From Pseudonocardia sp. SCN 73-27 (GTDB lineage Bacteria; Actinomycetota; Actinomycetes; Mycobacteriales; Pseudonocardiaceae), in assembly GCA_001725415.1 (NCBI GenBank), contig MEGH01000015.1, positions 1 through 64,000 on the forward strand: 64,000 bases of DNA, given 5' to 3'. Numbering within the stretch: the stretch's first letter is position 1; each line of letters opens with the position of its first letter. The notes below the pieces were generated by a model that was not told the origin of the DNA, searched no databases, and saw nothing but the letters and a program-made list of their open reading frames with translations. A program made the translations under genes and the position numbers. Shown one piece after another: positions 1 through 64,000 of the stretch.

Positions 1-380
1 CGCACCCACCGCGACACCGTGCCCGCCACCGAGTCGATGTCGGAGTCCAGCGGGGCGTCGTAGACCTTGTGCGCCGTCGAGTGGTCACCGACGACGGTGA
101 CCACCGGCGTCCCAGCGCGGCGGGCGTTGTGCAGGTTGGCCAGACCGTTGCCCAGCCCCGGGCCCAGGTGCAGCAGCACCGAGGCGGGCCGGCCGGTCAT
201 CCGGCCCCAGCCGTCGGCGGCGCCGGTGGCGACGCCCTCGAACAGGGTCAGCACCGGGCGCATCGCCGGCACTCCGTCCAGGGCCGCGACGAAGTGCATC
301 TCCGACGTGCCCGGGTTGGCGAAGCAGACGTCGACACCCGCGTCGACGAGGGTGTGGAGCAGCGCGTGCGCACCCCTCAC
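1..380 (-). CDS. Thiamine-diphosphate enzyme, acetolactate synthase large-subunit-like (N-terminal part, runs off left edge)
   Basis: Only the N-terminal ~126 residues are in the window. They match the PYR-type N-terminal domain of the ThDP-dependent acetolactate synthase/benzoylformate decarboxylase family: an early [11 protein letters not shown] stretch (the glutamate after GTS is the family's cofactor-activating position), then [16 protein letters not shown], a variant of the EG..A..AA.GYAR helix, and [21 protein letters not shown]. The GTG at 378-380 is the only usable start, because an in-frame stop lies at 441-443. The gene is divergent from the CDP-alcohol phosphotransferase. Family membership is clear; the substrate is not. 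Stand-alone proteins of this kind are often annotated 'acetolactate synthase large subunit' without a regulatory partner. The C-terminal PP domain lies outside the window. Confidence 0.85.
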
Positions 381-506
381 CGCGTCGCTCCCGTCACGGG
401 TCGGGCGTGGGCCGGCCGCAGCCTGGTGGCGTCCATCACCTCATCGTGCCGCGCAGGACGGACCGTCCGCAGCCCGGCCCGGGTGGGCGAGACGTAGGCT
501 CCCGGC

Positions 507-1175
507 GTGGCCGACCCCTCCTCCGCGGACCGGGTGCTCACCGTCCCCAACGCGCTGAGCGTGCTGCGCCTGCTCGGAGTCCCGCTGTTCCTGTGGCTGC
601 TGCTCGGCCCGCGCGCCGACGGCTGGGCGGTACTCGTGCTCGCCGTCGGGGGTCTCACCGACTGGCTCGACGGCAAGCTCGCCCGGCTGCTGAACCAGTA
701 CTCGCGCCTGGGCGCGCTGCTCGACCCCGCGGTCGACCGGCTCTACATCCTCGCCGCCCTCGTCGCCCTCGGGGTGCGCGATGTCGTGCCGTGGTGGGCG
801 GTGATCGTGCTCGTCGCGCGCGACCTGGTGCTGGGGGCGTGCCTGCCGATCCTGCGCCGCCGCGGGTACGGCCCGTTCGTCGTCACCTACCTGGGCAAGG
901 CGGCGACGTTCCAGCTGCTCTACGCCTTCCCGCTGCTGTTGCTCGGCCAGGGGCACAACTGGTTCGCCGATCTCGCACGACCGTTCGGCCACGCGTTCGC
1001 GGGCTGGGGTGTGGCGCTCTATCTGTGGACCGGGCTGCTCTACCTGGCGCAGTTCGTCGCGGCGATGCGCACACCGGTGCAGGACGCCCCGGGTGAGGTC
1101 GGAGCCGACGCCGGCGGCGAGGTCGGGGAGGGGGCCGGGACGGTCCGGAACCCGGGTCCGGCCGGGCCCGCCTGA
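507..1175 (+). CDS. pgsA2: CDP-alcohol phosphatidyltransferase, PgsA2-like
   Basis: This 222-residue integral membrane enzyme probably transfers a phosphatidyl group from CDP-diacylglycerol to an alcohol such as glycerol-3-phosphate. The family signature D-x2-D-G-x2-A-R-x8-G-x3-D-x3-D is complete near residues 52-76 (DWLDGKLAR, then GALLDPAVDR), and the Mg-binding aspartates are present. About five hydrophobic helices follow. The last ~40 residues are a Gly/Ala/Glu-rich tail, probably disordered. The start is GTG at 507. In M. tuberculosis the equivalent gene (pgsA2, Rv1822) lies a few genes before garA. Here it is only ~150 bp from garA, so the assignment rests on both motif and synteny. The alcohol acceptor is not determined. 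Confidence 0.85.
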   Translation: MADPSSADRVLTVPNALSVLRLLGVPLFLWLLLGPRADGWAVLVLAVGGLTDWLDGKLARLLNQYSRLGALLDPAVDRLYILAALVALGVRDVVPWWAVIVLVARDLVLGACLPILRRRGYGPFVVTYLGKAATFQLLYAFPLLLLGQGHNWFADLARPFGHAFAGWGVALYLWTGLLYLAQFVAAMRTPVQDAPGEVGADAGGEVGEGAGTVRNPGPAGPA

Positions 1176-1324
1176 GGTCTACGCTTCTTCACGAGCCGAA
1201 CCGCCACCGGCGGCGCCGCCGGACCCCGGTTCGGCCCGGCCGTCGTCGGCCCGGCACGGTAGGTTCCCCCGCGACGCGGACCACCTCGGTCTGCGTCCCG
1301 CACCACGCAGGAGGAGAGCCCGAG

Positions 1325-1771
1325 GTGACCACGAACGACGGCCCCGGTGTCCCGCCGGAGCGCGCACCGGAGACGACCTCGGTCTTCCGTGCCGACTTCC
1401 TCGCCGACGTCGAGCAGCCGGTGGAGGACAAGCCGGTCTCCGGTCTCGACGCGCTGCCCCCGGGCTCGGCGTTGCTGGTGGTCAAGCGCGGGCCGAACGC
1501 AGGATCGCGATTCCTGCTCGACCGTCCGACGACGAGCGCGGGCCGCCACCCCGACAGCGACATCTTCCTCGACGACGTGACCGTCTCCCGGCGGCACGCG
1601 GAGTTCCGCCGCGACGGCGACTTCGTCGTGGTCGACGTGGGCAGCCTCAACGGCACCTACGTCAACCGCGAGCCCGTCGACACGGCGGTGCTGGCCAACG
1701 GCGACGAGGTCCAGATCGGCAAGTTCCGGTTGATCTTCCTCACCGGTTCGCACGACCCGGGCCGCGGCTGA
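1325..1771 (+). CDS. garA: GarA/OdhI-type FHA domain protein (regulator of 2-oxoglutarate metabolism)
   Basis: This 148-residue protein is a close match to mycobacterial GarA and corynebacterial OdhI. The N-terminal phospho-acceptor motif ETTSVFRADFL is at residues 16-26; Thr17 and Thr18 correspond to the sites phosphorylated by PknB and PknG. The C-terminal FHA domain has GRHPDSD, SRRHAEF and NGTYVN, the phosphothreonine-binding residues. In the family, unphosphorylated protein binds and inhibits 2-oxoglutarate dehydrogenase and NAD-glutamate dehydrogenase and activates glutamate synthase. Phosphorylation makes the protein close on itself and switches this off. GTG start at 1325, preceded by a GGAGGAGAG ribosome site. 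Neighbours match the mycobacterial garA region, except that gcvH upstream and the ftsR-type MerR gene downstream are missing. Confidence 0.96.
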   Translation: MTTNDGPGVPPERAPETTSVFRADFLADVEQPVEDKPVSGLDALPPGSALLVVKRGPNAGSRFLLDRPTTSAGRHPDSDIFLDDVTVSRRHAEFRRDGDFVVVDVGSLNGTYVNREPVDTAVLANGDEVQIGKFRLIFLTGSHDPGRG

Positions 1772-2140
1772 CGCAGGTCCACGAGTGTCCCGACGGGGGT
1801 GCAGGCCATCACGCCCGGCGCCCCCGTCGCACGTCACGACCGGTCCGCCGGCCGCGTCACGACCGGTCCACCGGCAACACGCCCGGCCGCCGGTGGTGTG
1901 ACGGTGCACCCGGACGGCGGTGGCGCCCGGGGCGGTGACGAGCCACGGAATCCACGTGACGGCGCGACCGGACCGACACGTGTGCGCGGATGGCCCGTCC
2001 GGAGGCGCGCGTGGGCGAGGCGGCCCGTGTAGCGTCATCATGGTCAGACGCCGCACGGTCCGACGGACGACGGAACCGGTTCCCCCGGCCCTGTCCGGCA
2101 ACGAGCGGAGTGCCGACGCACGACGGTGAGGAGGCGACGT
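1772..2140. other. 369-bp intergenic region between garA and the bifunctional nuclease gene
   Basis: No convincing coding sequence was found on either strand. In mycobacteria this position holds the MerR-type cell-division regulator FtsR (Rv1828). No MerR-like residues can be read in any frame here, so that gene looks deleted rather than decayed. The last bases contain the GAGGAGG ribosome site (2128-2134) of the next gene. Confidence 0.6.
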
Positions 2141-2617
2141 ATGAGCGAGATGCGCGTCGTGGGAGTCAGGGTCGAACTTCCCGCCAACCAGCCCATCCTC
2201 CTGCTGCGGGAGACGAGCGGCGACCGCTATCTGCCGATCTGGATCGGGTCCGTCGAGGCCACGGCCATCGCGCTGGAGCAGCAGGGTGTCAAGCCCGCCC
2301 GGCCGCTGACCCACGATCTGCTCAAGGACGTGATCGGTGCGCTGGGCAGGCGGCTCGAGCAGGTGCGGATCACCGACCTCCAGGAGGGCACCTTCTACGC
2401 CGAGCTGATCTTCGACGGCGGCGTGAAGGTGTCGGCGCGGCCGAGCGACTCGGTGGCACTGGCGCTGCGGATCGGGGTGCCCATCCATGCCGACGAGAGC
2501 GTGCTCTCCGAGGCGGGTCTGGTCATCCCCGACGAGCAGGAGGACGAGGTCGAGAAGTTCCGCGAGTTCCTCGACTCCGTCTCGCCGGAGGACTTCCGGG
2601 GCGCCCAGCCCGGATGA
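2141..2617 (+). CDS. Bifunctional nuclease family protein (DUF151, Rv1829-like)
   Basis: This 158-residue cytosolic protein belongs to the bifunctional nuclease (BFN) family. Family hallmarks are visible: RYLPIWIGSVEATAIALEQQ near the N-terminus, RPLTHDLLKDV, then FYAELIF, and SARPSDSVALALR in the C-terminal half. Length is normal. The ATG at 2141 is chosen over a GTG at 2126 because GAGGAGG (2128-2134) lies 6 bases upstream of it. In the garA locus of actinobacteria this gene always sits close to two MerR regulators; only the second is retained here. The family name comes from nuclease activity reported for a plant member. The bacterial role in this locus is not established. Confidence 0.9.
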   Translation: MSEMRVVGVRVELPANQPILLLRETSGDRYLPIWIGSVEATAIALEQQGVKPARPLTHDLLKDVIGALGRRLEQVRITDLQEGTFYAELIFDGGVKVSARPSDSVALALRIGVPIHADESVLSEAGLVIPDEQEDEVEKFREFLDSVSPEDFRGAQPG

Positions 2618-2677
2618 CGGGCAGGTCACGATCGGGCCGACACGCCCATGATCGGGTGACCCGATCGGCGCGGCGCG

Positions 2678-2706
2678 TTGACCCAGCGCATGGACTTGCT
2701 TACGGT
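2678..2706 (+). promoter_or_regulatory. Probable sigma-A promoter of the McdR-type regulator gene
   Basis: TTGACC (2678-2683) and TACGGT (2701-2706) are separated by exactly 17 bases, a good fit to a housekeeping promoter. The start codon at 2770 lies about 60 bases downstream. An alternative overlapping pair (TTGCTT, 17 bases, TATGGG) is weaker. Confidence 0.6.
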
Positions 2707-2769
2707 CAGCATCGTTCTTATGGGTGAGGGACGGGCCCGCGGTCTCCGCGACCCGAGGGAAGGAGAGCC

Positions 2770-3348
2770 GTGGACGCGTCGCCGCCCGACGCGCCCGAGC
2801 AGGGCGAACTCTTCCCCGACCCGCTCGTCGGCGAGGGCCTCGACGGGATGCCCGACCAACTGGTCGGCTTCCGTGGTCCCACCGCGTGCCAGGTCGTCGG
2901 CATCACCTACCGGCAGCTCGACTACTGGGCCCGCACCGGGCTCGTCGTGCCGTCGATCCGCGGTGCGGCCGGTTCCGGCAGCCAGCGGCTCTACTCCTTC
3001 AAGGACGTCCTCGTCCTCAAGGTCGTGAAACGCCTGCTCGACGCCGGCGTCTCGCTGCAGAACATCCGCGTCGCCGTGGAGCACCTGCGCCGCCGCGGGA
3101 TAAGGGACCTCGCCGGCATCACCCTGTTCAGCGACGGCACGACGGTCTACGAGTGCTCGTCGCCCGAGGAGGTCGTCGACCTGCTGCAGGGTGGCCAGGG
3201 TGTCTTCGGGATCGCCGTGTCCGGTGCGATGCGCGAGATCAGCGGCTCGATCAAGGACTTCCCGGTCGAACGTGCCGACGGCGGCACCGTCGACGACTCC
3301 CCGGAGGACGAGCTCTCGCGTCGCCGGGCTCGTCGCGCCATCAGCTGA
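2770..3348 (+). CDS. mcdR: MerR-family regulator, McdR/Rv1830-like
   Basis: This 192-residue DNA-binding protein closely resembles M. tuberculosis Rv1830 (McdR, a cell-division regulator). The winged-helix part contains VVGITYRQLDYWARTGLVVP, followed by SGSQRLYSFKD and the dimerisation helix DAGVSLQNIRVAVEHLR. The C-terminal part LFSDGTTVYEC and LLQGGQGVFGIAVSGAM is specific to this subfamily and separates it from FtsR-type regulators. GTG start at 2770, with AAGGAG nine bases upstream. A good sigma-A type promoter lies at 2678-2706. The gene is between the bifunctional nuclease gene and the glycine riboswitch/gcvP unit, as in mycobacteria. Regulation of cell division is family knowledge, not something seen here. 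Confidence 0.92.
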   Translation: MDASPPDAPEQGELFPDPLVGEGLDGMPDQLVGFRGPTACQVVGITYRQLDYWARTGLVVPSIRGAAGSGSQRLYSFKDVLVLKVVKRLLDAGVSLQNIRVAVEHLRRRGIRDLAGITLFSDGTTVYECSSPEEVVDLLQGGQGVFGIAVSGAMREISGSIKDFPVERADGGTVDDSPEDELSRRRARRAIS

Positions 3349-3389
3349 CACCGCGCCGCAGATTTCCCCGTGCGTCACCCGTTCGGGGA

Positions 3390-3395
3390 TAGGAT
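3390..3395 (+). promoter_or_regulatory. Candidate -10 element for the gcvP leader transcript
   Basis: TAGGAT at 3390-3395 is a reasonable actinobacterial -10 hexamer. It lies about 20-30 bases before the first stem of the glycine riboswitch, where a start point would be expected. No convincing -35 element accompanies it. Confidence 0.35.
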
Positions 3396-3412
3396 CGCGC
3401 GCGTAGTCGTCG

Positions 3413-3629
3413 ACCCCACGCGGGAGAGACCCGGCCGAGGAGCGTGCTCCTGGACCCGGGCGCCGAAGGAGCAACTCCTCCCCGGAACCTCTCAGGCACC
3501 AGGACCGCGTGGGCGAGGCACCTCTGGAAAGCGACACCGGCCCGGCCGGTGCCCGCCGACGGGGAAAGCCCGCTCCAGGGCGGGTGAATCTCTCAGGCGC
3601 CCCGACGACGGGGCGGGACAGAGGGGGAG
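3413..3629 (+). ncRNA. Tandem glycine riboswitch upstream of gcvP
   Basis: Two glycine aptamers lie end to end. The first (about 3415-3530) contains CGGGAGAGAC, GCGCCGAAGGAGCAA and AACCTCTCAGGCACCAGGAC and closes with CTCTGGAAAGCGA. A short linker hairpin, CACCGGCC/GGCCGGTG, follows. The second aptamer (about 3545-3629) contains GCCGACGGGGAAAGCC, GAATCTCTCAGGCGCC and GGGACAGAGGGGGAG. These are the conserved blocks of the gcvT-type glycine riboswitch class. In this class glycine binding turns on glycine-cleavage genes, which fits gcvP starting ~60 bases downstream. Whether control is at transcription or translation is not clear: no obvious U-rich terminator lies between the aptamer and the start codon. 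Confidence 0.95.
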
Positions 3630-3687
3630 GGCAGTACTCGGGCATGCCCGGGAGTGCCCGCCGCCCCGCTGTCGAGAGGTCGCCGCC

Positions 3688-6558
<2,871 letters not shown>

Positions 6559-6639
6559 CGCCTGCCGGTGAGCGACCCCGCCGAACCCACCCGCTCACAG
6601 GGCCCGTAGGGCTCAGGGCTCGCGGGGCGCACCGGGCCG

Positions 6640-7521
6640 TCAGGCGGCGCCCAGCGCGTGGCACTGTGCGATCAGCTGCGCGCGGAGCGGGGCGGCGCGC
6701 TCGGCGAAGCCCGCCTGCAGGCGCGCGTACTCGGCCCGGCCGGCGGGGGTCTCGATCCTGACCGGCTCGTAGCCGTGCGCGGCCAGGTCGTAGGGGCTGG
6801 CCCGCATGTCGAGCTCGCGGACGTCGACGGCCAGCTCGAAGCAGTCGGCCAGCAGCTCCGACGGGCAGCCCGGCGCCAGTTTGTAGGCCCACTTGTAGAG
6901 GTCCATCGTCGCGTGCAGGCAGCCCGGCTGCTCCAGGGCGACCTGCGTCTCCCGGGTCGGGGTGAGCGCGTTGCGCGGCCGCGCCGCGTCGGTGAAGAAG
7001 CGGAACGCGTCGTAGTGGGTGCACGTCACCGGCAGCGACTCGACGACGGCGTCGGTGCCCGCGGCGCCCAGCCGCAGCGGCACGGCGTCGTGCCGGGGGG
7101 CGTCGGTCCGGTAGACCATCGCCCACTCGTGCAGCCCGAAACAGCCCAGCCGCGCGGGCCGCGACGCGGTGGCGGTGAGCAGGCCGGCGACGAAGCCGGC
7201 GGTGGTGCGCAGCCGGGGCAGCGACGCCGGGTCGAGGACGACGCCGTCGGGGGTCTCGACGTACCCGGGGCGACCGGCGAACTCCGCGGCGTCCCTGAGC
7301 GCGACGCCCGGCCCCGGATCCCAGCGTTCCAGCTGTGCCGGGCGCAGCGAGTAGTAGGTGAACAGGAAGTCAAGCACCGGGTGGGGCTCGCCGCGGCGGC
7401 GTCGCTCCCGGTGCGGCGCCGTCCAGCGCGACACCCGCTCCCGGTGCGCCGCAGCGCGTTCCCGCCACTGCAGCCCGTCGAGCGCACGCGTGGAGGCGTG
7501 GGTGTCGGGCAGGGCGGTCAC
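6640..7521 (-). CDS. Conserved actinobacterial protein usually annotated '3-methyladenine DNA glycosylase'
   Basis: This 293-residue protein belongs to a family widespread in actinobacteria. Recognisable blocks are HPVLDFLFTYYSLRPAQL, LGCFGLHEWAMVYR, THYDAFRFF, LTPTRETQ, EQPGCLHATMDLYKWAYKL and RELDMRASPYDL. The glycosylase name is carried by automatic annotation; I see no helix-hairpin-helix motif or AlkA/Tag signature, so the catalytic claim should be treated as unproven. Conserved His, Tyr, Arg and Asp residues suggest an enzyme. The GTG start (7519-7521) overlaps the stop of a decayed PPOX gene as GTGA, the trace of a former translationally coupled pair. Converges on gcvP with 81 bp between stops. 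Confidence 0.75.
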   Translation of the reverse strand: MTALPDTHASTRALDGLQWRERAAAHRERVSRWTAPHRERRRRGEPHPVLDFLFTYYSLRPAQLERWDPGPGVALRDAAEFAGRPGYVETPDGVVLDPASLPRLRTTAGFVAGLLTATASRPARLGCFGLHEWAMVYRTDAPRHDAVPLRLGAAGTDAVVESLPVTCTHYDAFRFFTDAARPRNALTPTRETQVALEQPGCLHATMDLYKWAYKLAPGCPSELLADCFELAVDVRELDMRASPYDLAAHGYEPVRIETPAGRAEYARLQAGFAERAAPLRAQLIAQCHALGAA

Positions 7522-7745
7522 CCCGCGACGGTACCCGCCGCGGCCGGGGTGTCCGGGCGGTGGACCCAGCGGTTGCCCGGGCCGTCGTCGTCGATGCCGT
7601 AGGACAGGACGCGCACTGGACGGATGCGGATCACCCCCGGCGCGGCCCCCGGGAACGCGCCCTCGGGCAGCACGTCCGGCAGCACCTCGGCGGTGCCGCG
7701 GATCTCCAGTGCCCGCGGGTTCCACCCGCCGAGCCCGGGTCGAGG
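7518..7745 (-). pseudogene. C-terminal remnant of a PPOX (pyridoxamine 5'-phosphate oxidase-like, F420/flavin) protein
   Basis: About 70 codons read as the end of a PPOX-class oxidoreductase: GGWNPRALEIRGTAEVLP, then IRIRPVRVLSYGID, then a short C-terminal tail and a TGA stop at 7518-7520. The usual N-terminal two thirds (flavin-binding barrel) are absent. The remnant begins directly after the stop codon (7746-7748) of the CNNM/CBS gene, in the same frame, and has no start codon of its own. It looks like the product of a deletion that fused the CNNM gene end to the PPOX gene end. Its stop still overlaps the GTG of the downstream gene. Confidence 0.7.
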
Positions 7746-8798
7746 TCAACCACCGGCCCGAGGGGTGTGCGTGGAGTCGCGCACCGTCCCGACGTAGGCC
7801 TCCAACAGGTCCTCCATCGCGACGACCCCGACTGTCCGACCGGTCGCGGTGACCGCCCGGGCCAGGTGGGCGCGGGCGCTGCGCAGCGCGGCGAGCGCCT
7901 CGTCGAGGCGGGCGTCGGCGGGCACCTCGGGCAGCCCTCGGACCCGTGAGGCGGGCACGACCGCGTCGGGGTCGTCGACGACGTCGAGGATGTCCTTGAC
8001 GTGCAGGTATCCGGTGAGGCGGCCGTCGTCGGCGCGCAGCGGGAACCGGGAGAAGCCGGTGTCCTCGACGGCCGCGGCGACCTCCCCGACGGTCGGCGTC
8101 GGCGACAGCGTGACCAGGTCGGCGAGATGGACGACCACGTCGTCGACCGTCGCCTCGGCCGAGCGCAGGGTGCGGGAGAGCCGGCTGGACTCCTCGTCGT
8201 CGAGCAGGCCCTCGCGGCGCGAGTCGGAGATCATCTCGGCGATCTCGCCACTGGTGAACGCCGACTCCAGCTCGTCGCGCGGCTCGATGCGCAGCAGCCG
8301 CAGCACGGAGTTGGCCATCCAGTTGAACATCGACACGAAGGGGCTCGCGATGCGCGTCCACACCAGGAACGGCGGCACCAGCAGCGCGGCGGTGCGTTCG
8401 GGGCCGGCGATCGCGATGTTCTTGGGCACCATCTCGCCGAGCACCATGTGGGCGATGACGACGATCACCAGCGAGATCGCGAACGCGATGGGGTGCAGCA
8501 GCCCCTCGGGCAGACCGAGCAGCCCGAAGGGCTCCTCGATGAGGTGCGCGACGGCGGGCTCGCCGAGGCGGCCCAGCAGCAGCGACGCGATCGTGATGCC
8601 CAGCTGGGACGCGGCGAGCATCCGCGACAGGTCGGCCGACGCGGCGAGCACGGTGCGGGCGGCGGCGTCGCCGCTCTGCGCCATGGCCTCCAGCCGGTCG
8701 CGCCGCGCCGAGATGAGCGCGAACTCGGCGCCGACGAAGAACGCGTTGGCCAGCAACAGCAGGACGGCGGCCAGCAGGGACAGAACGTCACCGCCCAT
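7746..8798 (-). CDS. CNNM/CBS-domain membrane protein (Rv1841c-like)
   Basis: This 350-residue membrane protein has an N-terminal CNNM domain (hydrophobic helices near residues 5-25, 60-80 and 95-120, with [18 protein letters not shown] and [12 protein letters not shown]) followed by a CBS pair (about 190-340). It lacks the C-terminal CorC_HlyC domain of longer relatives. Family members are linked to magnesium/cobalt efflux; the old label 'hemolysin' is misleading. It overlaps the upstream CNNM gene by 11 bp, so the two are translated from one message. M. tuberculosis has the same short/long pair as Rv1841c/Rv1842c. The gene ends abruptly at a PPOX remnant, so its last few residues may have been altered by the deletion. 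Confidence 0.88.
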
Positions 8799-10122
8799 CG
8801 AGGGCCTCCTCGGCGGCGGGGCGACGGGCCAGCCGCAGCTCGGCGATGCGGTGCCGGTCGCGGCGCATCACCGTCAGCCGCCAGTCCCCGACGGTCAGGT
8901 CGTCGCCCACGTCGGGAATGCGGCCCAGCCGCAGCAGGACGAGCCCGGCAAGGGTCTCGTAGTCGCCCTCGGGCATCTCGAAGCCCGTGGCGTCGGCGAC
9001 CTCGTCGGCGCGCAGCAGCCCCGACACCACCCACGAGTCGCGGCCCAGCGGGCGGACGGTCGGCTGCTCGGCGCGGTCGTGCTCGTCGCGGACGTCGCCG
9101 ACGATCTCCTCGACGAGGTCCTCCAGGGTCACGATGCCCGCGGTGCCGCCGTACTCGTCCACGACGACGGCCATCTGCAGGCCGGAGTCGCGCAGCCGCG
9201 TCAGCAGCGCGTCGCCGTCGAGTGACTCGGGCACGGTCGGCGCGGCCTGCACGAGCTCGCGGACCGGGGTGTGCGGCCGGTCGTGGGCGGGCACGGCGAA
9301 CGCCTGCTTGACGTGGACGAGGCCGAGGACGGCGTCGGGGTCGCCGTCGTGGACGGGGAAGCGGGAGAACCCGGAGGTGCGGGAGAGCAGGACGAGGTCG
9401 GCGACGGTGTCGTCGGCGTCGAGGGCGTCCATCCGCACCCGCGGGGTCATGAGGTCCTCGGCGACGCGGTCGGTGAACCGCAGCGAGCGATCCATCAAAG
9501 TGGCGGTGCCCTCGTCGAGGGTGCCGTGGGCAGCCGACGCCCGGACCAGTGAGCTGAGCTCGTGCGGGGCGCGCGCCGAGCGCAGCTCCTCGGCCGGCTC
9601 GACCCCCAGCTTGCGGACGACACCGTTGGCGGCCCGGTTGAGCCCGACGATGAGCCACCGGAACGTCGCGGAGAACCCGGCCTGCAACCAGACGACGGCG
9701 CGGGCGGTGGCCAGCGGGCGGGCGATCGCGATGTTCTTGGGCACCAGCTCCCCGAACACCATCGACAGCGCCGTGGCCAGGACCAGCGACAGCGCCGTCG
9801 CGAGGCCGGCGGCCCAGCCGTCGGACATGCCGGTCGCCGACAGCCCGGGGCGGATCAGCTCGGCGATCGCGGGCTCGGCGATGTAGCCGGTGGCCAGCGT
9901 CGTCACCGTGATCAGCAGCTGGGCGCCCGAGAGCTGGAACGACAGCCCGCGGTGGGCGCTCTGGACGACGGTCGCGCGCCGGTCGCCCGCGCTCGCGACG
10001 TGGGCCTCGACCTGGCTGCGTTCCAGCGCGGTGAGGGAGAACTCCGACGCGACCGCGACGGCGGTGCCGAACGTCAGCGCCAGCACGGCGACGAGGCCGA
10101 GCACCGAGAGCAGGACGCTCAC
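8788..10122 (-). CDS. CNNM/CBS/CorC_HlyC-domain membrane protein (Rv1842c-like)
   Basis: This 444-residue protein has the full CNNM (about 1-190), CBS pair (about 205-335) and CorC_HlyC (about 355-430) layout. The CNNM signature [14 protein letters not shown] and the CBS entry segment [16 protein letters not shown] are clear. [28 protein letters not shown] is the conserved hinge, given here only as a landmark near residues 310-335. Expected role: divalent cation (Mg/Co) efflux or its regulation at the cytoplasmic membrane. GTG start at 10122. The 11-bp overlap with the next gene indicates an operon of two paralogues. No regulator is adjacent; about 190 bp of non-coding sequence separates it from the upstream winged-helix gene. 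Confidence 0.9.
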
Positions 10123-10314
10123 CGCGGCGCGTCCCGGCCGGGGCGGGGGGAGGGGGGCACTGCTGCTCCTGGACGTTCGTCGACGGGCGTCGCACCGGCA
10201 GCGGTGCCCTGGTCACAGCCGGTCCGGTGCGGCGGACCGAGTGTAGGACGTGGCGGGCGGTCCGGCCGGGGCACCGCAACGCCGTACCCCCGGCAGCGCC
10301 CACCCAGTCGGCGA

Positions 10315-11445
10315 TCAGTCGACGGTCACCGTCGCGTCGGCCACACCACGGACCGCGGCCAGCCGGGCCGCCTCGTCGTCGAGGACGGTGCGTTCGGCCC
10401 TCGTCGGGCGCCGGAACGCCGTCACGGTGAGCTCCAGGGTGCGTTTCTGCCGGGTCCGCCACACCCCGAGGGGCTCGGTGCCCGCGAGGACGAGCCCCGG
10501 GTTGCCCAGCGGCCGCCACACCTCCTTGCGGTGCGCCTTGTCGGGGACGAGCAGCTCGCGGTCGCGCGCGGACAGCAGCGGGTCGGACGGGCCCAGCAGC
10601 CGCAGGACCGGCACGTCGACGGGGCCGGCGCGCACCGCGTCGACGTCCTCGGCCCGGGCCAGACCGGGCCGGCCGCCCACCGAGACCGCGACCGGCCCCT
10701 CGACCGGGTCGTCGGTGACGACCGCGCGGGGCGCGCCCAGGAAGTCGGCGACGTCGGCGAGCGAGCCGCCCGCGAACAGCCGCAGGTAGGCCAGCTGCAG
10801 CGCGTCGGTCGACCCGGCCTGCGCGGGGACGCCGGGCCAGCCGGGGATCGCCTCGAACGTCAGCGGCCTGCTCCCCGCGACCAGCCGGGCTCCGCCGGCG
10901 AGTGCCGACAGGCGCAGCAACTGCTCGCCGACGTGGTGGACCCCGCAGGGCTTGCAGAACGGCGACAGCTCCTCGCGGATCCGTCCGGTGACCGCGGAGC
11001 TGAGCTGCGACTTCGTGACCGGCCCCCGCTCGGCGAGCACGCCCGCGACGGCACCGGCGACCTCGCGGTACACCTCGTCGCCGGTGACGCCGGCATCGAC
11101 GAACCGCGCGCGCTGCCACGCGAGCCGCGACAGGGCGTCGGCGTCGTCGCGGGGCCAGCCCGCCGCGGCGATCATGGGGAGGTCGGCGGTGCGGTGCAGG
11201 TGCGGCGCCCCGCGGAACGACCACACCAGGGTGAGCGCGCCGCCCGCGGTGACGTCGGCGTCCGGTGCGAGCGGTGCCGCCGACCGGGCCGAGACCGCCG
11301 CCCGCAGCGCCCCGGGCGGGGTGTCCTGCACCCCGAGGTCACACACGGCGAGATCGGCGACAGCGGTGTCGGCGCGGTCGGTGAGGCCGTGCGCGGCGAT
11401 GCGGTGGGCGAGGACGGCCCGCGGGTCGAGCTCGACGACGGTCAT
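10315..11445 (-). CDS. Winged-helix DNA-binding domain protein (HTH_42, AlkZ/YcaQ-like superfamily)
   Basis: This 376-residue protein matches the actinobacterial 'winged helix DNA-binding domain-containing protein' family. Landmarks are an N-terminal helical segment ([13 protein letters not shown]), [27 protein letters not shown] (winged helix), [17 protein letters not shown] and the late [30 protein letters not shown]. Relatives include the DNA glycosylases AlkZ and YcaQ, but whether this subgroup excises bases is not known. The ATG at 11443-11445 gives the family N-terminus; an in-frame upstream extension has no support. Single gene; the window shows no operon partner. A TACACT -10-like hexamer lies in the region just downstream, which would serve the CNNM pair rather than this gene. 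Confidence 0.75.
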
Positions 11446-11628
11446 CGCGCCATCGTGCCGGGCACCCCCGACATCCTCCCGGGCGCGTGGGGCGGGCCCC
11501 ACTCCCAGGCTCGTCGGGGCCCGGCGGCGGTGCGACCGATGTCACGACGCCCATCGCCGGGCTCGGCGTCTAGGTTTGACGACCATGTCGACCTGTTCGT
11601 GCCGACGGTGGCCGACGGAGGCGCCGAG

Positions 11629-12594
11629 GTGACCCGCTCGGCGGGGGTTCGCGACGGCGTGGGGTCCTCGCCGTTCGTCGACTTCGACCGCGACGCCTGG
11701 GCGCGGCTGGGCGCGACGACGCCGCTGCCGCTGACGGCCCACGAGCTGGAGCAGGTCCGCAGCCTCGGTGACTTCGTCGACCTCGACGAGGTCCGCCAGG
11801 TGTACCTGCCCCTGTCGCGGCTGCTCACCCTGCACGTCCAGGAGGGCGGGCGGCTCTACCGGGCATACCGCAACTTCCTCGGCGGCACGACGGCCCGCAC
11901 CCCGTTCGTCATCGGGATCGCCGGGTCGGTGTCGGTGGGCAAGTCGACGACCGCGCGTCTGCTGCGGCTGTTGCTCGCCCGCTGGCCCCAGCACCCCCGC
12001 GTCGAGCTGATCACCACCGACGGGTTCCTCTACCCCAACGCCGAGCTCGAACGACGCAACCTCATGCAGCGCAAGGGCTTCCCCGAGTCCTACGACCGGC
12101 GCGCGCTGCTGCGGTTCATCACCGAGATCAAAGCCGGCCGCCCCGAGGTCCACGCGCCGGTCTACTCCCACCTCGTCTACGACATCGTCGAGGGCGAGCG
12201 GACCGCCGTGCACAAGCCCGACATCCTCATCGTCGAGGGCCTCAACGTGCTGCAGCCGGCCCAGCCGAGCCTGTCGCGCGGCGGGGCGCTCGCGGTCAGT
12301 GACTTCATCGACTTCTCCGTCTACGTCGACGCCGCCACCGAGGACATCCGGCAGTGGTACGTCAACCGGTTCCTGCGCTTGCGGGAGACGGCGTTCCGGG
12401 ACCCGGCGTCGTACTTCCGCCGCTACGCCGCGCTCGACGAGCCCGCCGCGATCGAGCGGGCCCTGTCGATCTGGGCGGAGATCAACGGCCCCAACCTGGA
12501 GGAGAACATCCTGCCGACGCGGGGGCGGGCGAGCCTGGTGCTGCGCAAGGGACGCAACCACGCCGTGACCGGGATCCGGCTGCGGAAGGTCTGA
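11629..12594 (+). CDS. coaA: Type I pantothenate kinase
   Basis: This 321-residue cytosolic enzyme phosphorylates pantothenate, the first step of coenzyme A synthesis. The P-loop is [11 protein letters not shown] near residues 104-114, followed by [30 protein letters not shown] as a landmark near 130-165 and EGLNVLQ. The C-terminal [16 protein letters not shown] and the final RLRKV match mycobacterial CoaA. The GTG at 11629 is chosen because GGAGG at 11616-11620 gives correct spacing and the resulting N-terminus aligns with the family ([11 protein letters not shown]). Longer in-frame starts upstream would add non-family sequence. It stands alone between the divergent winged-helix gene and the MarR gene. 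Confidence 0.97.
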
Positions 12595-12664
12595 CGGGCA
12601 GGTCGCCGCACGTCACGGGCGAGCCGCCGTCGTCGGTAGTGGACGGTGCTGGCACGATGAACGG

Positions 12665-13207
12665 ATGCAAGGCGGTGCCGACGTGGCGAGCCCGGAGGTG
12701 ACGGGCGGCATGGACGAAGCTGACGAGATGCGCGCAGCCGAGGAGTCCCCGACACCCCTGGCAGCACGCCTCGGGCTCGTCGTGGGCCGGCTCAACCGGC
12801 GCATCCGCATCGACGGCCGGCAGTCGGTCCCGCCGCTGCAGCTGTCGACGTTGGTGACCGTCGAGCAGAACGGCCCGCTGCGCCTGTCCGACCTCGCCCG
12901 CCGTGAGGCCGTCACGGCGCCGACGATGAGCCGAGTCCTCACCGCGCTCGACGAGCAGGGCCTCGTGGTGCGCACCGTCGACCCCGACGACGCTCGCGGC
13001 GTGCTGATCACGTTGTCCGACAAGGGCGCCGGGGTGCTGTCGGAGGTGCGCAACCACCGCACCGCGCTGCTCGCCCGCCGCCTGCGCCGCCTCGACCCGG
13101 CCCAGGTGGCCGCGCTCACCGAGGCGCTGCCCGCGCTCGAGGCGCTGCTCGTCGACGACTCCGACGCCGGTGCCGCGGTCCGACCGGTCGGCCCGGACGG
13201 CCGCTGA
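12665..13207 (+). CDS. MarR-family transcriptional regulator
   Basis: This 180-residue protein has the MarR winged-helix fold: LQLSTLVTVEQNGPLRLSDLA, recognition helix AVTAPTMSRVLTALDEQG, and a wing with RTVDPDDARGVLITLS. The N-terminus is uncertain: ATG at 12665, GTG at 12683 and ATGs at 12710 and 12728 are all in frame. The domain itself starts around residue 30, so a shorter form is possible. No target gene is divergently placed; the following sequence is a gene remnant. The effector cannot be inferred. Such small MarR proteins usually repress an adjacent transporter or oxidoreductase, and that gene may be what has decayed downstream. Confidence 0.88.
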   Translation: MQGGADVASPEVTGGMDEADEMRAAEESPTPLAARLGLVVGRLNRRIRIDGRQSVPPLQLSTLVTVEQNGPLRLSDLARREAVTAPTMSRVLTALDEQGLVVRTVDPDDARGVLITLSDKGAGVLSEVRNHRTALLARRLRRLDPAQVAALTEALPALEALLVDDSDAGAAVRPVGPDGR

Positions 13208-13239
13208 CGTCGGCCGACGGGCCGGGCACGCTCGCAGCG

Positions 13240-13500
13240 TGCCCCGCCGAGCCGAGTACCGCGCTGCTGACCGAGGCCTACGACCTCGACGAGCCCACCG
13301 CGCCGGGAGGCCGAGCTCGCGTCCTGGCGCGCCGCGATCATGCGGGCGGTGGTGTCGGGGCGGGCCGAGCCGGTCCTGGAGCTCATGTGCGGCAGCCGCC
13401 CGGCGGCACCGGGTGCTCGAGGTGGAGACCGCCGCCGCCCGCCTCGACGGCGACGTCCTCGCCGTCGTCGCCGTCCTCGCCGTCGTCGCCCATCGCGCCC
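13240..13500 (+). pseudogene. Possible frameshifted remnant of an unrecognised gene
   Basis: Reading with two frame changes gives a plausible protein: STALLTEAYDLDEPTA, then EAELASWRAAIMRAVVSGR and PVLELM, then RVLEVETAAARLDGDVLAV followed by a short Val/Leu/Ala run. The first frame break lies near 13304 and the second near 13413. The amino-acid composition is coherent across both breaks, as in a real helical protein, but I do not recognise the family and no start or stop pair is intact. The piece sits between marR and the DUF427 gene. It could also be random GC-rich sequence. Confidence 0.3.
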
Positions 13501-13504
13501 GGGG

Positions 13505-14290
13505 TCAGTCGGCGACGACCGTCAGCTCCTCGTGGTCGAACGACAGCAGCCCGGCGATGCGCGCCGACTCGGGCAGCGGGTCCGGGTAGGTCCACGCGGC
13601 GTTCTCGAGGAGACGTCCGTCGGGCAGCCGCACCCCGCGGTAGGAGGCCTCGCCCTTGTAGGGACAGCGCGTGCGGGTCGGGCTCTCCTCCAGCGGCAGC
13701 ACCACGTCCTGCTCGCGCAGGTACCAGCGCCACGGCAGCCCGGTCTCGCACAGCAGCGTCGCGCTGTCGCTCTCGGCGACGACGACGTCGCCGCAGCGGA
13801 CCTGCACGTGCCGGCTCGTCGGCCGGATGTCGACGCGCGTGTACGGGTCGGTGAGGTGGGCGAACACCTGCTCGTCCTCGTCGAACCAGGCGTCGGCGGC
13901 ATTCCAGTACAGGGCGGCGCGCCCGGCAAGCCACGGCACCGCGGGCCGGGGGTCCGGGTAGGACCAGACGGCGTTCTCGACGACCCGGCCGCCCGCGCGC
14001 AACGAATGGTAGGAGGCGTCGCCCTTGAACGGGCAGAACGTCGTGTGGTCCGACGCCACGAGCACGTCCGGGTCCAGATCGGCGAACGGCACGTACAGCA
14101 CCGGGAGCAGCGCGGTCTCGTGCAGCAGCAGCCCGTCGCGGGTGTCGAGGACCGTGCGCCCGGCGAACTCCGCCCGGACCCGACGCTCGAAGGGGTGCGC
14201 GAGCAGCTTGTGCGGCGGGCCGGCGATCGCGTAGTTGACGGTGTCGGGCGCGGTCGGCGACAGCGGTCCCCAGGTGCGGGTCAGACCCAC
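13505..14290 (-). CDS. Double DUF427-domain protein
   Basis: This 261-residue protein contains two DUF427 units. The first (about 35-120) has DTRDGLLLHETALLPVLY, CPFKGDASYHSL and WSYPDP. The second (about 150-245) has ESDSATLLCETGLP, RYPYKGEASY-like TRCPYKGEASYRGV and WTYPDP. The matching C-P-[FY]-K-G-[DE]-A-S-Y and W-[ST]-Y-P-D-P motifs show the internal duplication directly. The GTG at 14288-14290 has AGGAG about 7 bases upstream. The family is widespread in actinobacteria and fungi, and its biochemical role is unknown. It is divergent from the kinase gene; three spaced half-sites (14301-14327) lie just upstream. Confidence 0.85.
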   Translation of the reverse strand: MGLTRTWGPLSPTAPDTVNYAIAGPPHKLLAHPFERRVRAEFAGRTVLDTRDGLLLHETALLPVLYVPFADLDPDVLVASDHTTFCPFKGDASYHSLRAGGRVVENAVWSYPDPRPAVPWLAGRAALYWNAADAWFDEDEQVFAHLTDPYTRVDIRPTSRHVQVRCGDVVVAESDSATLLCETGLPWRWYLREQDVVLPLEESPTRTRCPYKGEASYRGVRLPDGRLLENAAWTYPDPLPESARIAGLLSFDHEELTVVAD

Positions 14291-14300
14291 GGGAGCTCCT

Positions 14301-14327
14301 TCGGCGAATCTCGCCGAGGTTCGGCGA
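14301..14327. promoter_or_regulatory. Three phased half-sites (candidate operator) upstream of the DUF427 gene
   Basis: TCGGCGA (14301-14307), its reverse complement TCGCCGA (14311-14317) and TCGGCGA again (14321-14327) are spaced at exactly 10 bases, one helical turn. The first two form a perfect 17-base inverted repeat around ATC. The array lies ~11 bases upstream of the DUF427 start. This arrangement is typical of a multimeric repressor site; the binding protein is unknown. Confidence 0.4.
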
Positions 14328-14522
14328 GGGGCGCCTCCAGCCTGCACCCCCGGCGGGTGTCGCGCCCCTCCACGCCGAGCTCGGCACGCACCGCCGCACG
14401 GGTCGTCGCACGCCAGACCCCCACTGACGGGTACGGCCGCGGATGCCACGGCGTACGGTGCGCCGCGCCCGCCCCTGCGCCTGACATAGTGGACGGGACG
14501 GACCGGGGGAAGGCAGGGAGTC

Positions 14523-16301
14523 GTGGACACGCTGGCCGCGCTTCTGGCCGGGTTGCTCAACAACCTGCGCAGCATCGGTCCCGACGTGTGCCCAGGCCCG
14601 TGGGCGTGGGCCACCACCGTCCTCGGCATCGCCGTCGGGCTGCTGCCCACCGTCGGCACCGTCGGCGTCGCGCTCTGGCGCAAGCGCATCGGCTCCCGCT
14701 ACAACGCTGCCCAGGGCGGCGCCCTCGCGCTCATCGGTGTCGTCACCGCCGGGCTGCTGCCGCTGCTCGCGTTCGCCGCCGTCGGGCAGGTGTTCTCCGC
14801 CGCCGCGGCCGGTGGCGGCGTCCCCGGGCTCACCACCGCCCAGGTCCGCAACCTCGGCACCCAGGTGTGTGTGGCAGGTGCGCAGTCGAAGTACCTCGGC
14901 GCCGGGTCGGTCGGCGACGCCTTCGACCCGTCCGATCCCGTCGCGCTCGGGCTCGCGGTGCTCCTGCTCGTCGTCGTCCCCATCGTCGCGACGCTGTTCG
15001 TGCTGGCCCAGATCCGGCTCGCGCTGCGCCGCGGGCCCGCGTGGCCGTCGCGGTTCTTCTGGCTGCCGTTCCTCGCCCTCGGGCTGGTCACCGTCGGCAC
15101 CCCGGCCGGGTCGTCGGAGCACCTGTGGATCGGGGTGAGCATCGGCGCGTTCGTCGGCATCGTGCTCACCGCCATGGTCGGGACGCCACGGCCCGAGGTC
15201 GTCGCCCGCTCGCTGAACCCGGGACCGGCCGCCGACCGGCGCAGCACGGCGACCCGCGGGGCGCAGCCCGTCCCGGCGCAGCGCCACGACCCGGCCCCGC
15301 AGTCCCGGCCGGTGCAGCCGCCCGTCCGGCCGCCGTCGACGCAGACCCGCGTCCCGCCGCCGCGCACCCTGGTCGCGCCCGCCCCCACCGGCGGCGCGCC
15401 CGTGCCGCCGCCCGCGTTCCCCGCGGCCGCCGTGCAACGCCCCGTGCGGGGCAACCGGTTCTCCCCGATCCGGCGCATCGGCGCCGGCGGGTTCGGCCGG
15501 GTCGTCCTGGCCCACGACGCCAAGCTCGGGATGACCGTCGCCCTCAAGGCCGCGCACGCGCCCGACGCCGAGACCGAGGAACGCATCCGCCGCGAGGCCG
15601 CTGCGCTCGCCGCGGTGCGCCACCCCAACTGCGTGCGCATCCTCGACCTCGTCCACGCCCGCAGCGACCCGGGCCTGGCCGGGCTCGACGGCATGGTCAT
15701 CGTCATGGAGTACGTGCAGGGCTCGTCGCTGGGTGAGCTGGTGCAGCAGCGCGGCCCGCTCGACGACGTCGCCGCCGCCCGCGTGTGGTCCGGGGTCGCC
15801 GGGGCCCTGCACGCCGCCCACACCCGCGGCGTGCTGCACCGCGACGTCAAGCCCGGCAACGTCATCGTCGACCCGGCGGGCATCGCCCACCTCATCGACT
15901 TCGGCATCGCCCGCCGCACCGGCGACGCCACCCTCACCATGGCCGGCTACGTCCTCGGCACGCCCGACTACCTGGCGCCCGAGGTCGCCGGCGGCAAGAA
16001 GGCGAGCCCGGCGTCCGACTGCTGGCAGCTCGCCGCGACCGTGTCGTACGCGTTGGCCGGGTTCCCGCCCCGCGGCGGCCACCCCGACGCGGTGTCGGGC
16101 CTGCGCGCCGCCGCGGCCGGGGCCAAGCTCACCCACCTCCCGCGGCGCAGCGCGCACCTGTCGCTGCTCAAGTCCGCGATGCGCAACGAGCCGGCAAAGC
16201 GTCCCGACCTGCCGACGATTCAGCGCGGCCTCGACGACTGGCTGCGTCGCCACGGCGGCGCCACCACGGGCGCGGTGACAGCCGGCACCGGCCGGCGCTG
16301 A
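14523..16301 (+). CDS. Membrane Ser/Thr protein kinase with N-terminal membrane domain and C-terminal kinase
   Basis: This 592-residue protein has about four or five hydrophobic segments in the first ~225 residues (about 28-52, 65-90, 140-165, 178-195, 200-220), a Pro/Arg-rich linker (about 230-308), and a eukaryotic-type kinase domain (about 310-590). Kinase motifs are complete: GAGGFGRVV P-loop, VALK (ATP lysine), HRDVKPGN catalytic loop, DFGIA metal-binding, GTPDYLAPE activation segment. The typical actinobacterial PknB layout is the reverse: kinase first, one TM, extracellular sensor last. Two cysteines (in DVCPG and TQVCV) lie in predicted non-cytoplasmic loops. GTG start. Upstream is divergent; downstream TauE converges with only one base between the genes. 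Substrates are unknown. Confidence 0.9.
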   Translation: MDTLAALLAGLLNNLRSIGPDVCPGPWAWATTVLGIAVGLLPTVGTVGVALWRKRIGSRYNAAQGGALALIGVVTAGLLPLLAFAAVGQVFSAAAAGGGVPGLTTAQVRNLGTQVCVAGAQSKYLGAGSVGDAFDPSDPVALGLAVLLLVVVPIVATLFVLAQIRLALRRGPAWPSRFFWLPFLALGLVTVGTPAGSSEHLWIGVSIGAFVGIVLTAMVGTPRPEVVARSLNPGPAADRRSTATRGAQPVPAQRHDPAPQSRPVQPPVRPPSTQTRVPPPRTLVAPAPTGGAPVPPPAFPAAAVQRPVRGNRFSPIRRIGAGGFGRVVLAHDAKLGMTVALKAAHAPDAETEERIRREAAALAAVRHPNCVRILDLVHARSDPGLAGLDGMVIVMEYVQGSSLGELVQQRGPLDDVAAARVWSGVAGALHAAHTRGVLHRDVKPGNVIVDPAGIAHLIDFGIARRTGDATLTMAGYVLGTPDYLAPEVAGGKKASPASDCWQLAATVSYALAGFPPRGGHPDAVSGLRAAAAGAKLTHLPRRSAHLSLLKSAMRNEPAKRPDLPTIQRGLDDWLRRHGGATTGAVTAGTGRR

Positions 16302-16302
16302 G

Positions 16303-17067
16303 TCAGAAGGCGTCGATCGCCAGCTTGACCGCGAGTCCGATGCCGGCCAGACCGATCGCGGTGCGCAGCAACGTCGTCGGAATGCGACGGGCCAGCGCCG
16401 GACCCACCCACGACCCGGCCAGCACACCGACCGCCATCGGCGCCACCGCGGCCCAGCGGACGTCGCCGAGGAACGCGAAGGCGATCGCCGCCGTCCCGTT
16501 GGACAACCCCAGCAGCGCGTTCTTGAGCCCGTTGGCCTGCAGCAGCGACACCGGCAGCCCGATCAGCAGCAACGCCAGGATCAGCACGCCCGCCGCGGCC
16601 CCGAAGTAGCCGCCGTAGACGCCGACCAGCCCGATCCCCGCCAGCACCAGCACCCGGGAGCGGCGCGACGGCTCCACGCCCGCCTCGGAGGCGACGGCCG
16701 CGCTGATCCGCGGCTGCAGCAGCAACAGCGCCGACGCCACGGCCACCAGGAACGGCACCACCTTCTCGAACCCGCCCGGTGGGGTGAGGAACAGCAGCCC
16801 CGCCCCGAGCGCACCCCCGCCGACGACGATCGGCGCCATCGTCCGCACCCGGTGGCCCTGGCCGGCGAGCTCCGGACGTGACCCTGCCACCGACCCGATC
16901 GTGCTCGCCATGAGCGCCACCGTGTTCGTCATGTTCGCGGTCGTCGGTGGCAGCCCCACGGCGAGCAGAGCCGGGTAGGAGAACAGCGACGCGAGCCCGG
17001 CCATCGACCCGGACAGCCCCGCCCCGACACCGGCGACGAGCAACAGCAGCAGGTCGCCGACGCTCAC
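16303..17067 (-). CDS. TauE/SafE-family membrane permease
   Basis: This 254-residue polytopic membrane protein has about eight hydrophobic segments. Family landmarks are GAGLSGSMAGLASLFSYPAL at the N-terminus, PTTANMTNTVAL, GVYGGYFGAAAGVLIL at the start of the second half and NGLKNALLGLSNGTAAIAF. The two halves carry similar glycine-rich segments, as in the TauE/SafE/TSUP fold. Members export or import small organic sulfonates, sulfite or organic acids; the substrate here cannot be read. GTG start at 17067. It ends next to the kinase gene and is divergent from the lipoprotein gene, with 158 bp between. Confidence 0.87.
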   Translation of the reverse strand: MSVGDLLLLLVAGVGAGLSGSMAGLASLFSYPALLAVGLPPTTANMTNTVALMASTIGSVAGSRPELAGQGHRVRTMAPIVVGGGALGAGLLFLTPPGGFEKVVPFLVAVASALLLLQPRISAAVASEAGVEPSRRSRVLVLAGIGLVGVYGGYFGAAAGVLILALLLIGLPVSLLQANGLKNALLGLSNGTAAIAFAFLGDVRWAAVAPMAVGVLAGSWVGPALARRIPTTLLRTAIGLAGIGLAVKLAIDAF

Positions 17068-17225
17068 GACCGCCGACCCTAACCCCCGGTGAGTACGCTG
17101 CGCCGGGACCGGTCGGACGATCATGTACTGCGATGTTCGGCCCAACCGTCCGACGTTCTGGAGCAACCCTTCGTCGCGCCGAGCGTCGTTGTAGGTGACG
17201 GACGATCACACGGGGGAGATCGAAA

Positions 17226-17870
17226 ATGCGTAAGCGCCACAGGCGAATCGGGATATTCCTCGCAGTCTGCGCAGGCGCGGCCGTGCTCGCGGGATGTTCC
17301 GGCGGCACCGACGAGGTCAACGGTGGCACACCCGCCGCGACGACGGCGCCGCCGACAGCGTCGGCGAGCACCACCGCGGGGACGACGCCCGTCGCCGACT
17401 CCGGGAGCGGAACCGGGAGCCGGGCCGACGGGGGCGGCACGGGCGGGGTGCCGCGCTGCACCTCGGCGGAGCTGTCCCTGACGCTCGGGCAGGGGGACGC
17501 CGGCGCCGGATCGGTGTACCGGCCGCTCGTCTTCACCAACAAGGGCACGCGCACGTGCGAGCTGACGGGCTTCCCGGGCGTCTCCTACGTGGCGGGCGAC
17601 GACGGGCACCAGGTCGGCCCGGCCGCGGTGATGAACGGGCCGCACGGGCCGGAGATCGCGATGGCGCCGGGCAGGTCGTCACAGGCGCAGGTGCAGTTCG
17701 TGCAGGTCGCCAACTTCGACGCGGCCGTCTGCAAGCCGACCGCGGTGCGTGGCCTGCGGGTCTACCCGCCGGGGGAGACCGCGTCGATGTTCGTGCCGAT
17801 GGACGGCACGGGCTGCGCCGGCAACCCTCCGGGCCCGCAGCTGTCCGTCCGGACGATGACCGCGGCCTGA
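17226..17870 (+). CDS. DUF4232-domain lipoprotein
   Basis: This 214-residue exported lipoprotein has a basic N-terminus (MRKRHRRIG), a hydrophobic segment and a lipobox LAGC at residues 21-24, so the lipidated cysteine is Cys24. A Thr/Ala/Gly-rich linker (about 27-75) precedes a DUF4232 domain (about 76-210) with PRCTSAEL, VFTNKGTRTCELTGFPGVSYV and a late cysteine pair (VCKPTAV, GTGCAGNPP). Four cysteines probably form two disulfides outside the cell. DUF4232 proteins are common in actinomycetes and have no assigned function. ATG start at 17226, with GGGGGAGA upstream. Possibly followed by the hydrolase gene in one message (73 bp gap). Confidence 0.88.
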   Translation: MRKRHRRIGIFLAVCAGAAVLAGCSGGTDEVNGGTPAATTAPPTASASTTAGTTPVADSGSGTGSRADGGGTGGVPRCTSAELSLTLGQGDAGAGSVYRPLVFTNKGTRTCELTGFPGVSYVAGDDGHQVGPAAVMNGPHGPEIAMAPGRSSQAQVQFVQVANFDAAVCKPTAVRGLRVYPPGETASMFVPMDGTGCAGNPPGPQLSVRTMTAA

Positions 17871-17943
17871 CCGATGAGTCCGGGGCCCTCCCGTCGTCGT
17901 ACCCGGTGACAGCGGCGGTACGGCGACGGTGAGGAGCACCGAG

Positions 17944-18675
17944 ATGACCGACGACACGCGCACGACGTTCGTGCTGGTCCCCGGCGCGGGCGGCGAGGCA
18001 TGGTTCTGGCATCTGCTGGAGCCGGAGCTCCGGGCTCTCGGTCACGACACGGTGGCCGTCGACCTCCCCGCCGGCGACGAGCGGGCGGGCCTCGACGAGT
18101 ACGCCGCGGTCGTGCTGGCGGCGTTCCCGCCGGCGGGTGGGCGAACCGTCGTCGTCGGGCAGTCGATGGGCGGGCTGACCGCCACGCTCGTGGCGTCGTG
18201 CGCACCCGTCGACATGCTGGTCCTGCTCAACGCGATGGTGCCGCGGCCGGGGGAGACGCCCGAGGAGTGGTGGGAGAACACCGGCTTCGAGGCCGCCCGG
18301 GAGGCCGAGGCGGCCCGGCACGGAGACGATCCCGGCGACATCATGGCCGCGTTCTTCCACGACGTGCCCGACGCGGTGCGGGTGGCGGCGCAGGAGCGCG
18401 GCGACCCGGAGCAGACCATGACGCCGTTCGTGCTGCCGTGGCCGCTCGACGCCTGGCCGGACGTGCCCACGCGGTTCCTGCAGGGCCGCGACGACCGGTT
18501 CTTCCCGCTGGCGTTCCAGCAGGCCCAGGTCGCCGACCGGCTCGGCATCGCGGTCGACGAGATGCCGGGGGGTCATCTCGTCGCCCTCAGCCGCCCGGCC
18601 GAGCTGGCCGCACGGCTCGACGCCTACGCCGCCGAGCTCACCGACCCGGTGCGGTCCGCTCGAACACCGTCCTGA
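17944..18675 (+). CDS. Alpha/beta-fold hydrolase
   Basis: This 243-residue hydrolase starts with FVLVPGAGGEAWFWHLLEPEL (oxyanion region, esterase EstC-like) and has the nucleophile elbow VVGQSMGG, an acidic segment GRDDRFFP, and the catalytic histidine in MPGGHLVALSRPAEL. Length and order suit the small esterase subgroup that includes salicylate-esterase-like proteins. The ATG at 17944 is preferred over GTG 17929 because GAGGAG lies in the right place upstream. No signal peptide, so probably cytosolic. A substrate cannot be given. It follows the lipoprotein gene and precedes an HxlR regulator. Confidence 0.88.
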   Translation: MTDDTRTTFVLVPGAGGEAWFWHLLEPELRALGHDTVAVDLPAGDERAGLDEYAAVVLAAFPPAGGRTVVVGQSMGGLTATLVASCAPVDMLVLLNAMVPRPGETPEEWWENTGFEAAREAEAARHGDDPGDIMAAFFHDVPDAVRVAAQERGDPEQTMTPFVLPWPLDAWPDVPTRFLQGRDDRFFPLAFQQAQVADRLGIAVDEMPGGHLVALSRPAELAARLDAYAAELTDPVRSARTPS

Positions 18676-18731
18676 CCTGCGGTGTCGGCACCGGCGGCCG
18701 ACGGCACAGCGGTGCTAGCGTGAGAACCGAC

Positions 18732-19109
18732 ATGGCCGACCATCCGGGCATCGACGCCACTCAGACCGCCTGCGTCCGGGCCGACGCGGCCCTCGGTCGT
18801 GCATTCGCGTTCCTCGGCAAGCGCTGGAACGCCGTGCTGCTGCGGGCGCTGCAGAGCGGGCCCGCGGGGTTCCGCGAGCTCGCCCGCGAGGTCTGCGGGA
18901 TCAGCGACTCGGTGCTGTCGGACCGGCTCGCCGACCTCGCCGAGGCCGGCCTGATCGTGCGCACGGTGAGCGCGGGGCCGCCGGTGTCGGTGTCCTACGC
19001 CCTCACCGCGCGCGGTGAGGCGCTCATGCCCGCACTCGCGCAGATCTCGCGGTGGGCGCAGGAGCACCTGCCCCCGGAACCCGTCGACGGGGTGCTCAGG
19101 CCCAGCTGA
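18732..19109 (+). CDS. HxlR-family transcriptional regulator
   Basis: This 125-residue winged-helix regulator has family hallmarks LGKRWNAVLLRALQSGPAGFRELA, ISDSVLSDRLADLAEAGLI and the wing SVSYALTARGEAL. A cysteine early in the chain (TACVRADAA) is in the place used by redox-sensing HxlR proteins, which hints at thiol or quinone/aldehyde sensing; that is inference. The ATG at 18732 gives a standard length; an in-frame GTG a few codons earlier is possible. Its 3' end overlaps the convergent nitroreductase gene by 14 bp. HxlR genes are usually next to the reductase they control, so the nitroreductase is the likely target. Confidence 0.9.
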   Translation: MADHPGIDATQTACVRADAALGRAFAFLGKRWNAVLLRALQSGPAGFRELAREVCGISDSVLSDRLADLAEAGLIVRTVSAGPPVSVSYALTARGEALMPALAQISRWAQEHLPPEPVDGVLRPS

Positions 19110-19728
19110 CGACGTCGTCGTGCGCGAGGCGGGGGAGCCGGTCGAACCACGGGTTCTCACCGGGCAGGCCCAGGTTCACGACGAGCAGCGTGCGGTAGCG
19201 GCCGCCCGGGAAGAACTCGGCGGTCACGGCGTCGGCGTCGAAGCCGGCCATCGGGCCGGTCGCGAGGCCGTGGGCGCGGGCGGCGAGCAGGAAGTACGCC
19301 GACTGCAGGGTGGCATTGAAGCGCGCCATCGACTCCCGGCCCTCGACGCCGGCGGCGTCGAAGTTGGCCTTCATCTCCGGGCGGACCGGGAAGGTCTGCT
19401 CGGTGAACTCGTGGAAGTCGACGTCGGCGGCCAGCAGGGCGACGACGGGCGCGGCCTCGGTCTTGGCGCGGTTGCCCTCGTTGAGCAGCGGCAGCAGCCG
19501 TGCCTTCCCCTCGGCGCTGCGCACGAACGTCACGCGCAGCGGCTGGGTGTTGGCCGCGGTCGGCGGCCACTTCGCCAGCTCCCAGACCGCGGCGAGGGTC
19601 TCGTCGGACACAGGGTCGGGGGCGAAGCTGTTCGCGGTGCGCGCATCGGTGAACAGGAGGGCACGCGCGTCCTCGTCGAGGACGGGGAGCATGGCGCCGG
19701 ACACGGGAGCGTCCTGGAGTGCGGTCAT
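19096..19728 (-). CDS. Nitroreductase-family protein, malonic semialdehyde reductase (RutE)-like
   Basis: This 210-residue flavin oxidoreductase matches the RutE/YdfN subgroup: ALLFTDARTANSFAPDPVSDETL, WPPTAANTQPLRVTFVRS, and the C-terminal GPMAGFDADAVTAEFF and LLVVNLG. In E. coli RutE reduces malonic semialdehyde; related proteins act on nitro compounds and quinones. FMN binding is family knowledge. The ATG at 19728 gives the family N-terminus; an in-frame extension upstream to 19788 reads into remnant sequence and is rejected. Convergent with the HxlR gene (14 bp overlap) and directly downstream of an alpha/beta-hydrolase remnant. The rest of a uracil-degradation operon is absent, so the physiological substrate is open. 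Confidence 0.85.
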   Translation of the reverse strand: MTALQDAPVSGAMLPVLDEDARALLFTDARTANSFAPDPVSDETLAAVWELAKWPPTAANTQPLRVTFVRSAEGKARLLPLLNEGNRAKTEAAPVVALLAADVDFHEFTEQTFPVRPEMKANFDAAGVEGRESMARFNATLQSAYFLLAARAHGLATGPMAGFDADAVTAEFFPGGRYRTLLVVNLGLPGENPWFDRLPRLAHDDVVSWA

Positions 19729-19784
19729 GGTCCCTGCAAGCTCAATCACCACTTCGAAATTCCTAGCAGCCCCGGTGCAGTGAG

Positions 19785-19892
19785 TCACCGGACAGGTGGG
19801 AACCCGTGCAGCAGCACCACGACCGGGCCGCCGTCGGGGCCGGCGACCCGCACGTCGAACACGAGCCCCGCGCGGGCCACCTCGAGCTGCAC
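19785..19892 (-). pseudogene. N-terminal remnant of an alpha/beta hydrolase
   Basis: A GTG at 19890-19892 opens a 35-codon frame reading VQLEVARAGLVFDVRVAGP and continuing to VVVLLHGFP, the first strand and oxyanion motif (HGFP) of an alpha/beta hydrolase. It stops at a TGA (19785-19787) three residues later. The remaining ~220 residues are missing, and the nitroreductase gene starts 57 bp further on. This looks like a deletion that removed most of a hydrolase gene. It could conceivably be translated as a leader peptide. Confidence 0.6.
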
Positions 19893-19905
19893 CGGCCCAG
19901 CATCC

Positions 19906-20772
19906 TCACCCCGCGGTGATCGCGTCCAGCTCCCGACGCTCGTCGTCGGACAGGACGACGTCGGCTGCGGCCAGGTTCTCCCGAAGGTGCACCACCGACG
20001 AGGTGCCCGGGATCAGCAGGATCGTCGGCGAGCGGTGCAACAGCCACGCCAGCGCCACCTGCTGCGCCGACGCGCCGACCCGCGCGGCGACGTCGTCGAG
20101 CACCCCGGCCTGCAACGGGGAGAACCCGCCGAGCGGGAAGAACGGCACATACGCGATCCCCGCGTCGGCGCAGAGGTCGACGAGCGCGTCGTCGCCACGG
20201 TGGACGAGGTTGTACATGTTCTGCACACACACGATCGGCGCGACCTCGCGGGCCTGCGCCACCTGCTCGGCCGACACGTTGCTCAGCCCGAGGTGGCGGA
20301 CCAGCCCCTGCTCGTGCAGCTCCGCGAGGACACCGAGCCGGTCGGCGACGGGCGCTCGGTCGTCGTCGGCGATCCGCAGGTTCACCACGTCCAGGGCGTC
20401 GACGCCCAGGTGCCGCAGGTTGTCGTGGACGGCGGCGACGAGCTCGGCACGCGACGCGGCGGGGTCCCACGAGCCGCCGGGCCCGCGCCGGAACCCCACC
20501 TTCGTGACGATCCGCAGGTCGGCCGGGTAGGGGTACAGGGCCTCGCGGATCAGCTCGTTGACGGTCACCGGTCCGTAGAAGTCGCTGGTGTCCAGGTGCG
20601 TCACGCCCAGCTCGACGGCGGTGCGCAGCACTGCCACCGCCGCGTCCTTGTCGCGCGGCGGGCCCATGACGCCGGGGCCGGCCAGCTGCATCGCGCCGTA
20701 CCCGGCACGGCTCAGGACGAGGTCGGGGGAGAGGGCGAGGGTGCCGCCGGGGGCGGTGCGGGTGTCGGTCAT
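19906..20772 (-). CDS. pdxI: Aldo-keto reductase, PdxI-like pyridoxal reductase
   Basis: This 288-residue NADPH-dependent reductase is strongly similar to E. coli PdxI (YdbC), which converts pyridoxal to pyridoxine. Shared blocks are GYGAMQLAGPGV-GPPRD, HLDTSDFYGP, ALYPYPADLRIVTKVG, DALDVVNLR, HLGLSNV, PFFPLGGFSPLQ and ILLIPGTSSV. Catalytic Asp61, Tyr66 and Lys91 are visible; the usual His is replaced in the VVNLR segment, as in PdxI itself. ATG start at 20772. The gene is divergent from an XRE regulator (101 bp), the common arrangement for a reductase and its repressor. Substrate assignment rests on similarity only. Confidence 0.85.
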   Translation of the reverse strand: MTDTRTAPGGTLALSPDLVLSRAGYGAMQLAGPGVMGPPRDKDAAVAVLRTAVELGVTHLDTSDFYGPVTVNELIREALYPYPADLRIVTKVGFRRGPGGSWDPAASRAELVAAVHDNLRHLGVDALDVVNLRIADDDRAPVADRLGVLAELHEQGLVRHLGLSNVSAEQVAQAREVAPIVCVQNMYNLVHRGDDALVDLCADAGIAYVPFFPLGGFSPLQAGVLDDVAARVGASAQQVALAWLLHRSPTILLIPGTSSVVHLRENLAAADVVLSDDERRELDAITAG

Positions 20773-20873
20773 GGCATCGATCGTGCGTCGCGGACGACGC
20801 CGCAGGGAGCGACGGCTCGTCCTGGGAACAGCGGTACCAGGCAGCACCGGGCGGGTCGCGGCACGATGGTGCC

Positions 20874-21719
20874 GTGAGCGACTCCGCAGCACTGGCCGAC
20901 GCGCTGCGCGGCTGGCGCGACCGCACCCGTCCCGCGGCGGTCGGCCTGCCCCGCAACGGGCCACGCCGCGCACCGGGGCTGCGCCGCGAGGAGCTCGCCC
21001 TGCTCGCGGGCATCTCCGTCGACTACGTCGTCCGACTCGAACAGGGCCGCGCAGGGTCGCCCTCGGCGCAGGTGTGCGCGTCGCTCGCCCGCGCGCTGCA
21101 GCTCAGCGACGACGAGCAGGCCCACCTGCACCGCCTCGCCGGGCACGCCCCGCAGACCGGGCGGGTGCCGCGGGTCGTCCCGTCCAGCGTGCGGCGCATC
21201 GTCGACCAGCTCGACCGCCATCCCGTCGCCGTCTACGACGCCATGTGGAACCTGCTGTCCTGGAACGCCATGTTCGCAGCGACCCTCGGTGACCCCTCGG
21301 ACCTCGCCGCCACTGACCGCAACACCCTCGTCCGGCACTTCGCCGGGACCCCGATGGGCCGGGTGCGCCACACCCCGGAGGAGGAACGGGCCTTCGAGGA
21401 GTCGATGGTCGCCGACCTGCGCGCCACCACGGGCCGCTACCCCGACGACCCCGACCTCGGCGCGCTGGTCCGGCGGCTGTGCGCCGTCCCGCGGTTCGCC
21501 GCGCTGTGGGAACGCGGCGCGGTCACCCACCACGAGCAGGCCCGCAAAATCGTCGAGCATCCGCAGGTCGGCGACATCGCCGTCGACTGCGACGTGCTGT
21601 CGAGCCAAGGCAGCGACCTGCGGGTCGTCGTGTTCACCCCGCGCCCCGGTACCGACGCCCGGGGCAAGCTCGACCTGCTCGCCGCCGTCGGCACACAGGA
21701 CCTGACCCCTACGGCCTGA
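20874..21719 (+). CDS. XRE-family regulator with MmyB-like ligand domain
   Basis: This 281-residue regulator has an N-terminal helix-turn-helix (about 5-75: LRREELALLAGISVDYVVRLEQGR) and a C-terminal MmyB-like domain (about 100-270: RRIVDQLDRHPVAVYDAMWNLLSWNAMFAATLGD, shown as two short landmarks, and VRHFAGTP). MmyB-type domains often bind a fatty-acid or small hydrophobic ligand. GTG start at 20874. It is divergent from the PdxI-like reductase, and this pairing is very common in actinomycetes, where the regulator controls the neighbouring short-chain or aldo-keto reductase. Its 3' end overlaps the convergent response-regulator gene by 11 bp. Confidence 0.9.
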   Translation: MSDSAALADALRGWRDRTRPAAVGLPRNGPRRAPGLRREELALLAGISVDYVVRLEQGRAGSPSAQVCASLARALQLSDDEQAHLHRLAGHAPQTGRVPRVVPSSVRRIVDQLDRHPVAVYDAMWNLLSWNAMFAATLGDPSDLAATDRNTLVRHFAGTPMGRVRHTPEEERAFEESMVADLRATTGRYPDDPDLGALVRRLCAVPRFAALWERGAVTHHEQARKIVEHPQVGDIAVDCDVLSSQGSDLRVVVFTPRPGTDARGKLDLLAAVGTQDLTPTA

Positions 21720-22368
21720 CGAGCCCGTTGCGATAGGCGAACGCGACGGCCTGCGCGCGGTCGCGGGCGTCGATCTTCGCCAGCAGATGGTTCATGTGGC
21801 TCTTCACCGTGCCCTCGCTGACGACGAGCCGCGCCGCGATCTCGCCGTTCGACAGCCCCTCCGCGACGAGGACGAGCACCTCCAGCTCACGGACCGTCAA
21901 CCCGGCAGGGCGTTCGTCCTGAACCGATGGCGCCTGGGGAGCGGCCGCCAGCGCGTCGACGAGGTGGTGCTGCACCGCCGGGTCGATCGCCGCCCGGTCC
22001 TGCAGCACCCGCTCCAGGGCGTCGCGGATCTCCGGGCCGCCCGCGTCCTTGGTCAGGTAACCGCGGGCACCGGCGCGCAGCGCGTCGACGACCGAGCGAT
22101 CGTCGGAGTACGTCGTCAGTACGACCACCCGCACCGCCGGGCACCGGTCGCGCAGCAGCCGGGTGGCCTCCACCCCGTCGCAGCGCGGCATCCGCAGGTC
22201 CATCAGCACGACGTCGGGGGACAGGTCCTCGGCCAGCGCCACCGCCTCGGCCCCGTCGGACGCCGCACCGACGACCTCCACGCCGACCAGCAGGCCCAGC
22301 ACCATCGACAGCCCCTCGCGGACGACCCGCTGGTCGTCGGCCACCAGCACACGGATCCGGTCGCTCAC
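21709..22368 (-). CDS. NarL/LuxR-type response regulator
   Basis: This 219-residue response regulator has a receiver domain (about 4-120) with Asp11/Asp12, phospho-acceptor Asp57 in VVLMDLRMP, the switch threonine in VVVLTTYSD and lysine in YLTKDAG. A C-terminal LuxR HTH (about 155-215) has LTVRELEVLVLVAEGLSNGEIA. It is activated by the histidine kinase encoded immediately upstream; the genes overlap by 4 bases (GTGA), so they are translationally coupled. A candidate target is the divergent four-TM protein gene on the other side of the kinase gene; this is inference from position. Confidence 0.95.
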   Translation of the reverse strand: MSDRIRVLVADDQRVVREGLSMVLGLLVGVEVVGAASDGAEAVALAEDLSPDVVLMDLRMPRCDGVEATRLLRDRCPAVRVVVLTTYSDDRSVVDALRAGARGYLTKDAGGPEIRDALERVLQDRAAIDPAVQHHLVDALAAAPQAPSVQDERPAGLTVRELEVLVLVAEGLSNGEIAARLVVSEGTVKSHMNHLLAKIDARDRAQAVAFAYRNGLVRP

Positions 22369-23543
22369 GCCGGCAGCTCCAGGACGACGCGGAACCCGTC
22401 AGCGGTCGGGCCGGCCGCCAGTGTCCCGCCGAGCAGCTCCGCCCGCTCCCGCATCCCGGTGAGCCCGTACCCGCCGGTTCCCGCTGCGGACGCGGGCTCG
22501 CCGACGTCGCACACCGTCAACCGGGTCACGCCGTCGTCGTAGGCCAGGGCGACCTCGACCCGCTGCGGCGACGCGTGCCGCACCACATTGGTCAACGCCT
22601 CCTGCGCCACCCGGTACACCGCGAGCCGGGCCTCCGTGCCCAGCTCACGCGGCGTCCCGGTGACGGTCAGGGTGCACGGCACCCCGTTGTCGCGCGTGAA
22701 CCCGTCGACGAGCACACCCAGCCGCTCCGGGCCCGGCAGCTCGTCGTCGCGCAACGTGCCGATCGCCCGGCGCGCCTCCTCCAGGCCGTTGCGGCACAGG
22801 TGATGCGCCCGCTCGATGACCTCCGGGAGCCGCGGATCGGCCGGGTCGTCCGCAGCCAGCATGCGGGCACCCTCCAGCTGCAGCACCAGCCCCGACAACG
22901 AGTGCGCCAGCACGTCGTGCATCTCCCGGGCCAGCCGCTGCCGCTCCGCCAGCGCCGTCGCCCGCGCCCGCACGTCCTCACGATCCCGCAGCTCCGCCAG
23001 CAGCCGCTCGGCCTCCCGGTTCGCCTCCGACAGCCGATGCGCCAGGAAGATCATCCCGTAGACGGCGGCCAGCGCGCCCAGCACGGCGATCGTCACGAAC
23101 TGGCGGCCCGTGACGCCCTCGAACACCTCCAGGCCGACGAACACCACCACGAGCAGCGGCACCCCCACCCGGGCGGGCAGCAGCCGGGCCACGCACAACC
23201 CGCCCAGCAGCACTCCCGCCGCGCCCGGGCCGTCGGGCTGCACCCACATCAGTGCCACCGAGGCGACGACGATCAGCCCGACCCACACGACGTGTACCCG
23301 GCCGAGGCTCGACGCCGTCGCGTTGCGCCCCAGGACCGCCACGACGAACACCGCGGTCCCGACCGACACCACCAGCGCCCCGCCCGAGACCCCGAGCCCG
23401 GGGGCGGCGAGCCACGACGCGACGACGAACAGCACCAGGAACACCGGTGCCAGCACCGCGAGCCACCGGATCAGCGACTCCTGGCCGCCCCGCACCGACC
23501 GCAGCCGCTCCAGCACGGGCGCGGCGGCGTGATCGGTGCTCAC
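22365..23543 (-). CDS. Sensor histidine kinase, NarX/DesK-like (HisKA_3)
   Basis: This 392-residue membrane kinase has about six hydrophobic segments in the N-terminal 170 residues, a short coiled coil (HRLSEANREAERLLAEL), a HisKA_3 dimerisation domain with the phospho-histidine in EMHDVLAHSLSGLVLQLEGA, and a HATPase_c domain (AQEALTNVVRHA, GGYGLTGMRERAELLGG). No extracellular sensor of useful size is present, so the signal is probably sensed in or at the membrane. The GTG at 23543 is preferred because longer starts add only Gly/Arg-rich sequence. Cognate regulator follows with a 4-base overlap. Divergent from the four-TM protein gene, 170 bp away. Confidence 0.92.
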   Translation of the reverse strand: MSTDHAAAPVLERLRSVRGGQESLIRWLAVLAPVFLVLFVVASWLAAPGLGVSGGALVVSVGTAVFVVAVLGRNATASSLGRVHVVWVGLIVVASVALMWVQPDGPGAAGVLLGGLCVARLLPARVGVPLLVVVFVGLEVFEGVTGRQFVTIAVLGALAAVYGMIFLAHRLSEANREAERLLAELRDREDVRARATALAERQRLAREMHDVLAHSLSGLVLQLEGARMLAADDPADPRLPEVIERAHHLCRNGLEEARRAIGTLRDDELPGPERLGVLVDGFTRDNGVPCTLTVTGTPRELGTEARLAVYRVAQEALTNVVRHASPQRVEVALAYDDGVTRLTVCDVGEPASAAGTGGYGLTGMRERAELLGGTLAAGPTADGFRVVLELPA

Positions 23544-23713
23544 CCCGCCGACCCTACGGCCGCGCACCCGCCCCGGCATCGCACCGAGGGTGGAGATCGG
23601 ACCTCCGCCCACGGGTGCAGGCGCCCACGTCAGGAGATCGACCCGCGCGCCGATGCGCCCGCAGGGAGTCGCGGCGCAGGCTCGCCGTCATGGAAATGTC
23701 GAAGGGGGACACC

Positions 23714-24127
23714 ATGACCAGGCCCGTCACCGAAACCCAGTCCACCCGGACGTGGAACACCGTGGTCGGCCTCGCGGTCGGCTACCTCGCCGTCAGCGTC
23801 GTCGCCGTCGTCGTCACCGCGGTGCTGCGCGACGACCCTGCTGTCGCGACGACCGCCGCGTGGGTCCGCGAGATCATCGTCGTCGTCAGCGCCGCCCTGA
23901 CCGTGGCCTTCGCCCGCCGCGCCGCCGGCGGCTCGACACGCGCGTTCCTGCGGCTGCGGCTCGTCACCGCGATCATGGCGGCCGCGATCGTCGTCATCGT
24001 CGCCGTGCCCGGGGCGTTCCCGGTGTGGCTGCGAGTCGAGCAAGCAGTGTGCGGTGTCCTGCTGCTCGGGATCGTCGCGCTCGTCAACGGTGCGACGCTG
24101 CGGCGTGCGATCACGGCGCGGAGCTGA
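23714..24127 (+). CDS. Small four-TM membrane protein of unknown function
   Basis: This 137-residue protein is not recognised. It has four hydrophobic segments (about 20-40, 55-70, 82-100, 110-128) connected by short Arg-rich loops (RRAAGGSTRAFLRLRLV). ATG at 23714 is preceded by GAAGGGGG; an ATG at 23692 in frame would add seven residues before the ribosome site. The gene is divergent from the histidine kinase/response regulator operon, a position typical of a membrane protein or sensor accessory controlled by that system. No metal-binding or enzymatic motif is apparent. Confidence 0.7.
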   Translation: MTRPVTETQSTRTWNTVVGLAVGYLAVSVVAVVVTAVLRDDPAVATTAAWVREIIVVVSAALTVAFARRAAGGSTRAFLRLRLVTAIMAAAIVVIVAVPGAFPVWLRVEQAVCGVLLLGIVALVNGATLRRAITARS

Positions 24128-24202
24128 CACTTCCGGGGGGTGGCGGTGCGGACCGATCTGCGGTAGTCCGGGAGCCTGCACCGTTCACCGGGAGGGCGCC
24201 CC

Positions 24203-25033
24203 GTGGTCAACGAGATCATCGCCCACATCCGCAGGTCCGTCGCTGTCGGCATCGACGGGTCACCGGCGTCGCTGCAGGCCGCCCGCTGGGCCGCGGGCGA
24301 GGCGGTCCGCCGCGGGGGACCGCTGCGCCTCGTCGCTGCGGCCATGTCCCCGATGCTGCAGCCCATGGGCGTCGAACAGGTCGCCCCCGCCCGCACCCGC
24401 GACGCCCTCGCGGGCGCGGCCGCCGAGGCCCTGGCCGACGCCGCCGCGGTGGCCGCCGAGGTCGCACCCGGGCTCGAGATCGTCCGCGAACTCCGCGGCG
24501 GCTCCGCCCCGCTGGTGCTGATGGCCGAGTCGGAATGGGCGGGGGTGCTCGTCGTGGGGACGCGGGGGAGAGGCCGGATCGGGGCCTTCCTCTCCGGCTC
24601 CATGGCCGTCGCCGTCACCGCGATCGCCATGTCCCCGGTCGTCGTCGTCCGCGGTGACCTCGACGAGGCCGGCCTGCCCGGCGCACCGGTGATCGTCGCC
24701 GCCGACGGGTCCGCGGCCGGCAGCGCCGCCCACCGCTTCGCGGCCGACGCCGCGGCGGCCCGCAAGGCGCCGCTCGTCGTCGTCCACTCCGGGACTGCAC
24801 AGGTCCCGCTCGACGAGGCCGTCTCCGTGATGAGCCCGCCGGTCGAGCACGTCGCCCGGGCCGAGGACGCCCGGCAGGTGCTGCCGGAGCTCTCGCACGG
24901 CGCCGCGCTGGTCGTCGTCGGTGTCGGGTCGCGCGGTCGCCGTCTCGACGGACCCGCCGCGCCCGTCGTCCGCGAGCTGCTGCGGACCTCGGCCTGCCCG
25001 GTCGCGGTCATCCGGCACCTGCCGTCGCGCTGA
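24203..25033 (+). CDS. Universal stress protein with two Usp domains
   Basis: This 276-residue protein contains two UspA domains. The first (about 10-150) begins VAVGIDGSPASLQAARWA and carries the ATP-binding motif GTRGRGRIGAFLSGSMA (G-2x-G-9x-G-S type). The second (about 160-272) begins VIVAADGSAAGSAA and ends SACPVAVIRH; its motif, VGSRGRRLDGPA, is degenerate. Tandem Usp proteins are abundant in actinobacteria and respond to hypoxia, nitric oxide or stationary phase. GTG start at 24203 with GGAGG 12 bases upstream. No clear DosR box was found upstream. Converges on a degraded antitoxin-like gene. Confidence 0.92.
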   Translation: MVNEIIAHIRRSVAVGIDGSPASLQAARWAAGEAVRRGGPLRLVAAAMSPMLQPMGVEQVAPARTRDALAGAAAEALADAAAVAAEVAPGLEIVRELRGGSAPLVLMAESEWAGVLVVGTRGRGRIGAFLSGSMAVAVTAIAMSPVVVVRGDLDEAGLPGAPVIVAADGSAAGSAAHRFAADAAAARKAPLVVVHSGTAQVPLDEAVSVMSPPVEHVARAEDARQVLPELSHGAALVVVGVGSRGRRLDGPAAPVVRELLRTSACPVAVIRHLPSR

Positions 25034-25080
25034 CCACCGCTCGTTGGTCTCGGCCCCATGTCGTGTCGTCGGTACGGGCC

Positions 25081-25304
25081 TCAGTACGGGCTGGTCGTCA
25101 AGCGGTCGAGCATCGCCCGCAGCGGCTTCAGGTCCCCGTCGGCGGCCGCACGTGACCGTCGGCCACGTCGCGCATGACAGACTCGCCGAGCTCGATCAGC
25201 TCGAGCCCCTCGGCACGCGTCGACCCGATCGCCCCGGCGACGGCGGCGCGCCGTTCGTCGGCCAGCAGCTGGGCGTACCGGTCCGCCGAGAGGAGCACGA
25301 ACAC
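25081..25304 (-). pseudogene. Frameshifted small antitoxin-like gene (VbhA-like), orphan
   Basis: A GTG at 25302-25304 opens a 58-codon frame (LLSADRYAQLLADERRAAV, then IGSTRAEGLEL and ELGESVMRDVADGHV) that ends at 25128. Shifting one base near 25140 continues the protein as DGDLKPLRAMLDRLTTSPY to a stop at 25081-25083, giving a natural ~75-residue product. The RRAAV-x3-GSTRAEGLE-x9-V-x-DG-x pattern resembles antitoxins of the VbhA type that block Fic toxins; this is a pattern guess. No toxin gene follows: the next sequence is the convergent Usp gene. So this is a broken orphan, or a short intact 58-residue protein. Confidence 0.45.
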
Positions 25305-25305
25305 A

Positions 25306-25322
25306 ACGTAATGTCATAACGT
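25306..25322. promoter_or_regulatory. Near-perfect palindrome at the start of the antitoxin-like gene
   Basis: ACGTAATG-T-CATAACGT is a 17-base inverted repeat with one mismatch per arm, located one base before the GTG of the minus-strand antitoxin-like gene. Its AT-richness contrasts with the surroundings. Autoregulatory operators of toxin-antitoxin genes have this position and form, but a regulator of the plus-strand secreted-protein gene (starts 25483) is also possible. Confidence 0.4.
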
Positions 25323-25482
25323 CGATTATCGGATCACGGCGTAAGTCTGAGAGGGCGCCGCAACTGTCGATTTTCCTCCAACCCACATTGCAGCCTGATT
25401 GGCCGGGAGTTGGAGACGCGCGGCAGAAGCTCCGGAGGTCGGCACCGCAGGGCGCGGCGCCACAGGACGAAGGAGCCTCAAC

Positions 25483-26097
25483 ATGCGCCGCACGATCATC
25501 GCCTCCGGAGCCGCCGTCGCCGCGGTCCTGGGCATCGGGATCGCCACCGCCGGGCCGGCCACCGCCGGCCCCGGTCTCGAACCGGTCGTCATGGGCTCGG
25601 CGACGTCGCTGGCACAGCTGCACATGACCGCATCCATCCCGGCCCAGACGGTGCAGGCGACGGTCCAGCCCAACGCCTCGCAGAACATCCTGATCCCGGC
25701 CCCGGCGAACAACGACTTCACGAAGCTGCCGTACGTCACGTCGGACAGCCCGAACCTCGTCGTCGCCAGCACGTCGTACAGCGGTGACCAGAAGGATCTG
25801 ATGGTGTCGGTGATGAACGTCGACCCTGACGACCCGACGTCGGGCAACCTCACCGTCGACGGCTGGGGCACCTACCCGATGACGGTCGCTCCCAACCCGA
25901 GCCAGGTGGTCCTCGTCCCCCTGCCCTCGCCGGATTATGACACCACCAGGTTGCCGTACGTCGTCAGTCAGACCCCGAACCTGCAGGTCTTCTCCACCAG
26001 CTACTACTACGTGAACGGGGTGCAGGAGCTCGCCGTGAACCTCGGCAACCCGTTTCCGTTCGACGCCGTGACCGGGCCGATCGTCGTCGACTGGTGA
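25483..26097 (+). CDS. Secreted protein of two tandem beta-rich repeats, unknown function
   Basis: This 204-residue exported protein has a Sec signal peptide (MRRTIIASGAAVAAVLGIGI, cleavage predicted after ATAGPATA near residue 27). The mature part contains an internal duplication. Repeat one has KLPYVTSDSPNLVVASTSY (near residues 84-102) followed by DLMVSVMN. Repeat two has RLPYVVSQTPNLQVFSTSY (near 150-168) followed by ELAVNLGN. Spacing is ~65 residues. No cysteines or catalytic motif stand out; the Tyr/Ser/Asn-rich strands suggest a beta-sandwich. I do not recognise the family. ATG at 25483 with AAGGAG nine bases upstream. The ~180 bp upstream is AT-rich for this genome and probably holds the promoter. 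Confidence 0.75.
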   Translation: MRRTIIASGAAVAAVLGIGIATAGPATAGPGLEPVVMGSATSLAQLHMTASIPAQTVQATVQPNASQNILIPAPANNDFTKLPYVTSDSPNLVVASTSYSGDQKDLMVSVMNVDPDDPTSGNLTVDGWGTYPMTVAPNPSQVVLVPLPSPDYDTTRLPYVVSQTPNLQVFSTSYYYVNGVQELAVNLGNPFPFDAVTGPIVVDW

Positions 26098-26147
26098 GTT
26101 CGCCGCCACGTGGAGCGGGAGGCGCCCGCCCGCTCTACCATCCCTCG

Positions 26148-26504
26148 ATGGCCACGAGCGACGACGATCTGGGCCGTGCGGACGGCCTCCCCCTCTCCGA
26201 CGACCAGCGGGCCGAGCTGCTCGCCCGCCAGGCGCGCCTCGACGAGGCGCGGGCCGCGGTCGAGTCGGCCCAGGCGGAACGCGACGCGTATCTCGTCCAG
26301 CTGGACGACGCCGGCGTCGGGGTGTCCGAGTCGGCTCATGCACTGGGGCTGCTCCGGGCGGCCGTCGAGACGGTGCTGACCACCCACCGCAAGGCCGAGG
26401 TCGTCGAACGCCTCGCCGCAGACGTGCCGCAGGCGGCGGCGCGTTCGGCGCTCGACCGCGCGCAGGAACGCGTCGACAAGGCGTTCGACGACCCGGCCGG
26501 ATAG
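26148..26504 (+). CDS. Small helical protein of unknown function
   Basis: This 118-residue protein is Ala/Arg/Glu-rich and predicted to be almost all helix. A long coiled-coil-like stretch (QRAELLARQARLDEARAAV) is followed by AERDAYLVQLDDAGVGVSES, then AADVPQAAARSALDRAQERV. No cysteine, no membrane segment and no known motif are seen. ATG at 26148 is preferred over a GTG at 26094, which would add a Pro/Gly-rich segment overlapping the previous gene's stop. It lies between the secreted protein gene and the convergent UvrA-like gene. Codon use is normal for the region, which supports real coding. Confidence 0.6.
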   Translation: MATSDDDLGRADGLPLSDDQRAELLARQARLDEARAAVESAQAERDAYLVQLDDAGVGVSESAHALGLLRAAVETVLTTHRKAEVVERLAADVPQAAARSALDRAQERVDKAFDDPAG

Positions 26505-26524
26505 GCCTGCGCGGGTCGGTCGGC

Positions 26525-28933
<2,409 letters not shown>

Positions 28934-28958
28934 CGTGTCTCCCTCGTGTGTTCGGGGT

Positions 28959-28991
28959 GCCGTCGTGGTCGCGCGGGGCGACCACGACGGC
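28959..28991 (-). terminator. Strong 13-bp hairpin between the VOC gene and the UvrA-like gene
   Basis: The arms GCCGTCGTGGTCG (28959-28971) and CGACCACGACGGC (28979-28991) are perfectly complementary around a 7-base loop. In the transcription direction it follows the AraC/VOC genes and precedes the UvrA-like start. No U-run follows, so it is either a U-less actinobacterial terminator or a leader structure of the UvrA-like mRNA. Confidence 0.55.
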
Positions 28992-29039
28992 GGGCGGCCG
29001 GAGTCGGGGCCGGCCGCGTCACCGCAACGGTCGGCGCCG

Positions 29040-29093
29040 CAGCGCAGTTCCTGACAGGTTCAGCGCAGTTCCTCGGACCTCAGCGCATTTCCT
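29040..29093. repeat. Three short direct repeats at the 3' end of the VOC gene
   Basis: CAGCGCAGTTCCT occurs at 29040-29052 and 29061-29073, and CAGCGCATTTCCT at 29081-29093, a period of 20-21 bases. The third copy is the last codons and stop of the VOC gene (minus strand). The others look like slippage duplications of that gene end. Confidence 0.7.
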
Positions 29094-29487
29094 GGATCCG
29101 GACCATGTTTCCCGCGGGGTCCCGGAATGCGCAGTCGCGTACGCCGTAGGGCTGCTCGGTGGGCTCCTGCACGACCTCGGCGTCGGTGGCCTGGACCTTC
29201 TCGAAGGTGCCGTCGAGGTCCTTGGTGGCGAGCAGGACGCTGGCGTAGGTGCCCTTGGCCATCATCTCCTCGATGGCGCGCTTCTCGTCGTCGGTGAGGC
29301 CGGGGCTGGCCTGCGGCGGGTAGAGCACGATCGAGGTCGACTGCCCCACGGGGCCGACGGTGATCCACCGCATGCCCTCGTAGCCGACGTCGAGGCGCAC
29401 CTCGAAGCCGAGTGCGTCGCGGTAGAAGGCCAGCGCGGCCTCCGGGTCGTTCTGCGGGAGGAAGCTGGAGTGAATGGTGATGTCCAT
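29080..29487 (-). CDS. VOC-family (glyoxalase/dioxygenase-like) protein
   Basis: This 135-residue protein has the VOC fold pattern: ITIHSSFLPQNDPEAALAFY at the N-terminus, RDALGFEVRLDVGYEGMRW, a central helix TDDEKRAIEEMMAKG, and the C-terminal DCAFRDPAGNMVRIQE. The metal ligands expected in glyoxalases are only partly present (His6 and Glu133 are candidates), so enzymatic function is uncertain. Small VOC proteins of this kind are often antibiotic-binding or detoxification proteins. ATG at 29487 lies 5 bases after the stop of the AraC-type gene, so both are in one operon with the regulator first. Confidence 0.85.
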   Translation of the reverse strand: MDITIHSSFLPQNDPEAALAFYRDALGFEVRLDVGYEGMRWITVGPVGQSTSIVLYPPQASPGLTDDEKRAIEEMMAKGTYASVLLATKDLDGTFEKVQATDAEVVQEPTEQPYGVRDCAFRDPAGNMVRIQEMR

Positions 29488-29492
29488 GCCGG

Positions 29493-29954
29493 TCACGCTA
29501 GGGCTGCCCCGGTCGCGGGTGCTTCTCGATTCCTGACCGGTCTGGTGACCTGCTTGGAGACGCAGGGCACCATGCCCTCGGTCGCGCTGCCCTGGCTGCG
29601 CCGGTAGACGCTCGGCGGCATTCCGACGAGCTCGGTGAACCGGGTGCTGAACGTGCCCAGCGAGGCGCAGCCGACGGCGAAGCACACCTCGGTGACCGAC
29701 ATGTCGTCGCGGCGCAGCAGTGCCATCGCACGCTCGATGCGCCGGGTCATGAGGTAGCTGTAGGGCGACTCGCCGTAGGCGCGGCGGAACTCGCGGCTCA
29801 GGTGGCCCGCGGACATGTGCACGCCGCGGGCCAGGGCCTCGACGTCGAGCGGCTGGGCGTAGTCGCGATCGATCCGGTCGCGGACACGGCGCAGCCGCGC
29901 GAGGTCGCGCAGGCGGTCCGGGGACGGTCCCGAATGCCCAGACGGTTCGGCCAC
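29493..29954 (-). CDS. Short AraC-family transcriptional regulator
   Basis: This 153-residue protein is essentially only the AraC DNA-binding domain: first HTH DVEALARGVHMSAGHLSREFR, linker YGESPYSYLMTRRIERAM, second HTH SVTEVCFAVGCASLGTFSTRF, then MPPSVYRR. There is no ligand-binding cupin. The GTG at 29954 gives the family N-terminus (short RDLARLRRVRDRID lead-in). It sits directly upstream of the VOC gene (5-bp gap), a pairing that recurs in actinobacteria and implies the regulator controls its own operon. Confidence 0.9.
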   Translation of the reverse strand: MAEPSGHSGPSPDRLRDLARLRRVRDRIDRDYAQPLDVEALARGVHMSAGHLSREFRRAYGESPYSYLMTRRIERAMALLRRDDMSVTEVCFAVGCASLGTFSTRFTELVGMPPSVYRRSQGSATEGMVPCVSKQVTRPVRNREAPATGAALA

Positions 29955-30018
29955 GCGCCGATCGTGCCACGTGACGGTATCGGCTGTCGCCGCCCCGATC
30001 AGGGAACGGCCGGACGGC

Positions 30019-30243
30019 TCACCTGCCGCGGCCGGTGGCGTCCTGCAGCTCGTCGATGCGCTTGGAGGCGTCGGCCTTGGTGAGCGACTCGAGGTCGTCG
30101 GGGCGCTCCTGCCCCGCCTGCTGCAGCAACGTCTCGAGGTAGGACAGCTGCGGGCCGGTGATCGGCTCGTCGCCGGTGGCCCACTCGTCGGGGTCCTTGG
30201 TGGCGGGGCCGACGGTCTCGTCATGGGTGGTCTGATCGGTCAT
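30019..30243 (-). CDS. DUF3072-family small protein
   Basis: This 74-residue protein matches DUF3072: ATKDPDEWATGDEPITGPQLSYLETL, shown here as the landmark from about residue 17, and LTKADASKRIDELQ at the C-terminus. It is acidic, helical and soluble. The function is unknown. ATG at 30243 is preferred, although an upstream in-frame ATG at 30255 (adding MFER) is possible. The start codon region lies against a palindrome (30245-30266) resembling a LexA box, so control of this gene by DNA damage is possible. Separated from bfr by a strong terminator. Confidence 0.85.
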   Translation of the reverse strand: MTDQTTHDETVGPATKDPDEWATGDEPITGPQLSYLETLLQQAGQERPDDLESLTKADASKRIDELQDATGRGR

Positions 30244-30244
30244 G

Positions 30245-30266
30245 CGTTCGAACATATCTTCGAACG
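30245..30266. promoter_or_regulatory. LexA-like palindrome at the DUF3072 gene start
   Basis: CGTTCGAA-CATATC-TTCGAACG is a perfect 8-base inverted repeat. Read as TCGAAC-N4-CTTCGA it differs from the mycobacterial/actinobacterial SOS box TCGAAC-N4-GTTCGA at one position. It sits immediately upstream of the ATG at 30243, or over the alternative start at 30255. Confidence 0.5.
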
Positions 30267-30268
30267 AC

Positions 30269-30306
30269 GGAGCCCGCCCGCTGAGGCGACCCAGCGGACG
30301 GGCTCC
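30269..30306 (-). terminator. Terminator downstream of bfr
   Basis: Arms of 15 bases (30269-30283 and 30292-30306) pair perfectly in the minus-strand RNA if one G-U is allowed, around an 8-base loop. It lies 32 bases after the bfr stop and before the DUF3072 gene. No long U-run follows, as is common in actinobacteria. Confidence 0.75.
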
Positions 30307-30337
30307 GGAGAACGTGGTGGGAGTGCGTGGCGGTGGA

Positions 30338-30823
30338 TCAGCCCGGGTTCGGCGGCTGGTCGACGAGCTGGGCGAGGTAGAGCTGCTCGCCGAGCCGGTC
30401 CATCAGCTCCAGGTTGGTCTCGATGTAGTCGATGTGGTGCTCCTCGTCGGCGAGGATCTCCTCGAAGAGGTTCGCCGTCGTGATGTCGCCCTTGGAGCGG
30501 CACATCGCGACGCCGGGGCGAAGCCGCTCCACGACCTCGAGCTCGATGGCGAGGTCGGACTGCAGCTGCTCGCGGACCGTCTGGCCGACGCGCAGCTGGA
30601 AGAGCCGCTGGTAGTTCGGCAGGCCCTCGAGGAAGAGGATGCGGTCGGTGATCTTCTCCGCGTGCCGCATCTCGTCGATCGACTCGGCGCGCGTGTAGGC
30701 CGCGAGTTTGGTGAGGCCCCAGTTCTGCTGCATCTTGGCGTGCAGGAAGTACTGGTTGATCGCCGTCAGTTCGCTGGTGAGCTGCTCGTTGAGCAGAGAG
30801 ATGATCTCGGGGTCGCCGCGCAT
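30338..30823 (-). CDS. bfr: Bacterioferritin
   Basis: This 161-residue subunit forms the 24-mer iron-storage shell with heme at the two-fold interfaces. All ferroxidase ligands are present: Glu18, Glu51, His54, Glu94, Glu127 and His130; Met52 is the heme ligand. Length is standard. ATG start at 30823. It follows the ferredoxin gene bfd on the same strand (90 bp gap), matching its partner in iron release. A sequence resembling half of an IdeR box (30878-30896) lies ~55 bases upstream, which would fit iron-dependent control. A strong hairpin terminator follows. Confidence 0.97.
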   Translation of the reverse strand: MRGDPEIISLLNEQLTSELTAINQYFLHAKMQQNWGLTKLAAYTRAESIDEMRHAEKITDRILFLEGLPNYQRLFQLRVGQTVREQLQSDLAIELEVVERLRPGVAMCRSKGDITTANLFEEILADEEHHIDYIETNLELMDRLGEQLYLAQLVDQPPNPG

Positions 30824-30877
30824 GAGAGGCAGGTTAGTGACTCCCGAACCGCACGATCCGTGCAGGACGGACTACTG

Positions 30878-30896
30878 CAAACGTAGGCTGACCTTG
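30878..30896. promoter_or_regulatory. Possible IdeR/DtxR-type iron box upstream of bfr
   Basis: The core TAGGCTGACCT resembles the second half of the IdeR consensus TTAGGTTAGGCTAACCTAA, with one mismatch in the central eleven bases. The left half is poor. Position ~55 bases before the bfr start suits either activation or repression. Confidence 0.4.
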
Positions 30897-30913
30897 GTGA
30901 TCGGTCGACACAC

Positions 30914-31111
30914 CTAAGCGGTCATGGGGAGCTGGGACAGCTCCGACGGACAGACGGCCGCAGCCAGGAAGACGTCGATCGTGTCGACACAGCCGCCACA
31001 GTTGGTACCGGCACCGCACGCCTCGCCGATCTCCTCGACCGTGCGCGCGCCATCGTCGATGTACTCGAGCAGCTCGGTATCGCTGACGGCTGCACAGATA
31101 CAGACATACAT
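30914..31111 (-). CDS. bfd: Bacterioferritin-associated ferredoxin-like (2Fe-2S) protein
   Basis: This 65-residue protein has the Bfd signature: CIC near the N-terminus (Cys4, Cys6) and CGGC about 32 residues later (NCGGCV), giving the C-x-C-x31-C-x2-C [2Fe-2S] ligand set, with TVEEIGEACGAGTNCGGC as the conserved core. Bfd passes electrons to bacterioferritin heme to release stored iron; bfr is the next gene. ATG at 31111. An IdeR-like box lies ~22-40 bases upstream, so expression is probably induced at low iron, opposite to bfr. Confidence 0.93.
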   Translation of the reverse strand: MYVCICAAVSDTELLEYIDDGARTVEEIGEACGAGTNCGGCVDTIDVFLAAAVCPSELSQLPMTA

Positions 31112-31132
31112 TGAGGTGACCCTTCGCGACGG

Positions 31133-31151
31133 TCAGGTAAGGCTATGTTCT
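31133..31151. promoter_or_regulatory. Probable IdeR/DtxR-type iron box upstream of bfd
   Basis: TCAGGTAAGGCTATGTTCT matches 12 of 19 positions of the IdeR consensus, including AGGT-AGGCTA without a gap. It lies 22 bases upstream of the bfd start, in the expected promoter position for iron-repressed genes. Confidence 0.55.
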
Positions 31152-31243
31152 CACCCGGACGTGCTCCGGGCAATAGCCCTGACACACCTCCGACACCTCG
31201 TACCACCACCCCCACCGGACCCCTCCGGCTCTAGCCTGGCCGC

Positions 31244-33163
31244 GTGCCCCTCGACGAGTACCGGCGCAAGCGCGACCGGGCGAAGACGCCCGAGCCCGTC
31301 CCCCACGACGACCCGGTCGTCGACGGCTCCGACCACGACGGCGGCCGCTTCGTCGTCCAGGAGCACCACGCGAGCGCGCTGCACTGGGACGTCCGCCTCG
31401 AACGCGACGGCGTCCTCGTCTCCTGGGCGGTGCCCAAGGGGCTGCCGGTCGACACCGAGACGGTGCGCCTCGCCGTGCGCACCGAGGATCATCCGATGGA
31501 ATACCTCGACTTCTCCGGCGAGATCCCGGCGGGCGAGTACGGCGCCGGGACGATGACGATCTGGGACACCGGCACCTACGAGACGGAGAAGTGGTCGTCG
31601 CGCGAGGTCGCCGTCGCGCTGCACGGCGAGCGGGCTCGCGGCCGGTTCGTGTTCGTGCGCAGCGACAAGGAACGTCGCGACGGCTGGATCGTGCGCCGGT
31701 CCGCCGGCGGCGAGGGCCGCGACCCGCTCCCCCGCGACGCGCTGCCGATGCTCGCCGACCCCGGCCCGCTCCCCACGGGCGACGGGTGGTGGCTGCAGGT
31801 CGGGTTCGGCGGCAGGCGTGTGGTCGTCCGCGTCGACGGCGGCCGCGCCCGGTTCACCGACGTCGACGGTGCCGAGCTCGAGGTACCCGCCCTGCGCGCG
31901 TTCGGGCCGTCGGTCGGGGCGACGCCGCTGCTGGTCGACGCCGAGCTCGTCGGCAACCCGCGCCGCTCGGCGGTGCTGTGGATCGGCGATCTGCTCCACC
32001 TCGACGGCCGCGACACCCTCGACGTGCCGTTCGCGCAGCGCCGCGAGCTGCTCGAGGGTCTCGACCTGACCGGCCCGGCCTGGCGGCTCGCACCGACCTA
32101 TCCCGGCGCCGGACAGGAGGTCGTCGACGCCGCGGCCGAGCAGGGGCTGCCGGTCGTCGTCGCCAAGCGGGGCGACTCCCCGTACCGGCCCGGCACGCAC
32201 AGCGACGACTGGGTGGAGGTCGCGACGACGGCGCCGGCCCCCTCCCGTGAACCCGCTCCCCCGCCGCCGCGCGAAGGCGTCGGCCGGGCCAGGCTCACCA
32301 ATCCCGACAAGGTGCTCTACCCGCTGACGGGGACGACGAAGGCCCAGGTCCTGGGCCACTACCTCGCCGTCGCCGAGGTGATGCTGCCGCACCTGCGCGA
32401 CCGGCCGGTCACGATGGTGCGCTGGCCCGACGGGGTGGAGAAGCAGTCGTTCTTCGAGAAGGACGTGTCGCGGCATGCGCCGTCGTGGGTGCGCACCGCG
32501 CGGGTGGGGACGCCCGGCGGCCGCTCGGAGTCCGCCGACTTCCCGCTGCTCGACGACGCCGAGGGCCTCGCGTGGGCGGCCAACCTCGCCGCGCTGGAGC
32601 TGCACGTCCCGCAGTGGACGGTCGGCCCCCGCGGCGGGCGCAACGTCCCCGACCTCCTCGTGTTCGACCTCGACCCCGGCGAGGGCACGACGATCGTCGA
32701 CTGCTGCCGCGTCGCCGAACGCATCGTCGAGGTGCTCGCTGACGACGGCCTCGCCGCCCACCCGCGAACCAGCGGCAGCAAGGGCATGCAGGTCTACGTT
32801 CCCGTCACGGTGTCGGACGCCGAGCGCACCGCCGAGTACGCCCGTGACGTCGCCGAGACGCTGGCCGCCGACATGCCGCGCCGCGTCACCGCCGTCATGG
32901 CCAAGGCCCGCAGGCGCGGCAAGGTGTTCGTCGACTGGAGCCAGAACAACCCCGCGAAGACGACGATCGCGAGCTACTCGCTGCGCGGGCGGGCCCGCCC
33001 CACCGTCGCCACCCCGGTGACGTGGGACGAGGTGCGGGCCTGCCGGGCCCCCGACGACCTCGTCTTCACCCTCGACGACCTCCCCGCCCGCATCGCCGAG
33101 CACGGCGACCTGATGGCTCCGCTGCTGGCGTCCGAACGGCCGCGGCTGCCCCGCCGCAGCTGA
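31244..33163 (+). CDS. LigD-like fusion: phosphoesterase - inactive ligase - polymerase
   Basis: This 639-residue protein has three parts. About 30-145: LigD 3'-phosphoesterase (FVVQEHHASALHWDVRLE, GVLVSWAVPKG, EIPAGEYGAGTM). About 170-330: an ATP-dependent ligase core (LPMLADPGPLP, LLVDAELVG, LHLDGRDTL, VVAKRGDSPYRPG). About 350-630: LigD primase-polymerase (LTNPDKVLYPLTG, KDVSRHAPSWV, LLVFDLDPGEG with the metal aspartates, TSGSKGMQVYVP, AKTTIASYSLR). The ligase part has lost its active-site lysine: the usual KxDG motif reads VGFGG near residue 187. So this is a PE-polymerase protein with a structural remnant of the ligase. Expected role: end processing and fill-in in Ku-dependent end joining; no ku gene in the window. 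GTG start. Confidence 0.9.
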   Translation: MPLDEYRRKRDRAKTPEPVPHDDPVVDGSDHDGGRFVVQEHHASALHWDVRLERDGVLVSWAVPKGLPVDTETVRLAVRTEDHPMEYLDFSGEIPAGEYGAGTMTIWDTGTYETEKWSSREVAVALHGERARGRFVFVRSDKERRDGWIVRRSAGGEGRDPLPRDALPMLADPGPLPTGDGWWLQVGFGGRRVVVRVDGGRARFTDVDGAELEVPALRAFGPSVGATPLLVDAELVGNPRRSAVLWIGDLLHLDGRDTLDVPFAQRRELLEGLDLTGPAWRLAPTYPGAGQEVVDAAAEQGLPVVVAKRGDSPYRPGTHSDDWVEVATTAPAPSREPAPPPPREGVGRARLTNPDKVLYPLTGTTKAQVLGHYLAVAEVMLPHLRDRPVTMVRWPDGVEKQSFFEKDVSRHAPSWVRTARVGTPGGRSESADFPLLDDAEGLAWAANLAALELHVPQWTVGPRGGRNVPDLLVFDLDPGEGTTIVDCCRVAERIVEVLADDGLAAHPRTSGSKGMQVYVPVTVSDAERTAEYARDVAETLAADMPRRVTAVMAKARRRGKVFVDWSQNNPAKTTIASYSLRGRARPTVATPVTWDEVRACRAPDDLVFTLDDLPARIAEHGDLMAPLLASERPRLPRRS

Positions 33164-33230
33164 GGCCTGTTCACCCGACGGCCACGTCGGGCTCGTCGCG
33201 CCGGGGGGTCGGTCCTGGCAGGGTGGTCGC

Positions 33231-34037
33231 GTGTCCCGCCACCCCTACCTCGACGGGCCCTACCCGCGCGCCTACGCCCACCGCGGCTGGCACGTCGGCG
33301 AGCTCGCCGGCTGCGAGAACACCCTCGCCGCGTTCCACCGGGCCGTCGACGAGGGCTTCGGCTACCTCGAGATGGACGTCCACGCCAGCGCCGACGGCGT
33401 CGTGATGGTCCATCACGACCGCTCGCTGGACCGCACCACCGACGGTCAGGGCCTGCTCGGCGCGTTGCCCGCCGTCGAGATCGAACGAGCCAAGGTCGCC
33501 GGCAAGGAACCCGTGCCGCGGCTGGAGCAGGTCCTCACCCAGCTGCCCGACACCCGCATCACCATCGAGATCAAGTCCGCCGCCGCCGTGCTGCCGACCC
33601 TCGCCGTCCTCGACCGTGCCGACGCCTGGCACCGCGTCTGCCTGGGCTCCTTCGACGAACGCTGGCTCCGGCAGGCCCGAGGGGCGGCCGGCGACCGGCT
33701 GCTGACGTCGATGGCGCAGCTGTCCGCCGTCGGCCTGCGCGGCCGCGCCTGGCTGGAGGCCCTGCCCGTGCCCCTGTCCCTGCTGGCCCGGGTGCCGCTG
33801 CTGCCACCGGTCCTCGGCGGGCTCGCACAGCTCCCCCGCCGCTTCGGTGCGCTCACCGTCGTCGACGCCGCACTGCTCGCCATCGCCCACGCGACCGAGC
33901 GCGAGGTCCACGTCTGGACCGTCGACACCGCCGACGAGATGGGCGAGCTGCTCGACATGGGTGTGGACGGCCTGCTGTCCGACCGGCCCGACGTCCTGCG
34001 CGACGTCCTGCAGCAACGCGGCGTGTGGGCGGCGTGA
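33231..34037 (+). CDS. Glycerophosphodiester phosphodiesterase
   Basis: This 268-residue enzyme hydrolyses glycerophosphodiesters to glycerol-3-phosphate and an alcohol. Family motifs are complete: AHRGW (catalytic His), ENTLAAFHRAVDEGFGYLEMDVHASADGV region with the metal-binding Glu and Asp, VHHDRSLDRTTDG (second catalytic His), ITIEIKS and VWTVDTADEM near the end. No signal peptide, so cytosolic, like mycobacterial GlpQ2-type proteins. GTG start at 33231, shortly after the LigD-like gene (67 bp), possibly co-transcribed with it. The MFS gene follows 40 bp on, which may extend the unit. Confidence 0.93.
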   Translation: MSRHPYLDGPYPRAYAHRGWHVGELAGCENTLAAFHRAVDEGFGYLEMDVHASADGVVMVHHDRSLDRTTDGQGLLGALPAVEIERAKVAGKEPVPRLEQVLTQLPDTRITIEIKSAAAVLPTLAVLDRADAWHRVCLGSFDERWLRQARGAAGDRLLTSMAQLSAVGLRGRAWLEALPVPLSLLARVPLLPPVLGGLAQLPRRFGALTVVDAALLAIAHATEREVHVWTVDTADEMGELLDMGVDGLLSDRPDVLRDVLQQRGVWAA

Positions 34038-34077
34038 AACCGGGTCCGACCCGGGCTCCCGCCGCTACGCTGCGCGC

Positions 34078-35418
34078 GTGAGTGCTCCTGTCCCGACCGG
34101 ACCGTCCGTTCCGGCGCGGGTCCCCCGGCGCCAGGTCGCGGCGTGGGGGCTGTGGGACACCGGGTCGTCGGCGTTCAACGCCGTCATCCTCACCTTCGTC
34201 TTCTCGGTCTACCTGACCGACTCCGTCGGCAAGGACCTGCCCGGCACAGTCAGCGCGAACAGCTGGCTCGGCTGGTCGCTGGGCGTCTCGGGCCTGTTCA
34301 TCGCGCTGCTGGCGCCCGTCATCGGGCAACGCGCCGACGGTGGCCGGCGCAAGGTGTCCGTCGCGATCTGGACGGCGGTGACCGTCGCGTCCATGGCCGG
34401 GCTGTTCGCCGTCAAGAGCGACTGGCACTACCTGTGGCTCGGCCTGGTCCTGCTCTCCGTCGGCTCGGTCTGCTTCGAGCTCGCGTCGGTGTCCTACAAC
34501 GCGCTGCTGCGTCAGGTGTCGACGCCGGCGACGATCGGCCGTGTCTCCGGCTTCGGCTGGTCGATGGGCTACTTCGGCGGCATCGTCCTGCTGCTCGTCG
34601 TCTACGTCGGGCTGATCTCGGGCGAGGGCGGCGCGCTCGGGGTGAGCACGGAGGACGGGCTGAACATCCGGCTCGTCGCGATCGTGGCCGCGGCGTGGTT
34701 CGCGGTGTTCGCGATCCCGCTGTTCCTGACGGTGCCGGAACCGCCCGCCCGAGCCCGCGAGGTGCGCCTCGGCGTCGTCGCGTCCTACCGGCGGCTGTTC
34801 CTCGACCTGCGCGACCTCTACCGGCACGAGCCGCACACCCTCTACTTCCTCGGGGCGAGCGCCCTGTTCCGCGACGGTCTCGCCGCGATCTTCACCTTCG
34901 GCGCCGTGCTCGCCGTGACCGTCTACGGCATCGACGCGAGCGACGTGCTGATCTTCGGGGTGGCCGCCAACGTCGTGTCGGCGATCGGCGCGCTCACGGC
35001 GGGGTGGATCGACGACAGGATCGGGCCGAAGGCCGTCGTCATGGGATCGCTCGTCGGGCTGCTGGTGTTCGGTACGACGCTGGGTCTGCTGTCGGGGCCG
35101 ACGATGTTCTGGATCTTCGGGCTGGGGCTGTGCCTGTTCGTCGGGCCGGCGCAGGCGTCGGCGCGGACCTACATGGCGTTGCTGGCGCCGCCCGGGCGTG
35201 AGGCACAGCTGTTCGGCCTCTACGCGACGACGGGCCGCGCGGTGTCGTTCCTGGCGCCGACGCTCGTCGGGCTGTTCACCTTCGTGTTCGGCAGCGACCG
35301 CGCGGGCATCATCGGCATCCTCGTGGTGCTCCTGCTGGGGCTGATCGCCATGTGGCGGGTGCGTCCGCCGAGCCGTGATGTACCTGCGGATCCTGCGCGT
35401 TCCGCGACGACGCGGTGA
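34078..35418 (+). CDS. MFS transporter, UMF1/Vps22-like family
   Basis: This 446-residue transporter has about twelve hydrophobic segments. The N-terminus AAWGLWDTGSSAFNAVILTF and the segments GRVSGFGWSMGYFGGI and DDRIGPKAVVMGSLVG are those of the actinobacterial UMF1 MFS proteins related to yeast autophagy protein Atg22, which exports amino acids from the vacuole. The bacterial substrate is unknown. GTG at 34078 directly follows GDPD with 40 bp between. The last ~20 residues are hydrophilic. The next gene, rbpA, has its own promoter. Confidence 0.88.
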   Translation: MSAPVPTGPSVPARVPRRQVAAWGLWDTGSSAFNAVILTFVFSVYLTDSVGKDLPGTVSANSWLGWSLGVSGLFIALLAPVIGQRADGGRRKVSVAIWTAVTVASMAGLFAVKSDWHYLWLGLVLLSVGSVCFELASVSYNALLRQVSTPATIGRVSGFGWSMGYFGGIVLLLVVYVGLISGEGGALGVSTEDGLNIRLVAIVAAAWFAVFAIPLFLTVPEPPARAREVRLGVVASYRRLFLDLRDLYRHEPHTLYFLGASALFRDGLAAIFTFGAVLAVTVYGIDASDVLIFGVAANVVSAIGALTAGWIDDRIGPKAVVMGSLVGLLVFGTTLGLLSGPTMFWIFGLGLCLFVGPAQASARTYMALLAPPGREAQLFGLYATTGRAVSFLAPTLVGLFTFVFGSDRAGIIGILVVLLLGLIAMWRVRPPSRDVPADPARSATTR

Positions 35419-35616
35419 CGGCCGGATCAGCTCCGGTAACCGCATATTTCGGCGGCGTGAACAAGTGGCCGAACGAGGGTGAGCTAAGTCACATCTGGCT
35501 GACGCGTCACAACTGCGTGTGTCAATGCGTCGGATAGTGGACACTCTGCTGTCGGGGCGTCCGTGGTCAGGCGACGGTCAACAGTGACCGACACCTGGGC
35601 GGGCGCCCGTCGATTG

Positions 35617-35643
35617 GGAATGGACGCCTGTACCGGTGACGTT
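35617..35643 (+). promoter_or_regulatory. Sigma-R/SigH-type promoter of rbpA
   Basis: GGAAT (35617-35621), 19 bases, GTT (35641-35643) fits the ECF sigma-R consensus GGAAT-N18/19-GTT used by Streptomyces for thiol-stress genes. rbpA is a known member of that regulon. The start codon lies ~67 bases downstream. Confidence 0.65.
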
Positions 35644-35709
35644 ACACCGCGTGGCAGGTACGCAACCGTCGAGGGCAACGTCCCTCGGCTGAGGACGGGA
35701 GGGTGACGC

Positions 35710-36051
35710 ATGGCCGACCGCGTGCTCCGTGGCAGCCGGCTCGGGGCTGTCAGCTACGAGACCGACCGCAACCACGATCTCGCACCGCGGCAGATCGTCC
35801 GCTATGTGTCCCCGAACGGCCACGAGTTCGAGGTGCCTTTCGCCAACGACGCGGAGGCCCCCGCCACCTGGGAGTCTCCCCAGGGTGGCCTCGGCAAGCG
35901 GGTCGACGGGGCTGAGCCGGAGCAGAAGAAGACGAAGCCGCCGCGCACCCACTGGGACATGCTCCTCGAGCGTCGTTCCCTGGGTGAGCTCGAGGAGCTG
36001 CTCTCCGAGCGTCTCGAGCTGCTGCGCGAGCGGCGCGCCGAGATCGCCTGA
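35710..36051 (+). CDS. rbpA: RNA polymerase-binding protein RbpA
   Basis: This 113-residue protein binds RNA polymerase and group I/II sigma factors and stabilises open complexes. Visible parts: N-terminal tail (VLRGSRLGAVSYETDRNHDL), core domain (APRQIVRYVSPNGHEFEVPF), basic linker (QKKTKPPRTHWDMLLERRS) and the sigma-interacting C-terminal helix (ELEELLSERLELLRERR). The core lacks the cysteines that bind zinc in the Streptomyces protein. ATG at 35710 after GGGAGG. A sigma-R type promoter precedes it and a strong terminator follows. ppm1/lnt converge from the other side, as in mycobacteria. Confidence 0.97.
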   Translation: MADRVLRGSRLGAVSYETDRNHDLAPRQIVRYVSPNGHEFEVPFANDAEAPATWESPQGGLGKRVDGAEPEQKKTKPPRTHWDMLLERRSLGELEELLSERLELLRERRAEIA

Positions 36052-36105
36052 CATCGCGTCCGCCCCGTGACAGGGGCGAGCCGGTGCGGCGACCGCCGCG
36101 GAACC

Positions 36106-36149
36106 AGCCGGAGCCGGGCCACCTCCCGTGGGGCCCGGCTCCGGCTTTT
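36106..36149 (+). terminator. Strong Rho-independent terminator after rbpA
   Basis: Arms AGCCGGAGCCGGGCC (36106-36120) and GGCCCGGCTCCGGCT (36132-36146) are 15 bases and perfectly complementary, followed by TTTT. This is one of the best terminators in the window. It may also stop transcription from the convergent ppm1 side. Confidence 0.9.
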
Positions 36150-36177
36150 CCGTGTCTTCTGTGCGCGGGGGTGCCGG

Positions 36178-36936
36178 TCAGGCGGTGCGTGCCGGGCGGC
36201 GGAACCGCCGGAACCGGTGCGCTACACCCCACGTCGCGATCCGGTACAGCGCCTCGAGCATCACCTCGACGCTCATCTTGGACGCGCCGAGCTCCCGCTC
36301 GGTGAACGTGATCGGCACCTCGCGCACCCGGAACCCGGCCTGCTGCGTGCGCCACGCCATGTCGACCTGGAAGCAGTAGCCCGTCGACGCGACCGTCGAG
36401 ATGTCGAGGTCCTCGAGCACCTGACGGCGGAACGCCCGGTAGCCACCGGTGATGTCCTTGATCGGCGCGCCCAGCGCCAGCCGCGCGTACAGGTTCGCCC
36501 CGCGCGAGAGCAGCTGCCGGTGCGCCGGCCAGTTCACGACGCGCCCCCCCGGCACGTAGCGCGACCCCAGCACGAGGTCGGCTCCCCCGCCGGAGTCGAG
36601 CGCCGCGAGCAGCTCCGGCAGGTCCTCCGGGGCGTGCGAGCCGTCGGCGTCCATCTCGACGATCACCTGGTACGGCCCGGCGAGCGCCTGCCCGAACCCG
36701 GCGACGTACGCCGCGCCCAGCCCGGCCTTCTCGGTGCGGTGCAGGACCTTGACGCGCTCGTCGGCGGCCGCCATCTCGTCGGCGAGCTCCCCGGTGCCGT
36801 CGGGGCTGCCGTCGTCGACGACGAGGACGTCGGCCTCGGGTACCGACGCGTGGACCCGCTTCACGATCAGGGCGATGTTCTCGCGCTCCTGATAGGTGGG
36901 GATCACCACGAGCACCGGCCCGGCGGGCTCAGCCAT
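36178..36936 (-). CDS. ppm1: Polyprenol monophosphomannose synthase (Ppm1 domain D2)
   Basis: This 252-residue GT2-family enzyme makes polyprenyl-phosphate-mannose from GDP-mannose, the donor for lipoglycan and protein mannosylation. Motifs: [28 protein letters not shown] (DDGSxDGT), [18 protein letters not shown] (DxD), GSRYVPGG, and the C-terminal GGYRAFRR and ELGASKMS. In M. tuberculosis the same domain is the C-terminal half of the fused Ppm1 protein; here it is a separate protein overlapping lnt by 8 bases. ATG at 36936. No TM segments. It acts at the inner face of the membrane with Lnt. Confidence 0.94.
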
Positions 36937-38560
36937 GTCCGTCCTCTCGTGCGGCGGGGGCCACGTCGTGCGGTCCTCCCGTTGCGGTCCGGCTGCGGCG
37001 GCCGCGGATGACCGCGGCACCGATGGCCAGGACGCCGACAGCGGTCAGCACCCACTCGGGAGCCGACCGCAGCCGGGTCGCAAGCGTAGTCGTGTGCTCC
37101 AGAACGGTTCGATCGACCAGGACTCCCGGCACGAACTGCCCGGTCCGGGCCGTGACCGTGCCGTCCGGGGTGATCGTCGCGGAGACGCCCGACGTCGTCG
37201 CCACGATCACCGAACGGTCGTGCTCGACGGCCCGCACCCGTGACATCGCCATCTGCTGGTAGGTCATCTCCGACAGCCCGAACGTCGCGTTGTTGCTGGG
37301 GACGGCGAGCATCGTGGCGCCGGCGTCGACGCTGTCGTCGACGAGGTCGTCGAAGGCGATCTCCCAGCAGATCGCGACGCCGACCTGCACCCCGGCCATG
37401 TCGACGACGCCCGCGCCCGGGCCGGGCACGAAGTTGCCGGCCCGGTCGACATAGGACGAGAAGATCCGGAAGAACGACCGCCACGGCATGTACTCGCCGA
37501 ACGGCATCACCCGGCGCTTGTCGGTGCGTTCCACGACCCCTGCCCCGGCCTGCCACACCAGCGCCGAGTTCGACGTCGTCTTCCCGTCGGGGTTGATCAG
37601 GACGGCGCCGACGAGGATGGGCGCCTTGATCGCGGCGGCGGCCTGGTCGATGCGGGTGGCGGCGTCGGGGTTGCGCAGCGGGTCGATGTCGGAGGAGTTC
37701 TCCGGCCAGATCACGATGTCGGGCTGCGGTTGGCGGCCCGCCGCGACGTCGGCGGCGAGCTGTTCGGTGACCGCCACGTGGTTGTCGAGGACGGCGCGGC
37801 GCTGGGCGTTGAAGTCCAGGCCCAGGCGGGGGACGTTGCCCTGGACCGCGGCGACGACGGCGGTGGTCGACGGCGCGGTGCTGGTGACGGGCACGAGCAG
37901 CGACAGCGGCCCCGACGCGATCGCCAGCACCAGCAGCACCGCGGGCCACGCGGCGCGCCGGCGGCCGGTGGGCTCCGCGAGGCGGCGCGCGGTCTCGGCG
38001 ACGGCGAGACCGGCGAGGACCGTCACGAAGCCGAGGATCTCCACGCCGCCGACGGACGCAGCGGGCAGCAGCAGGCTGTCGGCCTGGCCGAACCCGATGC
38101 GCCCCCACGGGAACCCGCCGAACGGGACGCGGCTGCGGACGGCCTCCCCCGCGATCCACACCGCGGCCGCCCACAGCGGCCCGGCGGGCAGCATCGACAC
38201 CTTCGCCATGCCGGCGGCGGCGACGCCCATGAACACCGCCTCGGCCACCGAGAGCGCGATCCACGGCAGCGCGCCGACGTAGCCACCGGTCCAGTGCAGC
38301 AGCGGCAGCAGGAAGCCGAGGCCGAAGACGAACCCGAGCAGGAACCCGGCCCGGGCGCGCCGGCCCCGGAGCACGGCGCCGAGCAGCGCGAACGCGATCG
38401 GGGCGAGCCACCACAGGGTCCGCGGCGGGAAGCTCTCGTAGAGCAGGACGCCGGCGCCGGCGGCGACGAGCAGCCGCAGCAGGGCGTCGAGGCGGGCCCG
38501 GCGGCGTGACGGTGCGGGCGGCTCGGACGCCCGCCCGGCGGTCACGGTGGGTGCGGCCAC
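36929..38560 (-). CDS. lnt: Apolipoprotein N-acyltransferase
   Basis: This 543-residue membrane enzyme N-acylates the cysteine of lipoproteins. About six hydrophobic segments fill the first ~215 residues, then comes a nitrilase-fold domain with the catalytic triad: Glu in WPENSS, Lys in [13 protein letters not shown] and Cys in [20 protein letters not shown] is also conserved. GTG start at 38560. It overlaps ppm1 by 8 bases; in mycobacteria the two are fused, and Lnt stabilises Ppm1, so a complex is likely. The window has at least one lipoprotein (17226) as substrate. Confidence 0.94.
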
Positions 38561-38601
38561 GCGCAGAGCCTACGGCCCGCCCGGGTGGGGCTGGGATGAG
38601 G

Positions 38602-39405
38602 TCAGGCGGCGGCCGGCACGCCGGCGAAGAAGTGCGCGTTGCCGAGGGCGTCGAGGAGGCCGGGGGCGCCGCTGCGGAGGAACCACTCGTAGCCGTAGGC
38701 GGGCGCGAGATCGGCCGGCAGGTGCTCCGGGCCGATCTGCGACGAGTGCGCGGCGATCGCGTCGCGCTTGATGTCGAGGTGGCGCTGGTCGCCGGTGACG
38801 GCCAGGGTGATCTCGGCGGTGGTGCGGCCGAACGCGACCCGCGCGGAACGGGCCGCACCGTGCACCAGGTGCCCGTCGGGGGCGGCGAGGTGCAGGTGCT
38901 CGCGGTCGACGGTCATCCGGTAGCTGGTGGCGCCCACGATGTCGGCGGCGATGGCGCCGATGGTGTGCGACATGCGGTGGTCCGGGTGGCCGTAGATGCC
39001 GGACTCGTCGTCGTAGATGAGGGTGTCGGCGCCCTCGGCGGCGGCGATGTCGGCGACGCGCCCGGCCAGCGCGAGCGGCTGGGCGGCCGCCAGGGCCAGC
39101 GGGTGGTTGTTGCTGGCCCAGCCGGGGAGGCCCGAGTCACGACGGTCGAGCATGACCAGCCGGTCGACGCCCAGCAGCTCGGCGGAGCGCTCGAGCTCGG
39201 CGGTGCGGCGCTGGGCGATGCTCTCGCCGGCGGCGAGCCCGGTGCGGGACTCGCCCATGTCGCCGTTGGTGGCCATGACCAGGACGACGCGGGCACCGGC
39301 GTCGGCCAGGCGGCGGAGCGTGATGCCGGTGAAGATCGACTCGTCGTCGGGGTGGGCGTGAAGGGCGAGAACGGTGTGACCGGAGAGGTCGGGGGTGCGG
39401 ATCAT
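38602..39405 (-). CDS. PIG-L family deacetylase (GlcNAc-PI/mycothiol type)
   Basis: This 267-residue zinc enzyme has the PIG-L/LmbE fold: AHPDDESIFTGITLRRLADAG (metal ligands His and Asp-Asp), ATNGDMGESR, and DDESGIYGHPDHRMSHTIG (third metal ligand). Relatives include MshB and Mca of mycothiol metabolism. The subgroup could not be settled; it lacks the longer insertions of MshB, so a general deacetylase/amidase is possible. ATG at 39405. Located between lnt and the amidohydrolase; ~200 bp upstream has no gene. Confidence 0.88.
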   Translation of the reverse strand: MIRTPDLSGHTVLALHAHPDDESIFTGITLRRLADAGARVVLVMATNGDMGESRTGLAAGESIAQRRTAELERSAELLGVDRLVMLDRRDSGLPGWASNNHPLALAAAQPLALAGRVADIAAAEGADTLIYDDESGIYGHPDHRMSHTIGAIAADIVGATSYRMTVDREHLHLAAPDGHLVHGAARSARVAFGRTTAEITLAVTGDQRHLDIKRDAIAAHSSQIGPEHLPADLAPAYGYEWFLRSGAPGLLDALGNAHFFAGVPAAA

Positions 39406-39607
39406 CGGAAGCTCGCAGGGTGTGAGGTGCCGCGCTCGCGGCAGGGTGAACGGGTCCGGGGGGGTCAGCTGCGACAGAGACAGCGACAACAGCCCGGACA
39501 GCAGGCGCCCTGGGGGCGAGTGCTCGTCCACGTGTTCACGAGGAAGATGATGGCACAGCAGGAGGCGGCTCCGGAGTGGGGTGCACCCCACGAAACCGCA
39601 GGTGGGG

Positions 39608-41161
39608 TCATCCCCCGGCGAGCGGCACCCACTCGTCGTCGCCGAGCGCGTCGAACAGCACCCGGCCCCGTTGAACGGTCCGCAGGCAGCGACCGGCGGC
39701 GCCGTCGGTCGGGTCGCCGTCCCAGAGCGCCAAACCGGCCCGGGCGCCGGCGACGATCCGCCCTGCGAGGGGGTCGGTGCCGCGTGCCGCGTGGTGCCCG
39801 CCGGTGACGTGCGCGGCGAACGCGACGTCGACGCCGACGCTGCCGGCGGGGGTGCGGTGGGCCGCGGCGGCGCGGACCGCCCCCCACGGGTCGAGGGCGG
39901 TGACGGGTGAGTCCGAACCGAACGCCAGCGTCACCCCGGCGGCGTGCAGTGCGGCGAACGGGTTCATCCCGGCTGCCCGGTCGGCACCCAGCCGCCCTGC
40001 GTACAGGCCGTCCGGGCCGCCCCAGGCCGCGTCGAACGCCGGCTGGACGCTGGCGACGACGCCGAGGTCGGCCAGGACCGCCAGCCGGGCGGGGTCGGGC
40101 ATCTCCAGGTGCTCGATCCGGTGCCGGGCGTCGCGCACCATCTGCACCGGCACGGCCTCGGCCGCGGCGGCGAGCCCGTCGAGGACCCGGTCGATCGCGG
40201 CGTCGCCGATCGCGTGGAACCCGGCCTGCACCCCCGCCGTCGAGCAGGCGACCAGGTGGGCGGCGACGGCGTCGGCGGAGACGAAGGTGCGCCCGCAGTG
40301 GTCGGCGTCGCGGTACGGCTCGCGCAGGGCGGCGGTGCGCGAGCCCAGCGAGCCGTCGACGAACAGGTCCCCCGCCAGGCCTTGCGCCCCGGTCGAGGCC
40401 AGCAGCGCCCGCGCGTCACGCGCGGAGTCGACCGCCTCACCCCAGTAGCCGACGACCTCGACCCCGGCGTCGACGGTCAGCAGCGCGGCGAGATCCTCGC
40501 GCCCGGACACGAGCGGGCCGGCGCACTCGTGGACGGTGCCGATCCCGGCACGGGCCGCCGCGGCGAGGAACGAGCGCTGCGCGCGGTCGCGCTGGTCGCG
40601 GCCCACCGAGGCGAGCGCGGCGCGGCGCACGTGATGGTGCGCGTCGGCCGACAACGGGCCCGACGACGACCAACCGCCGGCGTCGACGGCGTCGCGCGCG
40701 CGGTCGACCAGTGCCGACGACACCAGCGCGGAGTGCACGTCGACGCGGGTCAGGTAGGCGGGGCGGCCGCGGGTGGCGCGGTCGATCGCGGCCCGGGAAG
40801 GCGGCGTGGGGTCGACCCAGCCGTCCTCGGCCCAGCCGTGCCCCCACACGACGTCGCCGTCGTGGTCCGCGGCGTGCGCGGCGAGGGCGTCGAGCAGTTG
40901 CGTGGCGCTGCGGCAGGCACCGAGGTCGAGGCCGTCGAGCAGCAGGCCCGACGAGGTGGCGTGGACGTGGGCGTCGACGAACGTCGGCGTCAGGGTCGTG
41001 CCGGGGACGTCGAGGACGTGCGCGCCGGCCGCCCGCTCGGCCGCGTCGGCAGCGGGGCCCACCCACGTGATGGTGTCGCCGTCGGTCTCGACGACGGCCG
41101 GTCCGTCGACGGACGGGCCGGCGGGATCGAGGACCCGGACGCCGACGAGCAGGCTGCGCAC
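39608..41161 (-). CDS. Metal-dependent amidohydrolase (YtcJ-like)
   Basis: This 517-residue enzyme belongs to the amidohydrolase superfamily (YtcJ/AepA-like). Metal-binding VDAHVHA, then VWGHGWAED, DGSLGSRTAALREPY, the later histidines FHAIGDAAID and RIEHLEM, and the aspartate in FGSDSPVTALDPW are present. Members hydrolyse amide bonds of varied substrates; none can be assigned here. GTG start at 41161. The gene lies in the lnt-side unit but is separated from the PIG-L gene by 200 bp. No signal peptide. Confidence 0.88.
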   Translation of the reverse strand: MRSLLVGVRVLDPAGPSVDGPAVVETDGDTITWVGPAADAAERAAGAHVLDVPGTTLTPTFVDAHVHATSSGLLLDGLDLGACRSATQLLDALAAHAADHDGDVVWGHGWAEDGWVDPTPPSRAAIDRATRGRPAYLTRVDVHSALVSSALVDRARDAVDAGGWSSSGPLSADAHHHVRRAALASVGRDQRDRAQRSFLAAAARAGIGTVHECAGPLVSGREDLAALLTVDAGVEVVGYWGEAVDSARDARALLASTGAQGLAGDLFVDGSLGSRTAALREPYRDADHCGRTFVSADAVAAHLVACSTAGVQAGFHAIGDAAIDRVLDGLAAAAEAVPVQMVRDARHRIEHLEMPDPARLAVLADLGVVASVQPAFDAAWGGPDGLYAGRLGADRAAGMNPFAALHAAGVTLAFGSDSPVTALDPWGAVRAAAAHRTPAGSVGVDVAFAAHVTGGHHAARGTDPLAGRIVAGARAGLALWDGDPTDGAAGRCLRTVQRGRVLFDALGDDEWVPLAGG

Positions 41162-41246
41162 CGTTCCAGGTCTACCCGACGGGTCGTGCGGCGCCGCCGA
41201 CCGCCCCCCGCGGCCGGCGGCGCCAGGTCCGTCACCAGCCTCGCCG

Positions 41247-41441
41247 TCACCAACCGCGGCGCGGGATGAGCACCCACAGGACCAGGTAGACGACGAACTG
41301 CGGCCCGGGAAGCAGGCAGGACAGCAGGAACAGCAGGCGGACCGTGCCCACGTTCCAGCCGAAGCGGTCGGCGAGCCCTGCGCACACTCCCGCGATCATC
41401 CGGCCGTGTTCAGGGCGGGTCAGGGTGGCGGTGGTGGTCAC
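41247..41441 (-). CDS. PspC-domain small membrane protein
   Basis: This 64-residue protein is a lone PspC domain: LTRPEHGRMIAGVCAGLADRFGWNVGTVRLLFLL, shown as the landmark segment, with one hydrophobic helix ending in LWVLIPRR. PspC domains sense or respond to membrane stress. The GTG at 41441 has AAGGAG at the right distance; longer starts are unsupported. It is divergent from the SGNH hydrolase gene, about 190 bp away. Possibly controlled with the downstream amidohydrolase. Confidence 0.85.
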   Translation of the reverse strand: MTTTATLTRPEHGRMIAGVCAGLADRFGWNVGTVRLLFLLSCLLPGPQFVVYLVLWVLIPRRGW

Positions 41442-41632
41442 TGGTGCTCCTTCCAGGTGCGGCGTGTCTCGCCGTCTGACCTCCACTCTCCTGCCGCGCG
41501 AGGCCCGTGCCCTCGGGGAAGGCCCGGAGAACGACCCGGAGTCCGCCCCTGGTTGTCCACATGCACGCTCGCGATCCACAGGTTGCGCCGATCCGGCGTC
41601 GGGGGTGCGTCGCCGGTCGTAGCGTCCGGCGG

Positions 41633-42676
41633 GTGATCGACTTCCGTTCCGGCCTGCGGCTCTGCGCGGCCCTCCTGCTCGCCGTGGGTGTCGCCGCGGC
41701 CCTCCGAGCCGCGCCGGCCGCGGCCTCGCCCCAGGAGGCCGTCGTGGCCCTCGGGGACAGCACCGCTTCCGGTGAGGGCGCCGGCGACTACGAGGCCGGT
41801 ACCCGCGGCGAGGGCGGCAACTGGTGCCACCGCTCCCCCGCCGCGTACGTCCACCGCAGTGGCCTCGCGCCGGTCACGGTGAACCTCGCCTGCTCGGGGG
41901 CCGACACCGCGTCCGTCCGCCTCGCCGGCGGCCCCGGCTCACAGGCGGCGCGGCTGGCCGCCGTCGCCCGCGCCCACCGGGTCACCGCGGTGACACTCCA
42001 GATCGGTTCCAACGACGACGTCGCCCTCACCACCGTCCTCGCCGGCTGCATCCGGGCCTTCCTCGACCCACGCCAGGGCCCGTGCCGGGACGCCGCCGTC
42101 GCCGCGTGGCCCGCGCGGCTCGCCGCGACCGTGCCGAAGGTCGAGGCGGCCGTCGCCGACGTCCGGGCCACGATGCGCGACGCCGGTTACGCCGACGACA
42201 CCTATGCGCTCGTCCTGCTCTCCTACGCCTCACCCGTGACCGAGCGGATGGGCCGCTTCCACAGCACCCGCGGCTGCCCCTACCACCGCGCCGACGCCGA
42301 ATGGGCTCGCACCGTCGCGCTCCCCGAGCTGTCCGGGGCGCTGGCCGGCGTCGCGGCCCGCACCGGTGCGCGGTTCCTCGACCTCTCGCGCGCCACCGAG
42401 GGCCGCGAGGCGTGCAGCCGCGACGACCCGTCGGCGGAGTGGCAGCGCCGGCTCACCGTCGCTCCCGAGGCGCTGCGCCACGGCCGGTTCGGCGGCCTCG
42501 GGGTGCCGATGGTGCAGGAGTCGTTCCATCCCGACGCCGCCGGGCACGCGGCGATCGGAGGGTGCCTCGGTGAGTTCGTCCGCAGCGGCGCGTCCTCGGC
42601 CGCCTGCCTGCCGACGGCCGACGGGCCGCTGCAGCCGGTCAGTCCAGGACGACCAGGTCCCGCGGCCGCGAGTTGA
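41633..42676 (+). CDS. Secreted SGNH/GDSL hydrolase
   Basis: This 347-residue exported esterase has a signal peptide ([20 protein letters not shown] then AAAS, cleavage near residue 28). SGNH blocks are visible: block [14 protein letters not shown] with the catalytic serine, block [11 protein letters not shown], and block [10 protein letters not shown] with Asp and His. Several cysteines (WCHRSP, CSGADT, CIRAF, CRDAA, GCPYHR, CSRDD, GGCLG, ACLPT) suggest disulfides outside the cell. GTG at 41633. It resembles actinomycete extracellular lipases of the SCO7513 type; the substrate is unknown. Its 3' end overlaps the convergent pepE gene by 38 bp. Confidence 0.9.
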
Positions 42677-43769
42677 GCCGCTCGCAGCCCGTCTCGGTGA
42701 CGACGACGATGTCCTCGATCCGGGCGCCCCACGCCCCCTCGATGTAGATGCCCGGCTCCACGCTGAACGCCATGCCCGGCTCCAGCGCGATCGCGTTGCC
42801 ACCGACGATGTACGGGTCCTCGTGCACGTCGAGCCCGATGCCGTGGCCGGTGCGGTGCACGAACTTCTCCCCGAAGCCCGCGTCGGTGATGGGCTCGCGG
42901 GCCGCGGCGTCGACCTGCTCGGCCGTCACCCCTGGTTTCACCGACGCCACCGACCGCTCCTGGGCGTCCTGCAGCACCGCGTAGGTCTCGGTGATCTCCG
43001 CCGACGGGGCCGCGCCCACCGCGTAGGTGCGCGTCGAGTCGGAGAAGTAGCCGCCCGGCAGCGGGCCGCCGATGTCGATGACGACGACATCGCCGCGCTC
43101 GACGACCCGGTCGGACACGTCGTGGTGCGGGCTCGCTCCGTTGGGGCCGGACCCCACGATCACGAACGCCGCGCTGGTGTGGCCCTCCTCGACGATCGCG
43201 GCGGCGATGTCGGCGCCGATCGCGGCCTCGGTGCGGCCCGGCTTCAGGAACTCGCCGATGCGGGCGTGCACCCGGTCGATCGCCGCGCCGGCGTCACGAA
43301 GCTGCGCGACCTCGGCGGCGTCCTTGCGCATCCGCAGCTCCCGGATCACCGGCCCGGCGAGCTTCTGGGTGATGTCGGGCAGCGCGTCGCGCACCCCGAA
43401 CACGTGCACGGCGGGCATCGTGTCGGCCACCGCGACCCGGGTCGGGCCGCCCGCCAGGTCGCTGACCAGCAGGTACGGGTCTTCGCCGTCGGTCCAGGTC
43501 ACGACGTCGACGCCCAGCTCCTCGAGTGGCACGCCCGCGTAGCCGGGGGCCTCGAGCTTCGGCACGACGATCGCGGGCGGTGCCCGGTGGCCCGCCGCGG
43601 GCACGACAAGACACGTCAGACGTTCGTGGGACTCGCCGCCCGCGCCCAGGAGGTACCGGAGATCGGTGCCGGGGGTGATCAGCAGCAGGTCGATGCCCTG
43701 CTGGGCGGCGACCTCGCCGGCGCGGCGGAGCCGGTCGGCGAGCAGCGCGGTGGGGACGGCCGGAGTCAT
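42639..43769 (-). CDS. pepE: M24 Xaa-Pro dipeptidase, PepE-like
   Basis: This 376-residue metallopeptidase matches mycobacterial PepE (Rv2089c). The N-terminal creatinase-like domain (about 1-140: [15 protein letters not shown]) is followed by the catalytic domain with VVIDIGG and DSTRTYAVG (metal aspartates), [12 protein letters not shown] (His), VEPGIYIEG and [10 protein letters not shown] (glutamates). Cleaves dipeptides with C-terminal proline in the cytosol. ATG start at 43769. The gene order pepE - exonuclease - helY - tatCA - pafBC matches mycobacteria. Overlaps the convergent SGNH gene by 38 bp. Confidence 0.95.
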
Positions 43770-43855
43770 GGGCGCAGCCTATGCCGCCACAGGCCGTCAC
43801 CGGAGCGGGTGCCGGTCGGGTCGGCGCGCCCGCCACCCGGCCGATCCGGACGACG

Positions 43856-43909
43856 GCGCGCAACCACACTGTCGTCCGGCGGCGGGCTCCCGACCGTGAG
43901 GTTGCGCGC
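43856..43909. repeat. Palindromic repeat element, copy 1
   Basis: GCGCGCAACC (43856-43865) and its reverse complement GGTTGCGCGC (43900-43909) bound a 54-base element in the pepE-exonuclease intergenic region. The interior also resembles the element at 53142-53196, so this is a dispersed repeat and not just a hairpin. Confidence 0.7.
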
Positions 43910-43964
43910 GGGGTCTGTTCGGGTCCGGCGCTGCGGGTGGACCCGACCTGGCAAGCTGCCTGAT

Positions 43965-44927
43965 GTGACGCCGCCCCCGACGCTGATGCTCCTCGACGCC
44001 GCGAGCATGTACTTCCGCGCCTACTACGGCGTCCCGGAGTCGATCACCGCCCCCGACGGCACCCCCGTCAACGCGATCCGCGGGTTCACCGACATGGTCG
44101 CCCGGCTCGTGTCCGAACGGAAGCCGACGCGGCTCGTCGCCTGCCTCGACCTCGACTGGCGGCCCCGGTTCCGGGTGGAGGCGCTGCCGTCGTACAAGGC
44201 CCACCGGATCGCGGGCGGCGAGCCCGACACCGCGCCCTACGGTATCCCCGAGGAGGTCCCGGACACCCTCTCGCCGCAGGTCCCGATCCTGCTGGAAGTG
44301 CTGGCCGCGGCAGGGATCGCGGTGGCCGGGGCGAGGGGCTACGAGGCCGACGACGTCATCGGCACCCTCGCCGCCCGCGAGCGCACCGACGCGGTGTCGG
44401 TCGTCAGCGGCGACCGCGACCTGATGCAGTGCGTGCGTGAGGACCCGACCCCGGTCCGGCTGATCTACGTCGGCCGCGGGCTGGCCAAGGCGGAGACGAT
44501 GGGGCCCAAGGAGGTCGCGGACAAGTACGGCGTGCCCGTCGACCGGGCCGGCGAGGCCTACGCCGAGATGGCGATGCTGCGGGGCGACCCCTCCGACGGC
44601 CTGCCCGGCGTGCCGGGTGTCGGCGCGAAGACGGCGGCGACGCTGGTCAGCCGCTTCGGGTCGTGGCAGGAGCTGCGGGACGCGATCGTCGACACCGACG
44701 ACAAGCGGCTCAGCCCGCCCGTGCGCGGCAAGCTCGCGGCGGCCGCGCCCTACCTGGCCGTGGTCGAGCCCGTCGTGCGCGTCGCCCTCGACGCTCCGGT
44801 CGAGTTCTCCGGCGACGACGACGTGCTGCCCGCCGAGCCGGCGAACCCCGCCCGGCTCGCGGAGCTGGCCGAGACGTGGGGGCTGTCCGGCTCGGTCGAC
44901 CGGCTCACCGCGGCACTGGCCCGCTGA
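43965..44927 (+). CDS. 5'-3' exonuclease (polymerase I-type nuclease domain), stand-alone
   Basis: This 320-residue nuclease is equivalent to M. tuberculosis Rv2090. The N-terminal resolvase-like part has [16 protein letters not shown] and [17 protein letters not shown] (metal-binding aspartates), then [12 protein letters not shown], and the H3TH region [18 protein letters not shown]. It removes RNA primers or flaps; here separate from any polymerase domain. GTG at 43965. It is divergent from pepE and converges on the DUF4333 gene; a 57-base palindrome fills the gap between the two stops. Confidence 0.92.
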
Positions 44928-44932
44928 CGCGT

Positions 44933-44989
44933 CGAGTTCGACACCAGACTGGTTCGATCATGATCGAGAGCGGCCTGATGTCGAACTCG
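44933..44989. repeat. 57-base palindrome between convergent genes (bidirectional terminator candidate)
   Basis: Outer arms CGAGTTCGACA (44933-44943) and TGTCGAACTCG (44979-44989) are perfect, then CAG/CTG pair after one mismatch. The core TCGATCATGATCGA (44954-44967) is itself a perfect palindrome sharing the same centre. It starts 6 bases after the exonuclease stop and ends 17 bases before the DUF4333 gene stop, so it could terminate both. Confidence 0.7.
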
Positions 44990-45005
44990 GCGGAACGACG
45001 GTGGG

Positions 45006-46502
45006 TCAGACTCTCCCGACCTCGAAGTTGCCGCTGCTGCTGGTCACCCGGATCGGGATCTGGGTGTTCGGCTCGCCGTCGACGGTCGCGGAGCAGGTGA
45101 AGGTGTCGCCCTCCTTGACCGCGCGGTCGGCGGGGCAGGAGACGGCCGAGACCTGGTGGCCGTAGTCGGTCGTCAGGACGCGCTCGACGCCGGACTGCAG
45201 GCCGGCCTGGTCGAACACCCGGGTCACGACGAACCCCGGCTTCCAGAACAGCAGGACGGCCGCGACACCGAGCACCACGACGACCGCCGCCACGACGATC
45301 CACGGCAGCGCGCTGCGCTTGCGGGTCGGCGTCGTGGCCGACGGGCCCGGCTGCCACGGCCCCTGCTGCTGCGGCTGCGCGGCCCAGCCGGCGGTGGACC
45401 CGGCGGCCTGCGAGCCCCACGGCGCCTGCTGGCCCTCGGGCTGCGGCGTCCACGGCTGCTGCTGGGCCTGCTGGTCGCCCTGGCCCCACGCGCTGCCGGC
45501 GCCGGCGCCCCAGGCGGGCTGCTGCTGGCCACCCCACTGCTGCTCGGCTCCGGGGAGCTGAGCGGTGGACTGCTGGGCCTGCTGACCCGCCTGCCCGGGC
45601 TGGCTCCACGGCGACGCGGCGTCGTCGCCCTGCTTCGCGGCGCCGCCGAGGTGCTGGGTGGCGCCGGCGTCGAAACCGGCGGCCGCGTCGCCGCCGCCGG
45701 CAGCGGCGGGCGGGTCGGCCGGCGCGTTCGGTGCCGCCCAGGGGGAGCCCGCCCCCGCGTACTGGGTGCCGGCGTCGGCCGAGGCGCCCCACTGCGGGGT
45801 CTGCTGCGACGAGTTGTGTGGCGCGGTCGGAGGCTCGCCCTGCGTCTGCGGGGGCTGCGTCTGCGGGGGCTGCGTCTGCGGGGGCTGCGCCCACGCGCCG
45901 GTGCCGCCGGGCTGCGCCCACTGCTGCTGTTGCGGGGGCTGCTGCCCCCACTGGCCGGGCGGAACCTGGCCGGGCTGCTGCCACCCGGGCTGCACCCACT
46001 GCCCGCGCTGCGCGTCCCACACCGGCTGTGCCTGCGGCGGGTACTGCTGCCCCTGCTGCGCGTAGGGCTGCTGCTGAGCCCACTGACCGCCGGGCTGCTG
46101 GCCCCACTGCGGCTGAGCGGGCTGCTGGCCCCACGCGGCGGCGGCCTGCTGGTCAGCCGGCGGGTGCTGCTCGGCGGGCGGGTGTTGCTCGGCGGGCGGG
46201 TGTTGCTCGGCGGGCGGCTGCGGGGCGGGCTGCGCCGCGACGTGCTCGGCCGGGGCCTCGGCGGCAGGTTCGGCCGCCGGCGGTGCCTGCTTCTGCAGCG
46301 ACGGCGGCTGCGCGTGGAGGACGTTCGTCGACTCGGTCGCGGACGCGCCGTCGGCGGGCTGCTCGCCCGCAGGCGTGGCCGGCTTGTCGGAGGCAGCGGC
46401 CGGGGTGCCGGATGCGGGCGGCGACTGCGGCGAGGACGACTGCTCGGCCGGCGCGGCGGCCCCGCCCCGCTCCGCGTCGTCGCTGTGCGGGGGATTGCTC
46501 AT
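45006..46502 (-). CDS. Pro/Gln-rich membrane protein with C-terminal DUF4333 domain
   Basis: This 498-residue protein has a long disordered Gln/Pro/Ala region (about 1-400), one TM segment (about 405-430: LPWIVVAAVVVVLGVAAVLL), and an extracellular DUF4333 domain with two cysteines (VSCPADRAV, FTCSATVDGE). The disordered part contains short tandem repeats: AEQHPP three times, PPQTQ three times and many WGQQ/GQQ units. DUF4333 resembles the membrane-anchored domains of the lipoprotein LppW/MmpS-like type; function is unknown. ATG at 46502, with AGGAAGG upstream. Similar architectures occur next to helY in relatives. Repeats make this region prone to length change. Confidence 0.8.
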   Translation of the reverse strand: MSNPPHSDDAERGGAAAPAEQSSSPQSPPASGTPAAASDKPATPAGEQPADGASATESTNVLHAQPPSLQKQAPPAAEPAAEAPAEHVAAQPAPQPPAEQHPPAEQHPPAEQHPPADQQAAAAWGQQPAQPQWGQQPGGQWAQQQPYAQQGQQYPPQAQPVWDAQRGQWVQPGWQQPGQVPPGQWGQQPPQQQQWAQPGGTGAWAQPPQTQPPQTQPPQTQGEPPTAPHNSSQQTPQWGASADAGTQYAGAGSPWAAPNAPADPPAAAGGGDAAAGFDAGATQHLGGAAKQGDDAASPWSQPGQAGQQAQQSTAQLPGAEQQWGGQQQPAWGAGAGSAWGQGDQQAQQQPWTPQPEGQQAPWGSQAAGSTAGWAAQPQQQGPWQPGPSATTPTRKRSALPWIVVAAVVVVLGVAAVLLFWKPGFVVTRVFDQAGLQSGVERVLTTDYGHQVSAVSCPADRAVKEGDTFTCSATVDGEPNTQIPIRVTSSSGNFEVGRV

Positions 46503-46675
46503 GGGGAACCTTCCTCGTCGCGACTGTGCCCTCGTGCCCGCCCCGGCGGGGCGCCCGTGCCACCGGGGTATGACCCGGCGATCAAAGCACAGTGCCCACC
46601 GCCCCGGCAGGACCGGGCGAACCGGCCGTCCGGGACGACCGTCCGAGCCCACCGGTCGGGTGCCGCATCAGGGTC

Positions 46676-49441
46676 CTACACCACCCCGGCCGCCACGACA
46701 CCGCGGCGTACCGAGGCCGCCGCCTCCTTGGCGACCTGCCCGAAGGGGGTGGATCGGCCGACGACACCGGCGATCTGGTCGAGCAGGTCGAGGACCTGGC
46801 GGCACCAGCGAACGAAGTCGCCCGCCGAGAGCTCGTGGCCGTTCTGCTCGGCCGCGGCGAGGACCTGGGCCAGCGACTCGCCGCGGGCCCACCGGTGCAC
46901 CGGCCAGGCGAAGCCCAGGTCGGGTTCGCGGGTGCGGTCGATGCGGTGGCGGCGCTCGTCGGCCTCCAGGCCGGCCCACAGCCGGACGGTGTCGGCCAGA
47001 GCCTCCGAGACCGCGCCGGTGGGTACCCGCGGGACGGGGCCGTTGTCGCGGCGCGACTCGTAGACCAGCGCGGACACGACCGCGGCCAGCTCGGGCGGGG
47101 TGAGGTTCTCCCACACCCCGTGGCGCAGGCACTCCGCCGCGAGCAGGTCGGACTCGCCCCACAGCCGGGCGAGGCGCTCGCCGTGCTCGGTGACGGCGGC
47201 CTCCCCGTCGGCGCCCGGGACGACGTAGCCGCGTTCGGCGAGCAGCGCCCGGATGCGGTCGAACGAGCGGGCCAGCGAGTGCGTCGTGGCCCGGACCTTC
47301 TGCCGGATCTGTTCGGTGTCGCGGGAGAGCCGGTGGTAGCGCTCGCCCCAGCGGGCGTGTGCCTCGCGGTCGTCGCAGCCGTGGCAGGGGTGGGCCCGCA
47401 GCGCGCGGCGCAGCGCGGCGAGCTCGGGGTCGTCGTGGTTGTTGCCGCGCCGCCGCGTCGGGGCCGGGGCCTGGATTCCGGTGTTGCGCAGCGTCGAGGC
47501 CAGGTCGCGGCGCCCGCGCGGGGACCGGACGTCGACGTTGCGGGGCAGCCGGATCCGGCCGAGCGACTCGACGGGTGTCGGGAAGTCGGCCGTCGAGAGC
47601 CGGCCCGACCAGCGGTCCTCCGACAGCACGAGGGGGCGGGGGTCGTCGTCGCCGTCGACCCCGGGGTCGATGACGACGGCCAGCCCGGACCGTTTGCCGG
47701 ACGGGACGGCGATGACGTCGCCGGGGCGCAGTGCGCGCAGTGACTCGGCGGACGCGGCGCGCCGGTCGGACACGCCTTGGCGTGACAGGGCCTTCTCCCG
47801 GTCGGACACCTTGCGGCGCAGGTCGGCGTACTCGGCGAAGTCGCCGAGGTGGCACTGCATGGACGTCGCGTAGCCCGCGAGGGTCTCGTCGTTGCGTTCG
47901 ATGCGCCGGGCCAGCCCGACGACGGACCGGTCGGCCTGGAACTGACCGAACGACATCTCCAGCAGCTCGCGGGCGCGCTGCACCCCGAGCCGGGCGACGA
48001 GGTTGATCGCCATGTTGTAGCCGGGCCGGAAGGAGCTGCGCAGCGGGTAGGTGCGGGTGGAGGCGAGGCCGCCGACGCGTTCGGGATCGACCCCGGGCTG
48101 CCAGACGACGACGGCGTGGCCCTCGACGTCGATGCCACGGCGCCCGGCCCGGCCGGTGAGCTGGGTGTACTCCCCCGGTGTCAGCTCGACGTGGGCCTCG
48201 CCGTTGTACTTGACGAGCCGTTCGAGGACGACGGTGCGGGCGGGCATGTTGATGCCCAGCGCGAGGGTCTCGGTGGCGAACACACACCGCACGAGGCCCT
48301 TGACGAACAGCTCCTCGACGGTCTCCTTGAACGCGGGAAGCAGGCCGGCGTGATGGGCGGCGATGCCGCGTTCGAGGGCCTCGCGCCACTCCCAGTAGCC
48401 GAGGACGCCGAGGTCGGCCTGCGGAAGGTCGCCGGTGTGCTTCTCGATGATCTGCCGGATCTCGGCGATCTCGTCCTCGGTGGTGAGCCGCAGCCCGGAC
48501 CGGACGCACTGGCCGACGGCGGCGTCGCACCCGTTGCGGGAGAACACGAACGTGATCGCGGGCAGCAGGCCGTTGCGGTCGAGCCGGTCGATGACGGTGG
48601 TGCGCGACGGCGGGCGGAACCCGACGCGGCGCGGCGGGGGCGCTCCGCGGCTGCGCCGGCCGCGGTCCCACACGGCGGTGGACGACTGCCGGTCGAGCTC
48701 GCGGGTCTGGCGGACGAGGTCGGGGTCGACGCGCAGCTCGGCGCCGCCGGTCTCGCTGCCACCGGTCCGGGTGAACAGGTCGAGCATCCGGTTGCCGACC
48801 ATCATGTGCTGCCACAGCGGCACGGGCCGGTGCTCGTCGACGACGACGGTGGTGTCGCCGCGGACGGTGACCAGCCAGTCGCCGAACTCCTCGGCATTGG
48901 ACACCGTGGCCGACAGGCTGACCAGGGCGACGTGCGCGGGCAGCTGGAGGATGACCTCCTCCCAGACGGCGCCGCGGAACCGGTCGGCGAGGTAGTGGAC
49001 CTCGTCCATCACGACGTAGCCGAGCTGGTCGAGGTTGCGCGATCCGGCGTAGATCATGTTGCGCAGGACCTCGGTGGTCATGACGACGACCTGCGCGTCG
49101 CCGTTGACCGAGGTGTCCCCGGTGAGCAGCCCGACCGCGGACTCGCCGTGGCGCGCGACCAGGTCGGCGTACTTCTGGTTGGACAACGCCTTGATCGGCG
49201 TCGTGTAGAAGCACTTGAGGCCCTGGGCGAGCGCGAGGTGGACGGCGAACTCGCCGACGACCGTCTTGCCCGCACCGGTCGGGGCGCACACGAGGACGCC
49301 GTGCCCCTCCTCCAGGGCGTCGCATGCGGCGCGTTGGAACCCGTCGAGCCGGAAGGGCAACCCGGCCGTGAACTCGGTCAGGTGCGGGCGAGCGACTCGG
49401 GACTTCGCTGCGGCGTACGCCTCAGCCGGACTGCTGGACAC
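46676..49441 (-). CDS. helY: HelY-type DEAD/DEAH-box RNA helicase (Ski2-like)
   Basis: This 921-residue helicase matches M. tuberculosis HelY (Rv2092c). Helicase motifs: APTGAGKTVVGEFA (Walker A, about 50), TTPIKALSNQKY, MDEVHYL (DEVH box), LSATVSN, FVFSRNGCDAAV, and QLTGRAGRRG (motif VI). The C-terminal part contains the DSHCT domain (VVSALVYESRRD, ... VRWCRQVLDLL). Probably acts in RNA turnover. GTG at 49441. It is downstream of tatC with a 67-bp gap and upstream of the DUF4333 gene, the same order as in mycobacteria. Confidence 0.95.
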   Translation of the reverse strand: MSSSPAEAYAAAKSRVARPHLTEFTAGLPFRLDGFQRAACDALEEGHGVLVCAPTGAGKTVVGEFAVHLALAQGLKCFYTTPIKALSNQKYADLVARHGESAVGLLTGDTSVNGDAQVVVMTTEVLRNMIYAGSRNLDQLGYVVMDEVHYLADRFRGAVWEEVILQLPAHVALVSLSATVSNAEEFGDWLVTVRGDTTVVVDEHRPVPLWQHMMVGNRMLDLFTRTGGSETGGAELRVDPDLVRQTRELDRQSSTAVWDRGRRSRGAPPPRRVGFRPPSRTTVIDRLDRNGLLPAITFVFSRNGCDAAVGQCVRSGLRLTTEDEIAEIRQIIEKHTGDLPQADLGVLGYWEWREALERGIAAHHAGLLPAFKETVEELFVKGLVRCVFATETLALGINMPARTVVLERLVKYNGEAHVELTPGEYTQLTGRAGRRGIDVEGHAVVVWQPGVDPERVGGLASTRTYPLRSSFRPGYNMAINLVARLGVQRARELLEMSFGQFQADRSVVGLARRIERNDETLAGYATSMQCHLGDFAEYADLRRKVSDREKALSRQGVSDRRAASAESLRALRPGDVIAVPSGKRSGLAVVIDPGVDGDDDPRPLVLSEDRWSGRLSTADFPTPVESLGRIRLPRNVDVRSPRGRRDLASTLRNTGIQAPAPTRRRGNNHDDPELAALRRALRAHPCHGCDDREAHARWGERYHRLSRDTEQIRQKVRATTHSLARSFDRIRALLAERGYVVPGADGEAAVTEHGERLARLWGESDLLAAECLRHGVWENLTPPELAAVVSALVYESRRDNGPVPRVPTGAVSEALADTVRLWAGLEADERRHRIDRTREPDLGFAWPVHRWARGESLAQVLAAAEQNGHELSAGDFVRWCRQVLDLLDQIAGVVGRSTPFGQVAKEAAASVRRGVVAAGVV

Positions 49442-49508
49442 CGCACCAGGCTGTCACATCCGACCGACGATCTCCGGGAGAACGGGTCCGCCGCAGGTCA
49501 GAGGCCGG

Positions 49509-50474
49509 TCAGGTGACGTCGTCGAGGCGTTGCGACTGCGGCGGCGGCGTGGCGGCGGGCACTGCGGACGGGGTGACCGGTGCGGCCGGGTCGATGCGGC
49601 TCGGGGTGGTGTCGATGGGCGAGGGCTCGTCGGGGTCCCAGGTGTCCCAGCCCTCGGCGGCACGTCTGCGGGCCTTGCCGCGGTCGTGGACGCGGGCGAT
49701 CTGGATGGCCATCTCGAACAGGATCGTCAGGGCGACGGCCAGCGCCGTCATCGAGATCGGGTCCTGCCCGGGGGTGGCGATCGCGGCGAACACGAACAGC
49801 CCGAAGATCAGGCCGCGGCGCCACTTGCGCAGCTTGTCGTAGGTGAGGACGCCGACGCGGTTGAGCATCACCACGAGCAGCGGCAGCTCGAAGCTCACCC
49901 CGAAGATCAGAAGCAGCGCGATGACGAAGCCGAAGTAGGAGTCGCCGGTCAGCGCGGTCGTCTGCACCTCGCTGCCGATGGTGAGCAGGAACGCGAGGCC
50001 CTGGGAGACGACCAGAAAGGCCAGGACGGCGCCGGCGGCGAACAGCACGGCGGCGATGGAGACGAAGGTCAGCGCGAACTTGCGCTCCTTGGCGTACAGG
50101 CCCGGGGTGATGAAGGCCCACAGCTGGTACAGCCACACCGGGCAGGCCAGCACGATGCCGGCCGTGGTGCCGACCTTGAGCCGCAGCATGAACTGGTCGA
50201 ACGGGCCGGTGCCGAGCAGGGTGCAGGACCCGTTGGCGGTGAAGACGGCACGCGAGGAGTCGGGCAGCGAGCAGTAGGGCTCCTTGAGGAGCTCACCGAG
50301 GCTGGGGATGCCGAACATCGCGACCTCGAACCAGATGTAGCCGAAGATCGTCGTGACGAGGATCGCGAGGATCGAGATCGCGAGACGGCGACGCAGCTCG
50401 AAGAGGTGCTCGATGAGCGTCATCGTGCCGTCGGGGTTGACCGCCCGACGGCGACGAGGCAGGAACCTGGCCAC
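49509..50474 (-). CDS. tatC: Twin-arginine translocase subunit TatC
   Basis: This 321-residue polytopic protein has six hydrophobic segments and the TatC signature [15 protein letters not shown] at the N-terminus, plus [21 protein letters not shown]. The C-terminal ~60 residues are Pro/Thr-rich and cytoplasmic, as in mycobacterial TatC. It recognises the RR signal of Tat substrates. GTG start at 50474, 9 bp after tatA's stop, so tatA-tatC form an operon. The window carries no obvious Tat substrate; formate dehydrogenase here lacks one, consistent with a cytosolic enzyme. Confidence 0.97.
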
Positions 50475-50483
50475 CTGCGTGGG

Positions 50484-50774
50484 TCAGGCGGTGGTGTCGG
50501 TGCGCCCCTGGGTGCCGGGCGCCGGCGTGGACTCGCCCGCCTGCGGCGGCGTGGACGGCGGCGGCAGCTGGGCGGGCGGCGGCGGGGTCGCCTGCGAGGT
50601 GCCCTTGGCCTTCGCCTCGGCCTCGTCGTCGCTCTTCATGCCCTTCATCTCGCCCTTGAAGACGCGGGCGGACTGGCCGACGGAGCGCGCCATGTCCGGG
50701 AGCTTCTTCGCGCCGAAGAGCAGGACCAGGACGCCGATGATGATGACGATCTCCCAGCCACCGAGGCTGCCCAT
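50484..50774 (-). CDS. tatA: Twin-arginine translocase subunit TatA
   Basis: This 96-residue protein has one N-terminal TM segment ([15 protein letters not shown]), the hinge [21 protein letters not shown], and a Pro/Gln-rich tail. This is the standard TatA/E layout; it polymerises to form the translocation pore. ATG at 50774. It is followed by tatC with a 9-bp gap; no tatB gene is adjacent, as usual in actinobacteria, where tatB is elsewhere. Confidence 0.96.
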
Positions 50775-50867
50775 GGGGTGGTCCTTCCGACGCGGTGCAG
50801 AGACGGACGGCCGGTTGCCGTGCTGTTACGTCGTCCGGCCGATCCCGACGGTACCGGACGGCGTCGC

Positions 50868-51071
50868 TCAGCGGTCCGGCGTCCCCCGGCGGGCCCGGCC
50901 CGCGGCCACGGCCGCGGTGATCGGCCCGGTGGCCGCGGAGATCCCGGCGCGCACCGACCCGGCGTCGCGGGCGAGGCGGCGCAGCCGCAGGCCCAGCGAG
51001 AGGGCGAGGGCGGCCATGGTGAGCAGGCCGACGCCCGCGAGCACTACGGCGATCCAGTAGGCGGTGGTCAT
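50868..51071 (-). CDS. Small one-TM protein of unknown function
   Basis: This 67-residue protein has a single N-terminal hydrophobic segment (AYWIAVVLAGVGLLTMAALA) followed by LSLGLRLRRLARDAGSV and a short basic tail. It is not recognised. ATG at 51071 overlaps the pafC stop as ATGA, showing translational coupling; it is therefore part of the pafBC-tat unit. Its position between pafC and tatA and its one-TM structure suggest an accessory membrane protein, but nothing more can be said. Confidence 0.7.
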   Translation of the reverse strand: MTTAYWIAVVLAGVGLLTMAALALSLGLRLRRLARDAGSVRAGISAATGPITAAVAAGRARRGTPDR

Positions 51072-52048
51072 GCGGTCCTTCCCGGGGGTGCGACGGGGAC
51101 GTCGGCGGCGGCGAGGGCTGCCGCGGCGCGTTCGGCGACGGCGTCGCCCAGCTCGGGGGGCTCGACGATGCGCGCTCCCCCGCCGAGGCCGAGCACGAGC
51201 CGGACCAGCCAGCCGGGGTCGGCATAGCGCAGGCTCACGGTGGCCCGGCCGTCGCCGGAGGGGTCCTCGACGACCTCCTCGACCGGGTAGTACTCGGCGA
51301 GCCAGCGGGCCTCGGGCTGCAGCTCCAGCACGGCGGTGAGGTGGTCGTCGCGGGCGGTGAACACGCCGTCGGAGACGTCGGTGGGTTCTGCGTCGGGCGG
51401 CGGGGCGGCGGGTTCGTCGAGCTCGGTGACGTCCTCGACGCGGTCGAGGCGGAACATCCGCACGCCCTCGGCGCGCCGGCACCAGGCCTCGAGGTAGCCG
51501 CGGCCCTCGACGAGCAGCAGCCGCATGGGGTCGATGGTGCGGCGGGAGACGGCGTCACGGCCCGCGGTGTAGTAGGTGATGCGCAGGGCGTGGCCGCGTT
51601 CCAGCGCGCCGCGCACGGCGGCGGTGGTGGCCTGCTCCTCCGGGGAGAGCTCGACGGCGACCCCGGCCAGCCCGGCGTCGCCGACGGCCTTCTCGATCTT
51701 GAGGGTGGCGCGGCGGACGGCGGCGGTGTCGACGATCCCGGGCACGTCGCCCAGCGAGCGCAGCGCCACCAGCAGGGCGGTGGCCTCGGCCGTGGTGAGC
51801 CGCACCGGGCGGCGCATCCCGGCGTCCTCGGTGACGGTGACGGTGTCGCCGGAGAACGAGAGGTCGACGAGGTCGCCCGGCCCGTAGCCGGGGAGCCCGC
51901 ACATCCACAGCAGTTCGAGGTCGCGACGCAGCTGTCGCTCGGTGGTGCCGAAGTCGGCGGCGGCGTCGGCGATCCGCACGCCGGGCCGGGCCAGCAGGTA
52001 CGGGACCAGCGACAACAGCCGCGGCAGCCGTTCGGCGATACCGGTCAT
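51068..52048 (-). CDS. pafC: PafC, DNA-damage response regulator (WYL protein)
   Basis: This 326-residue protein pairs with PafB. It has an N-terminal winged helix (RLPRLLSLVPYLLARPGVRI, then TERQLRRDLELLW), a WYL domain (ITYYTAGRDAVSRRTIDP, RMFRLDRVEDV), and the WCX C-terminal domain (VSLRYADPGWLVRLVLGLGG). In mycobacteria the PafBC heterodimer activates the LexA-independent DNA-damage response. ATG at 52048 overlaps the pafB stop by 4 bases (ATGA). Followed by the small TM protein with another 4-base overlap. Confidence 0.95.
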   Translation of the reverse strand: MTGIAERLPRLLSLVPYLLARPGVRIADAAADFGTTERQLRRDLELLWMCGLPGYGPGDLVDLSFSGDTVTVTEDAGMRRPVRLTTAEATALLVALRSLGDVPGIVDTAAVRRATLKIEKAVGDAGLAGVAVELSPEEQATTAAVRGALERGHALRITYYTAGRDAVSRRTIDPMRLLLVEGRGYLEAWCRRAEGVRMFRLDRVEDVTELDEPAAPPPDAEPTDVSDGVFTARDDHLTAVLELQPEARWLAEYYPVEEVVEDPSGDGRATVSLRYADPGWLVRLVLGLGGGARIVEPPELGDAVAERAAAALAAADVPVAPPGRTA

Positions 52049-53040
52049 GCGCGAGCCTGCTCGTGCACGGCGGCGGCCGCCTTCCAGCGGTCGCGGACGG
52101 CTGCGGCGAGCTCGGGCGGGTCGAGGACGACGACGTCGGGGCCGTGCCCGGCGAGCCAGCGGGCGACGATGTCGACGCTGCGCAGCTCCAGCTCGAGCTC
52201 CTCCCCCGCACGGCCGTCGTGGTCGCGGGCGGCGACGACGTGGCCGAGGCGGCGCAGGCCGTGCGCCTGCCCGGAGGGCAGCCAGATGCGGGCGGTGCCG
52301 GTGGCGGGCCCGTGGTCGAACCCGGCCTTCACCCGGGCCAGCAGGTCGACCCCTTCGGGGACGGCGACGGCGCCGGCCGGGCCGATCGCGGTGACCGGTT
52401 CGAGGATGCGGGAGATCCGGAAGGAGCGGACTGCGTCGCGGCCGCGGTCGTGCCCGACGAGGTACCAGCGTCCGCGCCACGACACGATCCCCCACGGTTC
52501 GACGGTGCGGCGCACCACTTCCCCGGTCGGGCCGCCGCGGCGGTGGTCGAAGGTGACGGCCCGCCCGGCCTGCACGGCGGCCATGAGCGGCCCGAACGCC
52601 GGGTCGGTGGCGCGTACCCGGGGCTGGACGGGGCCGCCGGACTCGTCGACGTCGATGCCGGCGGCGCGCAGCTTCACCAGGGCGCCGTGCGCGGCGCCTG
52701 CCAGCTCCGGGGAGTCCCACAGCCGGGCGGCGAGCGCGACGGCGGCGGCCTCCTCGGTGTCGAGGTCGATCTCGCCGAGCTCGTAGTCCTGGCGGGCGAT
52801 GCGGTAGCCGTCGGCCGTGTCGAACGTCGAGCGGCGCCCGGTCTCGAGCGGGATGCCCAGTTCGCGCAGCTCGGTCTTGTCCCGCTCGAACATCCGGAAG
52901 AACGCCTCGTCGCTGGGGGCGTCGGCGTAGCCGGGGACGGTGTCGCGGATCCGCTCGGCCGACAGGTACTGCCGGGTCGAGAGCAGGCAGAGGACCAGGT
53001 TGACCAGTCGCTCGGCACGTGCAGCGGACACGTCGGGCAT
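52045..53040 (-). CDS. pafB: PafB, DNA-damage response regulator (WYL protein)
   Basis: This 331-residue protein begins with the winged helix (ERLVNLVLCLLSTRQYLSAERI, then FFRMFERDKTELRELGIPLE), followed by a WYL domain (VTFDHRRGG, WGIVSWRGRWYLVGHDRGRD, FRISRI) and a C-terminal WCX part. PafB and PafC act together; WYL domains are thought to sense single-stranded DNA. ATG at 53040. The pafBC pair is separated from pafA by two small genes, an arrangement that differs from mycobacteria, where pafA is adjacent. A palindromic repeat element lies just upstream. Confidence 0.95.
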   Translation of the reverse strand: MPDVSAARAERLVNLVLCLLSTRQYLSAERIRDTVPGYADAPSDEAFFRMFERDKTELRELGIPLETGRRSTFDTADGYRIARQDYELGEIDLDTEEAAAVALAARLWDSPELAGAAHGALVKLRAAGIDVDESGGPVQPRVRATDPAFGPLMAAVQAGRAVTFDHRRGGPTGEVVRRTVEPWGIVSWRGRWYLVGHDRGRDAVRSFRISRILEPVTAIGPAGAVAVPEGVDLLARVKAGFDHGPATGTARIWLPSGQAHGLRRLGHVVAARDHDGRAGEELELELRSVDIVARWLAGHGPDVVVLDPPELAAAVRDRWKAAAAVHEQARA

Positions 53041-53141
53041 CGTACGGCCGTGGGTGGGCCCGCATGCCGCGACGGGCGGAAACGGTCACGACCGCACCGG
53101 CCGGTGCCTGCAGCACAACGGATCGCCGCTCCTGCCGGGCC

Positions 53142-53196
53142 GCGCGCAACCCCATTGCTGTCCGGGTGCCCGCGCAACGACCACGAGGTTGCGCGC
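53142..53196. repeat. Palindromic repeat element, copy 2
   Basis: GCGCGCAACC (53142-53151) and GGTTGCGCGC (53187-53196) bound a 55-base element in the gap upstream of pafB, in the same orientation as copy 1 (43856-43909). Interior matches include CA[CT]TG and GTCCGG near the left arm and CGACC-x2-GA near the right. Confidence 0.7.
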
Positions 53197-53314
53197 CGGG
53201 GGTGTCTCATGTTGCGACGCCGCGCCACCTTGACGCCCGGGCCCCGCGGAGAAAAGGTCGTGTGACCCGGGGCACGTCGGAAGATCCCGGACGAACGGTG
53301 AGTGAGGACGCGCG

Positions 53315-53560
53315 ATGAGCGAGGCGGACACCCAGGAGACCTTCAACCCGTGGAGCGTCGTCAACCTGGTGTTCCATCACCTCGCCGACCTGGGCCTGCA
53401 CCCGGTGCTGGGCGAGAGCGGCGACCCGGCCAAGGCGGCCTCGGAGCTGTTGACGGCGATGGGCATCGGCTCGGCGCCCGACAGCGCGGGCCCGGCGGCG
53501 GCGCCCGTCCAGGACATGCTCGCCGACCTGCGCCGCAAGATGATGCCCGGCATCGAGTAG
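53315..53560 (+). CDS. Small conserved actinobacterial protein of unknown function (pafA region)
   Basis: This 81-residue protein starts NPWSVVNLVFHHLADLGLHP near residue 11 and ends VQDMLADLRRKMMPGIE. It is helical, acidic and soluble. The ATG at 53315 lies in GCGATGAGC after a TGAGGAC ribosome-like site. It appears to be a conserved partner of the paf region in relatives, but this is from memory of gene order, not verified. No motif suggests function. It is on the opposite strand to pafA and pafB. Confidence 0.65.
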   Translation: MSEADTQETFNPWSVVNLVFHHLADLGLHPVLGESGDPAKAASELLTAMGIGSAPDSAGPAAAPVQDMLADLRRKMMPGIE

Positions 53561-53577
53561 GGCTCCGGCCGACAGCT

Positions 53578-53943
53578 CTAGGCGAGCAGCAGCAGCACGA
53601 TCCCGATCGCCGCGGGCGCGGCCTGCACGAACAGGATGCGCCGCGATGCGGTGAGCCCGCCGTAGAGGCCTGCGACGAGCACGCACGCCAAGAAGAACAG
53701 CGCGACGGCGTGCCCGAGGTCGCCACCGGCGATCAGCGACCAGATCAGCCCGGCGGCGAGGAATCCGTTGTAGAGCCCCTGGTTGGCTGCGAGCGTCGCG
53801 GTGGCGTCGGCGAACTCCGGCGTGGTGCCGAACGCGGCCCGGGCCCGCGGCGTACGCCACAGGAACATCTCCAGCACCAGGATGTACAGGTGCAGCAGCG
53901 CGACGAGCGCTACGACGACGACGGCGAGCACCTCGACGACCAT
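53578..53943 (-). CDS. DUF1304-family membrane protein
   Basis: This 121-residue protein has four hydrophobic segments (about 3-25, 48-70, 75-95, 103-120) and the family blocks HLYILVLEMFLWRTPRARAAFG and NQGLYNGFLAAGLIW. DUF1304 members are small membrane proteins of unknown role. ATG at 53943. It sits just downstream of pafA on the same strand (55 bp) and converges on the small plus-strand gene. No sign of a link to pupylation other than position. Confidence 0.88.
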   Translation of the reverse strand: MVVEVLAVVVVALVALLHLYILVLEMFLWRTPRARAAFGTTPEFADATATLAANQGLYNGFLAAGLIWSLIAGGDLGHAVALFFLACVLVAGLYGGLTASRRILFVQAAPAAIGIVLLLLA

Positions 53944-53998
53944 CGGCAGATCATGCCGGTGACCGTCGCGGTGCCCGTCGTCGGCGCGCGGAGAAGCG

Positions 53999-55360
53999 TC
54001 AGAGCGAGGCGATCAGCCGGTCGACACGCTCGTCGACCGCCCGGAACGGGTCCTTGCACAGCACGGTGCGCTGCGCCTGGTCGTTGAGCTTGAGGTGCAC
54101 CCAGTCGACGGTGAAGTCGCGCCCGGCGGCCTGGGCGGCGGCGATGAAGTCGCCGCGGAGCTTGGCCCGTGTGGACTGCGGCGGGGTGTCCTTGGCGGCC
54201 TCGATCTCGCCGTCGTCGGTGACGCGGTCGACCATGCCCTTGCGCTGCAGCAGGTCGAACAGGCCGCGGCCACGGCGGATGTCGTGGTAGGCCAGGTCGA
54301 GCTGGGCGATGCGGGCGTGGGCCAGGTCGAGGTTGTTGCGCTCCTGGTAGCGCTCGACGAGCCGGTGCTTGATGGCCCAGTCGATCTCGCGGTCGATCAG
54401 CGAGAGGTTCTGGGACTCGACGGCGTCGAGAACCCGCCCCCAGAGCTCGACGACGCGCTCCATCGCCTTGTCGTCGCCCTCGCGGGTGCGCATGTGCTCG
54501 ACGGCGCGGGCGTGGTACTCGCGCTGGATGTCGAGCGCGCTGGCCTCACGGCCGCCGGCGAGGCGGACGGTGCGTCGGCCGGTGAGGTCGTGGCTGATCT
54601 CGCGGATGGCGCGGATCGGGTTGTCGAGGGTGAAGTCGCGGAACTGGACGCCCGCCTCGATCATCTCCAGCACCAGCGTCGCCGAGCCCACCTTGAGCAG
54701 GGTGGTGACCTCGGACATGTTCGAGTCGCCGACGATGACGTGCAGCCGGCGGTAGCGCTCGGCATCGGCGTGCGGCTCGTCGCGGGTGTTGATGATGGGC
54801 CGTGAGCGGGTGGTGGCGCTGGAGACGCCCTCCCAGATGTGCTCGGCGCGCTGCGACAGGCAGTACACCGCACCGCGCGGGGTCTGCAGGACCTTCCCGG
54901 CCCCGCAGATGAGCTGGCGCGTCACCAGGAACGGGAGCAGGACGTCGGCGATCCGGGAGAACTCGCCCTGGCGGGCGACGAGGTAGTTCTCGTGGCAGCC
55001 GTAGGAGTTGCCTGCCGAGTCGGTGTTGTTCTTGAACAGGTAGATGTCGCCGCCGATGCCCTCGTCGACGAGCCGGCGTTCGGCGTCGACGAGGAGGTCC
55101 TCGAGGATGCGTTCGCCCGCCTTGTCGTGGGCCACGAGCTGGGTGAGGGAGTCGCATTCGGCGGTGGCGTACTCGGGGTGGGATCCGACGTCGAGGTAGA
55201 GGCGTGCCCCGTTGCGGAGGAAGACGTTGGACGACCGTCCCCAGGACACGACACGCCGGAACAGGTAGCGCGCCACCTCGTCCGGGGAGAGCCGGCGCTG
55301 GCCGTGGAAGGTGCAGGTGACCCCGAACTCGGTCTCCACACCGTAGATCCGACGCTGCAT
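53999..55360 (-). CDS. pafA: Pup-protein ligase PafA
   Basis: This 453-residue enzyme attaches Pup to lysines of target proteins for the mycobacterial-type proteasome. The start [16 protein letters not shown] carries the nucleotide-binding glutamate, and [40 protein letters not shown] and [11 protein letters not shown] are highly conserved. Length equals mycobacterial PafA (452). ATG at 55360. prcAB, pup, dop and mpa are not in the window. Only 42 bp separate it from the divergent PAP2/DAGK gene, which must share the promoter region. Confidence 0.97.
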
Positions 55361-55402
55361 GCCCTTCAGCGTAAGCGGAGAAGCGCCTCTAGGGTCACGT
55401 CT

Positions 55403-56983
55403 GTGTGGGACAGGTTGCGGCGCGTCGACCCCCGGGTGAAGGTCGCGCGCACTCCGCCGCTGCGGCGCATCGACGTGTGGGACCGCGAGATATCCCGTCG
55501 GATAGCGGCCCGGCCGCCGGGTGCGGTGGACACGGTGATGAAGACCCTGTCCCCCGCGGCGAACCACGGCGTGCTGTGGTTCGCGGTGGCGGCGGTCCTG
55601 GGCTCGCGCAGGGGCGCGGGCCGCAAGGCGGCCCAGCGCGGTGTGCTGAGCATCGCCGGGGCGAGCCTCACCGCCAACGCGGTCCTCAAGCCGCTGCTGC
55701 CGCGGCGGCGGCCCGCGGCGCGTGAGCTGCCCGCGTACCAGACCATCGCCGACCCGCCGACGTCGTCGTCGTTCCCGTCGGGGCACGCCGCGTCGGCGGC
55801 GGCGTTCGCGACGGCGGTGGCGCTGGAGAGCCCCAGGCGTGGGCTGGTCGTCGCACCGCTGGCCGCGGCCGTCGCCTACTCGCGGGTCCACGTCGGCGTG
55901 CACTGGACGTCCGACGTGGTGGTGGGTGCCGCCCTCGGATCGGGTGTCGCGCTGCTGACGCGGCGCTGGTGGCCCGTGCGGGGCACCGACGAGGCGCGGG
56001 CCCGCCCGGTCGACAGCGTCGATCCGCTGCCCGACGGCGAGGGCCTGGTGATGATCGTCAACCCGCTGTCCGGTGAGGAGGGCGTCGACCCGGGAGACGA
56101 CATCGAGGCCGCCCTGCCGCGGGCGCGCGTGCTGCGCACCGAGAAGGGTCTCGACGTCGGCGAGCAGCTCGAGGAGGCGCTGTCGCGGGCCGACGGCTGG
56201 GTGAAGGCGGTCGGTGTCGCCGGCGGCGACGGGACGGTCGGCGCGGTCGCGGCCGTCGCGAACCGGCGCGGGCTGCCGCTGGTGCTCGTCCCGGCGGGCA
56301 CGCTCAACCACTTCGCCCGCGACGTCGGCGTCTACGACCTGCAGGAGGCCGTCGACGCCTCGCAGGCCGGTGAGGCCGTCGCGGTCGACCTGGCGCTCGT
56401 GCAGGCCCACCCCGGCAGGGGTGAGGACCCGGTCAGCGACGAGGTCACCCGCACCTGGTACTTCCTCAACACCTCCAGCATCGGCTCCTACCCGGAGCTG
56501 GTGCGGCTGCGGGAGAAGTGGCAGCCGCGGTGGGGCAAGTGGCCGGCGTTCGTCGCGGCGCTGGTGACCGTACTGCGCAAGTCCGAGAAGGTCGATGTCA
56601 AGATCGAGGACCGCTGGCACACGGTGTGGTTCCTGTTCGTCGGCAACGGCCCCTACCACCCGCGTGGCATGGTCCCGGCGTGGCGGCCGACGCTGGACTC
56701 CGGGCTGCTCGACGTGCGCTGGATCCGCGCCGACATCCGGTTCTCCCGGCTGCGGGCGTTCCTCGCGCTGATGCTGGGAGCGTTGGGGCACAGCAAGGTC
56801 TACTCCCAGCGCGAGGTCGACCACCTCGACGTGGAGCTGCGGGTGCCGGGCATACTGGCGACCGACGGCGAGGTCGTCGAGGAGGCCGGCCGCTACACCT
56901 TCCGCGTCGCGCCGAAGCCGATCCCGGTGTACCGCCGCGACGAGGAGCAGTGGTCGGGCCGCGACCGGCCCTTCGTCGGATAG
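55403..56983 (+). CDS. Fusion of PAP2-type phosphatase and diacylglycerol/lipid kinase
   Basis: This 526-residue protein joins a PAP2 membrane phosphatase (about 40-190) and a diacylglycerol kinase-like domain (about 205-510). PAP2 motifs are complete: [11 protein letters not shown] (KxxxxxxRP), [10 protein letters not shown] (PSGH) and [16 protein letters not shown]. The kinase part has [25 protein letters not shown] (GGDGT) and [13 protein letters not shown] (PxGTxN). One protein could therefore both remove and add phosphate on lipids such as phosphatidate or polyprenyl phosphates. GTG at 55403; the transcript may be nearly leaderless because pafA starts only 42 bp away on the other strand. 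This fusion is common in actinobacteria. Confidence 0.92.
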
Positions 56984-57007
56984 CAGACGAGGGCGCTGAG
57001 CACCCTC

Positions 57008-57954
57008 CTACAGGTTCTGCACGTGTTGGAACCCGAAGCGCCCCTTCACGCACAGGTGCCCATGGGTCACCGAGTGGTCCGACGGTGAGGTGACGTTGAC
57101 GATCGAGTTGTTCTGCACGTGCAGCTCCAGGTTGCAGCCGACGCCGCAGAACGAGCAGATCGTCGTCGTGACCGTCTCCTCCTCGGGGTGCCAGTCGCCG
57201 TCCTCGCGCAGCTCGTGCTCGCGGACCGACTTGAGCGCCCCCGTCGGGCACACCCCGATGCAGTTGCCGCAGTAGACGCAGGCGGAGTCGGGCAGCTCGG
57301 CGTCGTACTCGGTGGCGATGCGGGCGTCGAACCCGCGGCCGGCGGCGGCGATGGCGAAGGTGAACTGGGCGTCGGTGCCGCAGGCCTTCACGCACTTGTA
57401 GCAGAGGATGCAGCGCGAGTAGTCGCGCACGTAGAGGTCGTTGTCGATCTTCACGGGCTGGGCGACGGTCTCGGCGTGCGACCCGTCGGGGGCGTGATGG
57501 TGCCCGGCGTGGCGGCGGTCGCGCTCCCCCTCCGCGGCAGGGGCTGCGGGCGGGCCGTAGCGGTCGGCGTCGACCCCGTACTCCGTCATCCAGCGGGCCA
57601 CGTCGTCGCCGGCCTGGCTCATGTCGACCGACGACGCCAGCAGCTCCAGCACCATCTTCCGGGAGTGCCGGACCTTCTCCGAGTCGGTGCGCACCACCAT
57701 GTCGTCCTCGACCTTGCGGGCGCACGAGGGCACGAGCACGCGCGAGCCCTCGACCTCGACGACGCACACCCGGCACGCGTTGATCGGCGCGAGGTTGGGT
57801 GCCCAGCACAACGTGGGGGTGTCGGCCTGCTCGGGCGTGCCCTGTTCGTGAAGGGCCTGCAGGATCGTCGAGCCCTCGGGGACGCGGACCTCGCGGCCGT
57901 CGACGGTCAGGGTGACGACGCGCTTGATCTCGCCGAGCATCACCGGCGCGGATG

Positions 57955-57958
<4 letters not shown>
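57008..57958 (-). CDS. Formate dehydrogenase iron-sulfur subunit with transplanted [4Fe-4S] Mo-subunit domain
   Basis: This 316-residue protein has three parts: an N-terminal [2Fe-2S] ferredoxin (TLCWAPN, INACRVCVVEVEG, PSCARK), a double [4Fe-4S] domain (CILCYKCVKACG and CVYCGNCIGVCP), and a C-terminal ~55 residues (TICSFCGVGCNLELHV and HLCVKGRFGF) that are the [4Fe-4S] domain normally found at the N-terminus of the molybdopterin subunit. A His-rich stretch (RHAGHHHAPDGSH) lies in the middle. The chain stops right where the Mo domain would begin. ATG at 57958 overlaps the NuoEF-type gene by 4 bases. It probably wires electrons from the Mo site to the FMN subunit. Cytosolic; no Tat signal. Confidence 0.9.
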
Positions 57959-59835
<1,877 letters not shown>

Positions 59836-59847
59836 GTGCCTCCCTAC

Positions 59848-61779
59848 TCAGCCTCCGGCGGCGGGCAGCCGAGGCTCCCCCGAGTCCGCCAGCTTCTCGA
59901 TCCGGATCGCGGTCGCCTTGAACTCCGACGTCCCCGACTTGGGGTCCCACGCGTCGTTGGTCAACACGTTCGTGTCGACCTCCTCGGAGAAGTGTGGGGT
60001 GAACGAGGCCAGCCCGGGCCGCAGCGACGGGTCCAGCGCCACCGGCGCCTCGACCGCACCACGCCGCGACACCACGCGGACCTTCTCGCCGTCGACGATC
60101 CCGAGCCGCTCGGCGTCGTCGAAGTCCATCCGCAGCGACTCCCGGCGGCGCATCGGCGACGAGTAGCCGCCGGTCTGGACACCCGAGTTGTAGGCGTCGA
60201 GCAGCCGGACCGTCGTCAGCCGGATCGGGAACTCCTCGTCGAGCGCGTCGACGGGCGGCACGTGCTCGACCGGTGTGAACGGTGCGGGCGTCCCGATCTC
60301 GGCCGGGTCGTCGGCCCACAGCCGGGCGTGCATCAGCGGCGTGCCCGGGTGGTCCTCGGTCGGGCACGGCCACTGCAGGCCACCCAGCTCGTCGAGGCGG
60401 GCGTAGCTCATGCCGTGGTGCCAGTTCAGCGACAGCGACCGCAGCTCGTCCCACACCTGCTCGGCCGTCGGCCGGCCCCAGTCGTGGCCGAGGCGTTCGG
60501 CGACCGCGCAGATGATGTGCGTGTCCGGCCACGCCTGCCCCGGCGGGTCGATGGCCTTGCGGACCCGCTGCACCCGCCGCTCGCTGTTGGTGACGGTGCC
60601 CTCGTACTCGCACCAGTCCGCCGCCGCCGGCAGCACGACGTCGGCCAGGTCGGCCGTCGCCGTGCGGAAGATGTCCTGCACCACCAGGTGGTCGAGGCCC
60701 TCCAGCATGTGCCGGGCGTGCGTGGCGTTGGCCTCCGACTCCGCCGGGTTCTCCCCGATGCAGTACAGCGCCGTGAGCGTGCCGGCCTCCATCGCCTCGA
60801 ACATCTGCGACAGGTGCATGCCCGCCTTCGGCGAGACCGGAGCGCCCCACGTCGTCTCGAACCGGGCGCGGGCCTCGTCGTCGCCCAGGTCGTAGCCGCC
60901 GGGCAGCTTGGCCGGGATCGAGCCCATGTCGCCGCCGCCCTGCACGTTGTTCTGTCCGCGCAGCGGGACCAGGCCCGACCCGTAGCGGCCGACGTGCCCC
61001 GTCAGCAGCGCCAGGTTGATCAGCGCGAACACGTAGTCGGCGGCGTTGTGGTGCTCGGTGATGCCGAGCGTCCAGCAGATCTGGGCGCGGTCGGCCCGGG
61101 CGTAGGCGTGCGCCAGCTCCTTGATCAGGGCCGCGTCCACACCCGTGATCTCGGCCGCCCGCTCCAGTGTGTACGGCTCCACCGACTCCGCGTAGTCGGC
61201 GTACCCCGTGGTCGCGCGGTCGACGAACGTGTGGTTCACCAGGTCGGAGTGGATGATCTCCCGGGCGATGGCGTTGGCCAGCGCGATGTCGGTACCGACG
61301 TCGAGGCCCAGCCAGCCGTCGGCCCAGCGGGCGGTGGAGGTGCGCCGCGGGTCGACGGAGTACATGCGCGTGCCCTTGCGCAGCCCCTGCAGGACGTGGT
61401 GGAAGAAGATCGGATGGGTCTCACGCGCGTTGGAGCCCCACAGGACGAGAAGGTCGGCGTCTTCCGCCTCGACATAGGCGGAGGTGCCGCCGCCGGCACC
61501 GAACACTGCCGTCAGACCGACGACGCTGGGAGCGTGTCAAGTCCTGTTGCAGGAGTCGACGTTGTTGCTCCCCATCACCACCCGGGAGAACTTCTGGGCG
61601 GTGTAGTTCATCTCGTTCGTGGCCTTCGAGCAGCTGAACATGCCGAACTCGTCGCCGCTGCGGCCCCGGAACCCGGCGGCCGCGCGGTCGAGGGCCTCGT
61701 CCCACGTGGCGGGTCGCAGCACCCCGTTCTCACGCACCAGTGGCTCGGTGATCCTGACGTGCCGGGGACGGCGGGGCAT
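59848..61779 (-). CDS. fdhA: Selenocysteine-containing formate dehydrogenase molybdopterin subunit
   Basis: This 643-residue catalytic subunit reads through an in-frame TGA (61539-61537) as Sec81. The context [19 protein letters not shown] matches active-site Sec segments such as that of E. coli FdhF. Before it: [13 protein letters not shown], then [10 protein letters not shown] and MGSNN. After it: [64 protein letters not shown] (landmark only), GLPL-like [13 protein letters not shown] and C-terminal molybdopterin-binding part with SRRGAV. The [4Fe-4S] domain is missing from the N-terminus and lies on the neighbouring gene product. ATG at 61779 with GGAGG nearby. Without Sec, two fragments result. 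SECIS-like hairpin at 61508-61524. Selenocysteine machinery genes are not in the window. Confidence 0.92.
61508..61539 (-). promoter_or_regulatory. UGA codon and SECIS-like hairpin of fdhA
   Basis: On the minus strand, UGA (61539-61537) is followed by 12 bases and then GUCGUC-GGUCU-GACGGC (61524-61508): a 6-bp stem (one G-U) with loop GGUCU. Loop sequence and distance are like the E. coli fdhF SECIS upper stem (GGUCU loop), which recruits SelB. The match is within coding sequence, as required in bacteria. Confidence 0.8.
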
Positions 61780-61838
61780 CGGTCCTCCACGGGTCGTCGA
61801 CGTCGACCCGTCCACGATATGCCCGCCCGCGTCGTCCG

Positions 61839-62708
61839 TCAGGTCCGGCGGGACGCTGTGTCTCCTGCGACCACCCCTGCCGGGCCCGGGGTGACCCGCA
61901 CGGCGAGGACGTCGCCGGGCACGAGCGGGATGGCGGGATCGACGGCGTCGACGGCCCCGGCCAGCACGATCCGTGCCGCCGGGCCGTGCCGGGCCGCGAG
62001 CAGGGCGGTGGCCTCGCCGAGGGTGCGGGCGGCCACCGGTGGGCCCTCCGCGACGGCGACCTGCGGTGCGGGCCGGGCGCGCACCGCGGCCAGCTCGTCG
62101 GGGGTGTTGACGCCCCGCAGCGAGTCGATCTGCGGGTCCACCCGGGCGAGCTCGGCGCCCGCCAGCAGCTCCTCCTCGTCGGGGCGCACCACCCGGCACC
62201 GGGTGAACAGCTCCGGCGGGCGGCGCACACCCTCGCTCACCAGGCTCGTGACCAGTGGGGACAGCGACACCCGGTAGGCGGCGGCGAGCGGTTGCGGGAA
62301 GTCGTGGACCTGAGGGACGACGACGTCTGCGTCCTCGTCCAGCATCGCCAGCACCCGACGGACGTAGGCGGGATGCAGCAGCGGCAGGTCCGTGGCGGTC
62401 ACGAACGCCGCCCCCGCCCGGCCCGCGACGGCCTCCAGGCCGACCGCGATGCCCTGCAACGGACCCCGCCCTTCGACGGGGTCGTCGACCACCTCGACCC
62501 GCGCCGGCAACGGCGGCAGCCCCTGCCCGGGGGCGCGCACGACCACGACCGGCCCGTCGACCGCCCGGCCCACCAGCCCGGCCACCCGGGCCAGCAGCGG
62601 CACGCCGAACCAGTCCAGCGCGGCCTTCGACGTCCCCATCCGCGACGACCGGCCCCCGGCCAGGACGATCCCCGCGGCCCGCGCGGTCCCCGACAGCCCG
62701 CTCCTCAT
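61839..62708 (-). CDS. mobA: Molybdenum cofactor guanylyltransferase MobA with C-terminal extension
   Basis: This 289-residue protein transfers GMP to molybdopterin to make the bis-MGD cofactor used by formate dehydrogenase. The N-terminal ~195 residues are Mob[20 protein letters not shown] (nucleotide-binding loop), [25 protein letters not shown] and VNTPDEL. The last ~80 residues ([29 protein letters not shown]) look like a MoaD/ThiS-type beta-grasp domain without the terminal Gly-Gly; this is a guess. ATG at 62708. It is the first gene of the fdh unit (59 bp before fdhA) and divergent from fdhD. Confidence 0.9.
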
Positions 62709-62733
62709 GGGCGGCGATGCTACGACCGCGTGC

Positions 62734-62789
62734 CGAGATGCACCTCGGCGCGGTCCGCCCGCTCCGTGGCGACCCCGATGTGCATCTCG
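62734..62789. promoter_or_regulatory. Long-spaced inverted repeat in the mobA-fdhD divergent region
   Basis: CGAGATGCAC (62734-62743) and GTGCATCTCG (62780-62789) are perfect complements with a 36-base spacer. Extending to 15 bases, CGAGATGCAC-[C/A]-TCGG, only one base differs. Two inverted copies of a motif placed between divergent genes suggest binding sites of one regulator controlling the formate dehydrogenase and fdhD. Confidence 0.5.
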
Positions 62790-62817
62790 CCGTCCGGTCA
62801 GGCCGCCCGCCCGGCCG

Positions 62818-62823
62818 TATCCT
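62818..62823 (+). promoter_or_regulatory. Candidate -10 element of fdhD
   Basis: TATCCT at 62818-62823 fits a housekeeping -10 hexamer and lies ~45 bases upstream of the fdhD start. The matching -35 region (62795-62800, CGGTCA) is poor, as expected if the promoter needs an activator. The inverted repeat 62734-62789 lies just upstream. Confidence 0.35.
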
Positions 62824-62867
62824 GGAGACCGGCGCGACCGACGTCGGTGCGCCGGACAGGAGTGGAC

Positions 62868-63695
62868 ATGGGCCGGGTCACGGTGCGACGTCCGGTGCTG
62901 CGGCTCGGGCCCGGCGGGCAGGAGCGCCGCCGCCCCGACGCGCTCGCCGCCGAGGAGCCGCTGGAGATCCGCGTCGACGGCAAGCCGCTGTCGGTCACGA
63001 TGCGCACCCCGGGCCACGACGTCGAGCTCGCCCACGGCTTCCTGCTCACCGAGGGCGTCATCGGCTCCTCCGAGGACCTGCTGTCCGCCCGCTACTGCGA
63101 CTCCCTCGACGACCAGGGCCGCAACACCTACAACGTCCTCGACATCACGCTGGCCCCCGGCGTCGAGCCGCCGGACACCTCGCTGGAACGCAACTTCTAC
63201 ACGACGTCGTCGTGCGGGGTGTGCGGCAAGGCGTCGCTGGACGCGGTGAAGCTCAAGTCCCGGTTCTCCCCCGCCGGCGACCCGGTCCGGGTGCACTACC
63301 GCACGATCGTCGGGCTGCCCGACGCGCTGCGCGAGGCGCAGAAGGTGTTCTCCTCCACCGGCGGGCTGCACGGCGCCGCGCTGTTCACCGCCGACGGCGA
63401 GCTGATCGTCGCCCGCGAGGACGTGGGCCGGCACAACGCCGTCGACAAGGCACTCGGGCGCTGCCTGCTCGACGGCCGCATCCCCGCCGCGGGCACCGTG
63501 CTGATGGTGTCGGGGCGGGCGTCGTTCGAGCTGGTGCAGAAGGCCGTCATGGCCGGGGTGCCGATGATGACGGCGGTGTCGGCGCCCTCGTCGCTGGCGG
63601 TGGAGCTGGCCGCCGAGGCCGGGATGACGCTGGTCGGGTTCCTGCGCGGCGAGACGATGAACGTCTACGCGGGTTCCGAGCGGATCGACCGGTGA
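62868..63695 (+). CDS. fdhD: Formate dehydrogenase accessory sulfurtransferase FdhD
   Basis: This 275-residue protein carries sulfur from a cysteine desulfurase to the Mo centre, needed for activity of bis-MGD formate dehydrogenases. Landmarks: [29 protein letters not shown], the sulfur-carrier loop [10 protein letters not shown] with two cysteines, [27 protein letters not shown] and [15 protein letters not shown] at 62868, with AGGAG upstream. It is divergent from mobA and overlaps the VOC gene that follows (GTGA). Confidence 0.97.
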
Positions 63696-64000
63696 AGGTC
63701 ACGGCGTTCGACCACGTCGTCCTCGTCTCGGCCGACCCGGAGCGGCTCGTCGCCTGGTACGGCGAGGTGCTCGGGCTGGAGGCGCTGCGGCTGGAGGAGT
63801 GGCGCCGCGGCGAGGTGCCGTTCGCGTCGCTGCGGGTCAGCGCCGACACGATCATCGACGTCCAGCACGGTGTGCGCGACGGGGAGAACATGGGGCACAT
63901 GGCCCTCGTCGTCGAGGGCGCCGACCTGGCCGCGCTCGCCGCCGAGCACGGGGTGGCCGCACCGCGGTCGCTGTTCGGCGCCCGCGGCCAGGGCCAGGGC
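63692..64000 (+). CDS. VOC-family protein (runs off right edge)
   Basis: The first ~103 residues of a VOC (glyoxalase/bleomycin-resistance) protein are visible: [28 protein letters not shown], shown as landmark, then [16 protein letters not shown] and [13 protein letters not shown]. His in FDHVVL and the acidic residues in the second half are family metal-ligand positions. GTG at 63692 overlaps the fdhD stop (GTGA), so it is co-translated with fdhD. The C-terminus and any active site lie outside the window. Confidence 0.85.

Follow-up and report, generated by a model that had tools for sequence, protein, structure and literature searches.

A cluster of genes for a predicted formate dehydrogenase lies between positions 57008 and 63695 of the window, by which we mean the whole 64,000-nucleotide stretch of Pseudonocardia sp. 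SCN 73-27 DNA that was analysed. Its features, with the evidence for each, are the following.

57008..57958, minus strand: fdhC, a HoxU/NuoG-N-like ferredoxin subunit of 316 residues with a Molybdop_Fe4S4 domain at its C-terminal end (Pfam Fer2_4, Fer4, and Molybdop_Fe4S4 at 262-315)
57955..59835, minus strand: fdhB, a NuoE-NuoF fusion (NADH-binding / FMN diaphorase subunit) of 626 residues (Pfam 2Fe-2S_thioredx, Complex1_51K, SLBB, NADH_4Fe-4S)
59848..61779, minus strand: fdhA, the predicted Sec-containing catalytic part of a formate dehydrogenase alpha subunit, 643 residues, without an Fe4S4 domain of its own (Pfam Molybdopterin and Molydop_binding; TIGR01591 positions 52-672 of 672; FdhF and FdsA chains in PDB)
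61508..61524, minus strand: putative apical hairpin of a bacterial SECIS, GUCGUC-GGUCU-GACGGC (conservation, pairing, apical folding)
61537..61539, minus strand: UGA predicted to be read as selenocysteine (Sec), residue 81 (aligned structures; the codon in 126 aligned sequences)
61839..62690, minus strand: MobA-like gene (NTP transferase domain) upstream of fdhA, start approximate (Pfam NTP_transf_3)
62838..63695, plus strand: fdhD, divergent, formate dehydrogenase accessory sulfurtransferase, start approximate (Pfam FdhD-NarQ, E 1.4e-71)

The order of transcription is fdhA, fdhB, fdhC, with 12 bases between the first two genes and an overlap of 4 between the last two. The ATG of fdhA at 61779 is preceded by GGAGG, 4 bases away. 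A preliminary description of this DNA had proposed that two minus-strand pieces are one frame broken only by a TGA at 61537-61539, and the translation bears this out: 61779-59848 reads as a single frame of 643 residues, interrupted by no stop but U81 before its terminal TGA. The internal TGA (61539-61537) is flanked by AACAGGACT and CACGCTCCC; the residues are VDSCNRT before and HAPSVVGL after, as had been claimed, and the codon sits in an active-site motif of the FdhF type.

The internal UGA and its relatives

The best structure matches of FdhA are the HDCR subunit FdhF (7qv7, E 1e-139), an F420 formate dehydrogenase (9t1s), a formate dehydrogenase (7bkb) and E. coli FdhH (1aa6). In five structure alignments residue 81 stands opposite X in 1aa6 and 9t1s, a modified residue that we take to be Sec, and opposite Cys in the other three. 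E. coli FdhF (FDH-H; 1aa6, 1fdo) shares the active-site motif, with its X aligned to residue 81. The alignment begins at FdhF residue 61; unlike FdhA, the E. coli protein carries its own Fe4S4 domain.

The codon was then followed through relatives. Among the best 80 of 426 relatives, where the nearest named one is Pseudonocardia sulfidoxydans (94% identity in FdhA), 79 loci reach residue 81, L061 stopping short of it and so falling outside the count; 78 of the 79 have TGA and one, from Actinoallomurus (L095), has TGC. Adding the window and 46 loci taken from whole genomes to these 79 gives 126 aligned sequences, of which 112 have TGA and 14 have TGC or TGT. Two copies of the window locus (L023 and L105) were excluded from the codon and SECIS comparison, and the removal of 24 of the 112 TGA rows that are identical around the codon leaves 88 distinct UGA sequences (the window and 87 relatives) to be set against the 14 Cys orthologues (L095, L145-L151 and L154-L159). 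An in-frame UGA where homologues have Sec or Cys, one mark of a selenoprotein, is therefore present in fdhA.

Were the TGA a true stop, the locus would hold a pseudogene or two genes, with a downstream ORF of 552 residues from the GTG at 61506 as the product. The list of open reading frames does show two pieces, as a mechanical annotation would, and the downstream one has a GTG of its own. But 87 distinct relatives have the same TGA, followed by a frame that can be aligned, the 14 exceptions have a Cys codon, and a start at 61506 would drop residue 81 together with the catalytic motif. With the full Sec machinery also present in the genome (below), we consider a true stop very improbable.

The hairpin downstream of the UGA and the selenocysteine machinery

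A SECIS-like GGUCU hairpin after the UGA had also been described, and comparison confirms it. The loop (61518-61514) lies 18 nt past the UGA, between stem arms GUCGUC (61524-61519) and GACGGC (61513-61508); the loop of E. coli fdhF is likewise GGUCU, 18 nt after its UGA. GGT-CTG occupies this offset in all 88 distinct UGA sequences, and GGT is there in 0/14 of the Cys orthologues. The GGUCU pentamer with a 6-bp stem shows the same division (88/88 vs 0/14), and standard pairs fill 528/528 stem cells in the UGA group vs 50/84 in the Cys group (summed counts). Within the UGA group one pair varies among U-A, U-G and C-G, and another between U-A and U-G. At other glycine codons of the same genes the mean share of GGT is 9.4% in the UGA group and 7.8% in the Cys group. 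GGUCU at a fixed offset is more than chance. The sequences are related, so the counts within each group are interdependent, although the contrast between the groups is complete; and since the stem overlaps coding sequence, constraint on the protein accounts for part of its conservation. The predicted SECIS is, on these comparisons, under constraint, and it lies where a bacterial selenoprotein would have it, just 3' of the UGA and inside the coding region, as judged by conservation and pairing. GGT-CTG 18 nt after the codon is also a simple marker: it told the 88 Sec and 14 Cys orthologues examined apart without exception.

Folding energy is not informative here. No excess of folding stability was found for the 59-nt and 39-nt SECIS stretches (z +0.42 and -0.46); the 20-nt apical hairpin has z -2.39. 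A Cys orthologue used as a control (L145) adopts a different and more stable fold than the UGA form (-21.4 kcal/mol, z -2.38), and the z values of two further UGA genes from this genome are -1.24 and +0.15, so that folding energy is not diagnostic of a SECIS. A covariance search had been suggested; the Rfam scan of 57000-63000 (E up to 10) gave 4 weak matches, with no SECIS family among them.

The hairpin bears on two further readings of the TGA. In favour of a sequencing or assembly error for TGC is that a single base change turns TGA into a Cys codon; against it, the TGA stands in 112 of the 126 sequences, from many assemblies, and the loop accompanies the codon in one group and is missing from the other to the last sequence. 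The chance of such an error is negligible. The TGA could also be read as something other than Sec, by near-cognate suppression or through a reassigned code, a reading for which no support turned up. The terminal stop of fdhA is itself TGA, and the codon is therefore not reassigned throughout; the SECIS appears constrained and a tRNA-Sec with the anticodon TCA is present, which leaves this reading with very little probability. The codon alignment, the tRNA-Sec and the conserved GGUCU hairpin are the grounds for rejecting sequencing error, a true stop and code reassignment.

The absence of selA, selB, selD and tRNA-Sec from the genome would have told against a selenoprotein. The genome assembly is of 6.95 Mb in 99 contigs (completeness 99.99, contamination 4.16), and all four are present, together on contig C45 within 8 kb (84217 to about 91577); with selC as the tRNA gene, the complete set of selA, selB, selC and selD is accounted for. 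A tRNA scan of the window gave tRNA-Gly only, with no tRNA-Sec there.

Contig C45: selA, directly before selB (403 bits, above cut-off)
Contig C45: selB (257 bits, above cut-off)
Contig C45: selD (395 bits, above cut-off), motif GGGCACKL, i.e. with Cys
Contig C45: tRNA-Sec (68.4 bits, above cut-off; ARAGORN tRNA-SeC, anticodon TCA)

A search of the 6.95 Mb for the pattern TGACAY-N15-GGTCTG gave three occurrences, in the window and on contigs C12 and C20, each time in a formate dehydrogenase gene; read backwards as a control, the pattern gave 0. As the pattern is strict, other selenoproteins of this genome could be missed.

Contig C12, at 1210-1236 of locus L142, plus strand: predicted FDH-N-type formate dehydrogenase with in-frame TGA and GGTCT loop
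Contig C20, at 4619-4645 of locus L143, minus strand: predicted FDH-N-type formate dehydrogenase with in-frame TGA and GGTCT loop

Read through their TGA, in the context QARI-U-HSATVPGL, these two genes score above the cut-offs of TIGR01553 (formate dehydrogenase-N alpha) and of NF041513, an NCBIfam model for actinobacterial formate dehydrogenase. The genome has, by this prediction, three Sec formate dehydrogenases, the window gene included.

Taken with the conserved UGA and hairpin, the Sec genes strongly support the main claim of the preliminary description, a formate dehydrogenase that is a UGA-encoded selenoprotein. The internal UGA of fdhA is almost certainly a selenocysteine codon, and very probably this actinobacterium makes a Sec-carrying, formate-oxidising enzyme from it. 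A Pseudonocardia-like genome thereby gains a well-supported selenoprotein and the complete Sec system that goes with it; that it has such a protein is expected biology. The further remark that selenoproteins are uncommon in actinobacteria is not supported. Sec is no rarity in this group, since 271 of 390 genomes of the family carry tRNA-Sec and 265 carry selA. Actinobacterial Sec formate dehydrogenases are already in print, and the one described here therefore belongs to a known kind: by published accounts, Corynebacterium aurimucosum has such an enzyme and selABCD (PMC2830990), Amycolatopsis mediterranei has a formate dehydrogenase with a UGA codon (PMC4048454), and Actinobacteria are among three phyla rich in selenoprotein families (PMC1794560).

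Within the family the UGA form keeps close company with the machinery. Among the matches listed, genomes with a UGA orthologue were tallied by hand (identity 73% or more, plus two at 65%) and number 53, the codon having been read in 34 and the other 19 assigned by stop count. tRNA-Sec is found in 52/53 of them vs 219/337 of the others (one-sided Fisher p 2e-8, on hand tallies and uncorrected for kinship); the single exception, G320, is 72% complete. selA is found in 50/53, with none found in G036, G315 and G320. Genomes with a stop-free orthologue at 61-65% identity have tRNA-Sec in 29/53 cases (hand tally), and the machinery thus accompanies the UGA form with fewer exceptions than it does the Cys form. 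Left out of the UGA tally were five rows at 62-63% identity that have a single TGA (G141, G150, G154, G160 and G161); four comparable rows (G101, G115, G124 and G163) have Cys codons. Two TGA fall within the aligned stretch in G280, G281, G270, G303 and G308.

An alpha subunit in two parts

The catalytic subunit is the part of the preliminary description that needs amending. That FdhA is the catalytic part, with the Sec site, stands; it is not the whole subunit, TIGR01591 positions 1-49 being on the separate protein of 57008-57958. The Molybdop_Fe4S4 domain, which in other formate dehydrogenases is part of the catalytic chain, lies within the last 55 residues of FdhC. Against TIGR01591 (Fdh-alpha, 672 positions) the C terminus of FdhC matches 1-49 and FdhA matches 52-672; against 6tg9, the FdsA chain of the NAD-dependent formate dehydrogenase from Rhodobacter capsulatus, FdhC covers residues 25-302 and FdhA 307-932. 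Because the two proteins match adjacent parts of both, the alpha subunit is cut in two at this point. FdhA alone scores 607.7 bits, below the curated cut-off of 666.25 for TIGR01591. By these matches FdhA and FdhC are a split form and not a standard single-chain member of Fdh-alpha.

The genes for the two parts stand in the reverse of the protein order, one on either side of fdhB. FdsA has the same domain set in a single chain; here it is divided over two, with the C-terminal part encoded first, then NuoEF, then the N-terminal part, and residue 81 is predicted to be Sec. As in enzymes of the FdsABG type, the catalytic, 2Fe-2S/4Fe-4S and NuoEF-type parts are encoded together; the catalytic chain has no Fe4S4 domain, which is on FdhC.

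The arrangement is a general one among the relatives. Upstream of fdhA, the best 80 of 426 relatives gave no match to Fe4S4 at E up to 1e-5, L060 and L061 having almost no sequence there. In 70 of these 80 loci fdhC lies downstream on the same strand, and the other 10 end less than 1.6 kb after fdhA. Over all 129 rows the order is A-B-N in 87/87 of those with the three genes, the window being counted twice (86 without the second copy) and at least one genome probably being doubled (L064 and L161). The remaining 42 rows are without fdhB or fdhC on the fdhA strand: the 10 loci that end early, 30 short-flank loci (L105, L113-L141), and L152 and L153. In 82/82 rows (window twice) FdhC keeps its four Fe4S4 cysteines and its CxKGR motif unchanged, and all 14 Cys orthologues are likewise split. 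On this evidence the split alpha subunit and the permuted gene order are properties of the clade.

In two genomes, G203 (L152) and G204 (L153), fdhA stands apart from fdhB and fdhC; the fdhA of L152 adjoins an MFS transporter gene and a 366-residue ORF. Such a separation would suit a split without structural meaning, in which FdhA functions without the Fe4S4 domain of FdhC. In both genomes, however, the contig that bears fdhA also encodes, some 14-16 kb away from it, an FdhC with 62-63% identity, and this argues against it, as do the invariant Fe4S4 cysteines; we regard an FdhA independent of FdhC as unlikely.

What the sequence shows directly is the UGA with its conserved SECIS, the machinery for Sec, the division of the domains and the order of the genes; Sec insertion, subunit assembly, the choice of Mo or W, and NAD as the acceptor are inferred. 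We put at about 0.96 the probability that the locus specifies a cytoplasmic, probably NAD-reducing, metal-dependent formate dehydrogenase with a catalytic Sec encoded by UGA and SECIS, an Fe4S4 domain supplied by FdhC, and a path through FdhB to NAD. A ribosome on fdhA mRNA would meet the UGA at 61537-61539; SelB with Sec-tRNA-Sec would bind the GGUCU hairpin just downstream and insert Sec, giving the 643-residue protein. FdhA would join FdhC, which would provide the [4Fe-4S] domain and the conserved Cys-x-Lys-Gly-Arg segment that are usually fused to the catalytic chain. Electrons would pass from formate through the clusters of FdhC and the NuoEF-like FdhB to NAD, and FdhD and the MobA-like protein, encoded alongside, would mature the bis-MGD cofactor.

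The split of the catalytic subunit is the less expected part of these results, Sec formate dehydrogenases being already known. With separate chains to mix, the role of the Mo-proximal cluster would become open to study.

Published counterparts and cysteine forms

The closest counterpart in print is FDH3 (FdhA3/FdhB3/FdhC3) of Actinomycetospora chiangmaiensis DSM 45062, a cytoplasmic Sec formate dehydrogenase of three subunits, as the present enzyme is predicted to be; they have 640, 614 and 316 residues there and 643, 626 and 316 here, and the match rests on the number and lengths of the subunits and on other Actinomycetospora loci (PMC7176365). That strain has two further Sec formate dehydrogenases, membrane-bound, where the present genome has two further ones of predicted FDH-N type, so that both total three (PMC7176365). 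According to the same report, FDH3 was detected by proteomics, with FdhA3 listed as a detected protein of 640 residues, and removal of formate required selenite, a dependence that belongs to the whole strain with its three Sec formate dehydrogenases (PMC7176365). Actinomycetospora is a sister genus, and it is to that strain that the proteomics and the selenium dependence belong.

The published lengths of the FDH3 subunits imply that its alpha subunit is split (PMC7176365), and the terms iron-sulfur and 4Fe-4S have 0 occurrences in the main text of that paper. No discussion of a split alpha subunit was found in the open literature searched, nor was anything on it found in the available parts of PMC7325909 and PMC13397495.

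The 14 Cys orthologues allow some history to be read. Of the 13 Cys genomes picked from the family, 11 have tRNA-Sec (G252 and G382 have none listed), so a change of Sec to Cys can take place with the machinery kept. A tree was built by a quick method from 78 FdhA sequences: 63 UGA rows chosen by hand from the 88 distinct ones, the 14 Cys sequences and one long-branch outgroup. Of its 75 inner branches 27 are weak. The Cys sequences fall in two places inside UGA groups; the fewest changes needed are 2, against a mean of 13.1 on shuffling, and 0/500 shuffles went as low. This fits a loss of Sec in two actinobacterial lineages, the strong branches forcing only one change.

A broader reading is likely for a whole clade of formate dehydrogenases, which takes in Actinomycetota and bins labelled Chloroflexota, Acidobacteriota, Gemmatimonadota, Planctomycetota and others (for the distant relatives the phylum is the one given in the record title, in most cases that of a metagenome bin). 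Its catalytic subunit would be cut between the Fe4S4 and molybdopterin domains and its gene order permuted, and the cluster proximal to the active site and the CxKGR lysine would thus come from another polypeptide. Sec would be the older state as sampled, with two lineages later changing Sec to Cys and losing the SECIS.

A cysteine enzyme is found in the genome itself. The paralogue at 8532-10400 of contig C59 (L144) is FdsA-like and lies beside NuoF-like and NuoE-like stretches; it has TGC, not TGA, shares 35% identity, and a single open stretch of 920 residues contains its 2Fe-2S, Fe4S4 and molybdopterin domains. As this fused formate dehydrogenase is of the Cys type, it may serve as a selenium-independent backup to the Sec forms.
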